Of a stretch of 64,000 nucleotides of DNA, positions 1-64,000 are shown piece after piece (the stretch's first letter is position 1; every line of letters begins with the position of its first letter). The notes below the pieces were generated by a model. It saw only the letters and a list, made by a program, of their open reading frames with translations, did no database searches and was not told where the DNA came from. The translations under genes and the position numbers were made by a program. Source of the DNA: Oligoflexales bacterium (GTDB lineage Bacteria; Bdellovibrionota_B; Oligoflexia; Oligoflexales; RGVZ01). The stretch is from the NCBI GenBank assembly GCA_947494335.1, contig CANLUT010000001.1, positions 663,649-727,648 of the forward strand, given 5' to 3'.

Positions 1-483
1 GACAGTGATTTGCGCCTGGCATTTGGACAATGGACTCCAGAGGGTTTTAAAATTGTCGAGAGTGCTAAATGCGCGAGCATGGTGGAACGTATTCCAACGA
101 TTCACGGACGTGTGGTCTTTGCGGAGTCTACCTGGTGGGGATCTGTGGTCGGTTGGCTCCGATCATGGTTTGTCACACAGATTTCGACAAAGATTTTACT
201 GCAAGATTTGAGTATTAGCTACGATCGGGACTCTCATAAAATCTCTGTAGACCCGCGTAAAAGCATTATCCCGATCGTTGTTTCATCCAATGATGTATTG
301 AGCGGAGGAAAGCCTTACGTTCTTGATCCAAGGGCAGGAGTCTTCGGTATCAATCTTTATGAGCGATTTGTCGGTTCGCAGATCGCAGACGGTCTGTCGG
401 CTGACTTAAATAAAACATTAACGGACGCTGATGCCGCTCTGTCTCAGATGATTCTGGGTATCGCGGGCGGCATTCTGGAGTAG
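1..483 (+). CDS. Partial unknown protein (C-terminal part)
   Basis: The reading frame is open from the first base and stops at a TAG at 481-483, so the gene begins upstream of the window; the apparent TTG start near base 10 is only an edge effect. About 160 residues are visible. I recognise no family. The tail is rich in small and hydrophobic residues and ends in a glycine/isoleucine-rich stretch, and an internal segment around residues 55-80 could be amphipathic or membrane-near. Only 5 bases separate its stop from the next start, so the two are probably co-transcribed and may share a function. The role is unknown. Confidence 0.7.
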   Translation, partial: DSDLRLAFGQWTPEGFKIVESAKCASMVERIPTIHGRVVFAESTWWGSVVGWLRSWFVTQISTKILLQDLSISYDRDSHKISVDPRKSIIPIVVSSNDVLSGGKPYVLDPRAGVFGINLYERFVGSQIADGLSADLNKTLTDADAALSQMILGIAGGILE

Positions 484-488
484 AGATT

Positions 489-1097
489 ATGAATTTGTCG
501 AAGCTTATCCTAGTCAATACGCTATTCTTCATTGCTGCATCCGCTTGGGCCTCCGATCGTGAGCGCCTTTTGCCGCTGTTTAGCGATCGGTATCACAATG
601 CCTATTTTTCGGGACGCTGCGGCGATAATATTATTAATTTTCTGCGTAAGGCTAATGAGCAAGGTATAGATACGCGCAATATCAGTATGGTGTTGATTCA
701 GAATAAAGGGTTTTCTGGCTTTGGTATGGTCAATGCCGAAGCCGCGCGTGACTCCGTTCGCGGTGTGCCCGTCGCATCAGAAAAAAATTGGTATCATCAT
801 GTGATCGCTATTGATAGCGAGGGCTTTGTGTATGATTTTGATTATACCGAGCGTCCCTTGATAACAGACCTGAATACATACGCCGAAAAAATGTTTCTCA
901 ACGAGCCTGAATGCATTGGAGGGCGTCCTTCAGGTGAGTTTTGCATTGGTCGAACCGATAAGCTTAATGACTACACGATCAAAATTATCCCATCTGATGT
1001 CGCCATTTCAGGCGAAGATGATGCGACTGAATTGCCTTCAGTTAATTTGAAATCATTCCTGCAAAATTGGAAGGATCTGTTGAAAGGTCGGCCATAG
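489..1097 (+). CDS. Secreted protein with a possible Cys-His-Asp hydrolase core
   Basis: This is a 202-residue protein with a clear N-terminal signal peptide (about residues 1-21, ending A-W-A-S), so it is exported. The mature part has Cys44 at the start of a helix (RCGDNIINF), then His104 in WYHHVIAID, then Asp116/Asp118 in VYDFDYT. This order and spacing resemble papain/transglutaminase-fold amidases such as N-terminal glutamine amidohydrolase, where Cys, His and Asp form the triad in YHV and YDLDT contexts. The similarity is by eye and covers only the motif neighbourhood. Two further cysteines (in PECIG and EFCIG) could form a disulfide in the periplasm. It follows the partial gene by 5 bases. 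Function is inferred, not shown. Confidence 0.6.
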   Translation: MNLSKLILVNTLFFIAASAWASDRERLLPLFSDRYHNAYFSGRCGDNIINFLRKANEQGIDTRNISMVLIQNKGFSGFGMVNAEAARDSVRGVPVASEKNWYHHVIAIDSEGFVYDFDYTERPLITDLNTYAEKMFLNEPECIGGRPSGEFCIGRTDKLNDYTIKIIPSDVAISGEDDATELPSVNLKSFLQNWKDLLKGRP

Positions 1098-1180
1098 GTC
1101 GTTTCCAGTGATTGCGCGTTCACGTAGCGGCTGTTAGAGTGTTTAGGATTGTTAATGCTCACAAGCCCGCGAGTTGATTT

Positions 1181-1648
1181 ATGAGAATTTGGAATTCACA
1201 CTACATCTCGATTGCGCTAATTGGATTTTTCATGGCAACGAAGGTTGAAGCCATCACGCTATTCGGCGGAAGCTTTGTTTCACTTGCTGTACCGTCATCA
1301 GAAAAGAAGGTCTCCATAAACAAAGCCCGATTTGGCAAGCAAGAGCTTTGTGGAATCGAGCTTAAGTCCAATGTCATCGTACTGAACACTAAAGTTTGGC
1401 AGCAGTTGGCATCTTTGCTCGACGTTCACGAAGTTCACGATGACCGTGTTTTTCAGTCAGTTGAACCCTCAATTACGACAGACTATTCGCCGCGTCTTCG
1501 TTACGTGTTCAGTCGTCTCGATGCTGACTACAGCACATTTGTGTTTCGCTCAAAAGACGGGTCAAATCTGAGTGACATTGCCAAATCCCTGCTGGGTGCG
1601 GCATCGAGTGAGGTCGGCCTGATCGCTGTCGGCTATTCATGCGACTAG
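1181..1648 (+). CDS. Unknown secreted protein
   Basis: A 155-residue protein. Residues 1-25 are hydrophobic and end in an Ala-containing signal-peptidase-I-like site (KVEA). The mature part has no motif I recognise; it holds two cysteines, one near residue 53 (QELCGIEL) and one at the extreme C-terminus (GYSCD), which may pair. Its ATG at 1181 has only a weak ribosome binding site, and it lies 83 bases after the previous gene in the same direction, so it may belong to the same small operon. No function can be assigned. Confidence 0.6.
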   Translation: MRIWNSHYISIALIGFFMATKVEAITLFGGSFVSLAVPSSEKKVSINKARFGKQELCGIELKSNVIVLNTKVWQQLASLLDVHEVHDDRVFQSVEPSITTDYSPRLRYVFSRLDADYSTFVFRSKDGSNLSDIAKSLLGAASSEVGLIAVGYSCD

Positions 1649-1679
1649 TTCAGTCAGAATGGTTTGCATAGCGCCCAAA

Positions 1680-1707
1680 TTGCGGCAGTGCGGTAACATT
1701 TTATAAC
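1680..1707 (+). promoter_or_regulatory. Candidate sigma70-type promoter for the peptide-transport operon
   Basis: TTGCGG at 1680-1685 and TATAAC at 1702-1707 are separated by 16 bases. A start a few bases past 1707 would give a leader of roughly 110 nt that includes the hairpin at 1777-1819. The call is by consensus match only. Confidence 0.45.
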
Positions 1708-1776
1708 CAAAAGCGGCACTTTGACGCGCGAGGAAAAAAGCATTTTCTCCGTTGAATTGGCGGACTTGCGCCTTTG

Positions 1777-1819
1777 TTTGCTCCTTGCTACTCTCAGGGT
1801 GAAATTAGCAAGGAGCAAA
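1777..1819 (+). promoter_or_regulatory. Perfect 14-bp hairpin that sequesters the dppD ribosome binding site
   Basis: Bases 1777-1790 (TTTGCTCCTTGCTA) and 1806-1819 (TAGCAAGGAGCAAA) are exact reverse complements around a 15-nt loop. The AAGGAG at 1810-1815 is the only good ribosome binding site for the ATG at 1824 and lies wholly inside the 3' arm. No T-run follows, so it is not a standard terminator. It could be an RNA thermometer, the expression platform of a translational switch, or an operator acting as DNA. Confidence 0.7.
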
Positions 1820-1823
1820 TAAG

Positions 1824-2861
1824 ATGTCTAATTTTTCATCTGGTGATGCAGTGCTCAAAGTCGAAGGATTGGTGACGTCCTTTCGCACTGATGATGGCAC
1901 CGTGACCGCGTTAGATGGGGTTGGTTTTGATATTGGACGCGGCAAGACCTTGGGCATCGTGGGAGAGTCTGGTTGCGGTAAGAGTGTCACCAGTCTTTCT
2001 ATCATGGGATTGCTTCCCTCCGGTGTTGGTCGCATCGACGCTGGGAAAATTTTGTTTGAGGGGAAAAATCTCGCGACACTCCCCGAAGAAGAGATGAGAG
2101 ATATCCGAGGCAACAAGATTGCCATGATCTTTCAGGAACCGATGACTGCACTGAATCCTGTTTTCACAGCAGGTGAGCAGATTATCGAAGTCTTTATGAC
2201 CCACCGTAATATGGACCGCAGCGCGGCATACAAAGCGGCACTTTCCATGATGGAGATGGTGAAGATTCCTGATCCGGAACGACGTCTGGAGGAGTATCCC
2301 CATCAGATGTCGGGCGGAATGAAGCAGCGGGTGATGATAGCTATGGCTCTCGCTTGCAAGCCAGCCGTAATTATTGCTGATGAGCCTACTACAGCCCTTG
2401 ATGTGACGATTCAGTCACAGATTTTACGATTGATGCAAGACCTTCAAAAAGACACTGGTACGTCGATCATGTTCATCACTCACGATCTAGGTGTGATCGC
2501 TGAGATGGCAGACGATGTGGTTGTGATGTATGCCGGACAGGTGATTGAAAGAGCGGATGTGGTGACCCTTTTTGATCACCCTCTGCACCCATATACCAAA
2601 GGGCTACTAGCAAGTATTCCTCATGTCGGTCAGCATCGTGATAAGAAACTCAGTACGATTCGCGGTTCTGTTCCCTCATTAATGAATTTACCTGCGGGTT
2701 GCCGGTTTTACGGACGTTGTCCCTATCGTCAACCCGAATGCGAGCAAACGCGCCCCGCGCTTGAGAGTCATAAGGGTGCTCATGAAGTGGCCTGTCTTTT
2801 TGCAGGTCGCATCGATGCGGGAGAGATCAAGCCAAACTATGAAGCTTTGGGCGGTGAATGA
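1824..2861 (+). CDS. dppD: Oligopeptide/dipeptide ABC transporter ATPase (DppD/OppD type)
   Basis: A 345-residue cytoplasmic ATPase that should power peptide (or related solute) uptake with its partner encoded next door. Walker A is GESGCGKS near residue 48, the ABC signature SGGMKQR is near 164, and Walker B is VIIADEPT near 186, followed by the switch histidine in ITHD. After about residue 255 comes the C-terminal extension typical of OppD/DppD, with cysteines in CRFYGRCPY and PECEQ. It is the first gene of a five-gene operon with 4-base overlaps (ATGA) at most junctions. Its ribosome binding site is inside the hairpin just upstream. Whether the substrate is a dipeptide, oligopeptide or another solute such as nickel cannot be told from the sequence. 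Confidence 0.92.
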
Positions 2862-3853
2862 TGTCAGATGTTATTTTAGAGGTTAAAAATCTCTCCGTGC
2901 GTTTTCCGATCCGTAGCGGAATTTTGCAACGCCAAACCGGTGCGGTCCAGGCCGTCAGTGATGTGTCTTTGCAAGTAAGACGTGGCGAAACCTTGGGGGT
3001 TGTTGGTGAGTCTGGTTGTGGCAAGACCACGCTCGGACGGGCCATCGTCCGCTTGTACGAGCCTAGTGAAGGGACCGTGGTGTTTCGTGGAGAAGATATT
3101 ACCCACAAGACTCATAAGGAGTTGAGCGCAACCCGCAAGCACATGCAGATGATCTTTCAGGATCCCTATGCATCGTTGAACCCGCGGAAAAACGTGGGGG
3201 CAATTCTTGAAGAGCCACTACTGCTTAACACAAACATGAATCGGGAGGAACGCCTAGCGCGAGTATTCGAACTCATGGACTTGGTGGGTCTTCGTCGTGA
3301 CGCAATGAACCGCTATCCCCATGAGTTCTCCGGTGGGCAGCGCCAGCGTATTGGCATCGCTCGAGCGATTGCACTCAACCCTGATCTAATTGTGGCGGAC
3401 GAGGCGGTTTCGGCCTTGGATGTGTCTATTCAAGCTCAGGTGATTAATCTTTTAGTGGAGCTTCAGAAAAAGCTTGGCATGGCCTACGTATTTGTGGCCC
3501 ATGACTTGGCAGTGGTTCAGTACATCAGTGACCGAGTGGCGGTCATGTATCTTGGGCGAGTTGTTGAGTTGGGATCCAGCAAGGATGTCTATGCCGACCC
3601 TCTGCATCCCTATACAAAGGCCTTACTCGCTGCAGTGCCCGCAGCGCATCCCAAAGACCGTAAAAAAGTACAACCACTCACCGGCGACGTGCCAAGTCCA
3701 GCGAATCCCCCGTCTGGATGTCATTTTCATCCGCGTTGTCGGTTTGCGACTGATAAGTGTAAAACCGAAGCGCCTGCACTAAGGCGGCTAGGTCATGTTG
3801 ATGTGGCTTGTCATCATGCTGAAAAAATCAAGTCCGGTGAGGTGCAGGCATGA
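2858..3853 (+). CDS. dppF: Oligopeptide/dipeptide ABC transporter ATPase (DppF/OppF type)
   Basis: A 331-residue second ATPase of the importer. Walker A is GESGCGKT near residue 49, the Q-loop sits in MIFQDPYASLNPR, the signature is SGGQRQR near 157, and Walker B reads LIVADEAVSALD. The usual Glu-Pro of that motif is Glu-Ala here, as is common in OppF/DppF. The C-terminal Opp/Dpp extension carries CHFHPRC and CKTEAP cysteines. The start overlaps the stop of dppD, and ATGATG offers two start choices 3 bases apart. It would form a heterodimer with DppD under the two permeases. Confidence 0.92.
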   Translation: MMSDVILEVKNLSVRFPIRSGILQRQTGAVQAVSDVSLQVRRGETLGVVGESGCGKTTLGRAIVRLYEPSEGTVVFRGEDITHKTHKELSATRKHMQMIFQDPYASLNPRKNVGAILEEPLLLNTNMNREERLARVFELMDLVGLRRDAMNRYPHEFSGGQRQRIGIARAIALNPDLIVADEAVSALDVSIQAQVINLLVELQKKLGMAYVFVAHDLAVVQYISDRVAVMYLGRVVELGSSKDVYADPLHPYTKALLAAVPAAHPKDRKKVQPLTGDVPSPANPPSGCHFHPRCRFATDKCKTEAPALRRLGHVDVACHHAEKIKSGEVQA

Positions 3854-5658
3854 AAGAGATATTTAGTCGCCGCATGAAAACCCTCGGTATGATTATGCTG
3901 ACGAGTATGGTGTTATCGTCTTGCAGCTGCTCGAGTCGGGGTGGTCTTGATGGCAAGACCAAGGTGCTCAGAAAGGTTCTGACTGCCAAAGGTAAAAGTC
4001 TTGACCCCCATCGACAATTTGATGCTGCAAGTTCAGAAGTGGTGACCTTGATTTTTGATAGTCTTTTTACGACACATTATTTGAAGCGGCCGATCGAGTT
4101 TGTGCCTAATTTAGCTGAGGCTATGCCAGAATTTTCCAAAGATGGGAAAATGATGACGGTTCGCTTGCGCCGCGATGTAAAGTTTCAAGACGGCGCCTGT
4201 TTTGCTGATGGTAAGGGCCGCGCCTTCAATTCTGCAGATGTGGTTTACTCGTTCACACGGTTTTCTGACCCATTTGTGAATGCTAATAGTTATAGCTTGA
4301 TCGAGGGTTTAGTCGTTGGTCTAGATGACGCTCGCAAAGCCATGGATAAGCTTGGAGAGGGGAAATATAAATATGAGCAGTTTGACGTCGAGGGTCTTAA
4401 GGCGCTTGATGATTACACAGTACAGATAAAGCTTACGCGCCCCACCATGGTGCCGATGCAGGTTATGGCTAAGGCTATCATGTCTATTGTTCCGAAGGAG
4501 TGTGTTGAAAAATATGGAGAGGACTTCCAATTTCACCCACTGGGCACGGGAGCATTTGTCCTAAAGTACACCAATCGCCTCGGCGATGTTTGGCTCAAGA
4601 AAAATCCTGATTATCACCTGACATATCCCACCGAAGGTGAGGCAGGTGATCAAGAGAAGGGTCTACTGGAATCTGCCGGAAAACGACTTCCTTTGGTGGA
4701 CGAAATCTATGCTCCCGTAATTGAAGAATCTCAACCTGCTGTTTTGAAGTTTGAACGAGGCTATTTCGATTGGATTGGTCTTGATTCGGACTCATTTAAA
4801 CGATTGGCAGTGAAGACCGGGGACGGGCAGTTTGCCGTGCGTGGAAAGTATGAGAAAGACGTCGCATTGTACGCCGCTATGGACTCTTCGTCATTTTGGA
4901 TCACGCTTAACATGCGCCATCCGTTCCTTGGCAAAAACTTGAAATTGCGACAGGCGATTGCCATGACCATCAATCGGCAGGGCTATATCGATCAAGTTCT
5001 AAATGGACGCGGTATTGTTTTGGATACCGTTGTTCCAATGACAATTGCCTCGAATCATAGAGATATTGGTTTTACCTGGTACGCTCGGGATGTTGAAAAA
5101 GCCAAGGCATTAATGGCTGAGGCCGGATTCCCAAATGGGCGAGGTTTACCGACGTTTAAGTACGTAACGTCGGCAGGTGGTTCAGCACAAAGGATTTTTG
5201 AGTTTCATCGACGCACGCTAGAGGAAATTGGCGTCAAAATCACTATAGATGCGATGCCTTATTCATCTTATCTCAAGAAAATCGAAGAAGGGGATTTTGA
5301 CCTGATCACCTCAGGCTGGGGCGCTGACTATCCAGATCCCGAAAATTTTACTTCCTTACTGACCGCCCTGGCCCGAACTCAAGGTCAAAATTATGGTAAC
5401 TGGAAGAATTCGGATTATGATGCACTATCCGATAAGACGAAAATCACGCCCCCTGGTGAGGCTCGTGACAAGCTGTTCCTGGAGATGGCTGAAATCATAA
5501 AAAAGGACGTACCCATTGTGCCCCTGATGGGAGCAATTCGTGTGGGTCTTTACCCTAAAAATTGGGTTCGCAATTTTAAACGTGATCTGGAAAGCGACCG
5601 CGATGCCATTCACATGGATATCGATGTAGCCAAGCAGAAGGAGGGTCTATCCTTATGA
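3850..5658 (+). CDS. dppA: Peptide-binding lipoprotein of the ABC importer (SBP_bac_5 family)
   Basis: A 602-residue extracytoplasmic solute-binding protein. The N-terminus is a lipoprotein signal with lipobox LSSC, so the protein should be tethered to the inner membrane and sit in the periplasm; extra cysteines follow directly (CSCSS). The mature part shows SBP_bac_5 features: LDPHRQFD early, PNLAE and VKFQDG, the LRQAIAMTINR segment near residue 370, and SGWGADYPDPENF near 490. At about 600 residues it is longer than E. coli DppA (about 535), with insertions around 160-180 and 255-275. It overlaps dppF by 4 bases and the permease by 4, so translation is probably coupled. The gene symbol reflects role and position, not proven substrate. 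Confidence 0.88.
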   Translation: MKEIFSRRMKTLGMIMLTSMVLSSCSCSSRGGLDGKTKVLRKVLTAKGKSLDPHRQFDAASSEVVTLIFDSLFTTHYLKRPIEFVPNLAEAMPEFSKDGKMMTVRLRRDVKFQDGACFADGKGRAFNSADVVYSFTRFSDPFVNANSYSLIEGLVVGLDDARKAMDKLGEGKYKYEQFDVEGLKALDDYTVQIKLTRPTMVPMQVMAKAIMSIVPKECVEKYGEDFQFHPLGTGAFVLKYTNRLGDVWLKKNPDYHLTYPTEGEAGDQEKGLLESAGKRLPLVDEIYAPVIEESQPAVLKFERGYFDWIGLDSDSFKRLAVKTGDGQFAVRGKYEKDVALYAAMDSSSFWITLNMRHPFLGKNLKLRQAIAMTINRQGYIDQVLNGRGIVLDTVVPMTIASNHRDIGFTWYARDVEKAKALMAEAGFPNGRGLPTFKYVTSAGGSAQRIFEFHRRTLEEIGVKITIDAMPYSSYLKKIEEGDFDLITSGWGADYPDPENFTSLLTALARTQGQNYGNWKNSDYDALSDKTKITPPGEARDKLFLEMAEIIKKDVPIVPLMGAIRVGLYPKNWVRNFKRDLESDRDAIHMDIDVAKQKEGLSL

Positions 5659-6587
5659 TTCAGTATGTCATTAGACGTCTTTTGCAGATGATCCCCATCC
5701 TTGTTGGTGTCACGTTATTGATCTTTTTCTTGTTCACCTTCTTTGGAGAGGATCCAGCTCGCGTTGCTCTTGGATCCCATGCAACACCAGAGAAGATTGC
5801 CGCCTTGCGTGCAAAGTGGGGGCTAGATAAGCCGCTGATCATGCAGTACCTCCAATTTTGGAGGGAGATTTTGACTGCGGATTTTGGACGCTCGTTTGTT
5901 AGTGGTGAGCGATTGTCCGAGATGTTTAAGCAAGGGGCCTTAGTGTCGCTTGCTGTGACGATGCCTCCATTTATCATGGGGACAGTTCTTAACTTAATCG
6001 TGGCGATGCTTGTGGCCTGGTACCGGGGGACGGCATTTGACCGCTTCATGTCAGTGATATTTACGGCTTGCATGAGCGTATCATTTCTTGTCTACGTGCT
6101 ACTGTTACAGTACTTTTTGGCCTACAAGCTAGATCTCTTTGAAATTAATGGTTTCATTCCTGGGTTAAAGGGTCTGCCTTATCTATTTTTGCCTTGGATT
6201 ATTCTTATGATCGTGCACTTCGGCCCCGACGTCAGACTTTACCGAAGTATATTGCTGGAAGAAACCAAAGCAGACTATGTGCGTACGGCGCGTGCTAAAG
6301 GCTTGTCTGAAAAGCAAGTCATGTTTAAGCATGTGTTGAAGAACGCCATGATACCGGTCATGACTTACACGGTTGTGGAAGTGCCGTTTCTTGTGATGGG
6401 ATCGTTTGTTTTAGAAAAATATTTTTCGATTCCAGGCCTGGGCGATCTTTTGGTGTCTTCGGTGAACACGGGTGACTTTCCAGTTATTAAAGGCGTGACG
6501 ATTATGATCGCCGTGGCTTATTCGCTTTTTAATCTACTAACTGATGTTCTTTATGCGCTGGTCGATCCGCGTGTGAAGTTGTCTTAA
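5655..6587 (+). CDS. dppB: ABC transporter permease (DppB/OppB type)
   Basis: A 310-residue inner-membrane permease with about six transmembrane helices. The N-terminal segment (YVIRRLLQMIPILVGV) and the EDPAR motif near residue 32 are typical of DppB. The cytoplasmic EAA loop reads YVRTARAKGLSEKQVMFKHV near residue 210 and contacts the ATPases. The ending VLYALVDPRVK is also standard. It overlaps the binding-protein gene by 4 bases. Confidence 0.92.
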   Translation: MIQYVIRRLLQMIPILVGVTLLIFFLFTFFGEDPARVALGSHATPEKIAALRAKWGLDKPLIMQYLQFWREILTADFGRSFVSGERLSEMFKQGALVSLAVTMPPFIMGTVLNLIVAMLVAWYRGTAFDRFMSVIFTACMSVSFLVYVLLLQYFLAYKLDLFEINGFIPGLKGLPYLFLPWIILMIVHFGPDVRLYRSILLEETKADYVRTARAKGLSEKQVMFKHVLKNAMIPVMTYTVVEVPFLVMGSFVLEKYFSIPGLGDLLVSSVNTGDFPVIKGVTIMIAVAYSLFNLLTDVLYALVDPRVKLS

Positions 6588-6599
6588 GGTGAGGTGAAC

Positions 6600-7481
6600 A
6601 TGAGTGTGACAACGGCTCCATTAAATTCATCTGTGGGCGATTCCCTTGGTCGTCGCGCCTGGAGGCGTCTAAAGCAAAGCCCACTTACGATGGCGTGCAT
6701 GGCAATCGTGGCGATTTATTTATTGCTGGCGATGTGTGGCTATTTGGGACTGATTCCTGACTTTCAAAAAGCGGTTGGCGAACCGTTTGCGCCGCCGTCC
6801 GCCGCCAAGCCAGCGTTGTGGCTCGGGCTGGACTTTTTTGGTCGCAGTGTTTTGTTTAAGCTCATTGCTGGCGCGCGCACAGCGATGACTTTGGGAATCT
6901 TGGTGGCCTGTATCAGTCTTCCTATTGGTTTAGCTATGGGAGCGATTGCTGGTTATTTTGGCGGAAGAATCGATGCGGGTGTGCAGTGGGTTTACTCGGT
7001 GATTGTATCGGTGCCGTACATACTGCTCATCATCGCTATCAGCTACATAATGGGTAAAGGATTACTCTCCATCTGCGTTGCTATGGGCCTTGTAGGGTGG
7101 GTGGGTCTATGCCGTATGACGAGAGCTGAATTTATTAAGCTTCGCGAGCGCGAGTTTGTCATGGCAAGCCGGTTGGTCGGCGCAAGTAACATGCGCTTGA
7201 TCTTCAAGCATATTCTCCCAAACGTCATGCACATTGCGGTCGTGGCAGCCTCCATGGAAGTGATGGGTGCGATTAAGGCTGAAGTGATTTTGACCTATCT
7301 TGGTGTCGGTGTGCAGGATGGTTCAAGTTGGGGGCAGATGATTGCTGACGCTCCGGGAGAGCTTCTTAACGGTATCTGGTGGCCGACGTTTGGTGTGAGC
7401 GCGACGCTGTTTTTGATCGTCTTTGCTCTGAATCGAGTGGGCGACGCCCTACGAGATGCTTTGGATCCGAGATTGGTTTAA
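6600..7481 (+). CDS. dppC: ABC transporter permease (DppC/OppC type)
   Basis: The second permease, about 293 residues. It has the N-terminal cytoplasmic segment (RRAWRRLKQSP) and first helix of the OppC family, then WLGLDFFGRSVLFKLIAGART, the characteristic periplasmic-entry motif, and the EAA loop FVMASRLVGASNMRLIFKH. It ends in GDALRDALDPRL, the family signature. A GTG at 6594 is also in frame, but the ATG at 6600 sits at a better distance from AAGGTGAGG. It closes the five-gene importer operon; the DNA beyond is degraded mobile-element sequence. Confidence 0.9.
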   Translation: MSVTTAPLNSSVGDSLGRRAWRRLKQSPLTMACMAIVAIYLLLAMCGYLGLIPDFQKAVGEPFAPPSAAKPALWLGLDFFGRSVLFKLIAGARTAMTLGILVACISLPIGLAMGAIAGYFGGRIDAGVQWVYSVIVSVPYILLIIAISYIMGKGLLSICVAMGLVGWVGLCRMTRAEFIKLREREFVMASRLVGASNMRLIFKHILPNVMHIAVVAASMEVMGAIKAEVILTYLGVGVQDGSSWGQMIADAPGELLNGIWWPTFGVSATLFLIVFALNRVGDALRDALDPRLV

Positions 7482-7511
7482 TCTTCTCTGACCTGCCGCT
7501 CTGTGTCCTAA

Positions 7512-7715
7512 GGTTTTCACAGCAATATTACAGGCGCTTTGGGGACCAGGACAGAAAAGAATTTTTATGAAGATTTGCATGGTTTTATCCATGATGATGC
7601 GATCACCGACGGTGAAAAGATTGCGGAGATTCTTGCAAGATTGGGACTTGCTTTAACGGGCCCACCAAAGAGGCTGCAATCAACCGGAGAACCCGATTAT
7701 GAATGTGACGTTTGA
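7512..7715 (+). pseudogene. Decayed C-terminal fragment of an IS91-type transposase
   Basis: This sits in the 427-base gap after dppC. An open stretch follows a stop at 7509 and ends at TGA 7713-7715. Its translation includes FYEDLHGFIHDDAITDGE, then KIAEILARLGLALTGPP, which resembles the C-terminal tail of IS91/ISCR-family Y2 transposases, where an I..D...I..IL..LGL..PP pattern follows the zinc-like cysteine region. That cysteine region is not intact upstream. There is no start codon with a ribosome binding site, so this is a relic. The rest of the gap up to 7902 shows no gene. The match is by eye only. Confidence 0.5.
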
Positions 7716-7902
7716 CAGCTGGTGCCTCGAGGTGCTGGTCAAGGGAGAATGCGTCCTCATGCCGGTCTGGCTGTGACAACAGTTAATTTATTGGGCAGAA
7801 GTGATCAGTGTGGGGTCGATATTTTTGATGAGTTTGTGTGCGCACGTGGAGTAGAATGACATCTTGTCTGAGTCAGTGAGTAGATAAGATGTCTGGAAGG
7901 GG

Positions 7903-7932
7903 CTGATTATGTTGTTTATTTTTCCTAGGCCC
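7903..7932 (+). repeat. 30-bp direct repeat, copy 1
   Basis: The sequence from 7903 to 7932 matches 9806-9835 at 28 of 30 positions (shared core CTGATTATGTTGTTTA). The two copies bracket the M20 hydrolase and ABM-like genes. Copy 1 contains the first ATG of the hydrolase frame and lies about 190 bases after the transposase C-terminal relic. It may be a terminal sequence of the decayed element. Confidence 0.7.
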
Positions 7933-9279
7933 TTTTCATCGGTGTCCGATGTGTTGCTTCGTGGACGACGCGGTGTAATAACAAATCTAAGGAGAGAATT
8001 TTCAATTAAAAGTCTTATTTTATTCGTATTTCTTATCATCACAGCCGAAGGTTCTTTGTCTGCCCCGCTGGTGTCAAAAGATCTTCTGCTTTTTTATCAG
8101 GATCTTCATCAAAATCCTGAACTTTCCTTAAAAGAAGAGCGAACTGGAGCAGCTCTAGCAAAGGGTCTCGAAAAAGAGGGTATGAAGGTAACGTATCCAT
8201 TTGCTGGAACTGGGGTTGTCGGTGTTTTTAATAATGGCTCAGGAAAAACGGTGCTCTTAAGAACAGATCTCGATGCGCTTCCTATTATTGAAGAAACGTC
8301 ACTGCCTTATGCATCCAAAAAGAAGGCAATCAATAAGTCCGGCAGGGAAGTTGGCGTCATGCATGCTTGTGGTCACGATATCCATGTGACAAATCTCTTA
8401 GGTACTGTTCGGAACCTTATAAAATATAAGAACCGCTGGCAAGGTACGCTAGTTGTAATAGGGCAGCCGGCCGAAGAGATAGGGCAGGGTGCCGATCAAA
8501 TGATCGCAGGCGGGTTATTTAAGAAATTTCCAAAACCTGATTACGCCCTTGCGTTTCATGTTGACGCAGGTCTCGCCACAGGGAAAGTTTCGTACGTATC
8601 AGGCCCAGTAATGGCGGCCGCAGATTCTGTTGAAGTAACAATTCTTGGAAAAGGTGGCCATGGTGCACTTCCGCATGAAAATATTGATCCGATTGTAATA
8701 GCTTCTCGTTTTGTACTTGATATTCAAACGCTGATATCGAGAGAGCGTGATCCACGTGCCCCGTCTGTTATCTCAGTTGGAAGCTTCCAGTGCGGCACCA
8801 AGCCGAACATTACTCCCGACAAGTGTCTGTTGGAGCTCACGGTTAGGAGTTTTACCAAGGACGAAAGAACTCGACTTTTGGAAGGAATTAAGCGTAAGGC
8901 AGAGGCGAGTTCGCTTAGTTCTAATGCACCAAAACCTTTAGTCGAATTGACTAAGGAGGCAATTCCAGCCACGTTTAATGATCATGGTCTGACCGCCCGA
9001 CTTGTAGCTATTCTCCAAACGTCCCTAGGAAAAGACAACATCATACAGGGTAGTCCCGTCACTGTGAGTGAGGATTTCAGCCGCTACTCTGAAAGTGGCA
9101 TTCCCTCTGTAATGCTTTTTTTAGGCTCGGTGAATGAAAAACGATTAGGTGCACTCAGAAAAAAAGGCAATCTTCCATCGCTTCATTCCTCACGTTACTA
9201 CCCAGACGCGGAAGAAACACTCTCAACTGGTATTCAGGCAATGACAAGTCTTGTGGAGGGTCTTTTGCCTCCAGGGTGA
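7909..9279 (+). CDS. Secreted M20-family amidohydrolase (N-acyl amino acid / hippurate hydrolase type)
   Basis: A metal-dependent amidohydrolase, up to 456 residues, of the M20D group that cleaves N-acyl amino acids, hippurate or peptides. Motifs: LHQNPELSLKE near the mature N-terminus, RTDLDALPI (metal Asp region), MHACGHDIH, GQPAEEIGQGAD (catalytic and metal Glu), FHVDAG, and near the C-terminus VTVSEDFSRYS. A hydrophobic export signal lies at about residues 34-50 (SLILFVFLIITAEGSLSA), so the true start is probably later than the ATG at 7909, which lies within the 30-bp repeat. GTG at 7942 or 7951 would give a normal signal peptide, and AAGGAG at 7990 has no standard start codon after it. 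It is an isolated gene in the accessory patch. Confidence 0.85.
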   Translation: MLFIFPRPFSSVSDVLLRGRRGVITNLRREFSIKSLILFVFLIITAEGSLSAPLVSKDLLLFYQDLHQNPELSLKEERTGAALAKGLEKEGMKVTYPFAGTGVVGVFNNGSGKTVLLRTDLDALPIIEETSLPYASKKKAINKSGREVGVMHACGHDIHVTNLLGTVRNLIKYKNRWQGTLVVIGQPAEEIGQGADQMIAGGLFKKFPKPDYALAFHVDAGLATGKVSYVSGPVMAAADSVEVTILGKGGHGALPHENIDPIVIASRFVLDIQTLISRERDPRAPSVISVGSFQCGTKPNITPDKCLLELTVRSFTKDERTRLLEGIKRKAEASSLSSNAPKPLVELTKEAIPATFNDHGLTARLVAILQTSLGKDNIIQGSPVTVSEDFSRYSESGIPSVMLFLGSVNEKRLGALRKKGNLPSLHSSRYYPDAEETLSTGIQAMTSLVEGLLPPG

Positions 9280-9282
9280 TTT

Positions 9283-9358
9283 TCGAGGACACCCACTTTA
9301 TAATTTGTTTTTGAATAAAAGTTGATGAATCAATAGTCAATCAGTCGGGTGTCCCCGA
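9283..9358. repeat. Imperfect 12-bp inverted repeat spanning 76 bases
   Basis: TCGAGGACACCC (9283-9294) and GGGTGTCCCCGA (9347-9358) are reverse complements at 11 of 12 positions. The enclosed DNA is AT-rich and non-coding. GGACACCC/GGGTGTCC arms recall REP-like or MITE-like elements, but a single copy in this window cannot prove that. Confidence 0.5.
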
Positions 9359-9374
9359 TTGGAAGGAACAAAGC

Positions 9375-9752
9375 GTGACGCCAAATCAAAAGGTTCTTGA
9401 TCATCTTAAGAATCACCCTGAAGTGTACATCTCCATAACGGGCTTACGTGTGAGGAATCTATTCAAAATTTTGCTTTTTTGGAATCATGCTATTAGATCT
9501 AAAAGGCAAGCCGATAATGCAGCGGGGATGCTCCAGTCTGGTGTGCAAAAAATCAGTGGAATTCAGCACACAATAACAGTTTGGGAGAGCAAGCAACATA
9601 TGAAAGCATTCTTGTACTCGGGCGCACATGCTGCAGCTATCAAGAGTTTTCCTAAAATTGCTACGGGCAAGACGTTTGGGTATGAGTCAAAGTCCGTACC
9701 GACCTGGGACGAAGTTCATCAATTATGGCTGGAAAAAGGCCGCGATTATTGA
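9375..9752 (+). CDS. ABM-like (dimeric alpha+beta barrel) small protein, DUF3291-like
   Basis: A 125-residue cytoplasmic protein starting at a GTG (9375) with GGAAGGAAC just upstream. The C-terminal half reads ITVWESKQHMKAFLYSGAH and GYESKSVPTWDEVHQLW. That is the pattern of DUF3291/spheroidene-monooxygenase-like members of the antibiotic-biosynthesis-monooxygenase superfamily (…TVWES…M..F..SG.H). These proteins adopt a ferredoxin-like dimeric barrel; a specific reaction cannot be named. It lies between the inverted repeat and the second 30-bp repeat, inside the accessory patch, and may have arrived with the M20 hydrolase. Confidence 0.65.
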   Translation: MTPNQKVLDHLKNHPEVYISITGLRVRNLFKILLFWNHAIRSKRQADNAAGMLQSGVQKISGIQHTITVWESKQHMKAFLYSGAHAAAIKSFPKIATGKTFGYESKSVPTWDEVHQLWLEKGRDY

Positions 9753-9805
9753 TTGGCGGTCGTTAATGTTAAGAATATTCACCCTCATAGTGTGCTGGGT
9801 TCGGT

Positions 9806-9835
9806 CTGATTATGTTGTTTACTTTTCCTGGGCCC
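9806..9835 (+). repeat. 30-bp direct repeat, copy 2
   Basis: Second copy of the 7903-7932 repeat, differing at two positions. It lies 53 bases after the stop of the ABM-like gene, in DNA without a gene. Same orientation as copy 1. Confidence 0.7.
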
Positions 9836-9943
9836 CATTGACTCAGTTCATCCACAGCTCTGTAACCCACTGTAATATTTAATCATGTTAATCAAATATC
9901 AAGAGCTTGAGTCAGCTATCCGATCAGCTGTATGGGGGGCGAC

Positions 9944-11161
9944 ATGGCGCTGTTTTTAGCTTTTAATCGAGTCGGTTGTATTGTTTTGATTTCCGCTAGT
10001 TTTTTTTCAGGTCTGTATGGATGCTCTGGAGCGCAATTCGCGGGCATTTCAGGCGACAAATCAAAAGAAGGGGCAACTAAAGAAGAAACCTCGGAGCAAC
10101 CTGTAGACGTTGCCGGGGGGTTTGGCCTGACTTGTACTTCCGGAGAGAACTCCCAAGTTCCGAGCAGTTACGATTTTAACTGCGATACTTTCGATAAAAA
10201 TGGGAAGAAGTTTTGGACTCGATCCGATGTCAAAATTGATCCCGTGGTTAAAGTTGTAGATCAAGTCGTGAAAGTTGAGGTTCAAGCAGAAAACTCACCA
10301 AGCAGCTTCAAATTTACGGTAGATAAGTCCGATGTTGAAAATGTTTCAATTACTGTGACGCTCACTAATCCCGAAGACGGAAACAAACTTCTTGCTGAGA
10401 ACACTAGTCCTCTTGTGTCAGTGTGGACGGCCACATTTTTTATGACTCAGTGGGACACACGACTAGATGCTAGGTCTAACGAGTCAACAATCTATCTTCC
10501 TCTGATAGCTCGGGGCGTCTATGATTTCATCGTGGATTGGGGTGACGGCAAATCAGACGTGATTAAGTCTTGGGATGATCCAGCTAAGGTCCATCAATAC
10601 TCGGGTCATGGTAGTTACAAAGTTGTCATCAGAGGCAAGATTTTTGGTTTTTCCATGCATGGAAGTCCCACGGCAGGGAAATTGGTGGACATCATGCAAT
10701 TTGGGAGATTAAGGCTTGAGAATGGAGATTTCGCGGGCGCCAGAAATCTAAAAATAAGTGCATCTGACCAATTGGATCTTACTGGGACAACTAATATGAC
10801 CAAGACCTTCTCTGGTTGTTCTTCTCTAACCACTGCTCCGAGCTTGGCGAAGTGGGATACCAGCAAAGTGACTCAGATGGCCGCAATGTTCGAAGGTGCG
10901 ACGAATTTTAATGAGAATATCAGCGCATGGGATGTCAGAAATGTGACTAATATGGATTACATGTTTCAAGATGCAAACGCCTTTAACCAACCAATCGGCT
11001 CCTGGAACGTTTCGAAGGTAACGACCATGCGATCGATGTTTCAGCGCGCGACAAGTTTCACAAACGATCTCAGTTCGTGGAATGTTGGTTCAGTCGTGTA
11101 TATGGATCTCATGTTCGATAACTCTGGTTTGTCCGCTTCAATGCCGCCATGGTTCCGCTGA
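9944..11161 (+). CDS. Surface lipoprotein with DUF285 (BspA-like) repeats
   Basis: About 405 residues. The N-terminus is a lipoprotein signal with the lipobox GLYGC, so it is lipid-anchored. A low-complexity linker rich in Gly/Ser/Glu/Lys follows, then a beta-rich region containing VDWGDGKSD, then a C-terminal array of about four DUF285 units: M.KTFSGCSSL, MAAMFEGATNFNENISAWD, MDYMFQDANAFNQPIGSWN and MRSMFQRATSFTNDLSSWN. Such BspA-type leucine-rich arrays occur on mycoplasma, Bacteroidetes and marine bacterial surface proteins and often bind host or matrix proteins. An ATG 12 bases upstream (9932) is in frame, but 9944 fits the leader better. It lies in the accessory patch, just ahead of a transposase relic. 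Confidence 0.78.
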   Translation: MALFLAFNRVGCIVLISASFFSGLYGCSGAQFAGISGDKSKEGATKEETSEQPVDVAGGFGLTCTSGENSQVPSSYDFNCDTFDKNGKKFWTRSDVKIDPVVKVVDQVVKVEVQAENSPSSFKFTVDKSDVENVSITVTLTNPEDGNKLLAENTSPLVSVWTATFFMTQWDTRLDARSNESTIYLPLIARGVYDFIVDWGDGKSDVIKSWDDPAKVHQYSGHGSYKVVIRGKIFGFSMHGSPTAGKLVDIMQFGRLRLENGDFAGARNLKISASDQLDLTGTTNMTKTFSGCSSLTTAPSLAKWDTSKVTQMAAMFEGATNFNENISAWDVRNVTNMDYMFQDANAFNQPIGSWNVSKVTTMRSMFQRATSFTNDLSSWNVGSVVYMDLMFDNSGLSASMPPWFR

Positions 11162-11202
11162 ACAATCTCTGAGGTTGCTAGTCGTCTGAGCAGCATGCAG
11201 CA

Positions 11203-11745
11203 ATGGTGTTTGGTCAAGATCATATCAAATTGCCGCCTTCAGGATCAGTTAGTTTTGTGCAGTTTTTTGGTTCAAGTATGGCGCCAAACCCACATCTTCA
11301 CATGATGTTTCTCGATGGTGTATTTGCCAATGGCCAATACGGTATCAAGTTTTTTGAGCATCGAGCAATGAGCAGGGAATCGATGTTTGATGTGATTCAG
11401 ATGATTTATTTTAGGCTAGCGAAACTATTTGCCAAGAAGGGTTTTGTCGATGGATCAGGCGAGGCAAGCGTGCCAAAGGATTTTGACATTGATGTAGCAA
11501 TGCCATTTCGTCCGAGAGTTCCGAAGGCATACCGTCGCAAGGGACGCCTTCTGGCAAATCTGCTATTTCAGCATCCAGATCCTGAAATGATGTCCGTCCA
11601 AGGCTGGCTTAACGTGCGCTACAAATGGTCCTCTTTGCATGCCGCGGTGTCGATTGCGGGAACTAACCGCGCAGGTCTTCGCCAGCTTTTTCATTATGGT
11701 GCCAGGTCATCAGTGAATCTGTCGCTCTTGAGTTACATGAATCCT
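11203..11745 (+). pseudogene. Truncated IS91-type (Y2/HUH) transposase relic
   Basis: The open frame runs to 11886, but homology-like sequence stops near 11745, where the frame enters DNA antisense to the E2 gene. The retained part resembles the catalytic core of IS91/IS801 transposases: SGSVSFVQFFGSSM, then NPHLHMMFLDGVF with the H-x-H metal-binding pair, and later WSSLHAAVSIAGTNRAGLRQL, matching the 'SLHA.V…R..L..L.RY' segment before the catalytic tyrosines. The N-terminal zinc finger and the C-terminal tyrosine/tail parts are absent, so it is inactive. The join with the E2 gene end is abrupt, suggesting deletion on that side. Confidence 0.65.
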
Positions 11746-11748
11746 GAC

Positions 11749-13092
11749 TTAGGGCACCTCTGCCCAACTCTCCAAAACCCTCTTATATTCAGCCAACCAC
11801 ATGGCTCCGCCTTCGCCGTCAATCACGCGGTGATCGAAGGTCAAAGAGGCCATCATCATCGGGCGGATGATGATCTTGTCGTCTGAAGTGACGACCGGGC
11901 GCTTCACGATGGCGCCAATGCCCAGCATTGCGACTTGGGGTTGATTGATAATAGGGTTCGAGGTGATAGAACCCCAGCCTCCGGGGTTGGTGACTGAGAA
12001 TGTTCCACCGATGACTTCATCTGCTTGGAGCTTCTTGGAGCGAGCGCGAGATGCGAGGTCATTTAGGCTTTTGCAGATATCGCGAAGCGTTTTGGTCTCA
12101 CAGTTCTTAATGACGGGGACAATGAGTCCGCCGCCACCTTCAGCGCCCAGTGCTACAGCGCATCCAATATTGATGGCGTCTTTCCACAGGACCTCATCAC
12201 CGTCAACCGAGACGTTGACCACAGGGAATTTCTTAATGGCCTCGACGGCTGCCCTGATTAAAAACGGCGTATAGGTGAGATTAAAACCTTCGCGCTCAGC
12301 AAATGACTTTTTGTGCGCCTCGCGCATCTCTACCACTTTGTGAAGATCAATCTCAAAGGTTGTGGTGACGTGAGGAGACACGCGAACACTTTCGACCATG
12401 TGCTCGGCAATGAGACGACGCATCTTGGTCATCTTTTCGCGACGAACAGGGACGCCCTCAAGGGTTTCTTGGCCATTCGCGTTTTGTGTTGAGACGCGAG
12501 CTAAGAGGGGCGGTTGAGCAGCTACAGGCTGACCTGCCGGCATGTGGGCCATGGGATTTTGCTGGTAGGCTTCAATATCAACTTTGGTGATGCGTCCACC
12601 AAGACCAGTTCCAGGTACTCGCCGCAGATCAATACCAAACTCTCTAGCGATCTTGCGTACCAGAGGCGATGAGCGCAGTGTGATAGATCCATCGTGGAAA
12701 AAAGTTGTCGCAGACGTGTTACTTGCTGCGGCGCGGGTCATGGCTGGTGCGGGCGCCCCAGTCCCTGAACGACTTGGTGATGCAGGGGATGGTTTGCCAG
12801 CAGAGGCTCCGGCTTTTTTGACCGATGCTGCAGGAATTTCTGCACCCTGCGGTCCAATCCAGCCAATGGTCGCATTAACCTCGACGGTGGTGCCTTCGGT
12901 GGCTAGAGTCTTGAGTAGGGTGCCGGACGCTGGAGATGGAATCTCGGTGTCGACTTTATCCGTAGACACTTCGAGAAGAGGCTCGTCCTTGTTGACAGAC
13001 TCGCCAGGTTTTTTGAGCCACTTCACAAGCGTGGCCTCGGCAATTCCTTCACCCATTGATGGCAATATGACTTCTGTTACGTCTGAACTCAT
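11749..13092 (-). CDS. 2-oxo acid dehydrogenase E2 (dihydrolipoamide acyltransferase)
   Basis: About 447 residues; the core E2 of a 2-oxo acid dehydrogenase complex, transferring an acyl group from lipoyl-lysine to CoA. The N-terminal lipoyl domain has the modified lysine in EVSTDKVDTEIPS near residue 44. An Ala/Pro/Ser-rich linker leads to the E3/E1-binding domain (VRKIAREFGIDLRRVPGTG), then the catalytic domain ending in SLTFDHRVIDG with the active-site His and Asp. The GTG at 13128 overlaps the E3 stop; the ATG at 13092 directly precedes the lipoyl domain and is preferred. E3 lies immediately upstream, but no E1 gene is in the window, so succinyl- versus branched-chain specificity is open. 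Its end abuts the transposase relic. Confidence 0.88.
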   Translation of the reverse strand: MSSDVTEVILPSMGEGIAEATLVKWLKKPGESVNKDEPLLEVSTDKVDTEIPSPASGTLLKTLATEGTTVEVNATIGWIGPQGAEIPAASVKKAGASAGKPSPASPSRSGTGAPAPAMTRAAASNTSATTFFHDGSITLRSSPLVRKIAREFGIDLRRVPGTGLGGRITKVDIEAYQQNPMAHMPAGQPVAAQPPLLARVSTQNANGQETLEGVPVRREKMTKMRRLIAEHMVESVRVSPHVTTTFEIDLHKVVEMREAHKKSFAEREGFNLTYTPFLIRAAVEAIKKFPVVNVSVDGDEVLWKDAINIGCAVALGAEGGGGLIVPVIKNCETKTLRDICKSLNDLASRARSKKLQADEVIGGTFSVTNPGGWGSITSNPIINQPQVAMLGIGAIVKRPVVTSDDKIIIRPMMMASLTFDHRVIDGEGGAMWLAEYKRVLESWAEVP

Positions 13093-13124
13093 GCGCTTTT
13101 TACTTTCGGTTACGGAGTCAATAA

Positions 13125-14519
13125 TCACATGTGAACCGCAGCGCCCAACGCGGCATGGGCTGCTTCCATGATGGTCTCACTCAACGTCGGATGCGGATGG
13201 ATCGTATGGGCGATTTCATCAACGGTCGTCTCCAGAACTTTGCCAAGGCTGAACTCAGCGATCATTTCCGTAGCGCGTGCATGGACAATGTGAACGCCCA
13301 AAATTTCGCGGTATTTTGGCTCATACAGGATTTTGATAAAGCCGTCCGTTGCATCTTCAATCTTGGCTTTTGCCATCGGGCTGAACGGGAATTTCCCGGA
13401 CTTATATTCAATACCTTTTTCTTTTAGAGCCTTTTCCGTCATGCCGATCGAAGCGATTTCTGGATACGTGTAAATGGCGCTTGGGTTTGCTTCGTAGTTC
13501 ACTTTGTGAGGCTTTTTGCCTGCGATCACTTCTGCGCAGTGAAATGCTTCTGCGCTGGCTGTGTGGGCAAGCATCGGTGTTGGGATCACGTCACCAATGG
13601 CGTAGATACCGTCACAGGGCGTTTTATAGGTGGCAAAGTCTACTTTGATAAATCCACGGTCAGTGGTGATACCGACGGTGTTTAGGCCAATATCATCGGT
13701 TACCGGCTCGCGACCAATCGAGACCAATACCTTGGCAAATATTCTGGTGCTTTCTGCCGTCGTGAGCTTAACGCCGTCTTTGCCCATATCTTCAATCGCT
13801 GTGATTTTGGCGCCAGTTTCGAACTGAACGCCTTGTTTTTTTACGCAGCGTACAAGCTCTTTAACAGTCTCTTCGTCTTCATAGGGGAGGACCTGTGGAG
13901 CAGCCTCGACCACGGTGACTTCTGTACCAAACCGAGCAAATAGGCTCGCAAATTCAATCCCAACGACACCGCCACCAATGATGGCCATAGACTTCGGCAC
14001 TTCATTGATAAAGAGCACGTCGTCGGAGTTCATAATGCCTTTGCCGTTTGTCTTGGCAAATGGCAACTGGCGTACGCGGCTACCAGTGGCGATCATGATA
14101 TTACGGGTTTCAAGAGTGGTAGACTTACCATCTTTTAATGCAACGGTGACTTTACCCTTGCCTGCGATACGGCCGTGGCCTTCGAAGACTTCGATTTTGT
14201 TTTTCTTCATGAGAAAGCGCAGGCCCTTGCGCTGATCGTCGACGATCTTATCCTTGCGGCCCATGATCTTATCCCATGAGTATTTGGGGCTACCCGCCTG
14301 AAATCCGAGTTCTTCAATATGCTGGAGCTTGTCCCAAGTCTTGGCGCTCTCAAGAAGTGCTTTTGTCGGAATACAACCGACGTTCAAACACGTACCACCG
14401 AGGTGTTGAAATTTTTCAATGAGAGCAACTTTAAGTCCCAGTTGCGCGGCGCGGATTGCGCCCACATATCCACCTGGTCCGGAACCGATTACGACAAGAT
14501 CAAAGGCATTTGCTGACAT
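13125..14519 (-). CDS. lpdA: Dihydrolipoyl dehydrogenase (E3)
   Basis: A 464-residue FAD flavoenzyme that re-oxidises dihydrolipoamide with NAD+. N-terminal FAD motif VVIGSGPGGYVGAIRAAQLG; redox disulfide in GGTCLNVGCIPTKALL; NAD-binding GGGVVGIEFASLF near residue 180; second FAD motif YAIGDV near 310; C-terminal His-Glu pair in HIVHARATEMIAE and HPHPTLSE. The start at ATG 14519 has GAAGGGAG upstream and begins right at the FAD domain; a longer in-frame version from 14591 adds 24 unlikely residues. It is co-transcribed with the E2 gene, whose first possible start overlaps its stop. Confidence 0.95.
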   Translation of the reverse strand: MSANAFDLVVIGSGPGGYVGAIRAAQLGLKVALIEKFQHLGGTCLNVGCIPTKALLESAKTWDKLQHIEELGFQAGSPKYSWDKIMGRKDKIVDDQRKGLRFLMKKNKIEVFEGHGRIAGKGKVTVALKDGKSTTLETRNIMIATGSRVRQLPFAKTNGKGIMNSDDVLFINEVPKSMAIIGGGVVGIEFASLFARFGTEVTVVEAAPQVLPYEDEETVKELVRCVKKQGVQFETGAKITAIEDMGKDGVKLTTAESTRIFAKVLVSIGREPVTDDIGLNTVGITTDRGFIKVDFATYKTPCDGIYAIGDVIPTPMLAHTASAEAFHCAEVIAGKKPHKVNYEANPSAIYTYPEIASIGMTEKALKEKGIEYKSGKFPFSPMAKAKIEDATDGFIKILYEPKYREILGVHIVHARATEMIAEFSLGKVLETTVDEIAHTIHPHPTLSETIMEAAHAALGAAVHM

Positions 14520-14721
14520 AAAGAGATAAACTCCCTTCGACAAGTGAGATTTAAGTCTAAGAAATGTAATGGAAAATCTTTGTTCTTCCAATTGTGTTTT
14601 TAGCGATTTTTAGGTCGCATCAGTCCTGCACATGGGTAAACTCTTGCTGCTCGGCAGGCTTGGTGTTAGAACCCTGCCAATTGCTGAACATTTCAGGGAT
14701 TTACCTGAGACGGGGCTGTAC

Positions 14722-15207
14722 ATGGGCGATATGCCTAAAAATGAAACATTAGGGTTTGCGTGGTTTTGGGAAGGCTTGGATCAGTATCTTGATCAAATGG
14801 GCCTGAAACAGACCCAGCAGCGCCGCCTGATCGTGCAGCATTTTTTGTCCATTAATTCTCACGTGGACGCCGAGGAACTTCACCGTCGTGTGCGGGCTGA
14901 GGGGCATGATATCGGTCTGGCTACCATTTACCGAACTCTCAATTTATTGACCGAAGCTGGGCTCATCGAACAAAAATCCTTTCAAGATGGTCGCTCCGTA
15001 TTTGAAGTGGCCCACCCCGGTGCTCATCATGATCACTTGATCTGTACGGAGTGCGGTCATGTGGTTGAGTTTGAGGACCAAGAAATTGAATTACTGCAGG
15101 AAAAAATCGCGTCCAAGTTTGGGATGGAATTGAAAACCCATCGTTTGGATCTATTTGGAACTTGCAAGGACAAGGCGGTTTGCGCCTCCAGAAAAAAACG
15201 TCAGTAA
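14722..15207 (+). CDS. fur: Ferric uptake regulator (Fur family)
   Basis: About 161 residues. The winged-helix N-terminal half has LKQTQQRRLIVQHF and the recognition region IGLATIYRTLNLL. The C-terminal dimerisation half has the metal-binding HHDHLICTECGHVVEFED and LFGTCKDK, including Cys-x2-Cys and His-Asp-His ligands. These are classic Fur features; Zur or PerR cannot be fully excluded by eye. In-frame ATGs exist at 14632, 14722 and 14731; the 14632 version adds 30 residues with no family match. It is divergent from the E3 gene, separated by about 200 bases of presumably shared control region, in which I did not recognise a clear Fur box. Confidence 0.88.
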   Translation: MGDMPKNETLGFAWFWEGLDQYLDQMGLKQTQQRRLIVQHFLSINSHVDAEELHRRVRAEGHDIGLATIYRTLNLLTEAGLIEQKSFQDGRSVFEVAHPGAHHDHLICTECGHVVEFEDQEIELLQEKIASKFGMELKTHRLDLFGTCKDKAVCASRKKRQ

Positions 15208-15230
15208 AATCGGACACGAGTTTACGGGGA

Positions 15231-17120
15231 CTATTTATTCTGGTCCCTGAATGATCCTGGTGGCTGCGGTGTCGGATTTTTTTCACGAAATTCAGGATCC
15301 GTCATACGTAAGAAGAAATCTGAATATTGACGCCCGTGATCTTTGTAAAACGATGGATCGATGCGGCTAGCTAGACTTAGTAGCCCCAACACCACGGCCA
15401 TTGCAAAGGTAAAAACCAAGATCGCTTTCAAAACGACCGTATCAACGTAGTCAGACAGTTTGAACGAGGGGGCATAGCGTGCTGACTTTTGAAAGGGAAC
15501 TGCGCGGCGAGGTTTTATCGTTGTTCTCGCGGGTCGTGGAAGTGTGGCCTCTGCGTTGGCGACTTTCGCACCCGAGATCTCTCCTGCCACAGCATCCGAA
15601 GCAAAGCCTGCAGCCTGCTGTAATGACTCTTTGGCGCTCTTGGCGATATGACTGCCAAGCTCTGTCTCGAGAAATTGTTTTTTGTAATATTGATCGACCA
15701 TAGCGAGTAACGCTTCACTTAGAATCACTTCCTCGCGCGGTGTCACGTCAGCAAGATAAAACGAGCCGTGATGAACAAACTGGGACGTGGAGTTTTTGGC
15801 TGCATCGACGGTATTTCCCAAGACTCGCACATATGGCGCACGGCCAAGAGATTTCCTCAATATCGGCGCCTCGAGGCGCACGGCAGCAAACGCAGAGACT
15901 GAGAAGGGTAGAGATATTTGCCCCACTGTTGGATTGAGAGATGTCAGTCGCGCTGGCATCTGCAGCTCGATCCGGCTCCATGCTTGATCCGGGAGAATGT
16001 GCATCCGCCGATCGTCTGCTTTAACGGCCACCTGAAGGCTCAGATTATACGTCTTTATGGCGTCTACGATCCTCTTCTGCTCATAGGAGGCTTCGAAATG
16101 GATCTTCTGGCGTGAAAAGACTTTTCTGACGTCTATGCCAGATTCATCTGCGTTAAAAATCACAACTTGTGTCTGGCCATCAAGTTTGGATGCGAAAAGC
16201 TGAAGATCTACAGGCTCAAGGGATGCAATAATTTTATGATCAAGAAAGATCACATCAGGTGTAAAAAAGGATAGCTCCATGGCCATCGTACTTCGAAGCA
16301 GAGCAACTTTGACTTCAACTTGGTTTTTATTGAGGTCCGTAGCGAGGCCTCGTCTGATCTCAGGGTTACTGACTGCAACGAACGCTCTAAAACGGGTTGC
16401 TTGTCCTGGATGGGCGCTGATTTGACGTTTGACAGCAATCTTAGCGCTCTCAGCGTGTGAATCGGGGACGCGCCACTTGCATGTCAGCGCCTGGCTGAAG
16501 CGGTACATGAGCTCGTCGCGATGGACGCTCTCCACAGTTAGACTTATGTATGGAACCCCCAAGTCCGCGCTAATAGCTCCCGTAATCTGGAGGTTTGACC
16601 CCATTGACTGCCCGCCGCGGCATTCAATGCGCATATGAGTCTCGCTAATCCAGACGACACGAGCCGGGGCATACGCCATGGCTAGTTGGTTCATCGAAAT
16701 TTCACAGAGCGGTTTGGCGAGTTCAACGGGTTTTGCAGATGCTGCATGCTTAAATCTCTGTAGCCATCGTTCATCGCTGAGGCTAAAGGGAATCAGATCA
16801 CGAAAATTTTCCGATGCAGCCGCCTTTTCGGCATCCGGTGCGTCGCTTACAAGAGATAGTATAAATTTTGTACTGCTTAGCTCAGGATGTTGATTTAAGC
16901 GCTCAATTGATTTGGCGATGGTCTGCTGATTTTTGCGGTCCACATCAATCAGGATACATGTCGGACGTTGATCATTGAGAGATTCAAGGGCTGTTTTTAT
17001 AGTGCCTATGAACGCGACATCATAGCCTAGTTGTGCCATTTGGGCTGCGCGACGTTTGTGCTCCTCCAGAGTTGTCTCTGTGAGCCATAACGTACGCTTG
17101 CCTTTCGTCGTCGCTACCAT
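15231..17120 (-). CDS. Membrane-anchored protein with two receiver-like domains
   Basis: A 629-residue protein with no ready family name. The first about 130 residues look like a degenerate response-regulator receiver (beta strands ending LWLTET and CILIDVD, with Asp near 58). A middle region (about 135-225) is beta-rich and could be PilZ-like. A second receiver-like unit at about 245-365 contains VSNPEIRRGLATDL and VIFLDH. After a linker rich in Ala/Lys/Arg there is one transmembrane helix near 560-582 (AILVFTFAMAVVLGLLSLAS) and a short charged tail ending in PPGSFRDQNK. Thus the bulk is probably cytoplasmic with a C-terminal anchor. It is convergent with fur (23 bases between stops) and divergent from prc. 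A scaffold or signalling role is plausible but unproven. Confidence 0.6.
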   Translation of the reverse strand: MVATTKGKRTLWLTETTLEEHKRRAAQMAQLGYDVAFIGTIKTALESLNDQRPTCILIDVDRKNQQTIAKSIERLNQHPELSSTKFILSLVSDAPDAEKAAASENFRDLIPFSLSDERWLQRFKHAASAKPVELAKPLCEISMNQLAMAYAPARVVWISETHMRIECRGGQSMGSNLQITGAISADLGVPYISLTVESVHRDELMYRFSQALTCKWRVPDSHAESAKIAVKRQISAHPGQATRFRAFVAVSNPEIRRGLATDLNKNQVEVKVALLRSTMAMELSFFTPDVIFLDHKIIASLEPVDLQLFASKLDGQTQVVIFNADESGIDVRKVFSRQKIHFEASYEQKRIVDAIKTYNLSLQVAVKADDRRMHILPDQAWSRIELQMPARLTSLNPTVGQISLPFSVSAFAAVRLEAPILRKSLGRAPYVRVLGNTVDAAKNSTSQFVHHGSFYLADVTPREEVILSEALLAMVDQYYKKQFLETELGSHIAKSAKESLQQAAGFASDAVAGEISGAKVANAEATLPRPARTTIKPRRAVPFQKSARYAPSFKLSDYVDTVVLKAILVFTFAMAVVLGLLSLASRIDPSFYKDHGRQYSDFFLRMTDPEFREKNPTPQPPGSFRDQNK

Positions 17121-17227
17121 CTAATGCGGGCCCTTTCCAAGAACCTAAGAATAACCAGTCGGTTGTTCGGGGGACTTTTGTAAAAGTTTAAAAAATGAAT
17201 TTTGGCGGAATGAGAAAAAAATCCGAT

Positions 17228-17255
17228 TTGTCTGGGATTTGCGCAATGTTAAATA
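17228..17255 (+). promoter_or_regulatory. Possible promoter for prc
   Basis: TTGTCT (17228-17233) and TAAATA (17250-17255) are 16 bases apart, about 80 bases before the chosen start. Weak consensus match; the rest of the 217-base gap shows no other feature. Confidence 0.3.
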
Positions 17256-17337
17256 GTCTTTGCCCTTGTTTCACAGGCCTAGTCGCGGTCCTTTCTGTGA
17301 TAGAATGAAAGGACTAATGATTTTAGAGGAATCCATT

Positions 17338-19440
17338 ATGATGATCGGTAAATTTCAGCGTATTGCATTCAAAACCATGGCCGCTGCCTTGATGATCTCG
17401 TGCGTTTCATCGAGCGCATTCGCGCTGGATTGTAAGCAGGTGCGTTTGTTGACGCAGGCTTATTTCAAGATGCATTTCACTTACACCGAGTTCAACGATG
17501 AGCTGAGCAAGCGATCGCTGGAACTTTTTCTTCGTTCATGGGATCCAGGAAAACTTTACTTTCTGCAAAGCGATGTTGATCGGTTTGAGCGGGATTACGC
17601 CACCAAGATTGATGATGCAGTAAATCGGGCTGACTGCAGCTTCATAGACGACATCGTCGGCACCTATGGTAAGCGTTTTGAGGATACACAAAAAGCCATT
17701 AATGAAGCCGTGGCTGCTACCCATGACTTCAGTGTGGACGAATACATGGAAGTCGATCGTAAAAAAATGCCGTGGGCAAAGACACCGCAGGAAATAGGGG
17801 AGCGTTGGCGTAAGCGCGTCAAGTTTCAGGTTCTGCAACTTAGAGAGACAATTACCGACGCAGCTAAAATCAAAGAGAAGATGGCAAAGCGCATGGATCT
17901 AATGCGCAAGCAACATAAGAAAACCAGCAGTGATCAAGTGATGGGTATTTTTCTCAATGCATTTGCTAGTGCTCTCGATCCGCATAGCGACTACATGAGC
18001 CCGGACGATCTAGAAGATTTCCGTATCAATACTAGATTATCGCTCGAGGGTATCGGTGCTGTTCTCCGCAGTGAAGATGGTTTTACGACTATACAGTCAT
18101 TGGTTCCTGGCGGTGCTGCAGCGCAGAGTGGAAAAGTCAAAGTTGACGACAAGATTATTGCTGTTGCTCAAATAAATGACGCGCCAGTTGATGTCATCGA
18201 CATGGATCTGCGCGACGTGGTGAAGTTGATTCGTGGAAAGCAGGGCACCGAGGTGAAGCTGACTCTTGTCCGTGAGGAAAAGGGCTCCAACGTGCAATTG
18301 CAGGTCGCACTGAAACGTCAGAAAGTTCAATTGACTGACCGCGCCGCTAAATCCAAGGTTCGAGTTGTACAGGTTGGTGAGGGTGCTGAAGCTCGCGATA
18401 TGAAGGTAGGAGTCATTGCGCTGCCATCGTTTTATATGGATTTTGAAGGGCGTCAGAATAAACAGAAAGACTTCAAAAGTTCTTCAGCTGACATGCTTAG
18501 AGAGATTGATGCTATGAAGAAGCAGGGTGTCGAAGCCCTTGTTGTGGACTTGCGTAACAACGGTGGCGGCTCACTCGATGAGGCCATCAATGTGTCTGGT
18601 TTGTTTATCAAGACAGGGCCTGTTGTTCAGATTCGCGCAAGTGATGGAAGTAATTTCGTTCAGGACGATAAAGATCCAAGTGTGGCTTGGGATGGTCCAT
18701 TGACGGTGATTATTAATCGGCAGTCAGCGTCAGCCAGTGAAATTTTCGCAGGCGCGATCCAAGACTACGGACGCGGATTGATAGTCGGAGATACTCATAC
18801 CTTTGGTAAAGGCACAGTCCAAAATCTTCATGATGTCAGTGATAAATTGGGAGCCATCAAAGTCACGATTTCGAAGTTCTATCGGCCGTCTGGATCCAGT
18901 ACACAGTTGCGCGGCGTTGAATCTGATATTGTTTTCCCGGATTTGATGGATCAATTGGAGATGGGAGAGAAGTTTTATGACTATGCGTTGCCATGGGAGA
19001 AGATCAAGGATTCTGACTACAAGAACTTAGGGGCCGTCTCGCCATTTTTGACCAAGCTCAAAGAAGTAAGTGCTGCGCGCGTGGCGGCGGATGAAGGGTT
19101 TAAACTTGTTGCCGAAGATATCAAAACCTACAAAGACGGAGAGATTGAGCGGTCGCGCATATCACTTCGGGAAAAGTCTGCGAAGGAGAAAGCAGCTGAG
19201 AAGGCGAAGCTTGAAAAGCGAAGTGGTGGCAAGAAGAAAGGTAAGTCTGAGGCAGGTGATGACGAAACCGAAATTCCTTTGATCGATGATTACATGCTGC
19301 AGGAGAGTTTACGTGTCACAGCTGACTATGCAGCACTGCGATCGGGCAAAAATTTGTCAAAGGTGTCGATTCCGGAGGTCGTGAAGGCCCAGAAACAGCG
19401 TCAGGCGCAAGAAAAGAAAGCCCTAAAGCCTAAAACCTGA
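17338..19440 (+). CDS. prc: Tail-specific periplasmic protease (S41 family, Prc/Ctp)
   Basis: About 700 residues, close to E. coli Prc (682). A signal peptide (AALMISCVSSSAFA) exports it to the periplasm, where it trims proteins from their C-termini and processes envelope and lipoprotein targets. After an N-terminal helical region comes a PDZ domain at about 230-320 (LSLEGIGAVLRSED, VPGGAAAQSGKVKVDDKI). The S41 domain has VVDLRNNGGGSLDEAI, the catalytic serine in SASASEIFA near 461-466 and the general-base lysine in TFGKGTVQ near 490. The C-terminal DUF3340-like part is highly charged with Lys/Glu-rich segments. TTAGAGGAATCC gives the ribosome binding site; ATGATG offers starts at 17338 or 17341. 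A longer frame from 17260 is unlikely. A strong terminator follows. Confidence 0.93.
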   Translation: MMIGKFQRIAFKTMAAALMISCVSSSAFALDCKQVRLLTQAYFKMHFTYTEFNDELSKRSLELFLRSWDPGKLYFLQSDVDRFERDYATKIDDAVNRADCSFIDDIVGTYGKRFEDTQKAINEAVAATHDFSVDEYMEVDRKKMPWAKTPQEIGERWRKRVKFQVLQLRETITDAAKIKEKMAKRMDLMRKQHKKTSSDQVMGIFLNAFASALDPHSDYMSPDDLEDFRINTRLSLEGIGAVLRSEDGFTTIQSLVPGGAAAQSGKVKVDDKIIAVAQINDAPVDVIDMDLRDVVKLIRGKQGTEVKLTLVREEKGSNVQLQVALKRQKVQLTDRAAKSKVRVVQVGEGAEARDMKVGVIALPSFYMDFEGRQNKQKDFKSSSADMLREIDAMKKQGVEALVVDLRNNGGGSLDEAINVSGLFIKTGPVVQIRASDGSNFVQDDKDPSVAWDGPLTVIINRQSASASEIFAGAIQDYGRGLIVGDTHTFGKGTVQNLHDVSDKLGAIKVTISKFYRPSGSSTQLRGVESDIVFPDLMDQLEMGEKFYDYALPWEKIKDSDYKNLGAVSPFLTKLKEVSAARVAADEGFKLVAEDIKTYKDGEIERSRISLREKSAKEKAAEKAKLEKRSGGKKKGKSEAGDDETEIPLIDDYMLQESLRVTADYAALRSGKNLSKVSIPEVVKAQKQRQAQEKKALKPKT

Positions 19441-19463
19441 TCTAGCCAACATGCGAATGAAAG

Positions 19464-19486
19464 ACCGCCCTCCAGGGCGGTTTTTT
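19464..19486 (+). terminator. Rho-independent terminator after prc
   Basis: ACCGCCCT and AGGGCGGT form an 8-bp GC-rich stem with a 2-base loop (19464-19481), followed directly by a T-run to 19486. It lies 24 bases past the prc stop and also touches the end of the convergent TPR gene. Confidence 0.9.
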
Positions 19487-20348
19487 ATTGGGCCGAGGTC
19501 TGTTTGCGAGCGTCTGAAATGAATGTTCTCGTGACTTTGATGCGATCCTCGAGAAGATCGATCCCATGGTCGCCCGCTGCTTTTGCTTTTTCTAAGTCGG
19601 CCTCAGCCAGTTGAAGCGCCTGGCTCCACGCATCGATTGCCATGGCGATTTTTCCAGCTTTGAATGCCGCCATGCCGAGTTCATTAAAGGCGTGCTCGCG
19701 ATCATCTGGAATTTGGGTGGCTTTAACAAGCCATGGAATGGCACCGTCAGGATCTGTATTTGCCAGCATGCGTCCGTAGGCGAATTGAACTTCCAGTGCC
19801 TCCGGGAATTGCTCAGACTTTAAATGTAGCCATGCAAGACCATCGCTCTGAGCACCAAGTTCATTGTAAAGAAGCTCTAGCTCATTGAGTGCTGCTCGAT
19901 GGTTAGGGTTTATGTCCACGACTTTTTCCAGAAGTTGACGAGCTTTGACGGGTGTTTTGTAATCAAGGGTGTACACCATGGCCAATTCCATCATTGCCTG
20001 AGTGTTGTAGGGCTCGCGTTTAACTAAATCCTCCAAAATGGCAGTGCCTTCCGTGATCATGCCTTTATCAATGAGGCCTTGAGCTTCTGCCATGGCGGGG
20101 TCAACCGTCTGGTCGCTTTGACGGTTGGCAGTATCGCGTGAATTATGAATGCTGTCTTGACCTTGGGTATCTTGATTGGTCAGTTCTGACCTTGCCGGTA
20201 TTTTTGACTTAGAGTTGAGGAATATAAGCTCTTCAGACGGACCCTCGCGATGCTCCCCAGAGTCTAACATATGCTTGTACCAAGACCAGCCAACGGCAAC
20301 TATCGCGAGAATCACCAGCAAGCGGCGGATTGGGCTTTTAGTTTTCAT
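19485..20348 (-). CDS. TPR-repeat membrane-anchored protein
   Basis: About 287 residues. A single N-terminal hydrophobic anchor (RRLLVILAIVAVGWSWY) is followed by a Ser/Asp/Gln-rich linker and then about four or five tetratricopeptide-like helical pairs from residue 90 to 270 (for example MELAMVYTLDYKTPVKARQL, NELGMAAFKAGKIAMAIDAW). TPR domains mediate protein-protein contacts; here the domain should face the periplasm. Its ATG lies one base after the mtnP stop, so the two are co-transcribed; a longer TTG start would overlap mtnP. No specific partner can be named. Confidence 0.75.
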   Translation of the reverse strand: MKTKSPIRRLLVILAIVAVGWSWYKHMLDSGEHREGPSEELIFLNSKSKIPARSELTNQDTQGQDSIHNSRDTANRQSDQTVDPAMAEAQGLIDKGMITEGTAILEDLVKREPYNTQAMMELAMVYTLDYKTPVKARQLLEKVVDINPNHRAALNELELLYNELGAQSDGLAWLHLKSEQFPEALEVQFAYGRMLANTDPDGAIPWLVKATQIPDDREHAFNELGMAAFKAGKIAMAIDAWSQALQLAEADLEKAKAAGDHGIDLLEDRIKVTRTFISDARKQTSAQ

Positions 20349-20349
20349 G

Positions 20350-21246
20350 TTAGTCAAAGTACTGCCCCCATAAGGCCTTCACCTTTAGCTTTGTATTTTC
20401 AGGGATTTTTGATCTATCAGTCATCACCGCATATTTGGCAGCAAAGAGACTATCTGCGGTTGATGTCCTTGGCATCAATGTAGCAACTTTTTTGATGATA
20501 TTGTTCGCTAACGCGGAATTTGCTTTAACGACTGCGAGCACGGCTTCCACCGAAACGTCTTCTTCGGTATCGTGCCAGCAATCATAATCAGTAGCTAACG
20601 CTAACATTCCATAGGATAGCTCAGCCTCACGCGCTAGTTTCGCTTCTGGTATGGCCGTCATCCCAATAACAGCGGGGTCCAGAGTTTTTCGGTAGAAATG
20701 ACTTTCGGCTCGCGTTGAAAATGCAGGGCCTTCCATGCACACGTAGGTACCGCCGTCATGTACGGTGGCTTTCTCCTGCGTGGCAGCGGTCAAAATTATT
20801 TTTCGCATCTCAGGACAGAATGGATCTGCAAACATCACGTGCCCCACAATGCCATCACCGAAAAAGGAATTCTCTCGGAGTCCACGAGTACGATCGAATA
20901 GCTGATCGGGCACCACCATGTTGCCGGGCTTTATGGCCTCTTTCATGATACCAACGGCACTAACTGCAAGGACGTGAGTCACTCCCATTTGCTTCAGGGC
21001 ATGAATATTAGCTCGATAGTTGACCTCAGTCGGTGTGTAGCGATGACCGCGTCCGTGACGCGGAAGAAAGAAGACTCGGCGTCCTCCAATATTGGCCTCA
21101 AGGATGGCGTCCGATGGTTCCCCAAAGGGAGTGCTGACAAGGTGCTCCTTCGTGTATTCAACGCCGTCCATTTTATAGACGCCGCTGCCACCAATAACCC
21201 CTAGAACAACGGACTTGGCTTGGTTTTGCGAGGGATTCATTACCAT
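20350..21246 (-). CDS. mtnP: S-methyl-5'-thioadenosine phosphorylase
   Basis: A 298-residue purine-nucleoside-phosphorylase-family enzyme that splits methylthioadenosine into adenine and methylthioribose-1-phosphate (polyamine/methionine salvage). Motifs: GVIGGSGVYKMDGVE, FFLPRHGRGHRYTPTEVNY, the phosphate/ribose region VSAVGIMKEAI, VCMEGPAFSTRAES, IGMTAIPEAKLAREAE and the purine-site ALATDYDCWH, in which the Asp favours 6-aminopurines. The ATG at 21246 has TAGGAG seven bases upstream. It is the first gene of a two-gene unit with the TPR protein and is divergent from the outer-membrane protein gene. Confidence 0.92.
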   Translation of the reverse strand: MVMNPSQNQAKSVVLGVIGGSGVYKMDGVEYTKEHLVSTPFGEPSDAILEANIGGRRVFFLPRHGRGHRYTPTEVNYRANIHALKQMGVTHVLAVSAVGIMKEAIKPGNMVVPDQLFDRTRGLRENSFFGDGIVGHVMFADPFCPEMRKIILTAATQEKATVHDGGTYVCMEGPAFSTRAESHFYRKTLDPAVIGMTAIPEAKLAREAELSYGMLALATDYDCWHDTEEDVSVEAVLAVVKANSALANNIIKKVATLMPRTSTADSLFAAKYAVMTDRSKIPENTKLKVKALWGQYFD

Positions 21247-21342
21247 GGGTGCACTCCTATTTTTTGAGCAGATTAGGCCATGACCGGCGTCTTATCACGG
21301 ACTACAAAGACTGTGTAGCAAAGAAGTTCGTCAGCAGAAAAC

Positions 21343-21371
21343 TTGCGGCGAACGGCGAGGTGGGCTAAAAT
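21343..21371 (+). promoter_or_regulatory. Sigma70-type promoter of the outer-membrane protein gene
   Basis: TTGCGG (21343-21348) and TAAAAT (21366-21371) with the ideal 17-base spacer, about 50 bases before the start at 21420. The -35 matches that proposed for the peptide-transport operon. Confidence 0.55.
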
Positions 21372-21419
21372 AAAAAGAATCTAAATATCTAAAATTATTG
21401 ATTTTATGGGGAATCTTGC

Positions 21420-22283
21420 ATGGGTAAAAGATCACTGGTGACCTGGCTTCAGCCGACTTTAGGAGTGACCTTACTTGGCATTTTGCTCCTTGGAAATATG
21501 GCCAAGGGTCAAGAGGCGACAGAATCCGAGTCCGCCGATGAGGTTGCTCCTCCAAAGCGAAAGCCTAAAAAGGCAGGTAAAAAAACCAAAGCAAAACCAG
21601 CATCGTCTGAGAATTCCACAGGTGAATCATCTCAGTCCGCAGATGCTGAGCCACCCCCGTCAGCAGCATCAAAGTCAAAAACCACAACGGCCGCTGGAAA
21701 GTTTAAAAAGATAGGGGTCGGGTTGAATGCAGGCTATGCATACATAGGCGGCGGCGGCGGCCTTGAAGCTTGGTTTTCGCCAACGAAAAGCTTGGATTTA
21801 AGTATGCGAATTCTCGGAGGCAGTGCAAAGATGGCAGCTAGCGGAGAGGCGTCGCTTCTTGAGACTGCTGAAGTGACCATGGTTCAAGTTGGTGCCAATG
21901 CGCGTTATTTTCTCGGTAAAAGCCTCTATTTGTTAGGCGGACTAGGTTACAACACATTTTCCGGTAGTTACGGGGTGACGATTAACACGACAAAGCAGGA
22001 GTATCTTCTACCTATGAAGGCGAGTGCTCTGTCGCTTAACGTTGCTTTCGGTAATCTCTGGAAGTGGGATAGTGGCTTCGCTCTGGGTTTTGAGTGGGTT
22101 GGCTACTCAAGCTTTATGGGGATGGATGTTAAGTTGGATGATCCACAAACTGCAGAGGAACAACTTGTTTTTGATGCGTTTCGTGTTGCTAAAGGCGGTG
22201 GTGATCCAGAAAAAAAGGCGAAAGAGCTGTTGGCTAGGAACAATATTTATGCCTTGATGATGACCGTTGGCTACGGATTTTGA
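21420..22283 (+). CDS. Predicted outer-membrane beta-barrel protein
   Basis: A 287-residue protein with a signal peptide ending near residue 30 (LLLGNMAKG), then a Lys/Pro/Ala/Ser-rich periplasmic stretch (about 40-95). An eight-strand-like barrel follows: VGLNAGYAYIGGGGGLEAWF, SLDLSMRILGGSAK, VGANARYFLGKSLYLLGGLGYN and a final TVGYGF. The terminal Phe is the usual BAM-complex signal. The overall plan resembles OmpA-like or OmpW-like small barrels with an N-terminal tether, but I cannot name a family. It has its own promoter and a strong bidirectional terminator, so it is probably a single-gene unit. Confidence 0.75.
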   Translation: MGKRSLVTWLQPTLGVTLLGILLLGNMAKGQEATESESADEVAPPKRKPKKAGKKTKAKPASSENSTGESSQSADAEPPPSAASKSKTTTAAGKFKKIGVGLNAGYAYIGGGGGLEAWFSPTKSLDLSMRILGGSAKMAASGEASLLETAEVTMVQVGANARYFLGKSLYLLGGLGYNTFSGSYGVTINTTKQEYLLPMKASALSLNVAFGNLWKWDSGFALGFEWVGYSSFMGMDVKLDDPQTAEEQLVFDAFRVAKGGGDPEKKAKELLARNNIYALMMTVGYGF

Positions 22284-22296
22284 ATCGCTTGAATTG

Positions 22297-22331
22297 AAAA
22301 AAAAAGCCCCTCGGGATTTCGAGGGGCTTTT
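22297..22331. terminator. Bidirectional terminator between the barrel gene and tex
   Basis: AGCCCCTCG and CGAGGGGCT (stem 22305-22328, 6-base loop) are flanked by an A-run (22297-22305) and a T-run, so it should stop transcription from both convergent genes. Confidence 0.92.
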
Positions 22332-22336
22332 GCTTA

Positions 22337-24775
22337 TTAGCGTCGTCCGAACTTCGACAGTAAGTCGTCGAGACTATGGTTTTTCTCAGGCTGTTTGGGT
22401 ATCGGCTTGGCGGCAGTCCGAGTGGCAGCCGCTTGCGCCGCTTGTGCCGGACGTGGAGTCGTGGCAGACGATGAGGCGGACCGGCTTTGGGACTTTGCGG
22501 ACAGACTGATTCGACGTTTGACCTTGTCGGCATCAAGGACTCGAACTGTTAAAACATCTCCGACCGCCACAACGCTGGCAGGGTCCGTTACAAATTGATC
22601 GGATAGTTCAGAGATATGGATCAGTCCATCCTGATGGACCCCAATATCCACAAACGCTCCGAAGTTTGTCACGTTTGTGACTGTTCCCTGAAGAACCATC
22701 CCCGGGCGAAGATCCTCAATCTCTGAAACATCATCAGAGTAAGTAAGGCGAATACCGTCTTCTCGCGGGTCACGGCCGGGCTTGATTAGCTCTGATGCAA
22801 TGTCGCGCAAGGTTGGTAATCCAACGTTGTCGTTTACATACTTTTCAAGGGCAATAGCGTCCACAGCAGCGCGTTTACCGATAAGGTCTGAAATCTTGGA
22901 ACCAAGATCTTTGGCTATCTGCTCAACGATCACATAGCGTTCTGGATGAACGGCCGAATTATCGAGTGGATTCACCGATTCAGGAACTCTCAGAAAGCCG
23001 GCGGCTTGCTCAAAAGCTTTTGGCCCAAAACCAGGCACCTTCATGACATCAGTTCTTGCCTTAAACTTTCCAGCTTTATCCCTGTGTGCGACGATTGATT
23101 TTGCTAGCGACGCCCCAATTCCGGAGACATAGCCTAAAAGCTTGTAGGACGCGGTATTCAAGTTTACCCCGACTTTGTTTACGCAGGACTCGACCACTTC
23201 TTCGAGTGAAAGTTTCAGCTTTGTCACGTTCACATCGTGTTGGTATTGACCAACGCCAATTGACCGCGGATCAATTTTCACAAGTTCAGCAAGTGGGTCT
23301 TGCAGCCTTCTCGCGATAGAAATCGCAGATCTGATGGTGGCATCAAGATCTGGAAATTCTTCACGGGCAATTTCATCTGCTGAATACACAGACGCGCCTG
23401 ACTCGTTCACGATAAGTCGCTTGACGTCCGTAAAGTTGCCTTCTTTCAACACATCTCTGATGATGCGATCTATCTCCCGCGACGCCGTACCGTTGCCAAT
23501 CGCGATGTACTGGACTTTGTGAGTCTTTATTGTGTTCGCCAGAATGTCTTTCGTTTGCTTAGTTTTAGGAGTGTCCAGTGTTTTGTCTGGTCTAAAATCG
23601 GGATAAACGGTTGTGTGAAATAAGACTGCTCCAGTTTCGCTGATCACTGAAATTTTAGAACCAGTTCTGATGCCCGGGTCGACACCCATCACAATCTTTT
23701 GAGGGATTGGTGGCAACAACAATAGGTTTTCAAGATTTTTTGTAAAGACTTTTATCGAGTCGGCTTCTGCGCGATTTTTCAAATCGAGTCGAAGCTCTGT
23801 TTCAATCGAAGGTGCCATCAATCGGCGATAGCAATCCTCAGTGACCTGAGCAAGCCATGAGCGAACTGGTGCTGACGTGGGGGCATTTCCCACGACGGCT
23901 TTGGTCAAGTCTTCCACAATCTTTGTGGCGTCAACTTCGATGGTAACGCGAAGAATCTTTTCAGCCTCTCCGCGCCGAATCGCCATCGTGCGGTGACTTG
24001 GTATAGTCTTGATGGACTCGCGGAAGTCAAAATAGTTTTCGTACTTGTGTGTTTCGCCTTTTTTTCCTTTGCCAGCCAATTTGCTGTCAAGGACGTCCTC
24101 TTCTGACTTGGCTGCATTCGCTGCTTCGGCGCTGTCAATTTTCTTCGCAACAAAGACCCCGGTATCTGCTGATGTGTTACGCACCATAGCCCGAAGCTCT
24201 GCTGTTTCGCTCACTCGCTCTGCTAGAATGTCCGCAGCTCCTTGCAGGGCGGCGTCAGCAGATATCACCTTTAGTGCAGCGTCAATTGTCGAGTCAGCGG
24301 GGGTTATATAGGTTTTCGCAAGTACAGCCAGATCAGTTAGCGATGCGCGTTGAGTCAGGATCGCGTCGAGTAACGGCTCTAAACCTTTTTCTTTTGCTAT
24401 TTGTGCTTTTGTACGGCGTTTTGGTTTGAATGGCAGGTATAGATCTTCAAGCTCCTGCTTCGTCTTGCAGGCAATGAATTTCTTTTTGAGCTCTGGGAAT
24501 TTTCCATTGTAGGAAGGATTTTTCTGACAGAATTCCTCCACAACTTTCAGGTATTTTTCCTTGTTCGTTTCAAGTTCCAGCAGGTAGTTGTAGCGATCGC
24601 GCAGATCTCGAATCTGCACTTCATCCATGGAACCGGTCATTTCTTTGCGGTAACGAGCAATGAAAGGAATCGTACATTCTTCTTCAACGAGCAGTTTGAT
24701 CGTATTGTTGACTTGATGGGCCTGAAGCTTCAGTTCAGTGGCCAGTTGCTTCAAAATGTCGATCATGTTTTCCAT
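22337..24775 (-). CDS. tex: Tex-family S1 RNA-binding protein
   Basis: An 812-residue homologue of Tex/Spt6 core, a nucleic-acid-binding cytoplasmic protein affecting transcription and RNA fate. Order: N-terminal helical Tex_N (VEEECTIPFIARYRKEMTGSMDE), a YqgF/RNase H-like fold (VMGVDPGIRTGSKISV near 375), helix-hairpin-helix regions (LLGYVSGIGASLAKSIVAHR and VPGFGPKAFEQAAGFLRV near 555-600) and a C-terminal S1 domain (GMVLQGTVTNVTNFGAFVD near 690). It ends in an Ala/Ser/Pro-rich tail. AAAGGACAAACA precedes the ATG at 24775. It is downstream of ndk in the same direction across a palindrome. Confidence 0.95.
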   Translation of the reverse strand: MENMIDILKQLATELKLQAHQVNNTIKLLVEEECTIPFIARYRKEMTGSMDEVQIRDLRDRYNYLLELETNKEKYLKVVEEFCQKNPSYNGKFPELKKKFIACKTKQELEDLYLPFKPKRRTKAQIAKEKGLEPLLDAILTQRASLTDLAVLAKTYITPADSTIDAALKVISADAALQGAADILAERVSETAELRAMVRNTSADTGVFVAKKIDSAEAANAAKSEEDVLDSKLAGKGKKGETHKYENYFDFRESIKTIPSHRTMAIRRGEAEKILRVTIEVDATKIVEDLTKAVVGNAPTSAPVRSWLAQVTEDCYRRLMAPSIETELRLDLKNRAEADSIKVFTKNLENLLLLPPIPQKIVMGVDPGIRTGSKISVISETGAVLFHTTVYPDFRPDKTLDTPKTKQTKDILANTIKTHKVQYIAIGNGTASREIDRIIRDVLKEGNFTDVKRLIVNESGASVYSADEIAREEFPDLDATIRSAISIARRLQDPLAELVKIDPRSIGVGQYQHDVNVTKLKLSLEEVVESCVNKVGVNLNTASYKLLGYVSGIGASLAKSIVAHRDKAGKFKARTDVMKVPGFGPKAFEQAAGFLRVPESVNPLDNSAVHPERYVIVEQIAKDLGSKISDLIGKRAAVDAIALEKYVNDNVGLPTLRDIASELIKPGRDPREDGIRLTYSDDVSEIEDLRPGMVLQGTVTNVTNFGAFVDIGVHQDGLIHISELSDQFVTDPASVVAVGDVLTVRVLDADKVKRRISLSAKSQSRSASSSATTPRPAQAAQAAATRTAAKPIPKQPEKNHSLDDLLSKFGRR

Positions 24776-24830
24776 TGTTTGTCCTTTTGGTCAGATCCTT
24801 GGAATATTTCGGTTTAACCGCAGCAATCCA

Positions 24831-24853
24831 GGACGGACCGTCATGGTCCGTCC
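24831..24853. repeat. Perfect 9-bp palindromic hairpin between ndk and tex
   Basis: GGACGGACC (24831-24839) and GGTCCGTCC (24845-24853) around the 5-base loop GTCAT. It lies just after the ndk stop on the minus strand. No T-run follows in either direction, so it may stabilise mRNA ends, act as a weak terminator or be an operator. Confidence 0.7.
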
Positions 24854-24880
24854 GCGGTGCTGTCTAAATACTAAAGTTTA

Positions 24881-25312
24881 TTATTGACGATTTTTACCGT
24901 AAACACTGATGCCTCGGAAGAAGTAGCCAATCTCTCTGGCAGCACTTTCTGGGCTGTCAGATCCGTGTACGCTATTTTCTCCAACTGACTTTGCAAACAG
25001 CTTGCGAATTGTGCCTGGTTCTGCGTTGGCTGGGTTTGTCGCGCCCATGATTTTGCGATTTTTGGCGACGGCGTCTGCGCCCTCTAATACCATTAGAACG
25101 ACGGGGCTACGGGTCATGAAATCGCACAGTTCACCGAAAAAGGGGCGAGCCTTGTGCTCAGCATAGAAACCTTCAGCCTCATGGCGCGCGAGGTGTCGCA
25201 TTTCCATGGCGACAATTTTCAGTCCTTCTTCCTCGAAGCGACCGACAATTTTTCCGATGAGATTGCGCTCAACAGCATCTGGTTTGATGATGGAGAATGT
25301 TTGCTGTGTCAT
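24881..25312 (-). CDS. ndk: Nucleoside diphosphate kinase
   Basis: A 143-residue enzyme that transfers the gamma-phosphate between nucleoside tri- and diphosphates through a phospho-histidine. Family motifs: [17 protein letters not shown], the ATP-contact [22 protein letters not shown] and the active-site His in NSVHGSDS near residue 117. Length is standard. GGGAG lies 10 bases before the ATG. It is divergent from the THUMP methyltransferase gene. Confidence 0.97.
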
Positions 25313-25518
25313 GTTTCAAAACTCCCAAGAATTTTATGACGAAGAATGTTACAGTAATACCGAGTCGTAAAGACTACCTGTCTCAAGATAAAAAGCAACC
25401 AAGACAGGGGTTTGGCGTGCAGATGTGCAGCAAAAAGTCCGTTTTTTAAGCGAGCGGCTGAATCTTCCGACACGGTTGCTCTTTTGCTAGGCAGCAAACC
25501 CATACAACGGCGGTTCTA

Positions 25519-26793
25519 TTGAGTGTTTTTCTTGCAAAACCCCAGCGTTTTTTGGTTCGCCCGGCACCAGGTTGGCTGGATGTGGCCGGGAAAGAGGTGC
25601 GGGAGATTATCAGTTCTCCCGTTCAAAAATATAAGTTCGCGCCGATAGTCACAGAAGAGGACGGTCTTATCGTTGTTTCGGATTGCGACTATCGCCAGGC
25701 TCTAGAGATCGTTTGTAGGGTCACCACTGTTCATGATGTCGATTGGGTCATCCATAGCGGTCGTATTAGGGCACGCAGTGAGTGGTCGTCTTTTTTTGAA
25801 AAGTCAGGGGTAGGGCAGCTGTGGTCTGACGTTGCCAAGCAGCAGTTTAAACTAGCTGCTTCGGTCTCTCATCCTATTGTCGGTACCGAAAAAGAAATCA
25901 GAGAGCTGGCACAAGCCACCTGGCCGGAGTTTAAAGCTAACGAGCACGATGACAGTGAAGAGTCAGGGATCCAAAGCTTGCAGCGCATTAGAATTGAGGC
26001 CTCTAAAAATCGGCATCGGATTCTGGTGAGTATGGGCGGCCAGCCGCTGTTCAAGCGGGGTTATAAAATTACAGGGTTATCCGCAGTGGCGCCGCTTCCT
26101 GAACATCACGCCTCGGCATGTTTTCTATGGGCCACGTCCGTACTTCAAGGATGGTCTTTAAATGATTTGAGGGATTTGGGTTGCGCATTTGTGACTCCGT
26201 TTGCGGGCACAGGTACGACCTGTTTTGAAAGCTTGGCGCGGCTGTTCGATGTGGCCCCCGCGCTGACGAGGCAGCAGTTTGCTTGCGAAAACTTTGCGTT
26301 CCACCCTGTGGCGACCATGGCAACGATTCGACAACGGTTGCTGGGGCGCGTCCAGAATACAAAGGGTCAATGCTGCGCTGTCTTGGGAGATATCAATGAT
26401 GAGGTGGTGACCTCACTTAATCAGCAAAGCGAGAGTTTTCTTCGTGCGTGCGGTGTTTCAATTTCATCTTCAATCATGACTAATGATTTCTTGGAGCGTC
26501 CGCTGGAGCTAACAAAGGCTCTAGATGATGTACCGCGACTATTTTTCCCGTTGAACCCTCCATTTGGGCAGAGGTTAGCCAAGTCCACTGGGAGCGACGC
26601 TATTTACCATAAGCTTGGTCGGGCTTTGGAGCTTTGTGCGACAAAATATCATTTTGCTGGGTACGTTTTGTGTCCAGACGAGTCCTCTTGGAGACATCTT
26701 CTCGCCTCTGCGGTCAGTTTAAATGCTGAGACCCGTCATTTTACACATGGCGGTACAGACATGCGGGTTGTCGCGTTTTCAAGCCGAAATTGA
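25519..26793 (+). CDS. THUMP-domain RNA methyltransferase (RlmL N-terminal-half/TrmN type)
   Basis: A 424-residue SAM-dependent methyltransferase. N-terminal THUMP-like RNA-binding part (about 1-170), then the family hallmark MGGQPLFKRGYK near 175. SAM motif I is FVTPFAGTGTT near 233 (canonical form has Asp-Pro and Gly-Ser-Gly), and the catalytic motif is PLNPPFGQRL near 345 (NPPY/F type), expected for N2-guanine methylation of rRNA or tRNA. It corresponds to the RlmL half of RlmKL without the RlmK half. The start is a TTG at 25519 with no good ribosome binding site, so the true N-terminus is uncertain. Its stop nearly touches that of the carbonic anhydrase gene on the other strand. Confidence 0.8.
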   Translation: MSVFLAKPQRFLVRPAPGWLDVAGKEVREIISSPVQKYKFAPIVTEEDGLIVVSDCDYRQALEIVCRVTTVHDVDWVIHSGRIRARSEWSSFFEKSGVGQLWSDVAKQQFKLAASVSHPIVGTEKEIRELAQATWPEFKANEHDDSEESGIQSLQRIRIEASKNRHRILVSMGGQPLFKRGYKITGLSAVAPLPEHHASACFLWATSVLQGWSLNDLRDLGCAFVTPFAGTGTTCFESLARLFDVAPALTRQQFACENFAFHPVATMATIRQRLLGRVQNTKGQCCAVLGDINDEVVTSLNQQSESFLRACGVSISSSIMTNDFLERPLELTKALDDVPRLFFPLNPPFGQRLAKSTGSDAIYHKLGRALELCATKYHFAGYVLCPDESSWRHLLASAVSLNAETRHFTHGGTDMRVVAFSSRN

Positions 26794-26796
26794 GGC

Positions 26797-27447
26797 CTAC
26801 AGAGGTTTCTTCAGTGATTCATCGTCGTAGCGGAATTCTTCTGCAATCGAGGAGCTTGGATCAAAACGGTACAGATCCCGCAGTAAACCGTCTTGCAGCC
26901 CAAAGACCCAGCCGTGTAGGGTGGGACGCTGCTCCATCTTCCATGCTCGCTGCAGAACGCGGGTTTTCATGATGTTGTGTAGTTGCTCCAAGACGCTTAG
27001 CTCAACTAGTTTATTAACCCGACCTTCCTCATCACCAGCGGCATCAATTTCACCGCGGTGCATGTGATAGACGTCTTTGATATTACGCAGCCACTGATCC
27101 ATAATGCCAAAATGTTGCTGGGTCATCGCGGCACGGACGCCGCCACAGCCGTAGTGGCCGCATACGATGACATCTTTCACCTTGAGAACCTCGATTGCAT
27201 AGAAAAGCACGCTTTGTACATTGAGATCGGTGTGCACAACGAGATTTGCTATATTTCTGTGGACGAAAATTTCACCCGGTGTAGTGCCAGTGACTTCTTC
27301 AGCGGGGACGCGAGAATCCGAACACCCGACCCATAGGAATTGAGGTTGCTGACCTTTGGAGAGGTTTTCGAAGTAATCGTTTTGCAACGAAAGCTTTTCT
27401 TTGACCCAGGCTTTATTCGCCAACAAAAGGCTCTTGTAATTTTCCAT
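26797..27447 (-). CDS. can: Beta-class carbonic anhydrase
   Basis: A 216-residue zinc enzyme interconverting CO2 and bicarbonate in the cytoplasm. The zinc ligands and Asp-Arg dyad are at the same numbers as in E. coli Can: Cys42, Asp44 and Arg46 in GCSDSR, and His98/Cys101 in GHYGCGG. The start lies 35 bases inside the end of the upstream SulP gene, a strong sign of coupled expression. Together they suggest bicarbonate import and use: the transporter delivers bicarbonate (or another anion) and the enzyme equilibrates it with CO2. Confidence 0.95.
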   Translation of the reverse strand: MENYKSLLLANKAWVKEKLSLQNDYFENLSKGQQPQFLWVGCSDSRVPAEEVTGTTPGEIFVHRNIANLVVHTDLNVQSVLFYAIEVLKVKDVIVCGHYGCGGVRAAMTQQHFGIMDQWLRNIKDVYHMHRGEIDAAGDEEGRVNKLVELSVLEQLHNIMKTRVLQRAWKMEQRPTLHGWVFGLQDGLLRDLYRFDPSSSIAEEFRYDDESLKKPL

Positions 27448-29014
27448 CCCTGACTCCTCGTAGCGACATACGTCTTGAACGCAGATTTTTTAAACTAACA
27501 GTGATTCCTCTTGCAGCGGCACCATCACGGAAGTCCCGCAGTGTGTCAATAATATCGTAATCGATAAATTGCGCTCCGATTCCGTCGATGGTGACATCAG
27601 ATCCTTTGGGTATGGCGCGCAAAGTTTTTTTCAGGGATGCCTTGTGTGCAAATGTTACGTCTTTTGCAAATCGTACTAAAATATATCGCCCATCGTTGAC
27701 CACCGTGATGGCTGAGTGGTGGTTCATGCGAATGACGATGGCAAGACCAACCATGAGGCCGATGCTTACTCCAGTCAATAGATCCGTGAATGCAATTGCA
27801 AGAACGGTAACGATAAACGGTAAAAACTGCTCTGTTCCCTCGCGGTATTCGACTTTCCAAAACTGGGGTCTTACAAGCTGACTGGCGACAATAATGATCA
27901 AAGCAGAAAGAGCCGCGATAGGGATGTGATTCATGGCCGAGGATACCGCCACGGTTGCGACGAGAAGCAAGACTCCATGCAGAAAGTTCGATAGTCGCGA
28001 GCGGGCACCGCCGTAGATATTGGCTGTGGTTCTTAATATACCGGCGGCGATCGGAAGGCCGCCAAATAGCCCGCACAGTATATTGCCAAACCCCTGGGCC
28101 ATGAGCTCTCGGTTTGCATTCGCCGGAATTTGCTTTGGGTCGTATCGCTCGGCAGATTCAACGGTCAGCAGCGTTTCGATACTCCCAAACAAGGATATAA
28201 AAAACGCAATGTGCCATGCAGCCGGATCTGCGAGTGCGGGCCAGTTAGGTGATGTGGCCAGAGATTTTAGAGGTATCGATGAAACATTGGGCATTTTAAT
28301 AAAGTGTCCTACGGCAAACTTTGTGTCCAACTCCGGTGCTGCCCACCCAAATAATTCATGAAAAATTGTGCCCGCCAAAACTGCGGCGAGTGCTGCGGGA
28401 ATTTTACCCCAAAGACCCCGACGCGGTGCGATGCGGTTGTGCCAAATGAAAAAGACAACCATACAGACAGCGGAAATGGCAATAGCCAACGGATTGTACT
28501 CCATGATGGCATGGTAGATTTCGGTGAAGGTGTTTTCTCCCGAGATGAGTGAATCGGAGCCAAAGGATTCATCACCCAAGAAGTTTGCATCCCAACCCAA
28601 TGCGTGCGGAAACTGTTTGAGGATCATAATCAAACCAACCGCAGTAAGAGTCCCCCGTATCACGCTGTGGGGGACGAAACTTCCAAGGTAGCCAAGCCGA
28701 AACATGCCGAAGAGCATCTGGATCACGCCAGCCAAGACAATGGCCGTTAAAACCGAATCAAACGAGCCCAGGGTTTGCGTGGCGGTCATGACAAGGGCGG
28801 CCAAGCCCACCGTAGGGCCAGACACTGTCATGCGAGCACCCGAAAGCCAGGAGACAAGCAGCCCTGAAATGATTGAGGAAACAAGACCAGCAGTTAAAGG
28901 TGCGTTGGACACACTCGCAACACCCAAGCTTAAGGGCAGAGCAACCAGAAAAACAATTGTGGCCGAAGCAAGATCGGCAGTGATGTCGGCGCGGTGGTCC
29001 TGAGTAGAGGTCAA
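27413..29014 (-). CDS. SulP-family anion transporter
   Basis: A 533-residue inner-membrane transporter with about 12-14 helices. SulP signatures: PLSLGVASVSNAPLTAGL, the GPTVGLAALVMTATQT binding-site region near 65, and AERYDPKQIPANRELMAQG near 300. A C-terminal cytoplasmic STAS-like domain (about 430-530) ends in a charged tail. In this family members carry sulfate, bicarbonate (BicA) or dicarboxylates; the overlap with can favours bicarbonate, as inference. The start is a TTG at 29014 with GAGGA upstream. Confidence 0.9.
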   Translation of the reverse strand: MTSTQDHRADITADLASATIVFLVALPLSLGVASVSNAPLTAGLVSSIISGLLVSWLSGARMTVSGPTVGLAALVMTATQTLGSFDSVLTAIVLAGVIQMLFGMFRLGYLGSFVPHSVIRGTLTAVGLIMILKQFPHALGWDANFLGDESFGSDSLISGENTFTEIYHAIMEYNPLAIAISAVCMVVFFIWHNRIAPRRGLWGKIPAALAAVLAGTIFHELFGWAAPELDTKFAVGHFIKMPNVSSIPLKSLATSPNWPALADPAAWHIAFFISLFGSIETLLTVESAERYDPKQIPANANRELMAQGFGNILCGLFGGLPIAAGILRTTANIYGGARSRLSNFLHGVLLLVATVAVSSAMNHIPIAALSALIIIVASQLVRPQFWKVEYREGTEQFLPFIVTVLAIAFTDLLTGVSIGLMVGLAIVIRMNHHSAITVVNDGRYILVRFAKDVTFAHKASLKKTLRAIPKGSDVTIDGIGAQFIDYDIIDTLRDFRDGAAARGITVSLKNLRSRRMSLRGVRDGKLQEPFVGE

Positions 29015-29155
29015 GGTGTATCGGTCCTCGGAGAGTTAAATGACCGTCGCGACTGTACTCTCCTTAATCCAATAAAATCAATGCATTTTACCAGACTGCT
29101 GGATATAGTGACGTCTCTCCAGGGTTCGTATAGTTATTGGAGCATCGCCGGTCCC

Positions 29156-29905
29156 GTGAAACGATTCAAAATTACAGACGAAGTCCCATTCCGTGTCCAG
29201 TTATCGTGGCTAAATTTGTCATTTACGGCAGGTGCGATCAATGCCGGTGGTTTTCTTTCCTGTCAGAGTTTTGTGTCGCACGTTACCGGATTCGTAACAA
29301 TCTCTGGCTTAAATTTTGAGCAGAAGGCCTGGGTGGAGGCCTTGAGTGCACTATCGATTCCTGGATTTTTTCTTGGTGGTGCAGTTATTAGCGGAATACT
29401 GACGGAATACGAACAAAATGATGCAGCCTTGTCTAGACGGTTTGGATACGCCATGGGGGTCATTGCAATGACGCTAGGTGCGATCATTGTCTTTGGCATC
29501 CAAGGTCTTTTTGGGCCGTTCGGTTTATCAGAAAAAATTACTACTGACTTCCTGTTGATAGCATTGCTCTGTGGCATTTGTGGACTGCAAAACGCGGCAG
29601 TCACATCATTGACCGGTGCCTCCGTCCGGCCGACTCATTTAACTGGCACGACAACTGATTTGGGACTTGGTCTTGTGAGGGCGCTTCGCGCTAAATCAGG
29701 ATCTTCTGCGTCCCTCATTGAACACAGAACGAATCGGCGGCGTTTGGGTTTAATCGTTGCATTTGTGACAGGGGTTATGGTCGGCTCATCTTTGTTTTTT
29801 GAACTGGAGTATCTAGGGTTCGCCTTGCCCCTTGTGACAACTCTGATTTCAATGGTCGAGAGCATCGTGGATGTGCGATCCACTGCAAAGCCAGGGGCCA
29901 AATAA
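29156..29905 (+). CDS. DUF1275 (YoaK-type) membrane protein
   Basis: About 249 residues with six predicted transmembrane helices. The first helix reads LSWLNLSFTAGAINAGGFL, with the DUF1275 pattern 'FTAGAINAGGFL…FVSHVTG' that follows; later ALLCGICGLQNAAVT and SVRPTHLTGTTTDLGLGL are strong family matches. The function of the family is unknown; members resemble small transporters. The start is unclear: GTG 29156 gives a normal length, ATG 29081 adds 25 residues, and the longest frame would overlap the SulP start. It is divergent from sulP. Confidence 0.85.
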   Translation: MKRFKITDEVPFRVQLSWLNLSFTAGAINAGGFLSCQSFVSHVTGFVTISGLNFEQKAWVEALSALSIPGFFLGGAVISGILTEYEQNDAALSRRFGYAMGVIAMTLGAIIVFGIQGLFGPFGLSEKITTDFLLIALLCGICGLQNAAVTSLTGASVRPTHLTGTTTDLGLGLVRALRAKSGSSASLIEHRTNRRRLGLIVAFVTGVMVGSSLFFELEYLGFALPLVTTLISMVESIVDVRSTAKPGAK

Positions 29906-29917
29906 TTTCAGCAATCC

Positions 29918-30172
29918 TTATCTCAAACGTAGTCTGAATTGTTTGCGCATATTCTTGATATAGACCTCGATGGCGATCTCGTCATTTTCGTCCGGAAGCT
30001 CCCCGAATTCAGCCTCCAATTCATGGCGAAATCGTTCGTGCCATGAGGCAAACTCGTCGGCCGGGTCTCTCGTACGAATGGATGACTTTTGTTTAAAGTG
30101 TTCACTCAACGATAAACCTTTAATCGTCGCCGCCAGGGTCTCTCGATCAAGATGTTTATTACTCATAGTCAT
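29918..30172 (-). CDS. Small charged protein, unknown
   Basis: An 84-residue cytoplasmic protein with many Glu/Arg/Lys residues (for example FRHELEAEFGELPDENDE), probably helical. It starts 18 bases after the transketolase stop on the same strand, so it is likely the second gene of that operon; ATG 30172 or 30166 could be used. No motif recognised. Confidence 0.5.
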   Translation of the reverse strand: MTMSNKHLDRETLAATIKGLSLSEHFKQKSSIRTRDPADEFASWHERFRHELEAEFGELPDENDEIAIEVYIKNMRKQFRLRLR

Positions 30173-30190
30173 TATGGGCTGCTTTAATGG

Positions 30191-32146
30191 TTATGCCTTG
30201 AAGTAATCATTGATGCGCTTTGTCACTTTCGCGGGTGTAAACCCGTACTCCTCAGCTAGATGCTCCATCGGGGCACTCGCTCCGAATTGATCGAGTCCGA
30301 TGTTTAGACCATCAAAGCCAGTGAACTTTTGCCAGCCAAGAGTTGTACCAGCTTCGATGCTGACTCGCCGCTTACACTGCGGGGTCAGAATGGAATTGAT
30401 GAAGCTCGAATCTTGTTTGAAAAGTAATTCCCAGCAGGGGACTGATACAATTTTGGTTTTGAATCTGCTCAGCTCTTTTGCGGCCGCCATCGCGAGCGAC
30501 ACCTCAGATCCTGTCGCAAAAATAACGAGATCAGGGTTGTCTTCATTTTTGACCGTCCAAGCCCCACGGCGGCAATCGGCTTCCTGAGCCGGAGTCAGTT
30601 CGAGAACTGGAAGTTTTTGGCGAGACAGGCAAATGGCGGAGGGACGAGACAGTTTGAGAGCTTCCTGCATCATAATTTGAGTTTCCCGAGCATCGGCTGG
30701 GCGCATGACAAAGAAATCAGGCATCACGCGCAGGCTCATGACGTGCTCTACAGGCTGATGGGTCGGACCGTCTTCGCCCAGATAAAAACTATCATGGGTA
30801 AACTCGTGGATGACCCGTACTTGTTGGATAGCCCCTAAGCGCAGGGCTGGCCGCGAGTAGTCGGCAAACGTCAAAAACGTAGCATCAAAGGGGATAATCC
30901 CGCCGTGAAGCGCCATTCCGTTAGCAATCGCTGACATCGGGAATTCGCGGACTCCAAAAGCAAGATTTCTACCTTTGGGTGTTTCTGCTTGAAAGTCTCC
31001 GACGGCTTTAGCAAAGGGGCCTGTCATATTTGATGGCTCGAGGTCTGCGCTGCCCCCCATGAGATTGGGGATATCATGCGCCCATTGTTTTAAGACATCA
31101 CCAAAGGCGTTACGTGTGGCAAGACTTCCACCTGCCGCCCATGTCACAGGGGTTAGTTTGCTCCAGTCTTCTTTGGCAAAATATTTATTCCAGGCTGATG
31201 CAAAGGTTTGATCCTTCATGCGATCAGTGACGGCGTTTTTCCATTCTGCGGCCTTCGTTCGAAGCTCACCAAAGCGACGCTGAAAATGACGGCGGGCCTC
31301 GTCAGGGCGGTAGAAGTCCACGCCATCTGGTATTCCTAGCTTTTGCTTGGTTTTCGTTCTCTCGTCTGCTGATAGGGGTGCTCCGTGAGTTTCGTGATCT
31401 CCCTCTTGAGTGGCGCAGCCTTTGGCCATGATAGTATTGCCAATGATGAGGGTAGGACGGTCAGAGGACCCGGCAGTAGTCAGTGCATTTCTGATGGCCT
31501 GATGATCATGGCCATCAATCGTAAGGACGTTCCAGCCAAATCCTTTGAACACAAGCTCCTCGTTGTCACTGGTCGCTCGGTTGATGTTTCCTGAAATTTG
31601 TTGGCGATTGCGGTCATAGAACCAAATAAGATTGTTCAGTTTTAAATGTCCAGCCAGCGATGCGGCGCCAAGTGTGACATCCTCCTGCATGCAACCATCA
31701 CCCAAGAGCGCGTAGATCTTATGTCCAAAAAGCTTTTGATCGATCGAAGCTGCGAGGTGGCGCGCCGCTATCGCAAAGCCGGCTGACATAGCGACACCCT
31801 GCCCGAGAGGGCCTGTTGTGCATTCAACGCCTTTCGTGTGGGTATTTTCGGGATGTCCTGGTGTTTTACTGTGAAGCTGACGGAATTTTTGTAGCTCCTC
31901 CATGGGCAACCAACCGATCATGTGGAGAAGGGCATATTGAAGCATCGACTCATGGCCGGCGCTCAAAATAAACCGATCGCGTCCCATCCATTGGCTGTCG
32001 TCAGGATCAAATTTCAGGAATTCAGTAAAAAGTATGTAGGCGAAGTCCATGGAGCTCATCGCGCCCCCCGGGTGCCCTGACTTGGCTTTGTTGACGCCGT
32101 CGATGACAAGGCCTTTGAGAATGGAGATCGTCTGCTGATCGTTCAT
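30191..32146 (-). CDS. tkt: Transketolase
   Basis: A 651-residue thiamine-diphosphate enzyme of the non-oxidative pentose phosphate pathway, moving two-carbon units between ketoses and aldoses. Motifs: GHPGGAMSSMDFAYILFTEF at the N-terminus, GPLGQGVAMSAGFAIAARH, the ThDP/Mg segment LLGDGCMQEDV, and the pyrimidine-domain region YLGEDGPTHQPVEHVMSLR near 455. Length matches bacterial Tkt (about 660). GGGAGT precedes the ATG. A perfect ribosome binding site with a tiny reading frame lies about 120 bases upstream. Confidence 0.95.
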   Translation of the reverse strand: MNDQQTISILKGLVIDGVNKAKSGHPGGAMSSMDFAYILFTEFLKFDPDDSQWMGRDRFILSAGHESMLQYALLHMIGWLPMEELQKFRQLHSKTPGHPENTHTKGVECTTGPLGQGVAMSAGFAIAARHLAASIDQKLFGHKIYALLGDGCMQEDVTLGAASLAGHLKLNNLIWFYDRNRQQISGNINRATSDNEELVFKGFGWNVLTIDGHDHQAIRNALTTAGSSDRPTLIIGNTIMAKGCATQEGDHETHGAPLSADERTKTKQKLGIPDGVDFYRPDEARRHFQRRFGELRTKAAEWKNAVTDRMKDQTFASAWNKYFAKEDWSKLTPVTWAAGGSLATRNAFGDVLKQWAHDIPNLMGGSADLEPSNMTGPFAKAVGDFQAETPKGRNLAFGVREFPMSAIANGMALHGGIIPFDATFLTFADYSRPALRLGAIQQVRVIHEFTHDSFYLGEDGPTHQPVEHVMSLRVMPDFFVMRPADARETQIMMQEALKLSRPSAICLSRQKLPVLELTPAQEADCRRGAWTVKNEDNPDLVIFATGSEVSLAMAAAKELSRFKTKIVSVPCWELLFKQDSSFINSILTPQCKRRVSIEAGTTLGWQKFTGFDGLNIGLDQFGASAPMEHLAEEYGFTPAKVTKRINDYFKA

Positions 32147-32245
32147 GGGGACTCCCGGAAGTTGTGGAGTCGGAAATTTACCGAAACCACCGGAGATTGT
32201 CAGATTAAATCTTTAATTGCTTAGTCAGACCTAATGACCTGTAGG

Positions 32246-32282
32246 CTAAACTGACGGGTTAAACACGGTTGGTCACCTCCTT
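32246..32282 (-). promoter_or_regulatory. Possible leader-peptide site upstream of tkt
   Basis: On the minus strand AAGGAGGTGACC (32282-32271), a full complement of the 16S rRNA tail, is followed after suitable spacing by GTG and a six-codon frame ending in TAG (32266-32246). It could be a regulatory leader peptide. On the plus strand the same bases resemble the 3' end of 16S rRNA (GGTTGG-TCACCTCC), which may be chance. The 228-base gap between tkt and the pilin-like gene holds nothing else I can call. Confidence 0.3.
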
Positions 32283-32374
32283 TTTTAATCAATAATTACA
32301 GAATCTTACAATCAAGTGGATGCTGCTTTTTAGTTTGGGTACAATTTTCCCGAGCCAAGTACAGGGAGTTTGGG

Positions 32375-32941
32375 ATGGGTAGATATCAAGTCACAAAGCT
32401 GCGATGGCCTTTTACGGGTCTTAGATCGCCTGGGGACGCCCAATTGGGAATGGGTCTAGTTACCGTTTTGGTAGCAGTTGGGATTTTAGGAATCGTTGCA
32501 GTTGCCTTGAGTCGAATGTTTGCTACTCAAGCCTATTCGCAAAAAAAGCTTGATATGGCTGTGGCGTCAATGGTTGTCGTTAGAAATTTGAATATGCGCC
32601 TGATGGAGTATTGCCCTCCCACATCACCATCAGCGCCGGTTGCGTTGCCTTGGACTGTTCCGGCCACCTGCGCTAACGCTCCGACCGGAACTTATGTTGA
32701 AATTAAAACAAGTTCAGGCGCGGTCCTTATTAAAATGTTTAATCCAGCTGCGCCGTTGACAGCGCAACAAATGGGGGATTTGCTAGTCAGGGCTAAATGT
32801 GTCGTTTACCCCACAAAAACCCCACCCCATAAAACTCTGAAGATAGAAGCCGTTGATGCTAAGTGGCTTGCCGGTAAAGCTAGCACCCCGTGGTTTGACA
32901 TCAGTCCGCAGATTCCATTGCCTTGCGATATCGACCGCTAA
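32375..32941 (+). CDS. Pseudopilin-like protein lacking Glu5
   Basis: A 188-residue protein with a type IV prepilin-like N-terminus: a 25-residue basic leader, then Gly, Met and a long hydrophobic helix (MGLVTVLVAVGILGIVAVAL). Cleavage after the Gly would leave Met1 with Thr at position 5, where most pilins have Glu; type II secretion GspK also lacks it. The rest is a Pro/Ala-rich globular domain with four or five cysteines. GGGAG precedes the ATG. It is followed after 29 bases by a second pilin-like gene, so both may form part of a minor-pilin tip complex; no other pilus gene is in the window. Confidence 0.65.
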   Translation: MGRYQVTKLRWPFTGLRSPGDAQLGMGLVTVLVAVGILGIVAVALSRMFATQAYSQKKLDMAVASMVVVRNLNMRLMEYCPPTSPSAPVALPWTVPATCANAPTGTYVEIKTSSGAVLIKMFNPAAPLTAQQMGDLLVRAKCVVYPTKTPPHKTLKIEAVDAKWLAGKASTPWFDISPQIPLPCDIDR

Positions 32942-32970
32942 ATCACCAGATAGAATTGTGAGAGGTGAAA

Positions 32971-34110
32971 ATGCGTGAAATGACTCAGTCCCCTGTTAAA
33001 ACGTTGGGATCGCTAACCAGGTTTGGTTCAGGGCAGTCTGGTATGACGCTACCAGAAGTTTTGTTAGCTGTCGGCCTGGTTGGTATCCTGGCGGCCGCCT
33101 CCATGCAGATATTCGGCGACGCCTCACGAAATACCCGAACTTTGAAAGATAAGATCGATATCGCAAGTGTTGGCAACTACATCACACAGTTTACAGATTG
33201 CGACAAAACACGAGCAGATTCTGGGTTCGCTGCCGCCTGCGCCAGCGGAAGTTCAATAAATATTCGTGACAAACGTAACTTAGTCATTCTTTCAAGCTCA
33301 GGAACAAATTTCGCAGATTATCTCACGGTCACCAATAAGTGCGTGGGTGGACAAATTCAGCTCTTCTCAAGCACCGCCAAGAATCCAACGCCAGTCTCCA
33401 TGCTAGCTAATATTCCGATTGTTTGTCCGGTCCCGCCGCCTGTCTGCGCGTCTGTTACTGCGGCTCGTTTGCCGGCGCCAAACAATGAGACGTGTGCTGT
33501 GACAGTCACCAAAGCTCCGACAAGTGGTGATGTGAGTACTGTGCTGATTGGCGGGGTGTCGTCATTTGGTACTTGGACGGGAATGGTTTGGAAGGGTCAA
33601 GTGGCTTGCCCCGTATCCACGAAAAAATTATCTGCAAGCTTAAGTAACGGAGTCGAAGCGTCGAGTTGCGGTGTTGCAAATCTGAATCCGGCGTATGTCA
33701 CATCCTATTATATCAAACCGAACGCTAACGATTGGGTCAAATGCCCATTTCAAATGCAATTTAAAGTCAATGGAGGGGCAAACTGGTATACGTTTTCAGG
33801 TAATCGGCATTGGTCGACTGCAACTGTCAATATACCTATCACACCAGGGATGGGTTTTCATGATGGTTGCAATGTCTTGACGCCTCGTATGTTTTATTTT
33901 AGACACTCGACCCCGACCTGCCAGACATACCACCCGCCGAACTGGGCGGGTAAAGGGAAAATTCTGAACTACGAAGGTAATGGAACTTACCGGATTCGGA
34001 TTGATGATCAGTACACAGGGGCTGACCCGGGAATTAGCGTAAAAATAAAAATCAGTCCAGCCGACTACAAATATCGCATTGCAGGATATGGTAACGGTAG
34101 CTGCTCGTGA
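32971..34110 (+). CDS. Large pseudopilin-like protein with Glu5
   Basis: About 379 residues. After a basic leader, Gly-Met starts a canonical type III methylated segment (MTLPEVLLAVGLVGILAAAS) with Glu at position 5. The ectodomain is large for a pilin and holds many cysteines (SITDC-type pairs, PIVCPVPPPVC, ETCAVT, VACPVS, SSCGV, KCPF, DGCNV, TCQT and a C-terminal GSCS), suggesting several disulfides or a tip adhesin. The C-terminal about 150 residues are Trp/Tyr/Gly-rich beta-like sequence. An in-frame GTG six bases upstream (32965) is possible, but AGAGG fits ATG 32971. It is convergent with the pseudouridine synthase. Confidence 0.65.
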   Translation: MREMTQSPVKTLGSLTRFGSGQSGMTLPEVLLAVGLVGILAAASMQIFGDASRNTRTLKDKIDIASVGNYITQFTDCDKTRADSGFAAACASGSSINIRDKRNLVILSSSGTNFADYLTVTNKCVGGQIQLFSSTAKNPTPVSMLANIPIVCPVPPPVCASVTAARLPAPNNETCAVTVTKAPTSGDVSTVLIGGVSSFGTWTGMVWKGQVACPVSTKKLSASLSNGVEASSCGVANLNPAYVTSYYIKPNANDWVKCPFQMQFKVNGGANWYTFSGNRHWSTATVNIPITPGMGFHDGCNVLTPRMFYFRHSTPTCQTYHPPNWAGKGKILNYEGNGTYRIRIDDQYTGADPGISVKIKISPADYKYRIAGYGNGSCS

Positions 34111-34154
34111 TGATGATGCTCCTGCCCATCACTGATGCCGCCTTGACGGTGCTT

Positions 34155-35120
34155 TTATTTTTTTTGATCACTTGTCCCAAAGTTCCCCCACCAGTTAGCC
34201 AAATCCACTGGCAAAGGAGACGTCCAATGGAGCGTTTCCATCGAGACGGGATGCTTAAATCCCAACTCCTCTGCATGGAGGCCAATCCGCGGGATGTTTG
34301 AGTGATCCTCCACCGCGGGTTGCTCCCGGTATGCTCCGGTGTAAACGCGGTCGCCGCAGAGGGGGTGACCGCTTTCCGACATGTGAATCCGAATTTGGTG
34401 CGTTCTGCCGGTCTCCAGAGTGCAAGTTATGCGACTGATGATGTCGCCGCGCTGATTTTTTTTCGACTCAAGGCGGGAGATGTGGGTAATGGCTTCCTTG
34501 CCCAAGTTTTTATGATGTGTCGATCCACGCTTTCCATCACCTCGATTTTCGACGAGTCGCGAACGAATGGTCTGTGACTTCGGTACTCCTTGGCAAAATG
34601 CAACATAGCGACGGGCAATGTCATGCTCTCGAAATTGCTTACCGAGCTCTCTTTCAGCGAGCATGGAGCGGGCAAAAACCATAATGCCTGACGTGCCTTT
34701 GTCTAGACGATGAACAACTTTTAGTGGGGGAATCTTTCGTCCGTCATTTTGCTCAAGCCATTTACGGGTGACGTCAATCAGGGTGCTGTTCTTGACTTGG
34801 TGACCGCGTTCAAGGCGTTGCGTTTTTGTAGTGAAGGGGACGGATTCGATACCAGATTCCTTTTCAACGACGACGATATGCTCATCATGGTAATAAACGC
34901 TCAGTTGTTGCCGCTGAAGGTTATTTTCCCCTGGTTTCTTTTGGGCGCGTGCGTGAATCTCAATGTGCTCGGTTCCTTCTAGTCGGCGAGTATCGTCGGT
35001 GATGGTTTCACCGTTAACCGTAACTCGACCAGATTTTATAGCTGCGCGGCATTCATTCCAGGACCACTCTGGTTTCCTGATGCGTACGTGCTTAGCCAAT
35101 GTTGAAAGGTTGGTGCTCAT
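34155..35120 (-). CDS. RluA-family pseudouridine synthase
   Basis: About 321 residues; converts uridines to pseudouridine in rRNA or tRNA. N-terminal S4-like RNA-binding segment (WNECRAAIKSGRVTVNGETI), catalytic Asp in VVHRLDKGTSGIMVFA near 135, and the RluA motifs LETGRTHQIRIH and HPLCGDRVY. An in-frame ATG 42 bases upstream would overlap the preceding gene; the start at 35120 gives the S4 domain a normal lead-in. It is the last gene of a four-gene minus-strand run. Confidence 0.85.
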   Translation of the reverse strand: MSTNLSTLAKHVRIRKPEWSWNECRAAIKSGRVTVNGETITDDTRRLEGTEHIEIHARAQKKPGENNLQRQQLSVYYHDEHIVVVEKESGIESVPFTTKTQRLERGHQVKNSTLIDVTRKWLEQNDGRKIPPLKVVHRLDKGTSGIMVFARSMLAERELGKQFREHDIARRYVAFCQGVPKSQTIRSRLVENRGDGKRGSTHHKNLGKEAITHISRLESKKNQRGDIISRITCTLETGRTHQIRIHMSESGHPLCGDRVYTGAYREQPAVEDHSNIPRIGLHAEELGFKHPVSMETLHWTSPLPVDLANWWGNFGTSDQKK

Positions 35121-35142
35121 TAAGTCGATCACATGATGGTTG

Positions 35143-36393
35143 TCAAATGGCTCTGCGAACACTACAAGTTAGACTGACAAATTCGATTTGGTAGTAACCG
35201 GGATTATCGCCACCACTGCCGACAGATGTCGTGCCAGCTGAGCGAAACATCGCGGTATTTGTTTCCCATTCATTGAATGTCTTCTGCCACATGAATGCTT
35301 GGTTTCTGACTGGGATGGCATTGAACTGTCCGAATAGATGTCCAATTTCATGGTGAGGTATGCCATCATTGTCCTTGTAGTAAAAACCATCGCTCCAGTA
35401 TGAGTCCAAATAAGCCGCACCCAATGCGAAAGTGCCATAGGCGCCAGCATTATAGGACGCTCGCGCTCCTACGTGATTGACGTCATGTAAATCGGCTTCC
35501 CTTGTACGACGGTTTAACCCATCACGATGAATGCCACGACCTTTCGCGCCGAAAACACGATTGACGTTTCCAGAAAGCTCTACGGCACCTAAATTTGTTT
35601 TCACGTTTGTCAGTAAGACTCCAGGATCATAATCCACTTGCTCTGTTTTGAAGGGCGTCGATTCGGTCGCCAACTTTGTCTTGCCAGAAAAAGCTTTCGT
35701 TAAGGGAAACATGTAAGCCAGGCCAAAAGTGTTAGAATCCCTGAGCCATGAAAGTCCTGTGACAGGTCGCACAAAGTTACCGGTTCCCTTCATGTCCACC
35801 AAAATGGTTGCGGGGTTCGTAACGGCTGCGCCTCTGAGCGAACGATGATCGTATGTGTAAATAAGTGACAGACCAGTTGCTAAGTTAATTTGCGGCCATA
35901 GATAGCTGGCACCAAGAGCAAAATGAAATTGCTTTTTTGCGGCTTTAACATTGAGCGCCTCTGGATTGCCGTCGACGCGTCGCGGTAGACCTTTAATGTC
36001 GAGGTCGGCTGAGCTCGATGGCATGACAGCAAATCCCCAGGCCAGCTGATCCGACAGAAGTAAGCCTTTCCATCCTTCTGAAAACATCGGCGTCATGAGG
36101 GAAAAACGCACGGGATCGAAGGCAGGATGTTCATAGCCGTATTCAAGTCGGGCGACACCGAGCTCTCCAGAAAAGCCGGGTTGGATTCGGCTCATCACGG
36201 CGGGGTTATAAAAGAGTGTTTGTCCTTCCAAGCAGTCACCTGCGGTTTCCATGGCGGCCGATTTGCATCCGGCTCCACCAGGGAACATTCCCAAAATATT
36301 TGCGTAAACGTTAGAGGATAATGACGCTAATCCCAAACTCGGGAAAAGCATCCATGGGCCTACCTTGGCAAGAAAAAAAATTTTTGAGTTCAT
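35143..36393 (-). CDS. FadL/OMPP1-like outer-membrane protein
   Basis: A 416-residue predicted barrel. A signal peptide (about 1-31, ending VYANIL) precedes a segment with LFYNPAVMSRI near 60, which recalls the 'AFYNPAG' hatch motif of FadL-type hydrophobic-compound channels. Repeated amphipathic strands (GELGVARLEYGYEH, FALGASYLWPQINLATGLSLIYTYD, GTFALGAAYLDSYWSDG) follow. The two N-terminal cysteines (AGCKS and GDCLEG) are unusual for FadL. The C-terminus lacks a terminal Phe, ending CSVRRAI. The lipoprotein genes upstream are in the same operon. Confidence 0.6.
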   Translation of the reverse strand: MNSKIFFLAKVGPWMLFPSLGLASLSSNVYANILGMFPGGAGCKSAAMETAGDCLEGQTLFYNPAVMSRIQPGFSGELGVARLEYGYEHPAFDPVRFSLMTPMFSEGWKGLLLSDQLAWGFAVMPSSSADLDIKGLPRRVDGNPEALNVKAAKKQFHFALGASYLWPQINLATGLSLIYTYDHRSLRGAAVTNPATILVDMKGTGNFVRPVTGLSWLRDSNTFGLAYMFPLTKAFSGKTKLATESTPFKTEQVDYDPGVLLTNVKTNLGAVELSGNVNRVFGAKGRGIHRDGLNRRTREADLHDVNHVGARASYNAGAYGTFALGAAYLDSYWSDGFYYKDNDGIPHHEIGHLFGQFNAIPVRNQAFMWQKTFNEWETNTAMFRSAGTTSVGSGGDNPGYYQIEFVSLTCSVRRAI

Positions 36394-36399
36394 GGTCCT

Positions 36400-37674
36400 C
36401 TATCTCGAAGTGATAGTTTGCGGCTTCTGTTGAAGGCTACAGTGATTAATCGGATTTTGGATCACTCCGAGGTGAGTGCAGAATTCAAATGCGTAAACTA
36501 GCTGTGCTCCCATCGTGTCGCTATCTTTGGGGAAGAGTCGTTCAAAAATATATGCAGCAGTGTCTCCGTAGGTTTCGCGGATGGCATCAGCAATTACGGA
36601 TCCCTCAAATTTGAAAGGAGCCTGCACGGTACGTTCTAATTTGACTATCACGTGTTCCTTTGTGTTGAGGAAAAATCTGATATTTGAGTTAAGGCGGGTT
36701 AATTGGTCAATATAAGGTCCTGCCTTTGGGATATAAGGCTGCTTAGCCAAACCGTTGTAAAGGCTGAATCCGATGGTCACTTCAGTATCGGCCTCCAGGC
36801 TTTGATTCAGCGCTTTACGCAAGAATCCGCTCTGGCCTTGATCTGCAAGGTTGCCGAGACCGATGCGATAAATCACCAAATTGCGATCCAGGACCTCAAC
36901 GCCCTGATCTTGACAGGCGACGGTTCCTCGATGAGTCGAGACTTCGAATGGCTTGGATATGAGCCCGTCACCGATGACTGCAGCAAAGGAGTCTGCGCCA
37001 TACTGCGAATTTGGGCTATAAGGTATAGCGATCGGTGACTTTGAGACCGGATCTCGGTAGCAATAGGTCATGGTTTGACCCGAATCGGGGATCCAAACCA
37101 TTCGTTCAATGCAGACAAATCCGTCAGGGCAAGCATTGTCTTTCTGCGCCCCTCCGAGTGCCCAGTCGATAAGTTGGGTCCCGCTTTGACTCTCATCACC
37201 TTTAAGATTGGAAATATTGTCACCGCCGTTAGTTACGACTTTTTGAGTGACTAGATTTTGAGAGATGCCATTTTGGCGAACAATCATCTCGAGGCTCTCC
37301 GTCTTAGGTTCGCCGATGATGGTGCCAAGTAAGCCGGAAAGCATGCTGTCAAGCATTCCGCCTTGTGAAATATCCCCAGTGATCCCGTCGGTGCCTCTTG
37401 TTATTCGGCGAACTTGGTCCAAATTGAAGTAGCCAGAAAAGCTATAGTGACTTAACAGCTGATCCGTTGGCGGCGGTGACTCTTCCTCCATTGGAAGTCG
37501 AGTTTGACCAGTCCCTTCGTTGGCACCTGACATATCTGCATTATCCGAACTACGACCAAAAGTTTTTCCGGTCTCATCATAGTGAGGTTTGTCATTGATG
37601 CCGCAGGCGACAACAAGTTGAACGCACAAACCAATTATGATTAATATTCGAGGGGTATTAGGGCTTTGTCGCAT
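36400..37674 (-). CDS. Unknown lipoprotein (424 residues)
   Basis: A lipoprotein signal (IIIGLCVQLVVAC) ends in a lipobox VVAC, followed by a 60-residue acidic/Ser/Gly-rich linker. The mature domain starts near residue 80 (HYSFSGYFNLDQV) and holds cysteine pairs in KDNACPDGFVC and later TVACQDQ and EFCTHLG. No known family is recognised. It overlaps the upstream lipoprotein gene by 17 bases and precedes the FadL-like gene by 6, so all three are probably expressed together and may form an envelope assembly. Confidence 0.6.
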   Translation of the reverse strand: MRQSPNTPRILIIIGLCVQLVVACGINDKPHYDETGKTFGRSSDNADMSGANEGTGQTRLPMEEESPPPTDQLLSHYSFSGYFNLDQVRRITRGTDGITGDISQGGMLDSMLSGLLGTIIGEPKTESLEMIVRQNGISQNLVTQKVVTNGGDNISNLKGDESQSGTQLIDWALGGAQKDNACPDGFVCIERMVWIPDSGQTMTYCYRDPVSKSPIAIPYSPNSQYGADSFAAVIGDGLISKPFEVSTHRGTVACQDQGVEVLDRNLVIYRIGLGNLADQGQSGFLRKALNQSLEADTEVTIGFSLYNGLAKQPYIPKAGPYIDQLTRLNSNIRFFLNTKEHVIVKLERTVQAPFKFEGSVIADAIRETYGDTAAYIFERLFPKDSDTMGAQLVYAFEFCTHLGVIQNPINHCSLQQKPQTITSR

Positions 37675-38518
37675 TTCTGTACCCTTTCTCCATCAGCTCC
37701 CTAGCCATGTCCATGGCTGATTTCTTGGCGCGATCGTAAAGACCTTGGCTGCTGACTTTGCGGTATTCAAGTTTGATGGCGATGCCCTTATCGTTAGGGA
37801 GGCTTTGATAGATCACGACCTGTGAGAACGAGAGAATTCGAGCGAAGTCATCCGTCGCATAGTTTAAATGAACAAATGTGTTTTCGTCCAAAGTATAGAG
37901 GGTGTTTGTCCCCTGATAACCGATATCGTACAAATCTTTATTGGCTCGAAAGCGGTACCTAACTCCCTGCTCCCAGGTGGTTCCCGACAAATTCCGGTGC
38001 TCCCGCGTTCCACTTAGCCATTGAAACCCTTGAGATTTAAACTCGTCGTAGTTCTCGAAGGCTAAACGAAGAGGTTTCATAAAGCGCTCGATCGCGACCG
38101 GTACGCTGATGATCGAGGCATGAACGTCTTGATAGTCTTTTTGCTTGTCAGATTCCATCTCGTACACATGGATAAATCGATTCAAGCTTTCTGGATTGCC
38201 GTCCCAGCCGCATGATGCATCGCTAAGCGAGGATATCAGTTTTTTGTCAATGCATAGTACGGCGTGCAGTTTAGAAAATGCGGGGTTATTTTTAATTTCA
38301 TTCTCGCAAAGAGTCTGTAGGGAAGGGGGGATCTTGCTGGCCGCCTTCTGAAAACAGCGACTGCTTAATTCCTTGGATTCTTGTCCGCCAGATTGGGTAC
38401 TGGGGTCCTCCGGCCATTGACTCGGGTCGGCATTGCGACCGGTAGTGGTTTTTGGACCGCAGGACAAAAGTCCCGTGAGCACCGTTAGCATTAATAATTT
38501 TGGTAAGTTAGCAGCCAT
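37658..38518 (-). CDS. Unknown lipoprotein (286 residues)
   Basis: A lipoprotein signal with lipobox LLSC (LLMLTVLTGLLSCGPKT) and a mature domain with cysteines (RCFQ, TLCENE, VLCIDKK, ASCGWDG) in its first half. The second half is beta-rich and aromatic (RFRANKDLYDIGYQGTNTLY). No family recognised. It is the first gene of the minus-strand run down to the pseudouridine synthase. Confidence 0.6.
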   Translation of the reverse strand: MAANLPKLLMLTVLTGLLSCGPKTTTGRNADPSQWPEDPSTQSGGQESKELSSRCFQKAASKIPPSLQTLCENEIKNNPAFSKLHAVLCIDKKLISSLSDASCGWDGNPESLNRFIHVYEMESDKQKDYQDVHASIISVPVAIERFMKPLRLAFENYDEFKSQGFQWLSGTREHRNLSGTTWEQGVRYRFRANKDLYDIGYQGTNTLYTLDENTFVHLNYATDDFARILSFSQVVIYQSLPNDKGIAIKLEYRKVSSQGLYDRAKKSAMDMARELMEKGYRNATKP

Positions 38519-38651
38519 ATTGAGTCCGATTCACGAGGTTTTTTCACCAAAAAGTATACAAGATTTTGGCTTGGTTTTAACCTAATTCTATTAATAAATA
38601 AAGATGTTTTTATGAATTAGACTTGATCAATAATTTCAGGTTCTTAGGTTT

Positions 38652-38724
38652 ATTTGCACCGGGTAAAAGACAACCGGCCAGATCTTGAAGATCTGGCCGG
38701 TTTAATTATGGATTTGCACCGGGT
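38652..38724. repeat. Long palindrome flanked by 13-bp direct repeats
   Basis: AACCGGCCAGATCTT (38672-38686) and its exact complement (38688-38702) form a 15-bp stem with almost no loop. ATTTGCACCGGGT occurs on each side (38652-38664 and 38712-38724). The hairpin lies 40 bases after the minus-strand lipoprotein stop and is followed there by a short T-rich tract, so it can act as its terminator; the direct repeats suggest an inserted element. The wider gap 38519-38742 shows nothing else. Confidence 0.6.
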
Positions 38725-38742
38725 CTGAGGTTTAACGCTCCT

Positions 38743-39192
38743 TTAGCGATAGTACAGGTTAGCAGAGGATTCGATGTTGGTAGCGATTTTCAACAGCTCG
38801 CCAGTTGAAAGCGAATTTGACACCACAAATCCTTGATAAAGGGACTTAATATCTTGGCTCATATATTTGCGGAAAGCTGCGCAGGAGCTCTCGTTGGCTC
38901 CAAAGCAAACCTGCGCTGCCAAGGCTCTATCTTTCTCCAGAGCCTCGAGGGTTTTATACATGCTTTTTGCGGCCTCTCGTGCTGCATTCAGGTCATTTTG
39001 GCGAATCAACTGGCTAAATAGCATCGGTTGACGAGTCAGTACTGTCTGATGGAGGGCGATCATTTCATGGAGGCTTTGGGCAGACTTGGGTGAGGCGCCG
39101 TGAGCGCTGCTCAGGTCACTGGATTGGCTAAGAGACTTACATCCAGACATGAGGATGAAAGTGGCGGCGGCTAAAATGAGTCGGTTTATCAT
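38743..39192 (-). CDS. Small unknown lipoprotein
   Basis: About 149 residues. GGGAGGAACCT is a very strong ribosome binding site for the ATG at 39192; a longer frame to 39255 is unlikely. Lipobox LMSGC follows a short hydrophobic signal. The mature part is mostly helical (SLHEMIALHQTVLTRQPML, NDLNAAREAAKSMYKTLEAL) with two cysteines near the C-terminal third (QVCFGANESSCAAF). No family recognised. Confidence 0.65.
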   Translation of the reverse strand: MINRLILAAATFILMSGCKSLSQSSDLSSAHGASPKSAQSLHEMIALHQTVLTRQPMLFSQLIRQNDLNAAREAAKSMYKTLEALEKDRALAAQVCFGANESSCAAFRKYMSQDIKSLYQGFVVSNSLSTGELLKIATNIESSANLYYR

Positions 39193-39498
39193 AGGTTCCT
39201 CCCTGAAATTGTGCCAACTATTGGATAGTTTTGAATCTGCACCAAGATCCGTCATTGGACCGATAATGGAGTCTCGGCGGATCCAAAGGCGTCTTGAGGG
39301 GTTTGATGTAAAGCGTTGAATTTATTTGATAAAAAATTGAGAGTTTGCGGGTTTTCCGCATTATTTTTTGAGCTTTCCTTAATTTCAGACTCTGATTTCG
39401 ACTTCTGTTTTGACTGTTATTTTCGACTATGAGGTTTGGCCCTCGCTGCCCAGCTCTATGATACGATTTAAGAACGTTGAAGGTGCGGGGGATGGTTT
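39193..39498. other. 306-base non-coding gap between divergent lipoprotein genes
   Basis: No gene seen. Bases 39331-39369 contain TGCGG/CCGCA with a 5-base loop inside an A-run/T-run pair and end in TTATTTTTT, which looks like a weak terminator or a small-RNA end. TTGATG (39303) and TTGATA (39326) with a 17-base spacer could be a promoter. Neither is firm. Confidence 0.3.
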
Positions 39499-40380
39499 AT
39501 GATTCTTGTCTTCTACAAGATCACTATAATGACGATGATGGGCGCTATGTTGTCCTCGGGGTGCAAGCGTCAACCAGTTCGCTCGTCATCACTTAATGAA
39601 GATATTAATGCTTCAAAATTTATAGACCTAGCATCTGCGGATGGAAATTTGAAATCTGCTGCAAGTTATTCTCTGTTACCTCATTGTTCTGAAGCTGTTG
39701 ACCAACCTTTTTATTTCGTAGCTGACAACAAACGATTCTATCGATGTGCTTCTGGAGCTTGGCAAATGCTGCCAGTATCAAGTGGACCTGTGGATGGATG
39801 TCGATCCTTTGACGTATCAGTTGATGTTGCTAACACAGGTGGGGCAGAGCCAGAGATTGGCGTAAAATTTTTGGGCATGGCATGTGACGGTGCTGCTTAT
39901 TTGATTAAAGATGAAAATGGTTTGATCCCGGTATTGTCGTCGGCCTCCATAAATTTGGGTGATAAAGAGCTGTCGCTTCGCGCAACGTTCTTGCGCGGAA
40001 GAGGCGAGCAAACGACTCCGATAAATCAAACCGCTGCGCTGATTTTAGAGCGCCCGACGGCAATTGAATGGTCAGCAATCCCCAAAGTTATCGAGGTGTC
40101 GCCGGGAGGGCATGCTGGCACTGAGCAGTTAGCGATTTTGTCCATGAATTCCGATCGTATCCTGTGCACTTACCGCAGTGACTCGCGGCAAGCATATCAT
40201 TTGCGAGGCTGCTGGGAGGAGGCTCAACTTGACATGCTGAGCGCAAATGGCGTCGCAGGTGGTGTGGCGATCAACATGGAGTCAAAGTCTCTAGTCTCTT
40301 TAGACGCGATCAAATTTTCAATTCTTGGTGCAGAGACTGGTTACGTAACTAGTGCTATGTTCACCATGCCGATTCAATAG
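39499..40380 (+). CDS. Unknown lipoprotein (293 residues)
   Basis: A lipoprotein signal with lipobox LSSGC (residues about 19-23) and GGGGGAT before the ATG. The mature protein is beta-rich with several cysteines (HCSE, RCAS, GCRSFD, ACDG, LCTYR, GCWEE). One segment (QPFYFVADNKRFYRCASGAW) resembles short repeats seen in secreted surface proteins, but I can name no family. It is followed by the UbiB-like gene after 8 bases. Confidence 0.6.
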   Translation: MILVFYKITIMTMMGAMLSSGCKRQPVRSSSLNEDINASKFIDLASADGNLKSAASYSLLPHCSEAVDQPFYFVADNKRFYRCASGAWQMLPVSSGPVDGCRSFDVSVDVANTGGAEPEIGVKFLGMACDGAAYLIKDENGLIPVLSSASINLGDKELSLRATFLRGRGEQTTPINQTAALILERPTAIEWSAIPKVIEVSPGGHAGTEQLAILSMNSDRILCTYRSDSRQAYHLRGCWEEAQLDMLSANGVAGGVAINMESKSLVSLDAIKFSILGAETGYVTSAMFTMPIQ

Positions 40381-40388
40381 GCGACTCA

Positions 40389-41912
40389 GTGGATCTGAAA
40401 GCAGGCAAAGAGTTGGTGCGATTTGCGTCAATAGGGTTGGGTGTCGCCCTTAGACGTGCTTACAGCCCAATAGATGCAGAGCGATTTTTGAGCCGTGCAC
40501 TTGGATCTATGCCGGGAGCTCCTGCAAAGATCGCCCAGCTTCTGGGTATGCGCTCAGATCGGGATATTCCTGCGCCTGAGCCCATGTCCGTGAGCCTCGT
40601 GCGGTCGATCGTCGAAAATGAATCTCCACAATTAGCCGCACAAATTGATTCGATTGGCGAAATTGGTATTACAGCCTCGCTAGGGCAAACGCATAAGGTG
40701 CGATTGAAGTCTGGCGATATTTTAGCCGTCAAAGTTCAGTATCCTCATGTCGCAGAGCATGTTGCGAGCCAGATCGAGGCGCTGTTTGGCGTAGCCGGGT
40801 TCAGTCCCGCTAGAAAGTATGATTTCGACATTCCGAATACACGCGATTTTCTGCGAAAAAAACTACTGGAAGAGACCGATTATACGGCCGAGGCCGAAAC
40901 TCAGGCTAGATTTTATGAACGTTACAATGGTTCTGCAATTTGTATACCGAGGGTCTTTCGCGATCTTTCCACAAAAAGTGTCTTGGCTCAAAGTTGGGAA
41001 GAGTCGACAAGTTTGCATGACTTTGGCATCCAAGCCACCAACGAACAAAAAGATCGCGCAGGCGCAGTGTTTACCTCCTGGGTCTTCGATAGTCTTTTTG
41101 GCTTGTCCCGCATGCATGCGGATCTTAATCCTACCAATTATGGATTTCGGGGGTCTGGCGAGGATTTCAAGCTAGTTATTTATGATTTTGGCTCAGTAGA
41201 GCTTTTCCCTGTGGAACGGGCACGATGTTTACATCAGTGGTATTACGCGACGCGCGCCCGCAATCAATCAGAGATTTATTCGGCGTTAGTTGAACTGGGG
41301 TTTGCCCCTCATAGGCTGAGTATGATTGACAAGATGCTGCTTCCGCTGAGTGAAGAGTTGCTTAAGCCAATATTGGTTGACGGTTTATGGTCCGCGCAAC
41401 AATGGAATCTACAAAATCGTCTCGAAGAGATTTTAGGCCAAAATAAATGGTGGTTCAGAACGGCGGGTCCACCATGGTTTCTCTATTTTATGCGCTCTCT
41501 ACAGGGCTGGCATCATGTGCTTAAATCATTCAACTGCCAAGTCGATGTGGATCGTGCTTGGAGGCCATGGCAAGAAAAGCTCGGAATCCTTGATCAAGCG
41601 TTTAAAACATCAGGTCATATTTTTCCCGATCACGGAATATCTCGTCCTCGTGGCAGCACTGCAGAGATTATCTCCAAATCTCTGCGAGTCCGAGTGTTTG
41701 ATGAATCTGAATTGATCGTGGATTTAACTTTACCGGTAAATGCGGCTCGCGATCTTGAAGCCGTTCTTCCCGATGCGGTGCTACGACGCTGTCAGGAGGA
41801 TGGTATTAGGCTCCATTTAATACAAAACCGGGCAGATGAAACACAGTATGCACCACAAGAGCTGTTTAAGATGAAGTACGGGACAAGATCTTGTCTCGTT
41901 TGGTTGGAGTAG
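40389..41912 (+). CDS. ABC1/UbiB-family atypical kinase
   Basis: A 507-residue member of the ABC1/UbiB/ADCK family of atypical kinase-like ATPases linked to quinone biosynthesis and lipid homeostasis. Features: a KxGQ-type motif changed to AKIAQLL near 45, the Ala-rich loop TASLGQTHKVRL near 97, the ATP lysine in LAVKVQYPHV near 114, EETDYTAEAETQARF near 160, the catalytic HADLNPTNYGF near 240 (canonical HADxHPGN) and metal Asp in IYDFGSV. The last about 75 residues lie beyond the usual domain. The start is a GTG with a weak ribosome binding site, coupled to prmA two bases downstream. Confidence 0.8.
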   Translation: MDLKAGKELVRFASIGLGVALRRAYSPIDAERFLSRALGSMPGAPAKIAQLLGMRSDRDIPAPEPMSVSLVRSIVENESPQLAAQIDSIGEIGITASLGQTHKVRLKSGDILAVKVQYPHVAEHVASQIEALFGVAGFSPARKYDFDIPNTRDFLRKKLLEETDYTAEAETQARFYERYNGSAICIPRVFRDLSTKSVLAQSWEESTSLHDFGIQATNEQKDRAGAVFTSWVFDSLFGLSRMHADLNPTNYGFRGSGEDFKLVIYDFGSVELFPVERARCLHQWYYATRARNQSEIYSALVELGFAPHRLSMIDKMLLPLSEELLKPILVDGLWSAQQWNLQNRLEEILGQNKWWFRTAGPPWFLYFMRSLQGWHHVLKSFNCQVDVDRAWRPWQEKLGILDQAFKTSGHIFPDHGISRPRGSTAEIISKSLRVRVFDESELIVDLTLPVNAARDLEAVLPDAVLRRCQEDGIRLHLIQNRADETQYAPQELFKMKYGTRSCLVWLE

Positions 41913-41913
41913 C

Positions 41914-42843
41914 ATGACATTTGAGCTCAAGATTTCTGTAAAGGATGATCAGCGGTATCTTGCTTCCGACGTTAAGCAGATGATGATCGACTTTCTCGAG
42001 GCGTTAGGTCGAACTGATTATGTCGAAGGTTACATTGATGGTGTTTCCGAAGAGTTGTCTGCGCTCGAGATAGCTACTGCCACCACAACTGAAGAACGCA
42101 TGAGCACAGCGCCCGTTGTCTTGTTCGATGACCGTCGTGATACTTTGGTGAATTTAGCTGAAGTCATGAAAAATCAGTTTGCGGATTGCTTGTCATTCGC
42201 AATTTCAGAGATCAGTGATGAGTCTTGGCAGTCGTGCTGGAATCCGGATTTTGTTCCTCTGCAAACTCAAAAGTTTTTTATTGTTCCCCTGGGCCACGGA
42301 ATGTCGACTCCTGTTGGCCTTGAACGTGTTGAGATTGATGCTGGAAACGGTGCTTTCGGAACGGGGCAGCATGCAACAACGCGTGCGGTTATTCAAGTCC
42401 TGGAAAAACGTATCAAGGATTGGCAGCCATCTTCGGTTCTGGACGTTGGTACAGGGACTGGGATTTATTTAATCTTGGCTGGGAAACTGGGCTTGTCAAA
42501 GCTTATAGGAACAGAAATTTCCGACGATCTTGTCAGTCTTGCGAGCAGTAATTGTCAGATGTGCGGTGTAGATGCGACGGTCTTGCGGTCAGAGGAGATT
42601 CAGTTTGAATTTCAATTTGATCTGATTATTGCCAATATTTTAGTGCCAGTCCTCCATGGGTTGATGCCGCAAATGGCCAGTCATCTAAAGCCAAAGGGGG
42701 CGCTGGTGCTGGCTGGCTTTGTGGAGAAGGAAGAAGGGGCACTACTGCGATTGGCTGCTAGTTATGGGCTTGATCTTGAGATGACTGCCCAAGAGACTGG
42801 GTGGCGAGTTCTGGTCTTGAGAAAAATGTCGATGAATGGCTGA
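41914..42843 (+). CDS. prmA: Ribosomal protein L11 methyltransferase (PrmA)
   Basis: A 309-residue SAM-dependent enzyme that trimethylates ribosomal protein L11. The N-terminal substrate-recognition half has ISDESWQSCWNPDFVPLQ, a PrmA hallmark. The C-terminal half has GAFGTGQHATTRAVIQ, SAM motif VLDVGTGTGIYLILAGKLG near 180 and the catalytic-loop IIANILVPVL near 245. Length fits the family (about 293). The order and overlap suggest co-transcription with the UbiB-like gene. Confidence 0.88.
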   Translation: MTFELKISVKDDQRYLASDVKQMMIDFLEALGRTDYVEGYIDGVSEELSALEIATATTTEERMSTAPVVLFDDRRDTLVNLAEVMKNQFADCLSFAISEISDESWQSCWNPDFVPLQTQKFFIVPLGHGMSTPVGLERVEIDAGNGAFGTGQHATTRAVIQVLEKRIKDWQPSSVLDVGTGTGIYLILAGKLGLSKLIGTEISDDLVSLASSNCQMCGVDATVLRSEEIQFEFQFDLIIANILVPVLHGLMPQMASHLKPKGALVLAGFVEKEEGALLRLAASYGLDLEMTAQETGWRVLVLRKMSMNG

Positions 42844-42853
42844 CGGTTGTTTT

Positions 42854-43480
42854 TCAGATTTTTTTACAGCCAGGAATGCGCAGTTTCTTCCCTGATCGGG
42901 AGATGTTGATCTTAAGTAAATTATTGCCGTTAGATGATAATGCAGCAAAGGCGCATCTCAAGGGTTTTCTGCGAAAACCATCTAGGCCTTTCCATCGTAA
43001 CTCCAGGGAATGTGTCCCCGGTGTTAAATCGTCAATTCGGAGAGGCGGAGGCCCTGACGCCAAACCACCGTCGACCACTAGAGTAAAACTCTCCATTAAG
43101 TCGTCACTGGCAGTGATTTCAGTCTCAATCAGACTCTCTTCTTTTAGCTCTAGTTCCGCTTTGACGGCGGGTGCATTACCAGGGTTCACCATCAGTCTGG
43201 ATGTGTGCGTGGCGTAGCCGGGGCGCTCGATGCTTATTTTGTATTGTCCCGCGGGTAGGTAAATGGTTGCAGGAGATTGAATCCAGCCAGATTCAGATTC
43301 CCGTGATGTCCAAACTTCATTATCGATGCTGATTTTGACGCGTTCCGGCTCAGTTTGAATATTAACGGCAACGCCTGATTTGGCTGAAAGCTGCACCGAT
43401 CCGCTAACCATCAAGGAGTTGAGTGTCCAGACCGCAACGTTCAGAAGCAAAAGAGTGACAGTCAAGAGGATCGTCTTCAT
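42854..43480 (-). CDS. PEGA-domain exported protein
   Basis: A 208-residue protein with an N-terminal hydrophobic anchor or signal (ILLTVTLLLLNVAVWTL). Two PEGA-like modules are visible: residues 42-110 (EPERVKISIDNEVWTS, LPAGQYKISIERPGY) and 115-180 (SFTLVVDGG, LTPGTHSLELRW). These beta-sandwich modules often follow bacterial Ser/Thr kinases. Its ATG overlaps the kinase stop (ATGA), so translation is coupled and it likely works with that kinase at the membrane. Confidence 0.75.
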   Translation of the reverse strand: MKTILLTVTLLLLNVAVWTLNSLMVSGSVQLSAKSGVAVNIQTEPERVKISIDNEVWTSRESESGWIQSPATIYLPAGQYKISIERPGYATHTSRLMVNPGNAPAVKAELELKEESLIETEITASDDLMESFTLVVDGGLASGPPPLRIDDLTPGTHSLELRWKGLDGFRRKPLRCAFAALSSNGNNLLKINISRSGKKLRIPGCKKI

Positions 43481-45324
43481 TGTCGATCATCCTTCTTCTG
43501 TTGGCCTACGATCTCGCAGCCTTTTTTTGTCCCATCGATGACGATCAGAAGCGGACGACGTTCGCTGGTGTTAGTGGGTGTAAACGAGCAGCGTGATATT
43601 ATTTTCTTCTCTGATGAGATCACGGCAATGTTGGCATTTTCTCCGCTTGGGAGATCAGGTACTTGGAAGATATTTTGCTGTTGGGTGAACTTTTGGCGAT
43701 AAAATCCGCTGTTAACGGTTATCGTTACAGGATCCGTTCCACGATATTCAAGGCGAACTGGTGCAAAAGTTGCATTTGGCTTCAGTTTCACAGTCGGGTG
43801 AGATTTTGGAATGCCACTATCGGTATTTACAAGAATTTTCTCGCTATCGTATCCGTCTCTACTGAACTCAACACTATTCAACCCAGGATCAAGTCGGATG
43901 CGAGCTGGGGTTGCTACATATTTTCCATTGGCATGGTCTCTTTCGTTTATTTTGATGCGCACAATTTCGGGTGACGACTTTACTGTCAAGGTCAAAGCCT
44001 GGCGGGCGGCGTTCTGATAATTTTTAAAGGCGACAGCACAAGCCAGAAGAAGGACCATAGCTGCTGGTATAAATGGAAACGACGAGCCAGGCTTGCGACC
44101 GGATTTTTGCTGCATTCGTTGTTGTTCGTACTGTTTATTTTGGACGGCCCTGTGAGCTGATGTTCCGCGAAAGCCAGGCAACGATTGTGGGTTTTGACTT
44201 GCAAGAACACTGGTTGGTGGCCGCGTAGCGCGGCCGATCGTCAGAGTTGATGTGCTTTGGTTACCTGAATCCAATGCCAATTCAAGAGATGTGCGACTTG
44301 GAGGGGCGCCAGGGCCGGATTCGGACGCCTTTAATTTTGCTGAAGTCAGAATTTTGCGCATTTCTTCCCGTGCGGCATCCCGTCGATCCGATAAAACGTC
44401 CTTAACGAATAACGAAACCTCATTGGCGCTTAAGGTCGCATTCAGTTTGGCCAGAAATCCGCGCAGCGTTCGTTCAAAGATTTCCATCGATTCATATCGT
44501 CGACGCGGATCCTTTGCCAATCCGCGAAGTACAATGGTTTCTAGCTCCTCGGTGATACTTGGATTGATATCGCGCATGCGAATCGGTATTTTGCAGTTTC
44601 GCACCATCTCAATGACTTCAAATTCATTGTCCGATGTAAACATGCGATGCATTGTCAACATTTCCCACAAGACAATACTCAGTGCAAAAATATCGGTACG
44701 GGCATCGCATTTCTTGCCGCTGATTTGTTCTGGGCTCATGTAAGAATATTTGCCCTTGACGATCCCGGCCTTCGTCTCAGTTTGCTTGAAATCACGGTCT
44801 GCTGCAGCAATACCAAAGTCAGTGATTTTGACTTCGCCTTCCCATGAAATCAGAATATTTTGAGGTGATATATCGCGGTGGACAATATTCAGAGGCTTTC
44901 CAGTGACATCATCACGACGTGTATGCGCGTAATGGAGTCCCCGAGCTGCTTCTGCAACGATGTAAACACAAAGCTCGGCGGGTAGGTGGGGTCGTTTACC
45001 TGGGGACATTTTGCGGTTTTCTGTTGCGGCAAGGACCGCGCGCAGATCAGAGCCATCTATGAACTCCATAATGATCGAGGGTGAGCCTTCGATCATGTCA
45101 AAGCCCTCGACTTTCACGATATTCGCGTGTTGCAGTCGCTGCCCAATATGGGCCTCGTCCCTGAACATTTCTGCGAATTCGGCGTTTTGTGCATGATGAG
45201 GAAGGATGCGCTTAATGGCAACCAAACGCTGGAAGCCGTCTTGACCAACATGCAGGCCGCGGTAAATTTCCGCCATACCTCCACGCGCAACCACGCTCCC
45301 TAGGATGTAAGGTTTGATTGTCAT
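43477..45324 (-). CDS. Ser/Thr protein kinase with transmembrane helix and PEGA-like tail
   Basis: About 615 residues. The Hanks-type kinase domain fills residues 1-300: glycine loop VVARGGMAEIYRG, ATP Lys in AIKRILPHH, catalytic loop IVHRDISPQNILI, DFG in ITDFGIAAADR and YMSPEQISGKKCDARTDIFAL. A Ser/Thr/Arg-rich linker leads to one transmembrane helix near 415 (FIPAAMVLLLACAVAF), then periplasmic beta modules including a PEGA unit (SSPEIVRIKINERDH, LDPGLNSVEFSRDGYDS). The start at ATG 45324 is preferred over the TTG at 45345. It forms an overlapping pair with the PEGA protein. Confidence 0.85.
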   Translation of the reverse strand: MTIKPYILGSVVARGGMAEIYRGLHVGQDGFQRLVAIKRILPHHAQNAEFAEMFRDEAHIGQRLQHANIVKVEGFDMIEGSPSIIMEFIDGSDLRAVLAATENRKMSPGKRPHLPAELCVYIVAEAARGLHYAHTRRDDVTGKPLNIVHRDISPQNILISWEGEVKITDFGIAAADRDFKQTETKAGIVKGKYSYMSPEQISGKKCDARTDIFALSIVLWEMLTMHRMFTSDNEFEVIEMVRNCKIPIRMRDINPSITEELETIVLRGLAKDPRRRYESMEIFERTLRGFLAKLNATLSANEVSLFVKDVLSDRRDAAREEMRKILTSAKLKASESGPGAPPSRTSLELALDSGNQSTSTLTIGRATRPPTSVLASQNPQSLPGFRGTSAHRAVQNKQYEQQRMQQKSGRKPGSSFPFIPAAMVLLLACAVAFKNYQNAARQALTLTVKSSPEIVRIKINERDHANGKYVATPARIRLDPGLNSVEFSRDGYDSEKILVNTDSGIPKSHPTVKLKPNATFAPVRLEYRGTDPVTITVNSGFYRQKFTQQQNIFQVPDLPSGENANIAVISSEKKIISRCSFTPTNTSERRPLLIVIDGTKKGCEIVGQQKKDDRQ

Positions 45325-45392
45325 CGTAGCTTGAGTGTCTCCCAAATAAGACGGTCTTTTTCGTAGCTTGGAACCCAGCGAGCCCTTTCAGG

Positions 45393-45411
45393 TTATCGGT
45401 TGCATCGATAA
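45393..45411. promoter_or_regulatory. Short inverted repeat in the kinase/tmk intergenic region
   Basis: TTATCG (45393-45398) and CGATAA (45406-45411), 7 bases apart, between the divergent kinase and tmk starts; a possible operator. The rest of this 240-base gap shows nothing callable. Confidence 0.25.
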
Positions 45412-45582
45412 TTACTGAAGGTCCTGGTTTGGTTGACCGTTGCATGGCTCGCATGGCGGGCAAGCTGTAGGTTCCTGAAATTAAATAAAAAAACATCTTT
45501 TTTTATTGGTTGTGCCGAAGGTCTCTTTCGTGGTGTTATAGGAAGAGCTATTTTATTGATTTAATTGGGGGAGCGAGACTTT

Positions 45583-46233
45583 TTGACCACGCAGGCAAGG
45601 TTCATCGCATTAGAGGGTGGCGAAGGGGTTGGGAAATCAACGCTCATGCGCGGTCTTGTAGTTTGGCTTGCTTCCAAGGGAATCGAGGTCAAACAAACCC
45701 GAGAGCCGGGTGGCACCCCAATTGCCGATGAGATTAGAAAGATTTTTAAATCTCCCCCAACTGGAGATGAGATCACACCTGAGACTGAGGCGTTATTGGT
45801 TTCGGCGGCAAGAGCTCAGCATGTTTCGAAAGTCATCAAGCCTGCTTTGTCCCAAGGGCGATGGGTGCTTTGTGACCGATTCTCAGATTCAACCCGGGTT
45901 TATCAGGGATTGTTTGGGGGCGTCGCCCTGAATGACCTCGAATGGCTCATACGGTTTTCAACCGGTGGCGTTGAGCCGGATCTGACATTTCTTCTTGATT
46001 GTGATGTGGCTGTGAGCCACTCCCGAATTGGAGGGCGTGGCTCTGCAATGAATGATGATGACTCAGCTCGCTATGATCAGGGGGGGCATCAGGTGTTGGA
46101 GCGACTGCGTCAGGGCTACCGTAAGGTTGCTGGTTTTTATCCATCAAGATTTTTTCTGCTTGATGCCTCAAAATCAAGTGAAGAGGTTCTGATAGATGCT
46201 TGCAAAGAGTTGGAGCGTCGTTGGAAGCTTTGA
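45583..46233 (+). CDS. tmk: Thymidylate kinase
   Basis: About 216 residues; phosphorylates dTMP to dTDP. P-loop FIALEGGEGVGKST, the EPGGTPIADEIR motif, the DR(F/Y) motif in LCDRFSDSTRVYQG and a lid region near 150. The TTG at 45583 is preceded by GGGGGAG at good spacing; a TTG 18 bases earlier would overlap that site. It heads a tmk-holB-ricT order also seen in Firmicutes. Confidence 0.93.
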   Translation: MTTQARFIALEGGEGVGKSTLMRGLVVWLASKGIEVKQTREPGGTPIADEIRKIFKSPPTGDEITPETEALLVSAARAQHVSKVIKPALSQGRWVLCDRFSDSTRVYQGLFGGVALNDLEWLIRFSTGGVEPDLTFLLDCDVAVSHSRIGGRGSAMNDDDSARYDQGGHQVLERLRQGYRKVAGFYPSRFFLLDASKSSEEVLIDACKELERRWKL

Positions 46234-47222
46234 GTCACAAGCATCATTGGAATTGGAATCAGACCGTCGGCCTACATAGGGTGATGACAGACCTGGGACG
46301 AGTCATGTCCTCTGGGCGTTTACATCCGATTGTATTACTTGAGGGGTTGGAGGGTATTGGCAAGCGTCATCTCGCTATGTGGATGTCGGCGCAGATGACC
46401 TGCTTGCAGCTTCAGGAGCGTTTGCCCTGCGGAAACTGTGCCAATTGTAGAGGTGTCATGGGTGGCTTTCACCCTGATGTGGCTGTTCTAAACCCAGAGT
46501 CAGAGACTATCAAAACGGCTGATGTGGAAACTCTTCAAGAGCATTTCATGATGATGAGCTCCGAGGGGCTGCGAATAGGTGTGATCATGAATGCTGATCG
46601 CATGACTATTGAAGCGAGTAACCGGCTACTTAAAACTTTAGAAGAACCGCCCGAGCAAGTGCGAGTTATCTTAACCTCCAGTAGACCTTTGCTCATTCCC
46701 GCGACGGTTTTGGGGCGCTGCTTGCGTTGGCGCGTGAAGCCACCGGAAAAAGAGCTGGTTACTGATTGGTTTAAAAGTCTCTTGCATCAATCGGGTCGAG
46801 CAGCAATCGACGATGACTCAGTGAATCATTGGGTCCTAAGGCTCAGGCATAGCCCCGGGCTTTTGAAGCGAGAGCTTGACGACTCAACCGATCATTACAG
46901 TGGTATCAGCGGAGACGTTGCACAGCTGTTGGCAGCTCAGAATCCCGTCGATGTCACGCGTTCGGCTGCGAACTTAGCTCGTGTCCATAAAGCTAAAGTT
47001 CCAGATATTTTGTCGGCGGTTGAGTGGGAATTGAATAAAATTTACCGCGCCAGGTTGAAGTCGTGTTCAATGGCTTTTGGGAATCTTTCAGAAAATGGGC
47101 GACGTGCAGCACAAAGGCGGCTTCTGCATGATATTCGCATGCAGGCCGTTTTGGGAAAAGTAACCTTAAACGCACAGCTCGTTGCCGAGTCGATCGGGCT
47201 GAGTGAGTGGAGACGTGACTAA
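46230..47222 (+). CDS. holB: DNA polymerase III delta-prime subunit-like AAA+ protein
   Basis: About 330 residues; clamp-loader subunit of the DNA polymerase III holoenzyme. P-loop-like LEGLEGIGKRHLAMWM (note Lys-Arg instead of Lys-Thr/Ser, fitting a delta-prime that does not hydrolyse ATP), then the zinc module CGNCANCRGVMGGFHPD, IGVIMNADRMTIEASNRLLKTLEEPP and ATVLGRCLRWR. The start is uncertain: TTG 46230 overlaps the tmk stop, while TTG 46200 would extend it by 10 residues. Tight packing with tmk and ricT points to one operon. Confidence 0.85.
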   Translation: MSHKHHWNWNQTVGLHRVMTDLGRVMSSGRLHPIVLLEGLEGIGKRHLAMWMSAQMTCLQLQERLPCGNCANCRGVMGGFHPDVAVLNPESETIKTADVETLQEHFMMMSSEGLRIGVIMNADRMTIEASNRLLKTLEEPPEQVRVILTSSRPLLIPATVLGRCLRWRVKPPEKELVTDWFKSLLHQSGRAAIDDDSVNHWVLRLRHSPGLLKRELDDSTDHYSGISGDVAQLLAAQNPVDVTRSAANLARVHKAKVPDILSAVEWELNKIYRARLKSCSMAFGNLSENGRRAAQRRLLHDIRMQAVLGKVTLNAQLVAESIGLSEWRRD

Positions 47223-47223
47223 A

Positions 47224-48405
47224 ATGAATGACTTGAGTGGATCCGTGTCGGGTTCGACACCAAATTTAATGAATGTTGTGGGCGTGCAGTTTCGACGGGC
47301 TGGAAAGATATACGATTTTCTTACCGGTGAGATGACCCTGCATGTTGGTGATCAAGTCGTTGTCGATACTGATCGTGGCGCAACCGTAGGACGTGTCGTT
47401 AAGGTCGATGCGAAGGTTTCTGTTGATGTGGACCCAGCCTCCGTAAAGCCTGTCATTCGCATGGCAACCGAACGTGATTTGGATGAAGTAGGGCATTTTT
47501 CTCACTCTCAGGTGATGGACATAGCTCGTTCCCGTGTCGAGGTATTTAAGCTTGATATGCGGATCATGAAGGTCGAAATGCAGATGAGTGGAAATAAAAT
47601 CACCATCTACTTTTCCTCCCCTGGACGAGTTGACTTTCGAGATTTGGTCAAAGACATGGCTGCGGCCTTGCGTGCACGCGTTGAATTAAAACAGGTTGGA
47701 GCAAGGGATGAGGCGAAGCTCGTTGGAGGCGTAGGAATCTGCGGTCGTGAGTACTGCTGCTCAAGCTTTTTGCGTGACTTCGTGCCAGTTTCCATAAAGA
47801 TGGCAAAAAACCAGAATCTTGCACTCAATCCAAGTAAGGTGTCCGGAGGTTGTGGGCGTCTATTGTGCTGTTTAACTTATGAAAACGATGCATACATTGA
47901 TTTGCGACGCAAATTGCCAGGATTGAAAGCTCGGGTGCGCTCTCTGACTGACTCTGATTACGGGGTCGTTATAAAAACAGACATTTTGAATCAGATGGTT
48001 GTGTTTGAAACGCCGGATGGTCGGCTTGTAACCGCAAAAGCCAAGGACATAGAGATTGTCGACAAGTCTCAGACAGCGCAAAAGGACGCAGTTGATAGTG
48101 AGGCTGAGATGTGGGCTGAAGATATCGATCTTGGGTTGTTGATGGGCGAGGGTGAAAATCGAGGCAAGCCGGATGGTCAGCGTTCCGCACATGGTGGTCA
48201 GGGGCAGCAAAATCAGCGCGGCGATCAACGTCATCGGGGTTCAGATCGCCGGCAACATCGGGATCAAGATCAGAGAGGCGATAGACGGCATGGTTCTGGT
48301 CGTCCGGGTGAACAAAGCAACAAAGGGGGGCAGCATCAAAAGGGTCCCGATCGAAGCGACCAATCATCAGCTCCTCATAATAAAAACCAAGGGCCTAAGC
48401 GTTAG
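47224..48405 (+). CDS. ricT: PSP1-domain protein (RicT/YaaT type) with basic repeat tail
   Basis: About 393 residues. The PSP1 domain (about 10-280) has VVGVQFRRAGKIYDF, the cysteine-bearing GGVGICGREYCCSSFL and GGCGRLLCCLTYE, which in B. subtilis RicT contribute to Fe-S-containing complexes that tune RNase Y. The C-terminal 80 residues are a low-complexity tail of Gly, Gln, Arg, His and Asp (for example RGDQRHRGSDRRQHRDQDQR), resembling RNA-binding RGG-like tails. The start at ATG 47224 follows the holB stop by one base; an earlier frame overlaps holB. The tmk-holB-ricT order matches the Bacillus arrangement without yaaQ/yaaR. Confidence 0.85.
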   Translation: MNDLSGSVSGSTPNLMNVVGVQFRRAGKIYDFLTGEMTLHVGDQVVVDTDRGATVGRVVKVDAKVSVDVDPASVKPVIRMATERDLDEVGHFSHSQVMDIARSRVEVFKLDMRIMKVEMQMSGNKITIYFSSPGRVDFRDLVKDMAAALRARVELKQVGARDEAKLVGGVGICGREYCCSSFLRDFVPVSIKMAKNQNLALNPSKVSGGCGRLLCCLTYENDAYIDLRRKLPGLKARVRSLTDSDYGVVIKTDILNQMVVFETPDGRLVTAKAKDIEIVDKSQTAQKDAVDSEAEMWAEDIDLGLLMGEGENRGKPDGQRSAHGGQGQQNQRGDQRHRGSDRRQHRDQDQRGDRRHGSGRPGEQSNKGGQHQKGPDRSDQSSAPHNKNQGPKR

Positions 48406-48444
48406 ATTTTTTGAGAGAGTCACACAGGTGGAGGCTGCTTTTGC

Positions 48445-48813
48445 ATGAGTTCTGACAGTTTGGGCACTGGCACCCCGGGAAAATCGTTTTCAAGCTTCAA
48501 TGACTTTTGGCCGTTTTATCTTGGCGAGCACAGCACTCTGCAATGTCGGATCCAGCACTTTTTAGGCACTTCGATTGCAGCAACATTAATTATTGTGGCA
48601 TTTCTCACGAGTGTACCAGTTTTATATTTTTTTGCGGTCTTTTGTGGCTACGGATGCGCTTGGTGGGGCCATTTTGTATTTGAGAAGAATAAGCCGGCTA
48701 CATTTCGCTATCCCGTTTATTCATTTATTGGCGATTGGAAAATGTTTTGGATGATGATGGTGGGGACACTAGATGATGAATTGCGAAGGTTGGGTATCCG
48801 ACCGAGACGATAA
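48445..48813 (+). CDS. Mpo1-like (DUF962) membrane protein
   Basis: A 122-residue protein with two hydrophobic helices (ATLIIVAFLTSVPVLYFFAVF) and the DUF962 pattern QHFLGTSIAA…WWGHFVFEKNKPATFRYP…GDWKMFWMM. In yeast the relative Mpo1 is a dioxygenase for 2-hydroxy fatty acids; the conserved His in QHFLGT and GHF support the same fold. GGAGG lies 10 bases before the ATG. It follows ricT by 39 bases and may be the last gene of that operon. Confidence 0.82.
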   Translation: MSSDSLGTGTPGKSFSSFNDFWPFYLGEHSTLQCRIQHFLGTSIAATLIIVAFLTSVPVLYFFAVFCGYGCAWWGHFVFEKNKPATFRYPVYSFIGDWKMFWMMMVGTLDDELRRLGIRPRR

Positions 48814-48917
48814 TCGATCCATCATTGAATGACCGCGGCAGCCCTGAAAGCATCTGGTCGGTCAACGTTTTCTTTTTTGGGAAAACTCAAAAACCATTCA
48901 AAATTCGCTTTAGGCCC

Positions 48918-48940
48918 AGCTAGGACGATTTTGCCTAGCT
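48918..48940. promoter_or_regulatory. 7-bp inverted repeat upstream of the motor locus
   Basis: AGCTAGG (48918-48924) and CCTAGCT (48934-48940) around a 9-base AT-rich centre, about 80 bases before the FliG-like gene. Possible operator or mRNA hairpin. Confidence 0.35.
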
Positions 48941-49022
48941 CTATCGATTAATTATCAAACATATTCGACCGATAGCTAAGACGCAGAGAAAACGTTTTTT
49001 AGCGTCTATGCACGGAGTTAGA

Positions 49023-51461
49023 TTGAGTTACCGCAAGCAACACGTCAAAACGCATCATAATTTGTGGGTCAGATCTTTGGCCGCAATGGTTGCGCTCGTG
49101 TTTTCAGTGCAAGTAGTTGCTCAGCAGGCAGGTGTTGGTTCAGCATTGATCTCGCGTCAGGATAAATTAGAACTGACAGAGTTCTATGGAAACATGCTGC
49201 GTCAAAAGCTGAAAAGTGAATTGAAGCTGAGAGGAATTAACGACGCAGATGCATCGGTGAATTTATCGATTCAATTTGATGAAAAGAAGGCGCAAGCTGA
49301 TTCTGACTCCTGGAAGCAATCACAGAATGATGCCCTGGGAAAAGAGCGTCAAACTTTGGACGAGACCTTCCGTAAGAACATTACGGATATGTTGAAAAAC
49401 TTCAATGATGAGCAATCGAAAAAAGAGCAGCAAACTCGTCAGGAATATGAAGCGCGGGTCAAAAAGCTTTATGACGAGTACGTTCAGAAAATAAATGACG
49501 ACTACAATAAACGACTGAGCGAAGCTGAGGCCAAAAAGCTGGCCGAGGAGCAGGCTAAGAAGCAGGCTGCAGGAGAGACCGCTGTAGCTGCAGTTGGAGG
49601 ACCACAGGAGGGTGTTCGCTTGGGTCGGCTAAATGTCGATATTGCGAACTCGACCATTAGCGAGATTATTGCTAAGGCGCAGGAATCGCAACAGGGCAAG
49701 ACCCCTACCGGGCCCTCTGCTCCGACGATCAATGTGACAACACCTCCGCAGCCTCCATTTCCACCAGCGATGCCAGCTGCGCCAGCGCCAGCTCCGGTGA
49801 CCCTGGCCATCAGTGTGCCTCCAACGCCAACTCCCGCTGCTGGAGCGTTCGTATTTAAGCCAGCAGATTATATTACGAAGATCAGCGTTGATGTGACGCT
49901 GCCGCCGGGAACACCTAAAGATTTCGCCGATGGCATGCCAGCTCTTGTATCCGAATTCCTGGAGTTTTCAACGATAGCCAAAGGTGCTAATACCACTGAC
50001 TGGGTCAAGGTCAAAGTGGCACCCGCTTTGCCGGCGCCACCTCCTCCAGCACCGCCAGAGCCTGCAACGCCAAAAACATTCTTTCAATCAATTTGGAAGC
50101 CTGACAACTCATTCATCTCGACGGTGGTCAGTGGGCTTATTCTTGGGCTGTTTGTTTTCCTGGCCATGTTCCTTGCATCCCGGGCTTTAAGTAAAGGCAT
50201 ACAAACGGCGCTCTCTGGCCTGGGCAAGGACATCGCAGCGCTGAAGCCGGCTGAAGAAGGTGGAGATGCTGGCGGCGAGGAAGCGGCACCTGAGGAGGCT
50301 TCTGCTGCTGGCGGTGGTGATGACGACGAGCAGCGCGGCAGCTTCGATCAAGCGGCCGCTGGGCAGGCTCTGACTCGAGATATGCAAAATATTCGTGTGC
50401 AGATGACGTCGCTTATTGCTGAGAATACTTTCTTGTGTGCCGAATATTTAAGTGACATGTTCTACGATGATAACGGGTTGGCCGATTTCCGGGATCTGTT
50501 GAGTTTTATGGGGTACGCCCCACTAAAACCCTCACTTGAGCAGCTGCCCCGCAACGCCGTCCAAAAACTGGAAACCTATATTGAAGAGCATCGTGAAACA
50601 CCGCCCAATATTTTGAATGGAGCCGAAATTGCTCAGCGTATGTATGGCGAGTGTATTTCAAAGGCAACCCTTCGCGATGAGACGATGAAATCTTTTGACC
50701 CCGTGCGAGCGGTGCTTATTAAATCTGAAGACGCCATCATCCAAAAGTTTCTTGTGGAGGCTGACCCAATCAGCGTAGCCGTTCTGTTGAAAACGTTGAC
50801 CGTTGAGCGAGGTAACCGCCTGATGAAGGCAATCCCTCTTGCAGTATTGAAGGATGCGGCGGCGCTCATGGATAAACCGATTGATTCACCCGATCAGGTG
50901 ATCGCTGGGATTATTACCAAGATAGAGCAGGTTGCTTCGACTGTAACGGAGAGAGCACAGGCGCAAAGACGTTTGATACTCCGACTCGTCAGAACTGTGG
51001 CGGTTGCTGACGAGAGTATGGTTTACGATCTGGTACCTCCAGAAGATTGGGACTTGAAGCGGCAGATTATGCAAACGAAGCTATTCCTGAAGGACATCGC
51101 TTATGTCCCTGGTAAAGTTATCGGTCAAGCCTTCGGTGGTTTGCCTTTGGCTCGTCGAGCTGAGGTTATGTTGATGGCTGATGAGTCTTTAAAATCAGCC
51201 ATCCAGGCAACAGTCCAAGCGGGGACGAAGAAGGCCGAAATGCTTCAGACGGAGATTGATCAGACTCAGAAGAATGCCAAAAAGATGGCTGAAATTTCAG
51301 CGCGCAAAGATGCCATTATGGAGTCGTTGTTGAATGCAGTTCGAAAACTGGTAGGCGCTGATCGTAATGTTATCGATCAAATAATTCTCGCCCAGGCGAA
51401 GGCTTTGGGAGTGCAGCCTCCCGAAGGCATCAAGGCCGAGGAAGAGCGCAAAGCATCGTAA
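49023..51461 (+). CDS. Membrane-anchored FliF/FliG-like hybrid protein
   Basis: About 812 residues. An N-terminal signal or anchor (LAAMVALVFSVQVVAQ) is followed by a long charged, probably coiled-coil region (about 60-190), a Pro/Ala-rich linker, a beta domain near 275-340 (ITKISVDVTLPPGTP, TDWVKVKV) that resembles the FliF periplasmic unit before its last helix, and a transmembrane helix near 365-390 (TVVSGLILGLFVFLAMFLAS). After an acidic linker, a helical cytoplasmic part (about 455-805) resembles FliG middle and C-terminal domains (VLLKTLTVERGNRLMKAIP, LKRQIMQTKLFLKDI, GTKKAEMLQ). The start is probably TTG 49023 after CGGAG, though ATG 49008 is in frame. It could be a rotor or switch-like partner of the MotA/MotB encoded next door. 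Homology is by eye. Confidence 0.6.
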   Translation: MSYRKQHVKTHHNLWVRSLAAMVALVFSVQVVAQQAGVGSALISRQDKLELTEFYGNMLRQKLKSELKLRGINDADASVNLSIQFDEKKAQADSDSWKQSQNDALGKERQTLDETFRKNITDMLKNFNDEQSKKEQQTRQEYEARVKKLYDEYVQKINDDYNKRLSEAEAKKLAEEQAKKQAAGETAVAAVGGPQEGVRLGRLNVDIANSTISEIIAKAQESQQGKTPTGPSAPTINVTTPPQPPFPPAMPAAPAPAPVTLAISVPPTPTPAAGAFVFKPADYITKISVDVTLPPGTPKDFADGMPALVSEFLEFSTIAKGANTTDWVKVKVAPALPAPPPPAPPEPATPKTFFQSIWKPDNSFISTVVSGLILGLFVFLAMFLASRALSKGIQTALSGLGKDIAALKPAEEGGDAGGEEAAPEEASAAGGGDDDEQRGSFDQAAAGQALTRDMQNIRVQMTSLIAENTFLCAEYLSDMFYDDNGLADFRDLLSFMGYAPLKPSLEQLPRNAVQKLETYIEEHRETPPNILNGAEIAQRMYGECISKATLRDETMKSFDPVRAVLIKSEDAIIQKFLVEADPISVAVLLKTLTVERGNRLMKAIPLAVLKDAAALMDKPIDSPDQVIAGIITKIEQVASTVTERAQAQRRLILRLVRTVAVADESMVYDLVPPEDWDLKRQIMQTKLFLKDIAYVPGKVIGQAFGGLPLARRAEVMLMADESLKSAIQATVQAGTKKAEMLQTEIDQTQKNAKKMAEISARKDAIMESLLNAVRKLVGADRNVIDQIILAQAKALGVQPPEGIKAEEERKAS

Positions 51462-51485
51462 TCAATGAATAAGAAAGAAGTCTGG

Positions 51486-52277
51486 TTAGGCGCCGACTAC
51501 GGCTTTCCAGTCAACTCGTTCGTTAGGTAACAGATATGAATTCAGCTCTTCGGCGAGAACGATAGGGTTGGTTTTAGCCGCGACAAGCTTTATGCCTTCT
51601 ACGACAATCGTGTTCTTGCGATGGATCTCTTTCGATGTTTCACTCAAATTTTCGCCGATAGGAATAACAATCAGGTTTGCAAACGCGATGCCGTAGAACG
51701 TAGCAACAAGGGCGATAGACATAGACGGGCCAATTGTTTTTTCAGCGCCCGGTTTGCCGAGGCCGCCGAGAAGGGCGATCATTCCGATTACGGCTCCCAT
51801 AAGTCCCATCGCGGGTGGGTACTTTCCCATCGATTTAAATCTTGCCGCATCATCGTTGTAGCGTTCAAAGATTGTCTCTGCACGAGCTTTAAGAATTTTT
51901 CCTAACTGTGAAGTCTCTACAACTTCATCTAGTAAGAGCTTCATTGCTTCTTTAAGAAATAGGTCTTTCTGGCTGTCTACCATAGCCTGTAATTCCGCCG
52001 ATTCGTTACGATAGGCGTCCGCGAGCTTCATCAGGTCTTTGATCACCGTCACGTAGTCTGGTTTCTTACCAAGGATTGTTCGATTCCAGAAGACCTTCAG
52101 CATCAGAAATACTCGGTCAAGCTGAAAGCTAATGGAGGTAGCGACCACCGTTCCGGCGATAACGATGACTAATCCGTGTAAGTCCAGAAATGACTTGGGG
52201 TTATCTGTAGAGGATAGCGCCGCCCAGCCAACAACGATGGCTGCGAGAATAAAGGAAATGACGACTAAAATATTCAC
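51486..52277 (-). CDS. motA: MotA-type stator protein
   Basis: A 263-residue inner-membrane protein with four helices, the proton- or sodium-channel partner of MotB. Helix 1 (ILVVISFILAAIVVGW) and helix 2 (LVIVIAGTVVATS), a cytoplasmic loop with Arg90 and nearby Glu92/Glu95 (like R90/E98 of E. coli MotA), then KYPPAMGLMGAVIGMIALLG with the conserved Pro154-Pro155 and a final helix (ALVATFYGIAFANLIVIP). The start is a GTG at 52277. It is convergent with the FliG-like gene (24 bases between stops) and divergent from the 439-residue protein gene. AglR/TolQ/ExbB relatives were considered; the MotB next door has the OmpA domain, favouring MotA. Confidence 0.85.
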   Translation of the reverse strand: MNILVVISFILAAIVVGWAALSSTDNPKSFLDLHGLVIVIAGTVVATSISFQLDRVFLMLKVFWNRTILGKKPDYVTVIKDLMKLADAYRNESAELQAMVDSQKDLFLKEAMKLLLDEVVETSQLGKILKARAETIFERYNDDAARFKSMGKYPPAMGLMGAVIGMIALLGGLGKPGAEKTIGPSMSIALVATFYGIAFANLIVIPIGENLSETSKEIHRKNTIVVEGIKLVAAKTNPIVLAEELNSYLLPNERVDWKAVVGA

Positions 52278-52314
52278 GAGTGAGCCTGCGTCCGAATGAA
52301 GTAAAATACATTCT

Positions 52315-52338
52315 ATAAATATTCTATCAGATATTTAT
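52315..52338. promoter_or_regulatory. 8-bp AT-rich inverted repeat between motA and the 439-residue gene
   Basis: ATAAATAT (52315-52322) and ATATTTAT (52331-52338) with 8 bases between, in the 228-base divergent promoter region. A shared operator controlling both directions is possible. Confidence 0.35.
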
Positions 52339-52505
52339 CGTCGCAACCCCGAGCCGGCATCTAAACCGCCAAAATTTAGGCGCAAAGCACTTATTTTTAG
52401 AAAACGCCAAACTGGGTTCATTTTATTTGATCTGAAGTGGCCTTTAGCAAAGTCAGAAATCTCCGATAACCAATCCAGGCCATTCGAATTTTTGGAGTTC
52501 AAACC

Positions 52506-53825
52506 ATGAGTTATCCATCTTCAGGACGAAGCGGATCGAAGGCGCCGGTTCTCAGTTCGGCGAGCAAGCACACTGGCACAGGGAAACCTGGCATAGTCAT
52601 TTCCGTTGCTACAGACAAGAACTCATCCAAGAAATCTGCATATGTTGGTAGCATTGGCGTAAGCGCCCGCCACATAGAAACAGCGCTTGGTACAATTGCG
52701 CCGAAAGCTGTGCTGACATTACCGCCGGTGCCCACAGCTTCGGACGAACAAAAACAAAATTACCAGTCTTCTAGATCAACTGATACGTCGCCGCGAGCGT
52801 CCTTGATCAACGTCCAGGAAGTTCTAACCGTCGGTCTGCCTGGTCTTCCCGGTATCGAAGATAATTTGACGGTGCGCCGGCGAAAACCAATGGCCATCCA
52901 GCAATTGATCCAAAATCAAGTTTTGAAAAAGCCAGGTATCAATATCGGCGACGCCGAAGGGGAGACAAGATTTTCCATTTTAGATCACTACGGCTGCCAA
53001 GAAGAGCCTCTAGATGATCTTTTGCTGGTGACATTTCACTTGTTGGTGAAAATGCCAGTGCAGGCTGCTGCGGACATGATCGTTGACATGCCAGAGTGGA
53101 TGAGGAAGAAATTTTTAAGTCGATTCAAGCTTCCTGCGCTTGTAAATGAAGTGCTGAGCACTCGTCTCGACGACTATGAACAGCCGGAAGATGATGTCGT
53201 GGCAGTCACGGCAGAAGTTGTCTGGTCAAATGCGCTAGCAGCTGGTTCGATTGCAGAGTCGGCAGCAACATTTTTCCCGCGGATTCGCAATAGTCAGTCG
53301 TCTTTAAACAGACTGAGAGTAGGCGCTTCATCGCGAAAAATTCGTTCACTGAAAGAAGTGGATGCGTTAGCAATGATACCACTCACGTTACCATCATTTA
53401 CAGATGAAGACGATATTACGGCCTCAGCAGAGGTTAATGATATGATTTCGGCCATGGAGTCCAAGCGAGTATATCAACAACATAGCGAGCAATGTGACTC
53501 CGTCGAGGATCGTGTGCAAACACTTTTTTGTAAGGTATTGGGCGGTGATGGGGATGCGAGTCACGCTCAGGCTTCGCCGCTAGCGGACGATAATGTGGAA
53601 ATAATGCCAGAGACCTCTTCGACTGAGATCACTGCTGAGAGCCATTTAACTTTCAAGTCGGGTGGTCACACATCCCTGGAATTGCCACCCATGCCAGCGG
53701 ACGTCTTAGTGCCCACTACCGGGAGACGAGCTAGCGGTAAAAACGATGAGCCCGCAGCACTGGATGACACTACGAAAAAGACGTCTTTGGTCAAGCTTGA
53801 TCAGGGAAATCTTGTGTTGCTTTGA
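52506..53825 (+). CDS. Unknown cytoplasmic protein in the motor locus
   Basis: A 439-residue protein without a signal peptide or membrane helix. The N-terminal about 110 residues and C-terminal about 110 are Ser/Thr/Pro-rich and probably disordered; the middle (about 155-240) is helical and acidic (EEPLDDLLLVTFHLLVKMP, PEWMRKKFLSRFKLPALV). No family recognised. TTGGAGTTC gives the ribosome binding site. It sits between motA and motB and should be considered part of the same system, perhaps as adaptor, regulator or clutch. Confidence 0.65.
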   Translation: MSYPSSGRSGSKAPVLSSASKHTGTGKPGIVISVATDKNSSKKSAYVGSIGVSARHIETALGTIAPKAVLTLPPVPTASDEQKQNYQSSRSTDTSPRASLINVQEVLTVGLPGLPGIEDNLTVRRRKPMAIQQLIQNQVLKKPGINIGDAEGETRFSILDHYGCQEEPLDDLLLVTFHLLVKMPVQAAADMIVDMPEWMRKKFLSRFKLPALVNEVLSTRLDDYEQPEDDVVAVTAEVVWSNALAAGSIAESAATFFPRIRNSQSSLNRLRVGASSRKIRSLKEVDALAMIPLTLPSFTDEDDITASAEVNDMISAMESKRVYQQHSEQCDSVEDRVQTLFCKVLGGDGDASHAQASPLADDNVEIMPETSSTEITAESHLTFKSGGHTSLELPPMPADVLVPTTGRRASGKNDEPAALDDTTKKTSLVKLDQGNLVLL

Positions 53826-53912
53826 TGACCGGCATTAATCGCTAGGCAATTTGTTCCTCTATAGATGGCCATGACACTCTCATAAAATATGAATTGGGAG
53901 TGTCTGAAATTT

Positions 53913-54815
53913 ATGGCTAAAAAGTCTGATCATAAAAAAGATCATCATAACACGCATGGTGACCTTCATCATGATGACCATGACCAAGGTCACGGTGGTG
54001 GTGCTCATCATGGTGGTGAGCACGAAGAAGGCGAGCCATGGCTTGTGTCATATGCCGACATGATGACGCTTTTGTTCGGGTTTTTCGTCGTTATGTATTC
54101 ATTTGCTGCAAAAGATCCCAAAAATGAAGAGTGTGTCCGCCTGAAGTTGATGGAGGCGTTCAAAAAAAATGAAAGTGCTAGTGAGTCAGACGGCGCAGAA
54201 GCTAATGAGGCATCGCAGTCAGTTGCTTTCAAGGCCATTCAAATGCTGATAGCTATGATGAATGTTGATTCGGTTGAAGAAGTGCTCGAGCGCCTCGAGG
54301 AAGGGCAGAATCAGAAAAAAGCTGGCGGCGTTGGTCAGAGTGATTCTTCGAAGGATACAAAAGATAAAATGACAGTTGATGAACTGAAGGCTGTTCTTGG
54401 TGCTGACGAGATCAAGCAAACTATGAGTATTGCGCTACCTGTGGATATAGCCTTTAAGTCTGGGTCTGTGGAATTGCTCCCGGAGGCAAAAACGAGATTA
54501 GTCAAGGTGGCACAGACGGTTAATCAGATTCAAAATGCCATGTATATTAGTGTCATTGGACACACAGATGGAATTGCTCCGGCTGCTAAATCAAGGATGG
54601 ACAATTGGTCGCTTTCAGTGCTGCGTGCATCTGAGGTTGCCAAGTTTATGATGGCCCAAGGTGTTGATACAAAAAAACTACGAGTTGAGGGTCGTGGCAG
54701 TGCAGAACCTATTCTTCCAGAGAAGACGGCAGATGGTCGCCCGATTCCAGAAAATATGAAGCGAAATCGTCGCATAGAGATCGAGGTCAAGAAAGACAAA
54801 AATGTCAGACTCTGA
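53913..54815 (+). CDS. motB: MotB-type stator protein with histidine-rich N-terminus
   Basis: About 300 residues. Residues 7-37 contain eleven histidines mixed with Asp/Gly (HKKDHHNTHGDLHHDDHDQ), an unusual cytoplasmic tail. One transmembrane helix follows with the ion-binding Asp49 in SYADMMTLLFGFFVVMYSF. The periplasmic part has an acidic/Gln linker and an OmpA-like peptidoglycan-binding domain (FKSGSVELLPEAKTRL, VIGHTDGIAP, NWSLSVLRASEVAKFM, RNRRIEIEV). The start at ATG 53913 fits better than 53889, which overlaps GGGAG. Its end overlaps the phosphatase gene by 14 bases. Confidence 0.9.
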   Translation: MAKKSDHKKDHHNTHGDLHHDDHDQGHGGGAHHGGEHEEGEPWLVSYADMMTLLFGFFVVMYSFAAKDPKNEECVRLKLMEAFKKNESASESDGAEANEASQSVAFKAIQMLIAMMNVDSVEEVLERLEEGQNQKKAGGVGQSDSSKDTKDKMTVDELKAVLGADEIKQTMSIALPVDIAFKSGSVELLPEAKTRLVKVAQTVNQIQNAMYISVIGHTDGIAPAAKSRMDNWSLSVLRASEVAKFMMAQGVDTKKLRVEGRGSAEPILPEKTADGRPIPENMKRNRRIEIEVKKDKNVRL

Positions 54816-56613
54816 ATTAAATAAACAATCCAAAAAGTCCTCAGGCAAGTCGGGCCAGAGGAGATTTTCATTTCGCCCAGGTATACGCATGGTTTTATCC
54901 GCTATCTGCCTGATGGGTATACTCGGGGCGGCCGGATTTTCCGTTTATCAGTCAATGAAAACGCTCTACGAGACCAATCTTCGTGATGCGTGGACGATAC
55001 TGTTTCTAGACATGGAGACGCAGTCGCAGGCCATATCTGATAAAATGCCGCGACTGACTGCAAAAGTGACAGCTCGTCCGCCTGTTGCTGTATTTTCTGT
55101 TGTGAACACCAAAAACGTGCAGTGGGTTTCAGGGAAGTATCAGAATTTAAAAACATTTGAAAGTCTCGGCCTTGATTTTTCGTTATTTTCTCCAAGTTCA
55201 AATTTCAACGGCATTCTAACTGATGTTTCTGGAGATCTTCTTTTCGTTGTGCGTGATTTGACCGATGGTAAGGTTTCCACAATTCGTTTGTATACGGTTA
55301 CGGCTGGGGACATAAAGGGGCTTTTTAATCTGAAAAGTGAAAATACTGTCGTCTATGTTGCAAATCGTTCTGGGAAGTTGGTTTACAACAACTCGGATGT
55401 TGTGACTCCAGCTAACCTAATGACTCGGCCTCTCGTCCAATCATTCATCAAAGTGCCATTTAAACAAGGGCAAGCAGAGTTCGACCTGGAGAAAGAGTCA
55501 TTCTACGGGTTTTACCAAGAGATCAGTAAAACAAATCTCATTCTTTTCGCGGAAAAATCGAAGCGTACTGCACTATTTGGAATCTATGCAACGATCAACA
55601 AGGTAGGGAAGATTTCAGTGGCTGCCCTCGTCTTGACGTTGCTTCTTCTACAGATTCCATTATGGTTTGCGATGCGTCCGATACGGATTCTAACAGACGT
55701 AGCAACCCGTCTTTCAAAGGGTGACTTTAATGTCGCAATCCCTAAAGTAGGTTTCGGAGAGCTTGGAGTTCTGACAACTACATTTGCGGCCATGACGGAA
55801 AATCTTGTAAAGCGAGATAAAGAAATTGCTGTATTGAACGTGGCAAAGCTGGAGAAAATGAAAATGGAGCAAGGGATCAAAATGGCAAGTACCATTCAAG
55901 ATCGCTTCCTATTTAAGCCAGATGGGCGAGGGACCCATGAGTTCGATATTTCGTCAGTGTATGAACCGTCACTGCAGCTTGCAGGTGATTGGTATGGAGT
56001 TCATTTTGATGAGGAGCGTGGTGAACATATTATTGCGATTGTTGATATCACTGGGCACGGTATTGAGTCGTCTATGATGACGCCAGTGATTTCGGTCTGC
56101 TTTCAGGAACAGTTGTTCCGCAAGGGGCAAGCGATCGATATGGAGGAGTTCTTAAAACGTTGCAATGGAGCTCTCTATGGCTACGGCGCAGGGAAGTCGA
56201 CGGCGACCGGTATCATTGCCAAATGGAGTAAAGCAGACGGCAAGTTGACATGGTTAAACGCAGGTCATCCTCAGCCGGTAGCTGTGAATGCCGACGGTGT
56301 CATGATCAAGCCTAAAGGTGCTATTGGTGCAAACGGTAATATTTTAGGCATCTCGGAAGTTCTTGAAATGTCAGAGCAGTCGATTCAGCTGGGAAGTGGA
56401 GGCTTGATTGCGTTTTTTTCAGACGGTCTGATGACAGTGCAATCATCGTCTGGCAAAGGGTTTTCGCGAAAGCATTTATTCGAGTCACTAAAAGGCGCTC
56501 GCAACAAAACCGCTAAACAAGCTATGGATCATGTTCTTGGAATTTGGCGGCAGAAGAACCAGGGTGTCATCGTTGAAGATGACATGTGTCTGGTTCTTGG
56601 GGTTTTGAAATGA
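54802..56613 (+). CDS. Cache-HAMP-SpoIIE membrane phosphatase
   Basis: A 603-residue signalling protein. One helix near 30-50, a periplasmic sensory domain (about 55-265) of Cache type, a second helix near 272-295, a HAMP linker (RPIRILTDVATRLSKGDFNV), a short coiled coil and a C-terminal PP2C/SpoIIE phosphatase with LAGDWYGV near 393 and VDITGHGIESSM near 415, plus FFSDGLMTVQ. Such enzymes dephosphorylate Ser/Thr-phosphorylated anti-sigma antagonists or similar proteins. The 14-base overlap with motB makes it a likely regulator of the motor or a linked response. Confidence 0.88.
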   Translation: MSDSELNKQSKKSSGKSGQRRFSFRPGIRMVLSAICLMGILGAAGFSVYQSMKTLYETNLRDAWTILFLDMETQSQAISDKMPRLTAKVTARPPVAVFSVVNTKNVQWVSGKYQNLKTFESLGLDFSLFSPSSNFNGILTDVSGDLLFVVRDLTDGKVSTIRLYTVTAGDIKGLFNLKSENTVVYVANRSGKLVYNNSDVVTPANLMTRPLVQSFIKVPFKQGQAEFDLEKESFYGFYQEISKTNLILFAEKSKRTALFGIYATINKVGKISVAALVLTLLLLQIPLWFAMRPIRILTDVATRLSKGDFNVAIPKVGFGELGVLTTTFAAMTENLVKRDKEIAVLNVAKLEKMKMEQGIKMASTIQDRFLFKPDGRGTHEFDISSVYEPSLQLAGDWYGVHFDEERGEHIIAIVDITGHGIESSMMTPVISVCFQEQLFRKGQAIDMEEFLKRCNGALYGYGAGKSTATGIIAKWSKADGKLTWLNAGHPQPVAVNADGVMIKPKGAIGANGNILGISEVLEMSEQSIQLGSGGLIAFFSDGLMTVQSSSGKGFSRKHLFESLKGARNKTAKQAMDHVLGIWRQKNQGVIVEDDMCLVLGVLK

Positions 56614-57950
56614 CGGTTCGTCGGGGTCAATTGAGAATTCTAGTCGTATCGGCAGTGTTGTCATGGTCAGGGATTTCCGTCGCGCAAGCATTGGGTGTGA
56701 CGGCAGAACCAGGCACGGGGCCGTTAGCGGTTCAATTTAAGTTTGTAAAGGTTGAGGGCCTTATTCAGTACCAACTACCGCTTAGTGCCGAGTGGAGAAC
56801 CGCGCGCTTGGGTCGGTCGATTCCAGACGGCTCAATTCTGATGGTGCCACCCAATGCGACCGTCTCTGTCTCTGCCGATGATTCTTTGGGGCGTGAAGGC
56901 TTGGATACTAAGGTCACAAAAATCACAATTAAATCGCCAATGATTGTGCGTCTTAGTCGAAGTGCATTTAGAAAGGTGACCCTCGAGAAAGGAATGATTT
57001 CGGCGTTACCAAATGCATTGACCCTTAACGCGATAGATAAATTTAAGAAAATTAATGAGTCATTTTCCGACGCCTGGAAGAAAGAGGCGATGGGCATGTT
57101 AGCGAAAGATTGGGTGAGTGATGAGCTGTTGAAGCTCCTGTCAGATGCGTCAAAGGAGACCAAAAAAGAGGAGCCGGTTTCGGTGTCGGGATCCACTGGG
57201 AGAATAAAAATTGAAACGCCCACTAACAATCAGGTTGCGTTAGCGAGTGAAATCCCGGCTGAAATTCCATTACGATGGCAGCGCGAGGGACTTGTCGGCA
57301 AAGGTGATATCACGAACTACAATATCTACTTTTGGAAAGACGGTGAGCAAAAGATTCCTTACGCCCAGGTTATCGGCAATAAGTTGACCGTCAAGGTGAC
57401 GTCGACTGGAGCGTACAATGCGCAGGTTCAGACAATCGACGGCTCTTATAAATCCAAAGTAAAGAAGGTCAAGGTTTTTGATAAAAATTCCGAGTTAGCC
57501 GGGGGCAAAGAAACAAACGCGGTGGCTGAGTTGGATATCCCAGGGCGAGTTTTAAGTCAGCGAATTAAGGTCCGTAGTCCAGGACGAAATCTGGTTTGGT
57601 ACAGCAAGAGTGCTTGGCCGGTGATCTTGTTTGAATGGGAGCGTCCAGAGACGTGTGCCAGGGATGTCAAGTATCGCTTTATTGTCGAAAACGCCTCGGG
57701 AAAGCTTGTGTTTTCAAAAAATCTTAACGATGAGGATTTCTTCTGGGCTCCGCCACCGGAATTCGCGGGTGTATATCGGTGGCGTGTTGACGGCATCAGT
57801 TGTGCATCCCCATCAGGTGATGTTATTTCAGAGCTGACCAGCACGCCGCCAAGACGACTTTCTTTAGTGCGGCAAGACTTAAATAAATTGTTGGATTCAT
57901 CGGTCAGCCAAGGATCGTTTCGAGGTACCTTGGTCATTGATTCACTGTGA
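56610..57950 (+). CDS. Secreted FecR-like protein
   Basis: About 446 residues with a signal peptide (LRILVVSAVLSWSGISVAQA). The N-terminal domain (about 30-140) has the FecR pattern: VEGLIQYQLPLSAEWRTARLG, IPDGSILMVPPNATVSVS and KITIKSPMIVRLSRSAF. The remainder contains two beta-sandwich units (about 210-300 and 320-420; WKDGEQKIPYAQVIGN, WPVILFEWERPETC, FAGVYRWRVDG) like Ig-fold repeats. The ATG at 56610 overlaps the phosphatase stop; a GTG at 56586 is less likely. As the last gene of the run it may be an envelope sensor or scaffold linked to the phosphatase. Confidence 0.8.
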   Translation: MTVRRGQLRILVVSAVLSWSGISVAQALGVTAEPGTGPLAVQFKFVKVEGLIQYQLPLSAEWRTARLGRSIPDGSILMVPPNATVSVSADDSLGREGLDTKVTKITIKSPMIVRLSRSAFRKVTLEKGMISALPNALTLNAIDKFKKINESFSDAWKKEAMGMLAKDWVSDELLKLLSDASKETKKEEPVSVSGSTGRIKIETPTNNQVALASEIPAEIPLRWQREGLVGKGDITNYNIYFWKDGEQKIPYAQVIGNKLTVKVTSTGAYNAQVQTIDGSYKSKVKKVKVFDKNSELAGGKETNAVAELDIPGRVLSQRIKVRSPGRNLVWYSKSAWPVILFEWERPETCARDVKYRFIVENASGKLVFSKNLNDEDFFWAPPPEFAGVYRWRVDGISCASPSGDVISELTSTPPRRLSLVRQDLNKLLDSSVSQGSFRGTLVIDSL

Positions 57951-57974
57951 AGAATAAACCCTTAAGTCCGATTT

Positions 57975-60386
57975 TTAAGCGTGGGCTGATTTTGAACTTA
58001 ATTGCTGCGCGATCGCAGAGACTAGATTTTCTGCCGTAAAGGGTTTGCTCACTCGGCCGCTACAACCGGCGTTCGTTGCCTGTTCCAGATCTGTCGCCAT
58101 TGCTTGTGCTGTTAAAGCAATAACAGGTTTGTTAAATCCGTTTTTGCGTAGTTTTGTTGTTGCCTCGTATCCATTGAGCACTGGCATTTGCATGTCCATG
58201 AGGACAACCGAATAGTCGCCGTACAGGGCTTTTTCTACGGCATCGGCTCCGTTGTTGACCACATCAACGGTCGCGCCAACATTTTTCAGAATGAGTTTAA
58301 TCAGTAAAGCTTGGTCGGGGGTGTCCTCTGCGATTAAGACCTTTACGCCATTTAAATGCGGTAGGACGTTTTGCTCAGGGGGTAAAATAAAAGCAGATTG
58401 TATTTCTGCGACGGCGTTGCTTGGCTCGATGGTCAAGGTCAATTTAAATGTTGAGCCTCGCCCGATGTGACTATGCTCCAAGGTGACGTCTCCGCCAAGC
58501 ATGCGCGCCAGGCGCCTGGACAATACTAGCCCTAAACCAGTTCCTGAAATGTTAAGATCTTTTGCAGTTTTAGACCTTGAGAAAGGTTCGAAAAGTTCAG
58601 TGATGTCGTTTCTGCTAATCCCGCAACCAGAATCCTGGACGGTGATACTTAACTGATTGTTGCGGGCCAACGTGGCGTTGACTTTTATAAAACCGTTTTT
58701 GGTAAATTTAACTGCGTTGCCAACAAGGTTGATTAATATCTGACGAAGCCGCGTTGGATCAGTTTTAAATTTTTCGGGGACTTTGGTGTCGATCAGCGTT
58801 TCTAGTTTTATTGATTTTGCCTCGACGGCTAGTCGGAAGGTGTCGCGTATGTCTGTAAAAATGGTCTGAAGACTTGTGTCCTCTGACGTGAGATCCAATT
58901 TACCTGATTCCACCTTTGAAAGATCGAGGATGTCGTCTATCAAGCGACCCAGTTCCACGGAATTGCGATGGATTGTTTCAGCGAAGTCTTTTGTTGTTTC
59001 TGCTGATACGCCGTTGTGACGAAGTAAGTCTGAAAAACCAAGAATGACTCCTAAAGGTGTTCTAATTTCATGACTCATCGAGGCCAAAAACTCAGACTTG
59101 GCTTGATTTGCTTTTTCAGCCATCTTTTGAGCTTTTGCTGCTAGTTGCTCTGCTTTTTTACGTTGGGTGATATCTGAGACCACAGTCATTGCGGTCGGGT
59201 CGATCGCGGGGCCGTGATCAATTAACGATGCATCGATATCCACCCAGATGACGTCTCCCTTTCTTGTGATGTACCGCTTTTCGATTTTCATTGAGGGTCG
59301 TTGCCGGGTGAGAAGCTGCTTAAACAAAACTGCCTCGGATTCGATATCGTCTGGGTGGGTGATTTCTGAAAACATCATGGTTAGTAACTCATCCTGTTCA
59401 TAGCCAGTGAGTTGGCATAACTTATCGTTTACATAGACAAAACGACCCGAGCTGTCTACTTCGCCCATGGCAATCTCGCTGCGTTCAAACATGGAGCGAA
59501 ACCGCTCTTCGTTACTTGTGGTGCGTCCGATGACAGCTGCAAAGATCAGACCTGTCATGGTTGAAATCCCGATACCCAGCTGTGCCGTATATAACCCGGG
59601 CGGAATGCCGTCGGTGTCTGACATCCAGATTTCGTGGGTTGCTCCGTATGTGGCTAAGGCTGATGCAACCAACATAACGTTAGAAAGCCCAAGTGAGCCA
59701 AACCTGAGAACCCCCCACATCAAAACTGGAAACAGAACAAATAGGCGACGAAAAGCCGGAGAACTAAGCGGCTCGATCGTCTCAAACTCAATGAATAAAT
59801 AGGCATTGACGATGACCGCTGTCAGTATCAAAGCAGCAAATTCCCATTGGCGGTTCAATACGGCGCGTCGTGCAGGGGCTGTCGCCCAGATCATAACGAC
59901 CGGAACAATCATGAGGATTCCGAGACCGTCGCCAAGCCAGAGGGCATAGAGAAACTTGGGAAGATCTGCTATGACAAGAATCTTTGCATGAGTCAGCGCG
60001 ATCGCGCAAAACGTTGCGCTCACAATCGGTGAGACAAGAACGGCTGTTACTAAGAAATAGATAACATCTCGTGGTTGATTAAATCCCCAGTCGAAGGTCT
60101 TTCTTAATATGAGCGCGCGGGCAGCAAGCCAGGCGGCCGTTGTACTCCCGATTGCGGCGAGCATGGCGGGTTGCCATGGGAGGTCAAGGTGGAGATTGAC
60201 GATGAATGCCGCCAAGCCTATGGCAAGCGTGGCATATGTTCCGCCCAGCAACACGCCGGCGACGGCAATTCCGGCCGGAGGCCAAATAGTTGGAGTGTAG
60301 CCACTCACTGCGTGGATCAGGGCACCGACTTCTGCGGTAGCCAGATAGACCAAAAAAGAAATGACAGCGATAAAAACGCGTTTCAT
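57975..60386 (-). CDS. MASE1-PAS hybrid histidine kinase
   Basis: About 803 residues. An N-terminal MASE1 domain of eight to ten helices (SGYTPTIWPPAGIAVAGVLLGG is typical), a PAS domain with PAC (about 305-420; RFVYVNDKLCQLTGYEQDEL), a coiled coil, HisKA with the phosphorylated His in SMSHEIRTPLGVILG near 439, HATPase (NLVGNAVKFTKNG, GTGLGLVLSRRL) and a C-terminal receiver with Asp in VVLMDMQMPVLNG. It is a hybrid sensor whose output may pass to an unlinked partner. The TTG at 60398 is also in frame, but ATG 60386 is better. It is convergent with the FecR-like gene. Confidence 0.93.
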   Translation of the reverse strand: MKRVFIAVISFLVYLATAEVGALIHAVSGYTPTIWPPAGIAVAGVLLGGTYATLAIGLAAFIVNLHLDLPWQPAMLAAIGSTTAAWLAARALILRKTFDWGFNQPRDVIYFLVTAVLVSPIVSATFCAIALTHAKILVIADLPKFLYALWLGDGLGILMIVPVVMIWATAPARRAVLNRQWEFAALILTAVIVNAYLFIEFETIEPLSSPAFRRLFVLFPVLMWGVLRFGSLGLSNVMLVASALATYGATHEIWMSDTDGIPPGLYTAQLGIGISTMTGLIFAAVIGRTTSNEERFRSMFERSEIAMGEVDSSGRFVYVNDKLCQLTGYEQDELLTMMFSEITHPDDIESEAVLFKQLLTRQRPSMKIEKRYITRKGDVIWVDIDASLIDHGPAIDPTAMTVVSDITQRKKAEQLAAKAQKMAEKANQAKSEFLASMSHEIRTPLGVILGFSDLLRHNGVSAETTKDFAETIHRNSVELGRLIDDILDLSKVESGKLDLTSEDTSLQTIFTDIRDTFRLAVEAKSIKLETLIDTKVPEKFKTDPTRLRQILINLVGNAVKFTKNGFIKVNATLARNNQLSITVQDSGCGISRNDITELFEPFSRSKTAKDLNISGTGLGLVLSRRLARMLGGDVTLEHSHIGRGSTFKLTLTIEPSNAVAEIQSAFILPPEQNVLPHLNGVKVLIAEDTPDQALLIKLILKNVGATVDVVNNGADAVEKALYGDYSVVLMDMQMPVLNGYEATTKLRKNGFNKPVIALTAQAMATDLEQATNAGCSGRVSKPFTAENLVSAIAQQLSSKSAHA

Positions 60387-60484
60387 GAAAATATTCAATA
60401 ATAGCAGTATGTTAGGTTGCAGGATGCGAAACCGGGCGTAATATGTCAGTAATAATTAAAGCAGTCAATGGTAATACTTCCGCA

Positions 60485-62026
60485 TTAGGAAGCGTTATCA
60501 ATCCCGCCACCAATGCGGCTTAGGATTTCTGAATCGGACAGGTCTTTGTCCTGGTCTGTCAGTGGTTGGTCTTTCAGAAGTTTGATGACTAATTTGATGG
60601 GATCGCGTCGCATCACAAAGTCGAAGTGACTGAGATCATTCATAGCAATCGATGTGACATTTTCCGTTCCATGTCGAGGCTGGAAGACTCCAAATTTTCC
60701 ACGAGCGACAAGATCGTTTTCGCTGTAAAGCGAGTAGATTTTGAGATTTGACGGTACGTCACTATCTTTCAAGTACTGCAGAAAACTACTACCGGGACGC
60801 ATTTGCCACACGTCGCGCCAGAAGAATCCGAGTGGTGTAATTAATGCAAGGTAAGTGAAATAACTGCCGCTGCAAGGTGCGGCCATCGCTACGAGTTTGT
60901 CACAGTATTTACTGCCTCCTAATTTTAGCAGCCACCATATAGCAACCAAAGAGCCCTTCGAGTGCGCAACAATATGGACTTTTTTAAATCCATGCCGTTC
61001 CATCTGACGCTTCAATTTATAATCGATAAAATTTGCGGTTTCAGCTACGCCTTGCGTGAAAAATGTTCCAAATAGACCGCCCAAATTAAAGCTCAGCACG
61101 TCAAACCCCTGAGACACCAATTGTCGCTCCATGACATTCAAGGAGCGTTGTGTGGAGAAAAAACCATGAATGAGCAGCACAGGTGTTTTTTCAGGATCGA
61201 TGCGGCTGTTGCGGCGAATGATCTGATTGTTAAGACTCGCCTCTTCCATGATCTCTCGGTACGCGGCAAGGAGGGTAGCCAGCATGCTTCGTCCTCGTTT
61301 GCGGCTATACCATTCAAAAACTAAAAGAGGCGTAAGAATGAGTCCTGCAGTGAGGCCTATGGCATTGACGGTCCATCCTAGTAACGTGACTTTGGGCGAC
61401 GACATGGAGACAATGAAAAAGCATTCGGGGATGATGCCTAAGAACGTAAACAAAAAGACGCTTCTGGCGCGCAATTTGAATGAGCCGGCGAGAAAGCTCA
61501 CCAAATCAAATGGGAAAAGAGGGATCAAACGCGCTGCAAATATCAGCTTGTAATCCTGTGAGTGCATGAATCGATAGGTCGACGGGAGGTTTCGACTCAT
61601 CCATGGTTCGACCATCGTGCGACCAAGGATGTAGCTCAGTCCATACACGGGGATCGTTGAGATGGTGCTCGCAAAAGCCGACAGAATGATCGCTTCCCAT
61701 TCAGGAAAACTGCGGGCCGCCAGGTATGTTCCAAAGACGTGTGGTGTCAGAAGGAATGGTCGAGCCAATGCCATGAGCAGGTAGTGGCCTGGCGCGAACT
61801 GTTGGTTACCGATACAAGCATCAACCCCCTGTGGGCACCAAACTTTCCAGATGCTCCAGGCAAAGACAACCGCGATGCCGAGAAGAGACATCTCCATGAT
61901 CATCGCCGCGCGGAAATAGTTAAATTTAAAGTTGGGTAGTGGAAAGAGTTGCAGAATGCGATGATCGTTTCGCAGCTGCTCGGGGTCTCCGGGCGGAGTT
62001 TTATTTTTGTCGTCGTGTTTGCTCAC
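60485..62026 (-). CDS. VTT (DedA/SNARE-associated) and alpha/beta hydrolase fusion
   Basis: A 513-residue two-part protein. The N-terminal part (about 40-240) has several helices and the VTT pattern (WEAIILSAFASTISTIPVYGLSYILG, LIFAARLIPLFPFDLVSFLAG), found in DedA proteins that move or flip lipids. The C-terminal half (about 280-500) is an alpha/beta hydrolase: VLLIHGFFSTQRSL, nucleophile Ser in VHIVAHSKGSLVA near 380 and catalytic His near the end (NDLSHFDFV). The GTG at 62026 has AAGGAG upstream. Membrane lipid turnover is a plausible but unproven role. It is divergent from the cysteine-rich gene. Confidence 0.8.
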   Translation of the reverse strand: MSKHDDKNKTPPGDPEQLRNDHRILQLFPLPNFKFNYFRAAMIMEMSLLGIAVVFAWSIWKVWCPQGVDACIGNQQFAPGHYLLMALARPFLLTPHVFGTYLAARSFPEWEAIILSAFASTISTIPVYGLSYILGRTMVEPWMSRNLPSTYRFMHSQDYKLIFAARLIPLFPFDLVSFLAGSFKLRARSVFLFTFLGIIPECFFIVSMSSPKVTLLGWTVNAIGLTAGLILTPLLVFEWYSRKRGRSMLATLLAAYREIMEEASLNNQIIRRNSRIDPEKTPVLLIHGFFSTQRSLNVMERQLVSQGFDVLSFNLGGLFGTFFTQGVAETANFIDYKLKRQMERHGFKKVHIVAHSKGSLVAIWWLLKLGGSKYCDKLVAMAAPCSGSYFTYLALITPLGFFWRDVWQMRPGSSFLQYLKDSDVPSNLKIYSLYSENDLVARGKFGVFQPRHGTENVTSIAMNDLSHFDFVMRRDPIKLVIKLLKDQPLTDQDKDLSDSEILSRIGGGIDNAS

Positions 62027-62149
62027 GGCGAACTCCTTTGGAAGTCCAAGACGCCCGAGTTGGCGCGGTATTGCGCGAAACTAGCCCTGCTCCCATGTTT
62101 TGACTATAATATCGGTAAAACCCCGACTTTGTTGAGAGGAGGCGTGCAA

Positions 62150-62917
62150 ATGTCAGTTGTGCTCTGTAACCTCCTGATTAGTTTGAGCTTATTTGTTGCT
62201 GGTCATGCCTTTGCCTCTGATGCTGCAGGGGAATTAAGAGGTTATCAGCAGGCCTTACGAGTCGCTGGGGAGGATATGCTTGAGAATCTTGAGGTGTCCT
62301 ATGTTTACGGGGGCAACAAAGTTGGCGACTCTCAGACCTGTGATACTTGCAACCGCTGCTTGGAAGCAAAACGACCGGCACCCAAAGAGCGCTTCAAGTT
62401 ATGCAGCGTTTGCACTGGGTGTAGCCTAGACTGTTCTCATTTTGTGCAGCTGGTGTTTAACAGAGCCAATTTGGGTTTTCCCTATTTGACGTCAACTCAG
62501 ATGCTTGAGCTGGATGCATCCACTCTCGGGAAAAAATACAATCTTCGTCCAGTGTCCATTTCAGCTGAGGGACTTCTTGCAGGTGACCTGTTGGTTTACC
62601 GCGGCCATGTCGTCATTGTAGAGACCGTTCATAGCTCAGAGTCGGCCGACATCGTCCACGCGACCGGAGGGAAGGACATTAGGCTACCAGGGCAGGGAAT
62701 CCAGAGGGAGCGGTTTGTTCGAGTAGGTCATTTCCGTGGCGAGCTTTTGCGGGTGCTGCGCCATGTAACAATGGATCAGCTGTGGCGTGCCAGCAAAGGA
62801 GCCACCCGTAACGCGTCATCAAGGACTTTGGATTCATCACCAAATGAAAGTCAGCCTGCGAAGCGATTCAAAATGCGGCGTGTTGAAAAGCAAAGGGACG
62901 CCGCCGCTGTGCGCTGA
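62150..62917 (+). CDS. NlpC/P60-like secreted protein with twin CxxCxxC motifs
   Basis: About 255 residues. A signal peptide (NLLISLSLFVAGHAFA) and an NlpC/P60-like core: YVYGGN near 51, catalytic Cys95 in LDCSHFVQLVFN, His153 in LVYRGHVVIVE and His170 in DIVHATGG. Between the first strand and the catalytic Cys an insert holds C64-x2-C67-x2-C70 and C85-x2-C88-x2-C91, a zinc- or cluster-like pair absent from ordinary family members. NlpC/P60 enzymes cut peptidoglycan stems or related amides. TATAAT at 62105-62110 is a likely -10, and GAGAGGAGG precedes the ATG. A longer frame to 61949 would overlap the upstream gene. Confidence 0.72.
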   Translation: MSVVLCNLLISLSLFVAGHAFASDAAGELRGYQQALRVAGEDMLENLEVSYVYGGNKVGDSQTCDTCNRCLEAKRPAPKERFKLCSVCTGCSLDCSHFVQLVFNRANLGFPYLTSTQMLELDASTLGKKYNLRPVSISAEGLLAGDLLVYRGHVVIVETVHSSESADIVHATGGKDIRLPGQGIQRERFVRVGHFRGELLRVLRHVTMDQLWRASKGATRNASSRTLDSSPNESQPAKRFKMRRVEKQRDAAAVR

Positions 62918-63066
62918 ATAAATTTAGAGCAATTCATGCTTGTTCTACAAAAATTGAGACCTTAGTGTTTGGCGTCTATTGCCACGGCCCCAAATTTTAG
63001 GGTACCTTGATGGTCCCATTTATCAGAGCCATCATCTTGGCAGCCAGTGATGCTGAAGGAAGCCGT

Positions 63067-63630
63067 ATGTACTCAACACAGGATTTTCGCAAAGGTCTAA
63101 AAATCGAATATAACGACAAGGCATGGTCCATTGTCGAGTTCCAGCATGTTAGCCCGGGTAAAGGAAACGCTTTTGTCCGAACCCGCTTGAAGAATCTCGA
63201 GACTGGTCAGGTCGTTGAAGTCACATTCAAGTCTGGTGACAAAGTCAATGTGCCTGACGTCGAAACCCGCGAGATGCAGTACTTATATAATGATGGGGAT
63301 CGCTGGTCGTTTATGGATGTCTCCAACTATGAGCAATTCTCTCTAAGCCAAGACGAGATTGGAGACGCACGCTACTACATTATCGAGAATGGCAATGCGC
63401 GTGTCACCTTCTTTAGAGGCCGTGCCGTTGCTGTTGAAGTGGATAATCATGTGGACTTGAAGGTGGTTGAGACCCAACCTAACATCAAAGGCGACACCTC
63501 CGGAGGCGGCGGTAAGCCGGCTAAACTTGAAACAGGTTTGGTGGTGCAGGTTCCGTTCCATATTAAAGAGGGTGATGTTCTTCGTATTGACACCCGCACC
63601 AACGAGTATCTCTCTAAAGTGCAGAATTGA
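63067..63630 (+). CDS. efp: Elongation factor P
   Basis: A 187-residue translation factor that relieves ribosome stalling on proline stretches. The N-terminal KOW-like domain has the modified-lysine loop VSPGKGNAF with Lys32 (Lys34 in E. coli), and the C-terminal half has the signature NARVTFFRGRAVAVEV with the ending IDTRTNEYLSKV. GAAGGA lies 7 bases before the ATG at 63067; a longer frame to 63007 is less likely. accB follows 57 bases downstream. No EpmA/EpmB gene is in the window, so the modification type is not visible. Confidence 0.95.
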   Translation: MYSTQDFRKGLKIEYNDKAWSIVEFQHVSPGKGNAFVRTRLKNLETGQVVEVTFKSGDKVNVPDVETREMQYLYNDGDRWSFMDVSNYEQFSLSQDEIGDARYYIIENGNARVTFFRGRAVAVEVDNHVDLKVVETQPNIKGDTSGGGGKPAKLETGLVVQVPFHIKEGDVLRIDTRTNEYLSKVQN

Positions 63631-63687
63631 TCTTTAAGCACGTTACTTGGTTGATTTCTTGAAACAGCAATAGCTTATAGGTGGATC

Positions 63688-64000
63688 ATGGATTTGAAAA
63701 ACATCGAGCAGTTAATGGAACTCATGCGCAAGCAAGGGTTCAACCACGTCAAAGTCGAGTCTAAAGACCAAAAAGTTGAAATTACGATGCAGGCTCCCGT
63801 CACGGCTTCTACCATGGCGGGCATGCCCATGATGGGCGCTCCGATGATGGGAGCGCCGATGATGTCTGCGCCGATGTCAGCTGTTCCGCAGCCCCCGGCT
63901 CCCAAAGCAGACACTCCCTCCGGAACTGCAAAGTCTTTTGCATCCGGTCATATACTGAAGTCACCGTTTGTCGGTACATTTTACCGCTCATCAAGTCCAG
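63688..64000 (+). CDS. accB: Biotin carboxyl carrier protein of acetyl-CoA carboxylase (partial)
   Basis: The first about 104 residues of AccB, cut by the window end. The start reads MDLKNIEQLMELMRKQGF, followed by VKVESKDQKVEITMQ, then a flexible linker made of Met/Gly/Ala/Pro repeats (MMGAPMMGAPMMSAP) and the start of the biotinyl domain (ILKSPFVGTFYRSSSP). The biotin lysine lies beyond the window. The linker repeat is longer and more Met-rich than in E. coli. ATAGGTGGATC serves as ribosome binding site. It follows efp, a common order. Confidence 0.92.
   Translation, partial: MDLKNIEQLMELMRKQGFNHVKVESKDQKVEITMQAPVTASTMAGMPMMGAPMMGAPMMSAPMSAVPQPPAPKADTPSGTAKSFASGHILKSPFVGTFYRSSSP

Follow-up and report, generated by a model that had tools for sequence, protein, structure and literature searches.

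The cluster described here encodes a MotA/MotB pair beside a single membrane-anchored protein whose cytoplasmic part resembles FliG, and we regard it, with moderate confidence, as an ion-driven motor made of flagellar motor parts that works outside the flagellum. Clusters of the same family are kept in some relatives that lack flagellar genes, and the motor therefore probably drives an undescribed machine of the cell envelope. The cluster lies at positions 49008-57950 of the window (the whole 64-kb stretch of DNA that was analysed) and comprises six genes:

49008-51461, plus strand: anchored FliG-like hybrid, 817 residues, with a signal segment, an RBM3-like domain carrying an insert, a transmembrane helix and a FliG-like domain
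51486-52277, minus strand: MotA, 263 residues (Pfam MotA_ExbB, E 1e-20)
52506-53825, plus strand: 439-residue protein of no assigned family, with a 509-residue counterpart in locus L027 and a possible 299-residue counterpart in locus L028
53889-54815, plus strand: MotB with plug and OmpA-like peptidoglycan-binding domain (Pfam MotB_plug, E 1e-15; OmpA, E 2e-16)
54802-56613, plus strand: membrane HAMP-SpoIIE (PP2C) phosphatase with a weak Cache match (Pfam SpoIIE, E 5e-26; HAMP, E 7e-7)
56586-57950, plus strand: secreted FecR/Fn3-like protein (Pfam fn3 only, E 0.008)

All six genes claimed by the initial annotation are present, as open reading frames and, for MotA, MotB, HAMP and SpoIIE, as Pfam matches. 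Some of its details had to be amended: the frame of the hybrid begins at 49008 rather than 49023, the Cache match of the phosphatase (E 0.019) falls short of the Pfam cut-off, and Pfam makes no FecR call on the secreted protein, whose FecR-like pattern returns at the equivalent place in other clusters. The phosphatase gene does overlap motB (by 14 bases) and is itself overlapped by the FecR-like gene (by 28 bases). Of the six genes, motA alone runs on the minus strand, its 3' end facing that of the hybrid gene. MotB probably starts at its second methionine (53913), by comparison with its relative in L027. The housekeeping genes tmk, holB, PSP1 and a Mpo1-like gene lie upstream of the cluster and a hybrid histidine kinase gene lies downstream; as first proposed, there is no rod, ring, export or filament gene among those annotated at about 39.5-63.6 kb of the window. 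This interval also holds, at 42854-45345 on the minus strand, a Ser/Thr protein kinase gene adjoining one for a small secreted-looking protein, whose counterpart in L027 has PEGA-like stretches.

Hydropathy shows a hydrophobic segment at the N-terminus of the hybrid protein and, beyond it, a single transmembrane segment; the chain can be divided as follows:

49155-50018, plus strand: periplasmic part, residues 50-337, helix-strand-[insert]-strand-helix-strand (AlphaFold model, medium confidence; aligned with relatives)
49281-49559, plus strand: inserted long helix, residues 92-184 (AlphaFold model)
50109-50195, plus strand: transmembrane helix, residues about 368-396 (hydropathy, AlphaFold model)
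50385-51407, plus strand: FliG-like cytoplasmic domain, residues 460-800, pLDDT about 90 (model, profile alignment)
51222-51254, plus strand: residues 739-749 (GTKKAEMLQTE), which the alignment places opposite the FliG torque helix

Pfam and NCBIfam call neither FliG nor FliF on the window hybrid alone, and profile and fold methods were therefore needed. A profile of four family members searched against PDB sequences matches the FliG C-terminal domain (1qc7, E 4e-4), and a profile of five members compared with the canonical FliG of the same phylum gives a probability of 96.1 (E 3.3e-9), with residues 519-767 of the hybrid collinear with residues 64-311 of FliG. Reversed profiles reach a probability of just 0.2-0.5 and a MotA profile 0.8; the reversed-profile controls rule out chance helical similarity as the source of the match. 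The AlphaFold model built from 27 sequences (pLDDT 73 overall, against 64 for an earlier model from five) retrieves FliG chains as its top 13 PDB matches in Foldseek (best E 3.6e-4, probability 1.00), and both models give the same FliG matches. Its overall pTM is low (0.36), which flexible linkage of the domains may explain. The chain includes a proline-rich linker. The profile comparison and the model thus support a FliG M/C fold from the transmembrane helix onward, as the initial annotation had claimed, and structure prediction did not yield the outcome, a protein lacking a FliG-like fold, that would have told against it. Within the torque-helix segment, G739 and E749 are invariant in five hybrids, and the basic residues and E749 fall, in the alignment, at the R281 and D288/D289 region of FliG. 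The hybrid differs from FliG in its build, being a chain of 817 residues with a signal segment and a transmembrane helix where FliG is a separate soluble protein of about 330, and it differs in its motifs: the FliM-binding EHPQ occurs in 0/52 hybrids and in 28/30 canonical FliG, and a FliM/FliN switch is therefore not expected. Hybrids also tend to end in [A/S/V][A/S] (38/52, including the window protein, ...ERKAS, 51453-51458; 10.7% of other frames), whereas the C-termini of canonical FliG are mostly [Y/L/F]V.

The assignment of the periplasmic part to FliF is weaker than that of the cytoplasmic part to FliG. In FliF, RBM3 is a ring-building motif split by an insert that follows the first strand and precedes the second (PMC4768692), and the modelled periplasmic part of the hybrid may have this split topology. 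Likeness to FliF is not demonstrable for the window protein by sequence, Pfam and NCBIfam included, and FliF appears at rank 14 of the Foldseek matches (probability 0.33). Relatives carry more of the signal. A profile from the periplasmic part of 12 of them matches FliF in the PDB weakly (E 0.28), across both RBM3 halves and including the RGD stretch, and one hybrid from outside the phylum (L147), the only relative to do so, gives Pfam YscJ_FliF_C at the curated cut-off, followed by FliG_M and FliG_C. Between residue 40 and the transmembrane helix there is neither a match to RBM1 or RBM2 nor room for more than one RBM and its insert. The initial idea of FliF joined to FliG thus holds well for FliG, whereas for FliF it draws on modelled topology and on relatives, and is weak for the window member alone.

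MotA and MotB, with the plug and the peptidoglycan-binding domain of the latter, qualify by their sequences as a flagellar-type stator, and MotA scores far better against flagellar models (E 1e-36) than against TolQ (E 4e-4). The aspartate D57 in the SYAD motif of MotB is expected to bind the ion. Taking the E. coli residues R90 and E98 as reference (PMC12505986), the arginine of AYRNE in MotA aligns with R90 and is kept in all five window-type sequences, and the glutamate equivalent to E98 is not kept in these five, as judged by alignment. In a MotA tree (with row L164 set aside, since its ORF was miscalled at the edge of a contig), the MotAs of each hybrid type form one clade (support 100/99 for the window type), apart from flagellar MotA (100/100), and the S-type group is sister to the window-type group (92/92). 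Such separate clades are as expected if stators are dedicated to their hybrids.

The locus is no isolated oddity: it forms one branch of a diverse family, and such gene sets do recur outside flagellar clusters. A FliG_C search over the phylum found that most genomes hold a canonical FliG (330-370 aa) and at least one long frame of 550-1000 aa. We took 40 regions for inspection, and in most of them the encoded protein runs from a signal segment through an RBM3-like domain and a transmembrane helix to a FliG-like domain. The resulting family of anchored FliG proteins counts 46 loci in the phylum and a few outside, and we divided it into the window type and types S, T, U and V (our own labels). 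Over the stretch from the transmembrane helix to the C-terminus, the window type can be aligned with the S/T set (E 2.7e-20). The window type occurs in 5/58 genomes of the phylum, three of which have named records (an Oligoflexia bacterium, an uncultured proteobacterium and a MAG under the name Pseudobacteriovorax antillogorgiicola), and was not found among about 325 genomes sampled outside; many of the surveyed genomes are drafts or MAGs, where the absence of a gene is only as sure as the completeness. The co-occurrence that the initial annotation had put forward for checking holds throughout: the hybrid, motA and motB are linked in all five window-type genomes, down to 26% identity, so their grouping exceeds chance. 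Gene order is less constant, motA being inverted in three of these genomes and all genes codirectional in the other two.

MotA lies within 6.5 kb of the hybrid in 5/5 window-type loci, 10/12 of type S, 8/8 of type T and 4/4 of type U, i.e. in 27/29 loci of types other than V. Among V hybrids it does so in 5/5 loci of family f13 and in 0/12 elsewhere, where the hybrid is solitary. A SpoIIE phosphatase is a recurring companion in clusters of the window, S and T types and is missing from many of types U and V. In relatives, a PEGA-like TPR lipoprotein and a small barrel adjoin many hybrids; neither gene adjoins the cluster in this window. The lipoprotein profile also detects a gene beside hybrids outside the phylum (L145 and L146, in G100 and G246; E about 1e-21), where the lipoprotein, the hybrid and small barrel-like frames follow in a row, and no MotAB is seen in the stretch. 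Two other loci from outside the phylum (L147 and L148, in G129 and G271) encode, one after another, a hybrid with TPRs at its C-terminus, a protein some 1300 residues long, MotA and MotB; a barrel-like frame precedes the hybrid in L148, and the stretch of L147 starts at the hybrid.

FlhA was not found in 11/58 genomes of the phylum, and two draft genomes of high completeness (G009, 93%; G024, 96%) miss FlhA, canonical FliG and flagellar-type MotA alike and still keep hybrid, MotA and MotB together (L075 and L076), the cluster of G024 being of type S. No hybrid cluster was seen inside a flagellar operon or among flagellar genes in the relatives examined, an arrangement that would have spoken against the initial proposal. 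A part of the flagellum should be encoded with flagellar genes and be missing where those are missing, and the family, through G009 and G024, does neither. The claim of a stand-alone motor therefore stands for the family and not for the source cell, whose genome encodes a flagellum (FlhA, two FliG and a FlbD-linked MotAB) to which the cluster may be accessory. The two FliG genes of the source genome are of canonical length (L018:8548-9564 and L019:7826-8818), with no other evident flagellar gene next to either. Two genomes lacking FlhA encode FliG-like proteins some 330 residues long (L112:8631-9623 in G025, L113:7314-8300 in G026), and no MotA was seen beside them.

The most serious rival is an accessory flagellar set, in which an extra stator pair and an added membrane ring would alter the torque of the cell's flagellum, for which the E-ring protein FlgY, with its ARM-like domain, offers a comparison. 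All five window-type genomes carry flagellar genes, which suits this explanation and counts against ours, although it says little because most of the phylum has them, and ARM-like domains do build flagellar scaffolds (PMC11870540). We nevertheless find it unlikely, since sister-type clusters survive in genomes without FlhA, FliG and flagellar MotA, the clusters never lie among flagellar genes, their partners include an outer-membrane lipoprotein and a barrel, and the hybrids have no FliM motif. The same outer-membrane neighbours, along with the long periplasmic helix and the proline-rich linker, would fit a machine in which MotAB acts as an energiser in the manner of TolQR or ExbBD and pulls the hybrid as a trans-envelope lever, maintaining or remodelling the outer membrane without a rotor. 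This is less probable still, because MotA is of flagellar type by its scores and the domain that would receive the force is FliG-like and cytoplasmic.

Two further readings have little to recommend them. MotAB and the hybrid could form a sensor of load at the surface or of contact with the wall that signals to the SpoIIE phosphatase and does no useful work; the coupling of a phosphatase with HAMP and a periplasmic domain to motB in the window, and the phosphatases of S- and T-type clusters, speak for it. But with so many U and V clusters devoid of a phosphatase, and a complete stator with a peptidoglycan anchor being costly for sensing, we consider it improbable. A phage defence system like Zorya, which uses MotAB-type proteins, is suggested by the match of MotB to ZorB models (E 1e-12), which any MotB may give; MotA does not match ZorA and the other Zorya genes are absent, and we rejected this candidate as very improbable.

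A non-switching, stand-alone MotAB motor acting across the envelope is the most likely explanation. From the alignment we infer that MotA5B2 units, fixed to the wall through MotB, would turn and push the FliG-like domain of the hybrids, which may form a ring or track joined through their RBM3-like domains. The initial annotation proposed a single anchored protein as the stator target: one chain does hold a transmembrane helix and a FliG-like domain, and its being driven by MotA belongs to the conditional part of the model. Because the FliG-like part is held by its own transmembrane helix, motion would pass straight across the membrane to the periplasmic part, and from there to the FecR/Fn3-like protein and to outer-membrane partners such as the TPR lipoprotein and the small barrel, whose genes adjoin that of the hybrid in most relatives. 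Lacking a FliM/FliN switch, the motor would turn in a single direction and be controlled by starting and stopping, probably through the SpoIIE phosphatase, which might alternatively set expression, in response to an outside signal. Its likeliest use, gliding over surfaces or moving outer-membrane components, is the least certain step and we put it forward as a doubtful one; the roles that the initial annotation suggested (gliding, polarity, envelope transport or predation) are conjecture. Several observations weigh against the model besides the flagellar genes of the window-type genomes: the FliF-like part is weak by sequence in the window hybrid, window-type MotA does not conserve the E98 position, the window cluster has neither the lipoprotein nor the barrel at its side, and the absences in G009 and G024 rest on the completeness of drafts.

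Each part belongs to a known kind; what is new is how they are arranged. The cluster shares with the flagellar motor (MotAB, FliG and the FliF MS-ring) the architecture of MotA and MotB and the FliG M and C fold, and may also share an RBM3-like domain ahead of the transmembrane helix. It differs in its single fused chain, which has neither RBM1/2 nor the motif for binding FliM, in lacking export, rod and filament genes, and in occurring in genomes devoid of flagellar markers. A naturally fused FliF-FliG protein is itself not wholly without precedent, since the Chlamydiaceae have one; but that protein, of about 330 residues with the RBM2 region and FliG M only, has been discussed in relation to the injectisome (PMC4768692), and no paired MotAB has been reported for it. 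Artificial fusions in Salmonella and Vibrio likewise join the FliF transmembrane helix directly to FliG and still rotate, but were engineered and act within the flagellum. The Agl-Glt gliding machine of Myxococcus also ties a stator-type proton motor to envelope and outer-membrane parts, although its AglRQS belongs to the TolQR-like group (PMC12505986). E-ring FlgY and MgtE_N have an ARM-like helical motif in common with FliG, but lack the FliG C-terminal domain, and FlgY is a flagellar ring protein (PMC11870540). A literature search confined largely to journals outside subscription turned up no naturally occurring FliF-FliG fusion with a MotAB of its own, which does not prove that none exists.

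A broader claim, which we advance as a conjecture falling slightly short of even chances, is that several bacterial lineages hold a kind of rotary machine spanning the envelope that is so far undescribed. In it, MotAB would drive a self-anchored FliF(RBM3)-FliG ring coupled to outer-membrane lipoproteins and barrels. Such a machine could be the gliding motor that is still missing for Bdellovibrionota-like bacteria, or be similar to the module out of which the flagellar motor was built. Flagellar-type stators have been described as one group distinct from their non-flagellar relatives (PMC12505986), a rule that would fail if MotAB pairs had fused rotors of their own and persisted in genomes devoid of flagellar markers. 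If real, such a motor would bear on the modular assembly of the flagellar motor and offer a minimal rotor in which torque transfer can be studied without switch or export gear. It would also be a candidate for the gliding motor of Bdellovibrionota, whose identification is called a major open challenge in a 2026 review that lists AglRQS and GldLM as motors and makes no mention of FliG (PMC13104615).

The source genome holds other parts of this kind. It encodes a second anchored hybrid, a solitary V type of 793 residues (L013:6429-8810, i.e. C1:58428-60809; FliG_C, E 3e-10), with no adjoining MotAB and no BLASTP match to the window hybrid. Its likely partner, judged by the MotA tree, is a MotAB pair elsewhere in the genome (L014, 6944-8439), whose MotA groups with those of V-type clusters (98/100). 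A further divergent MotAB pair lies on contig C3 (L015:7301-13118), followed by a frame of 1428 residues.
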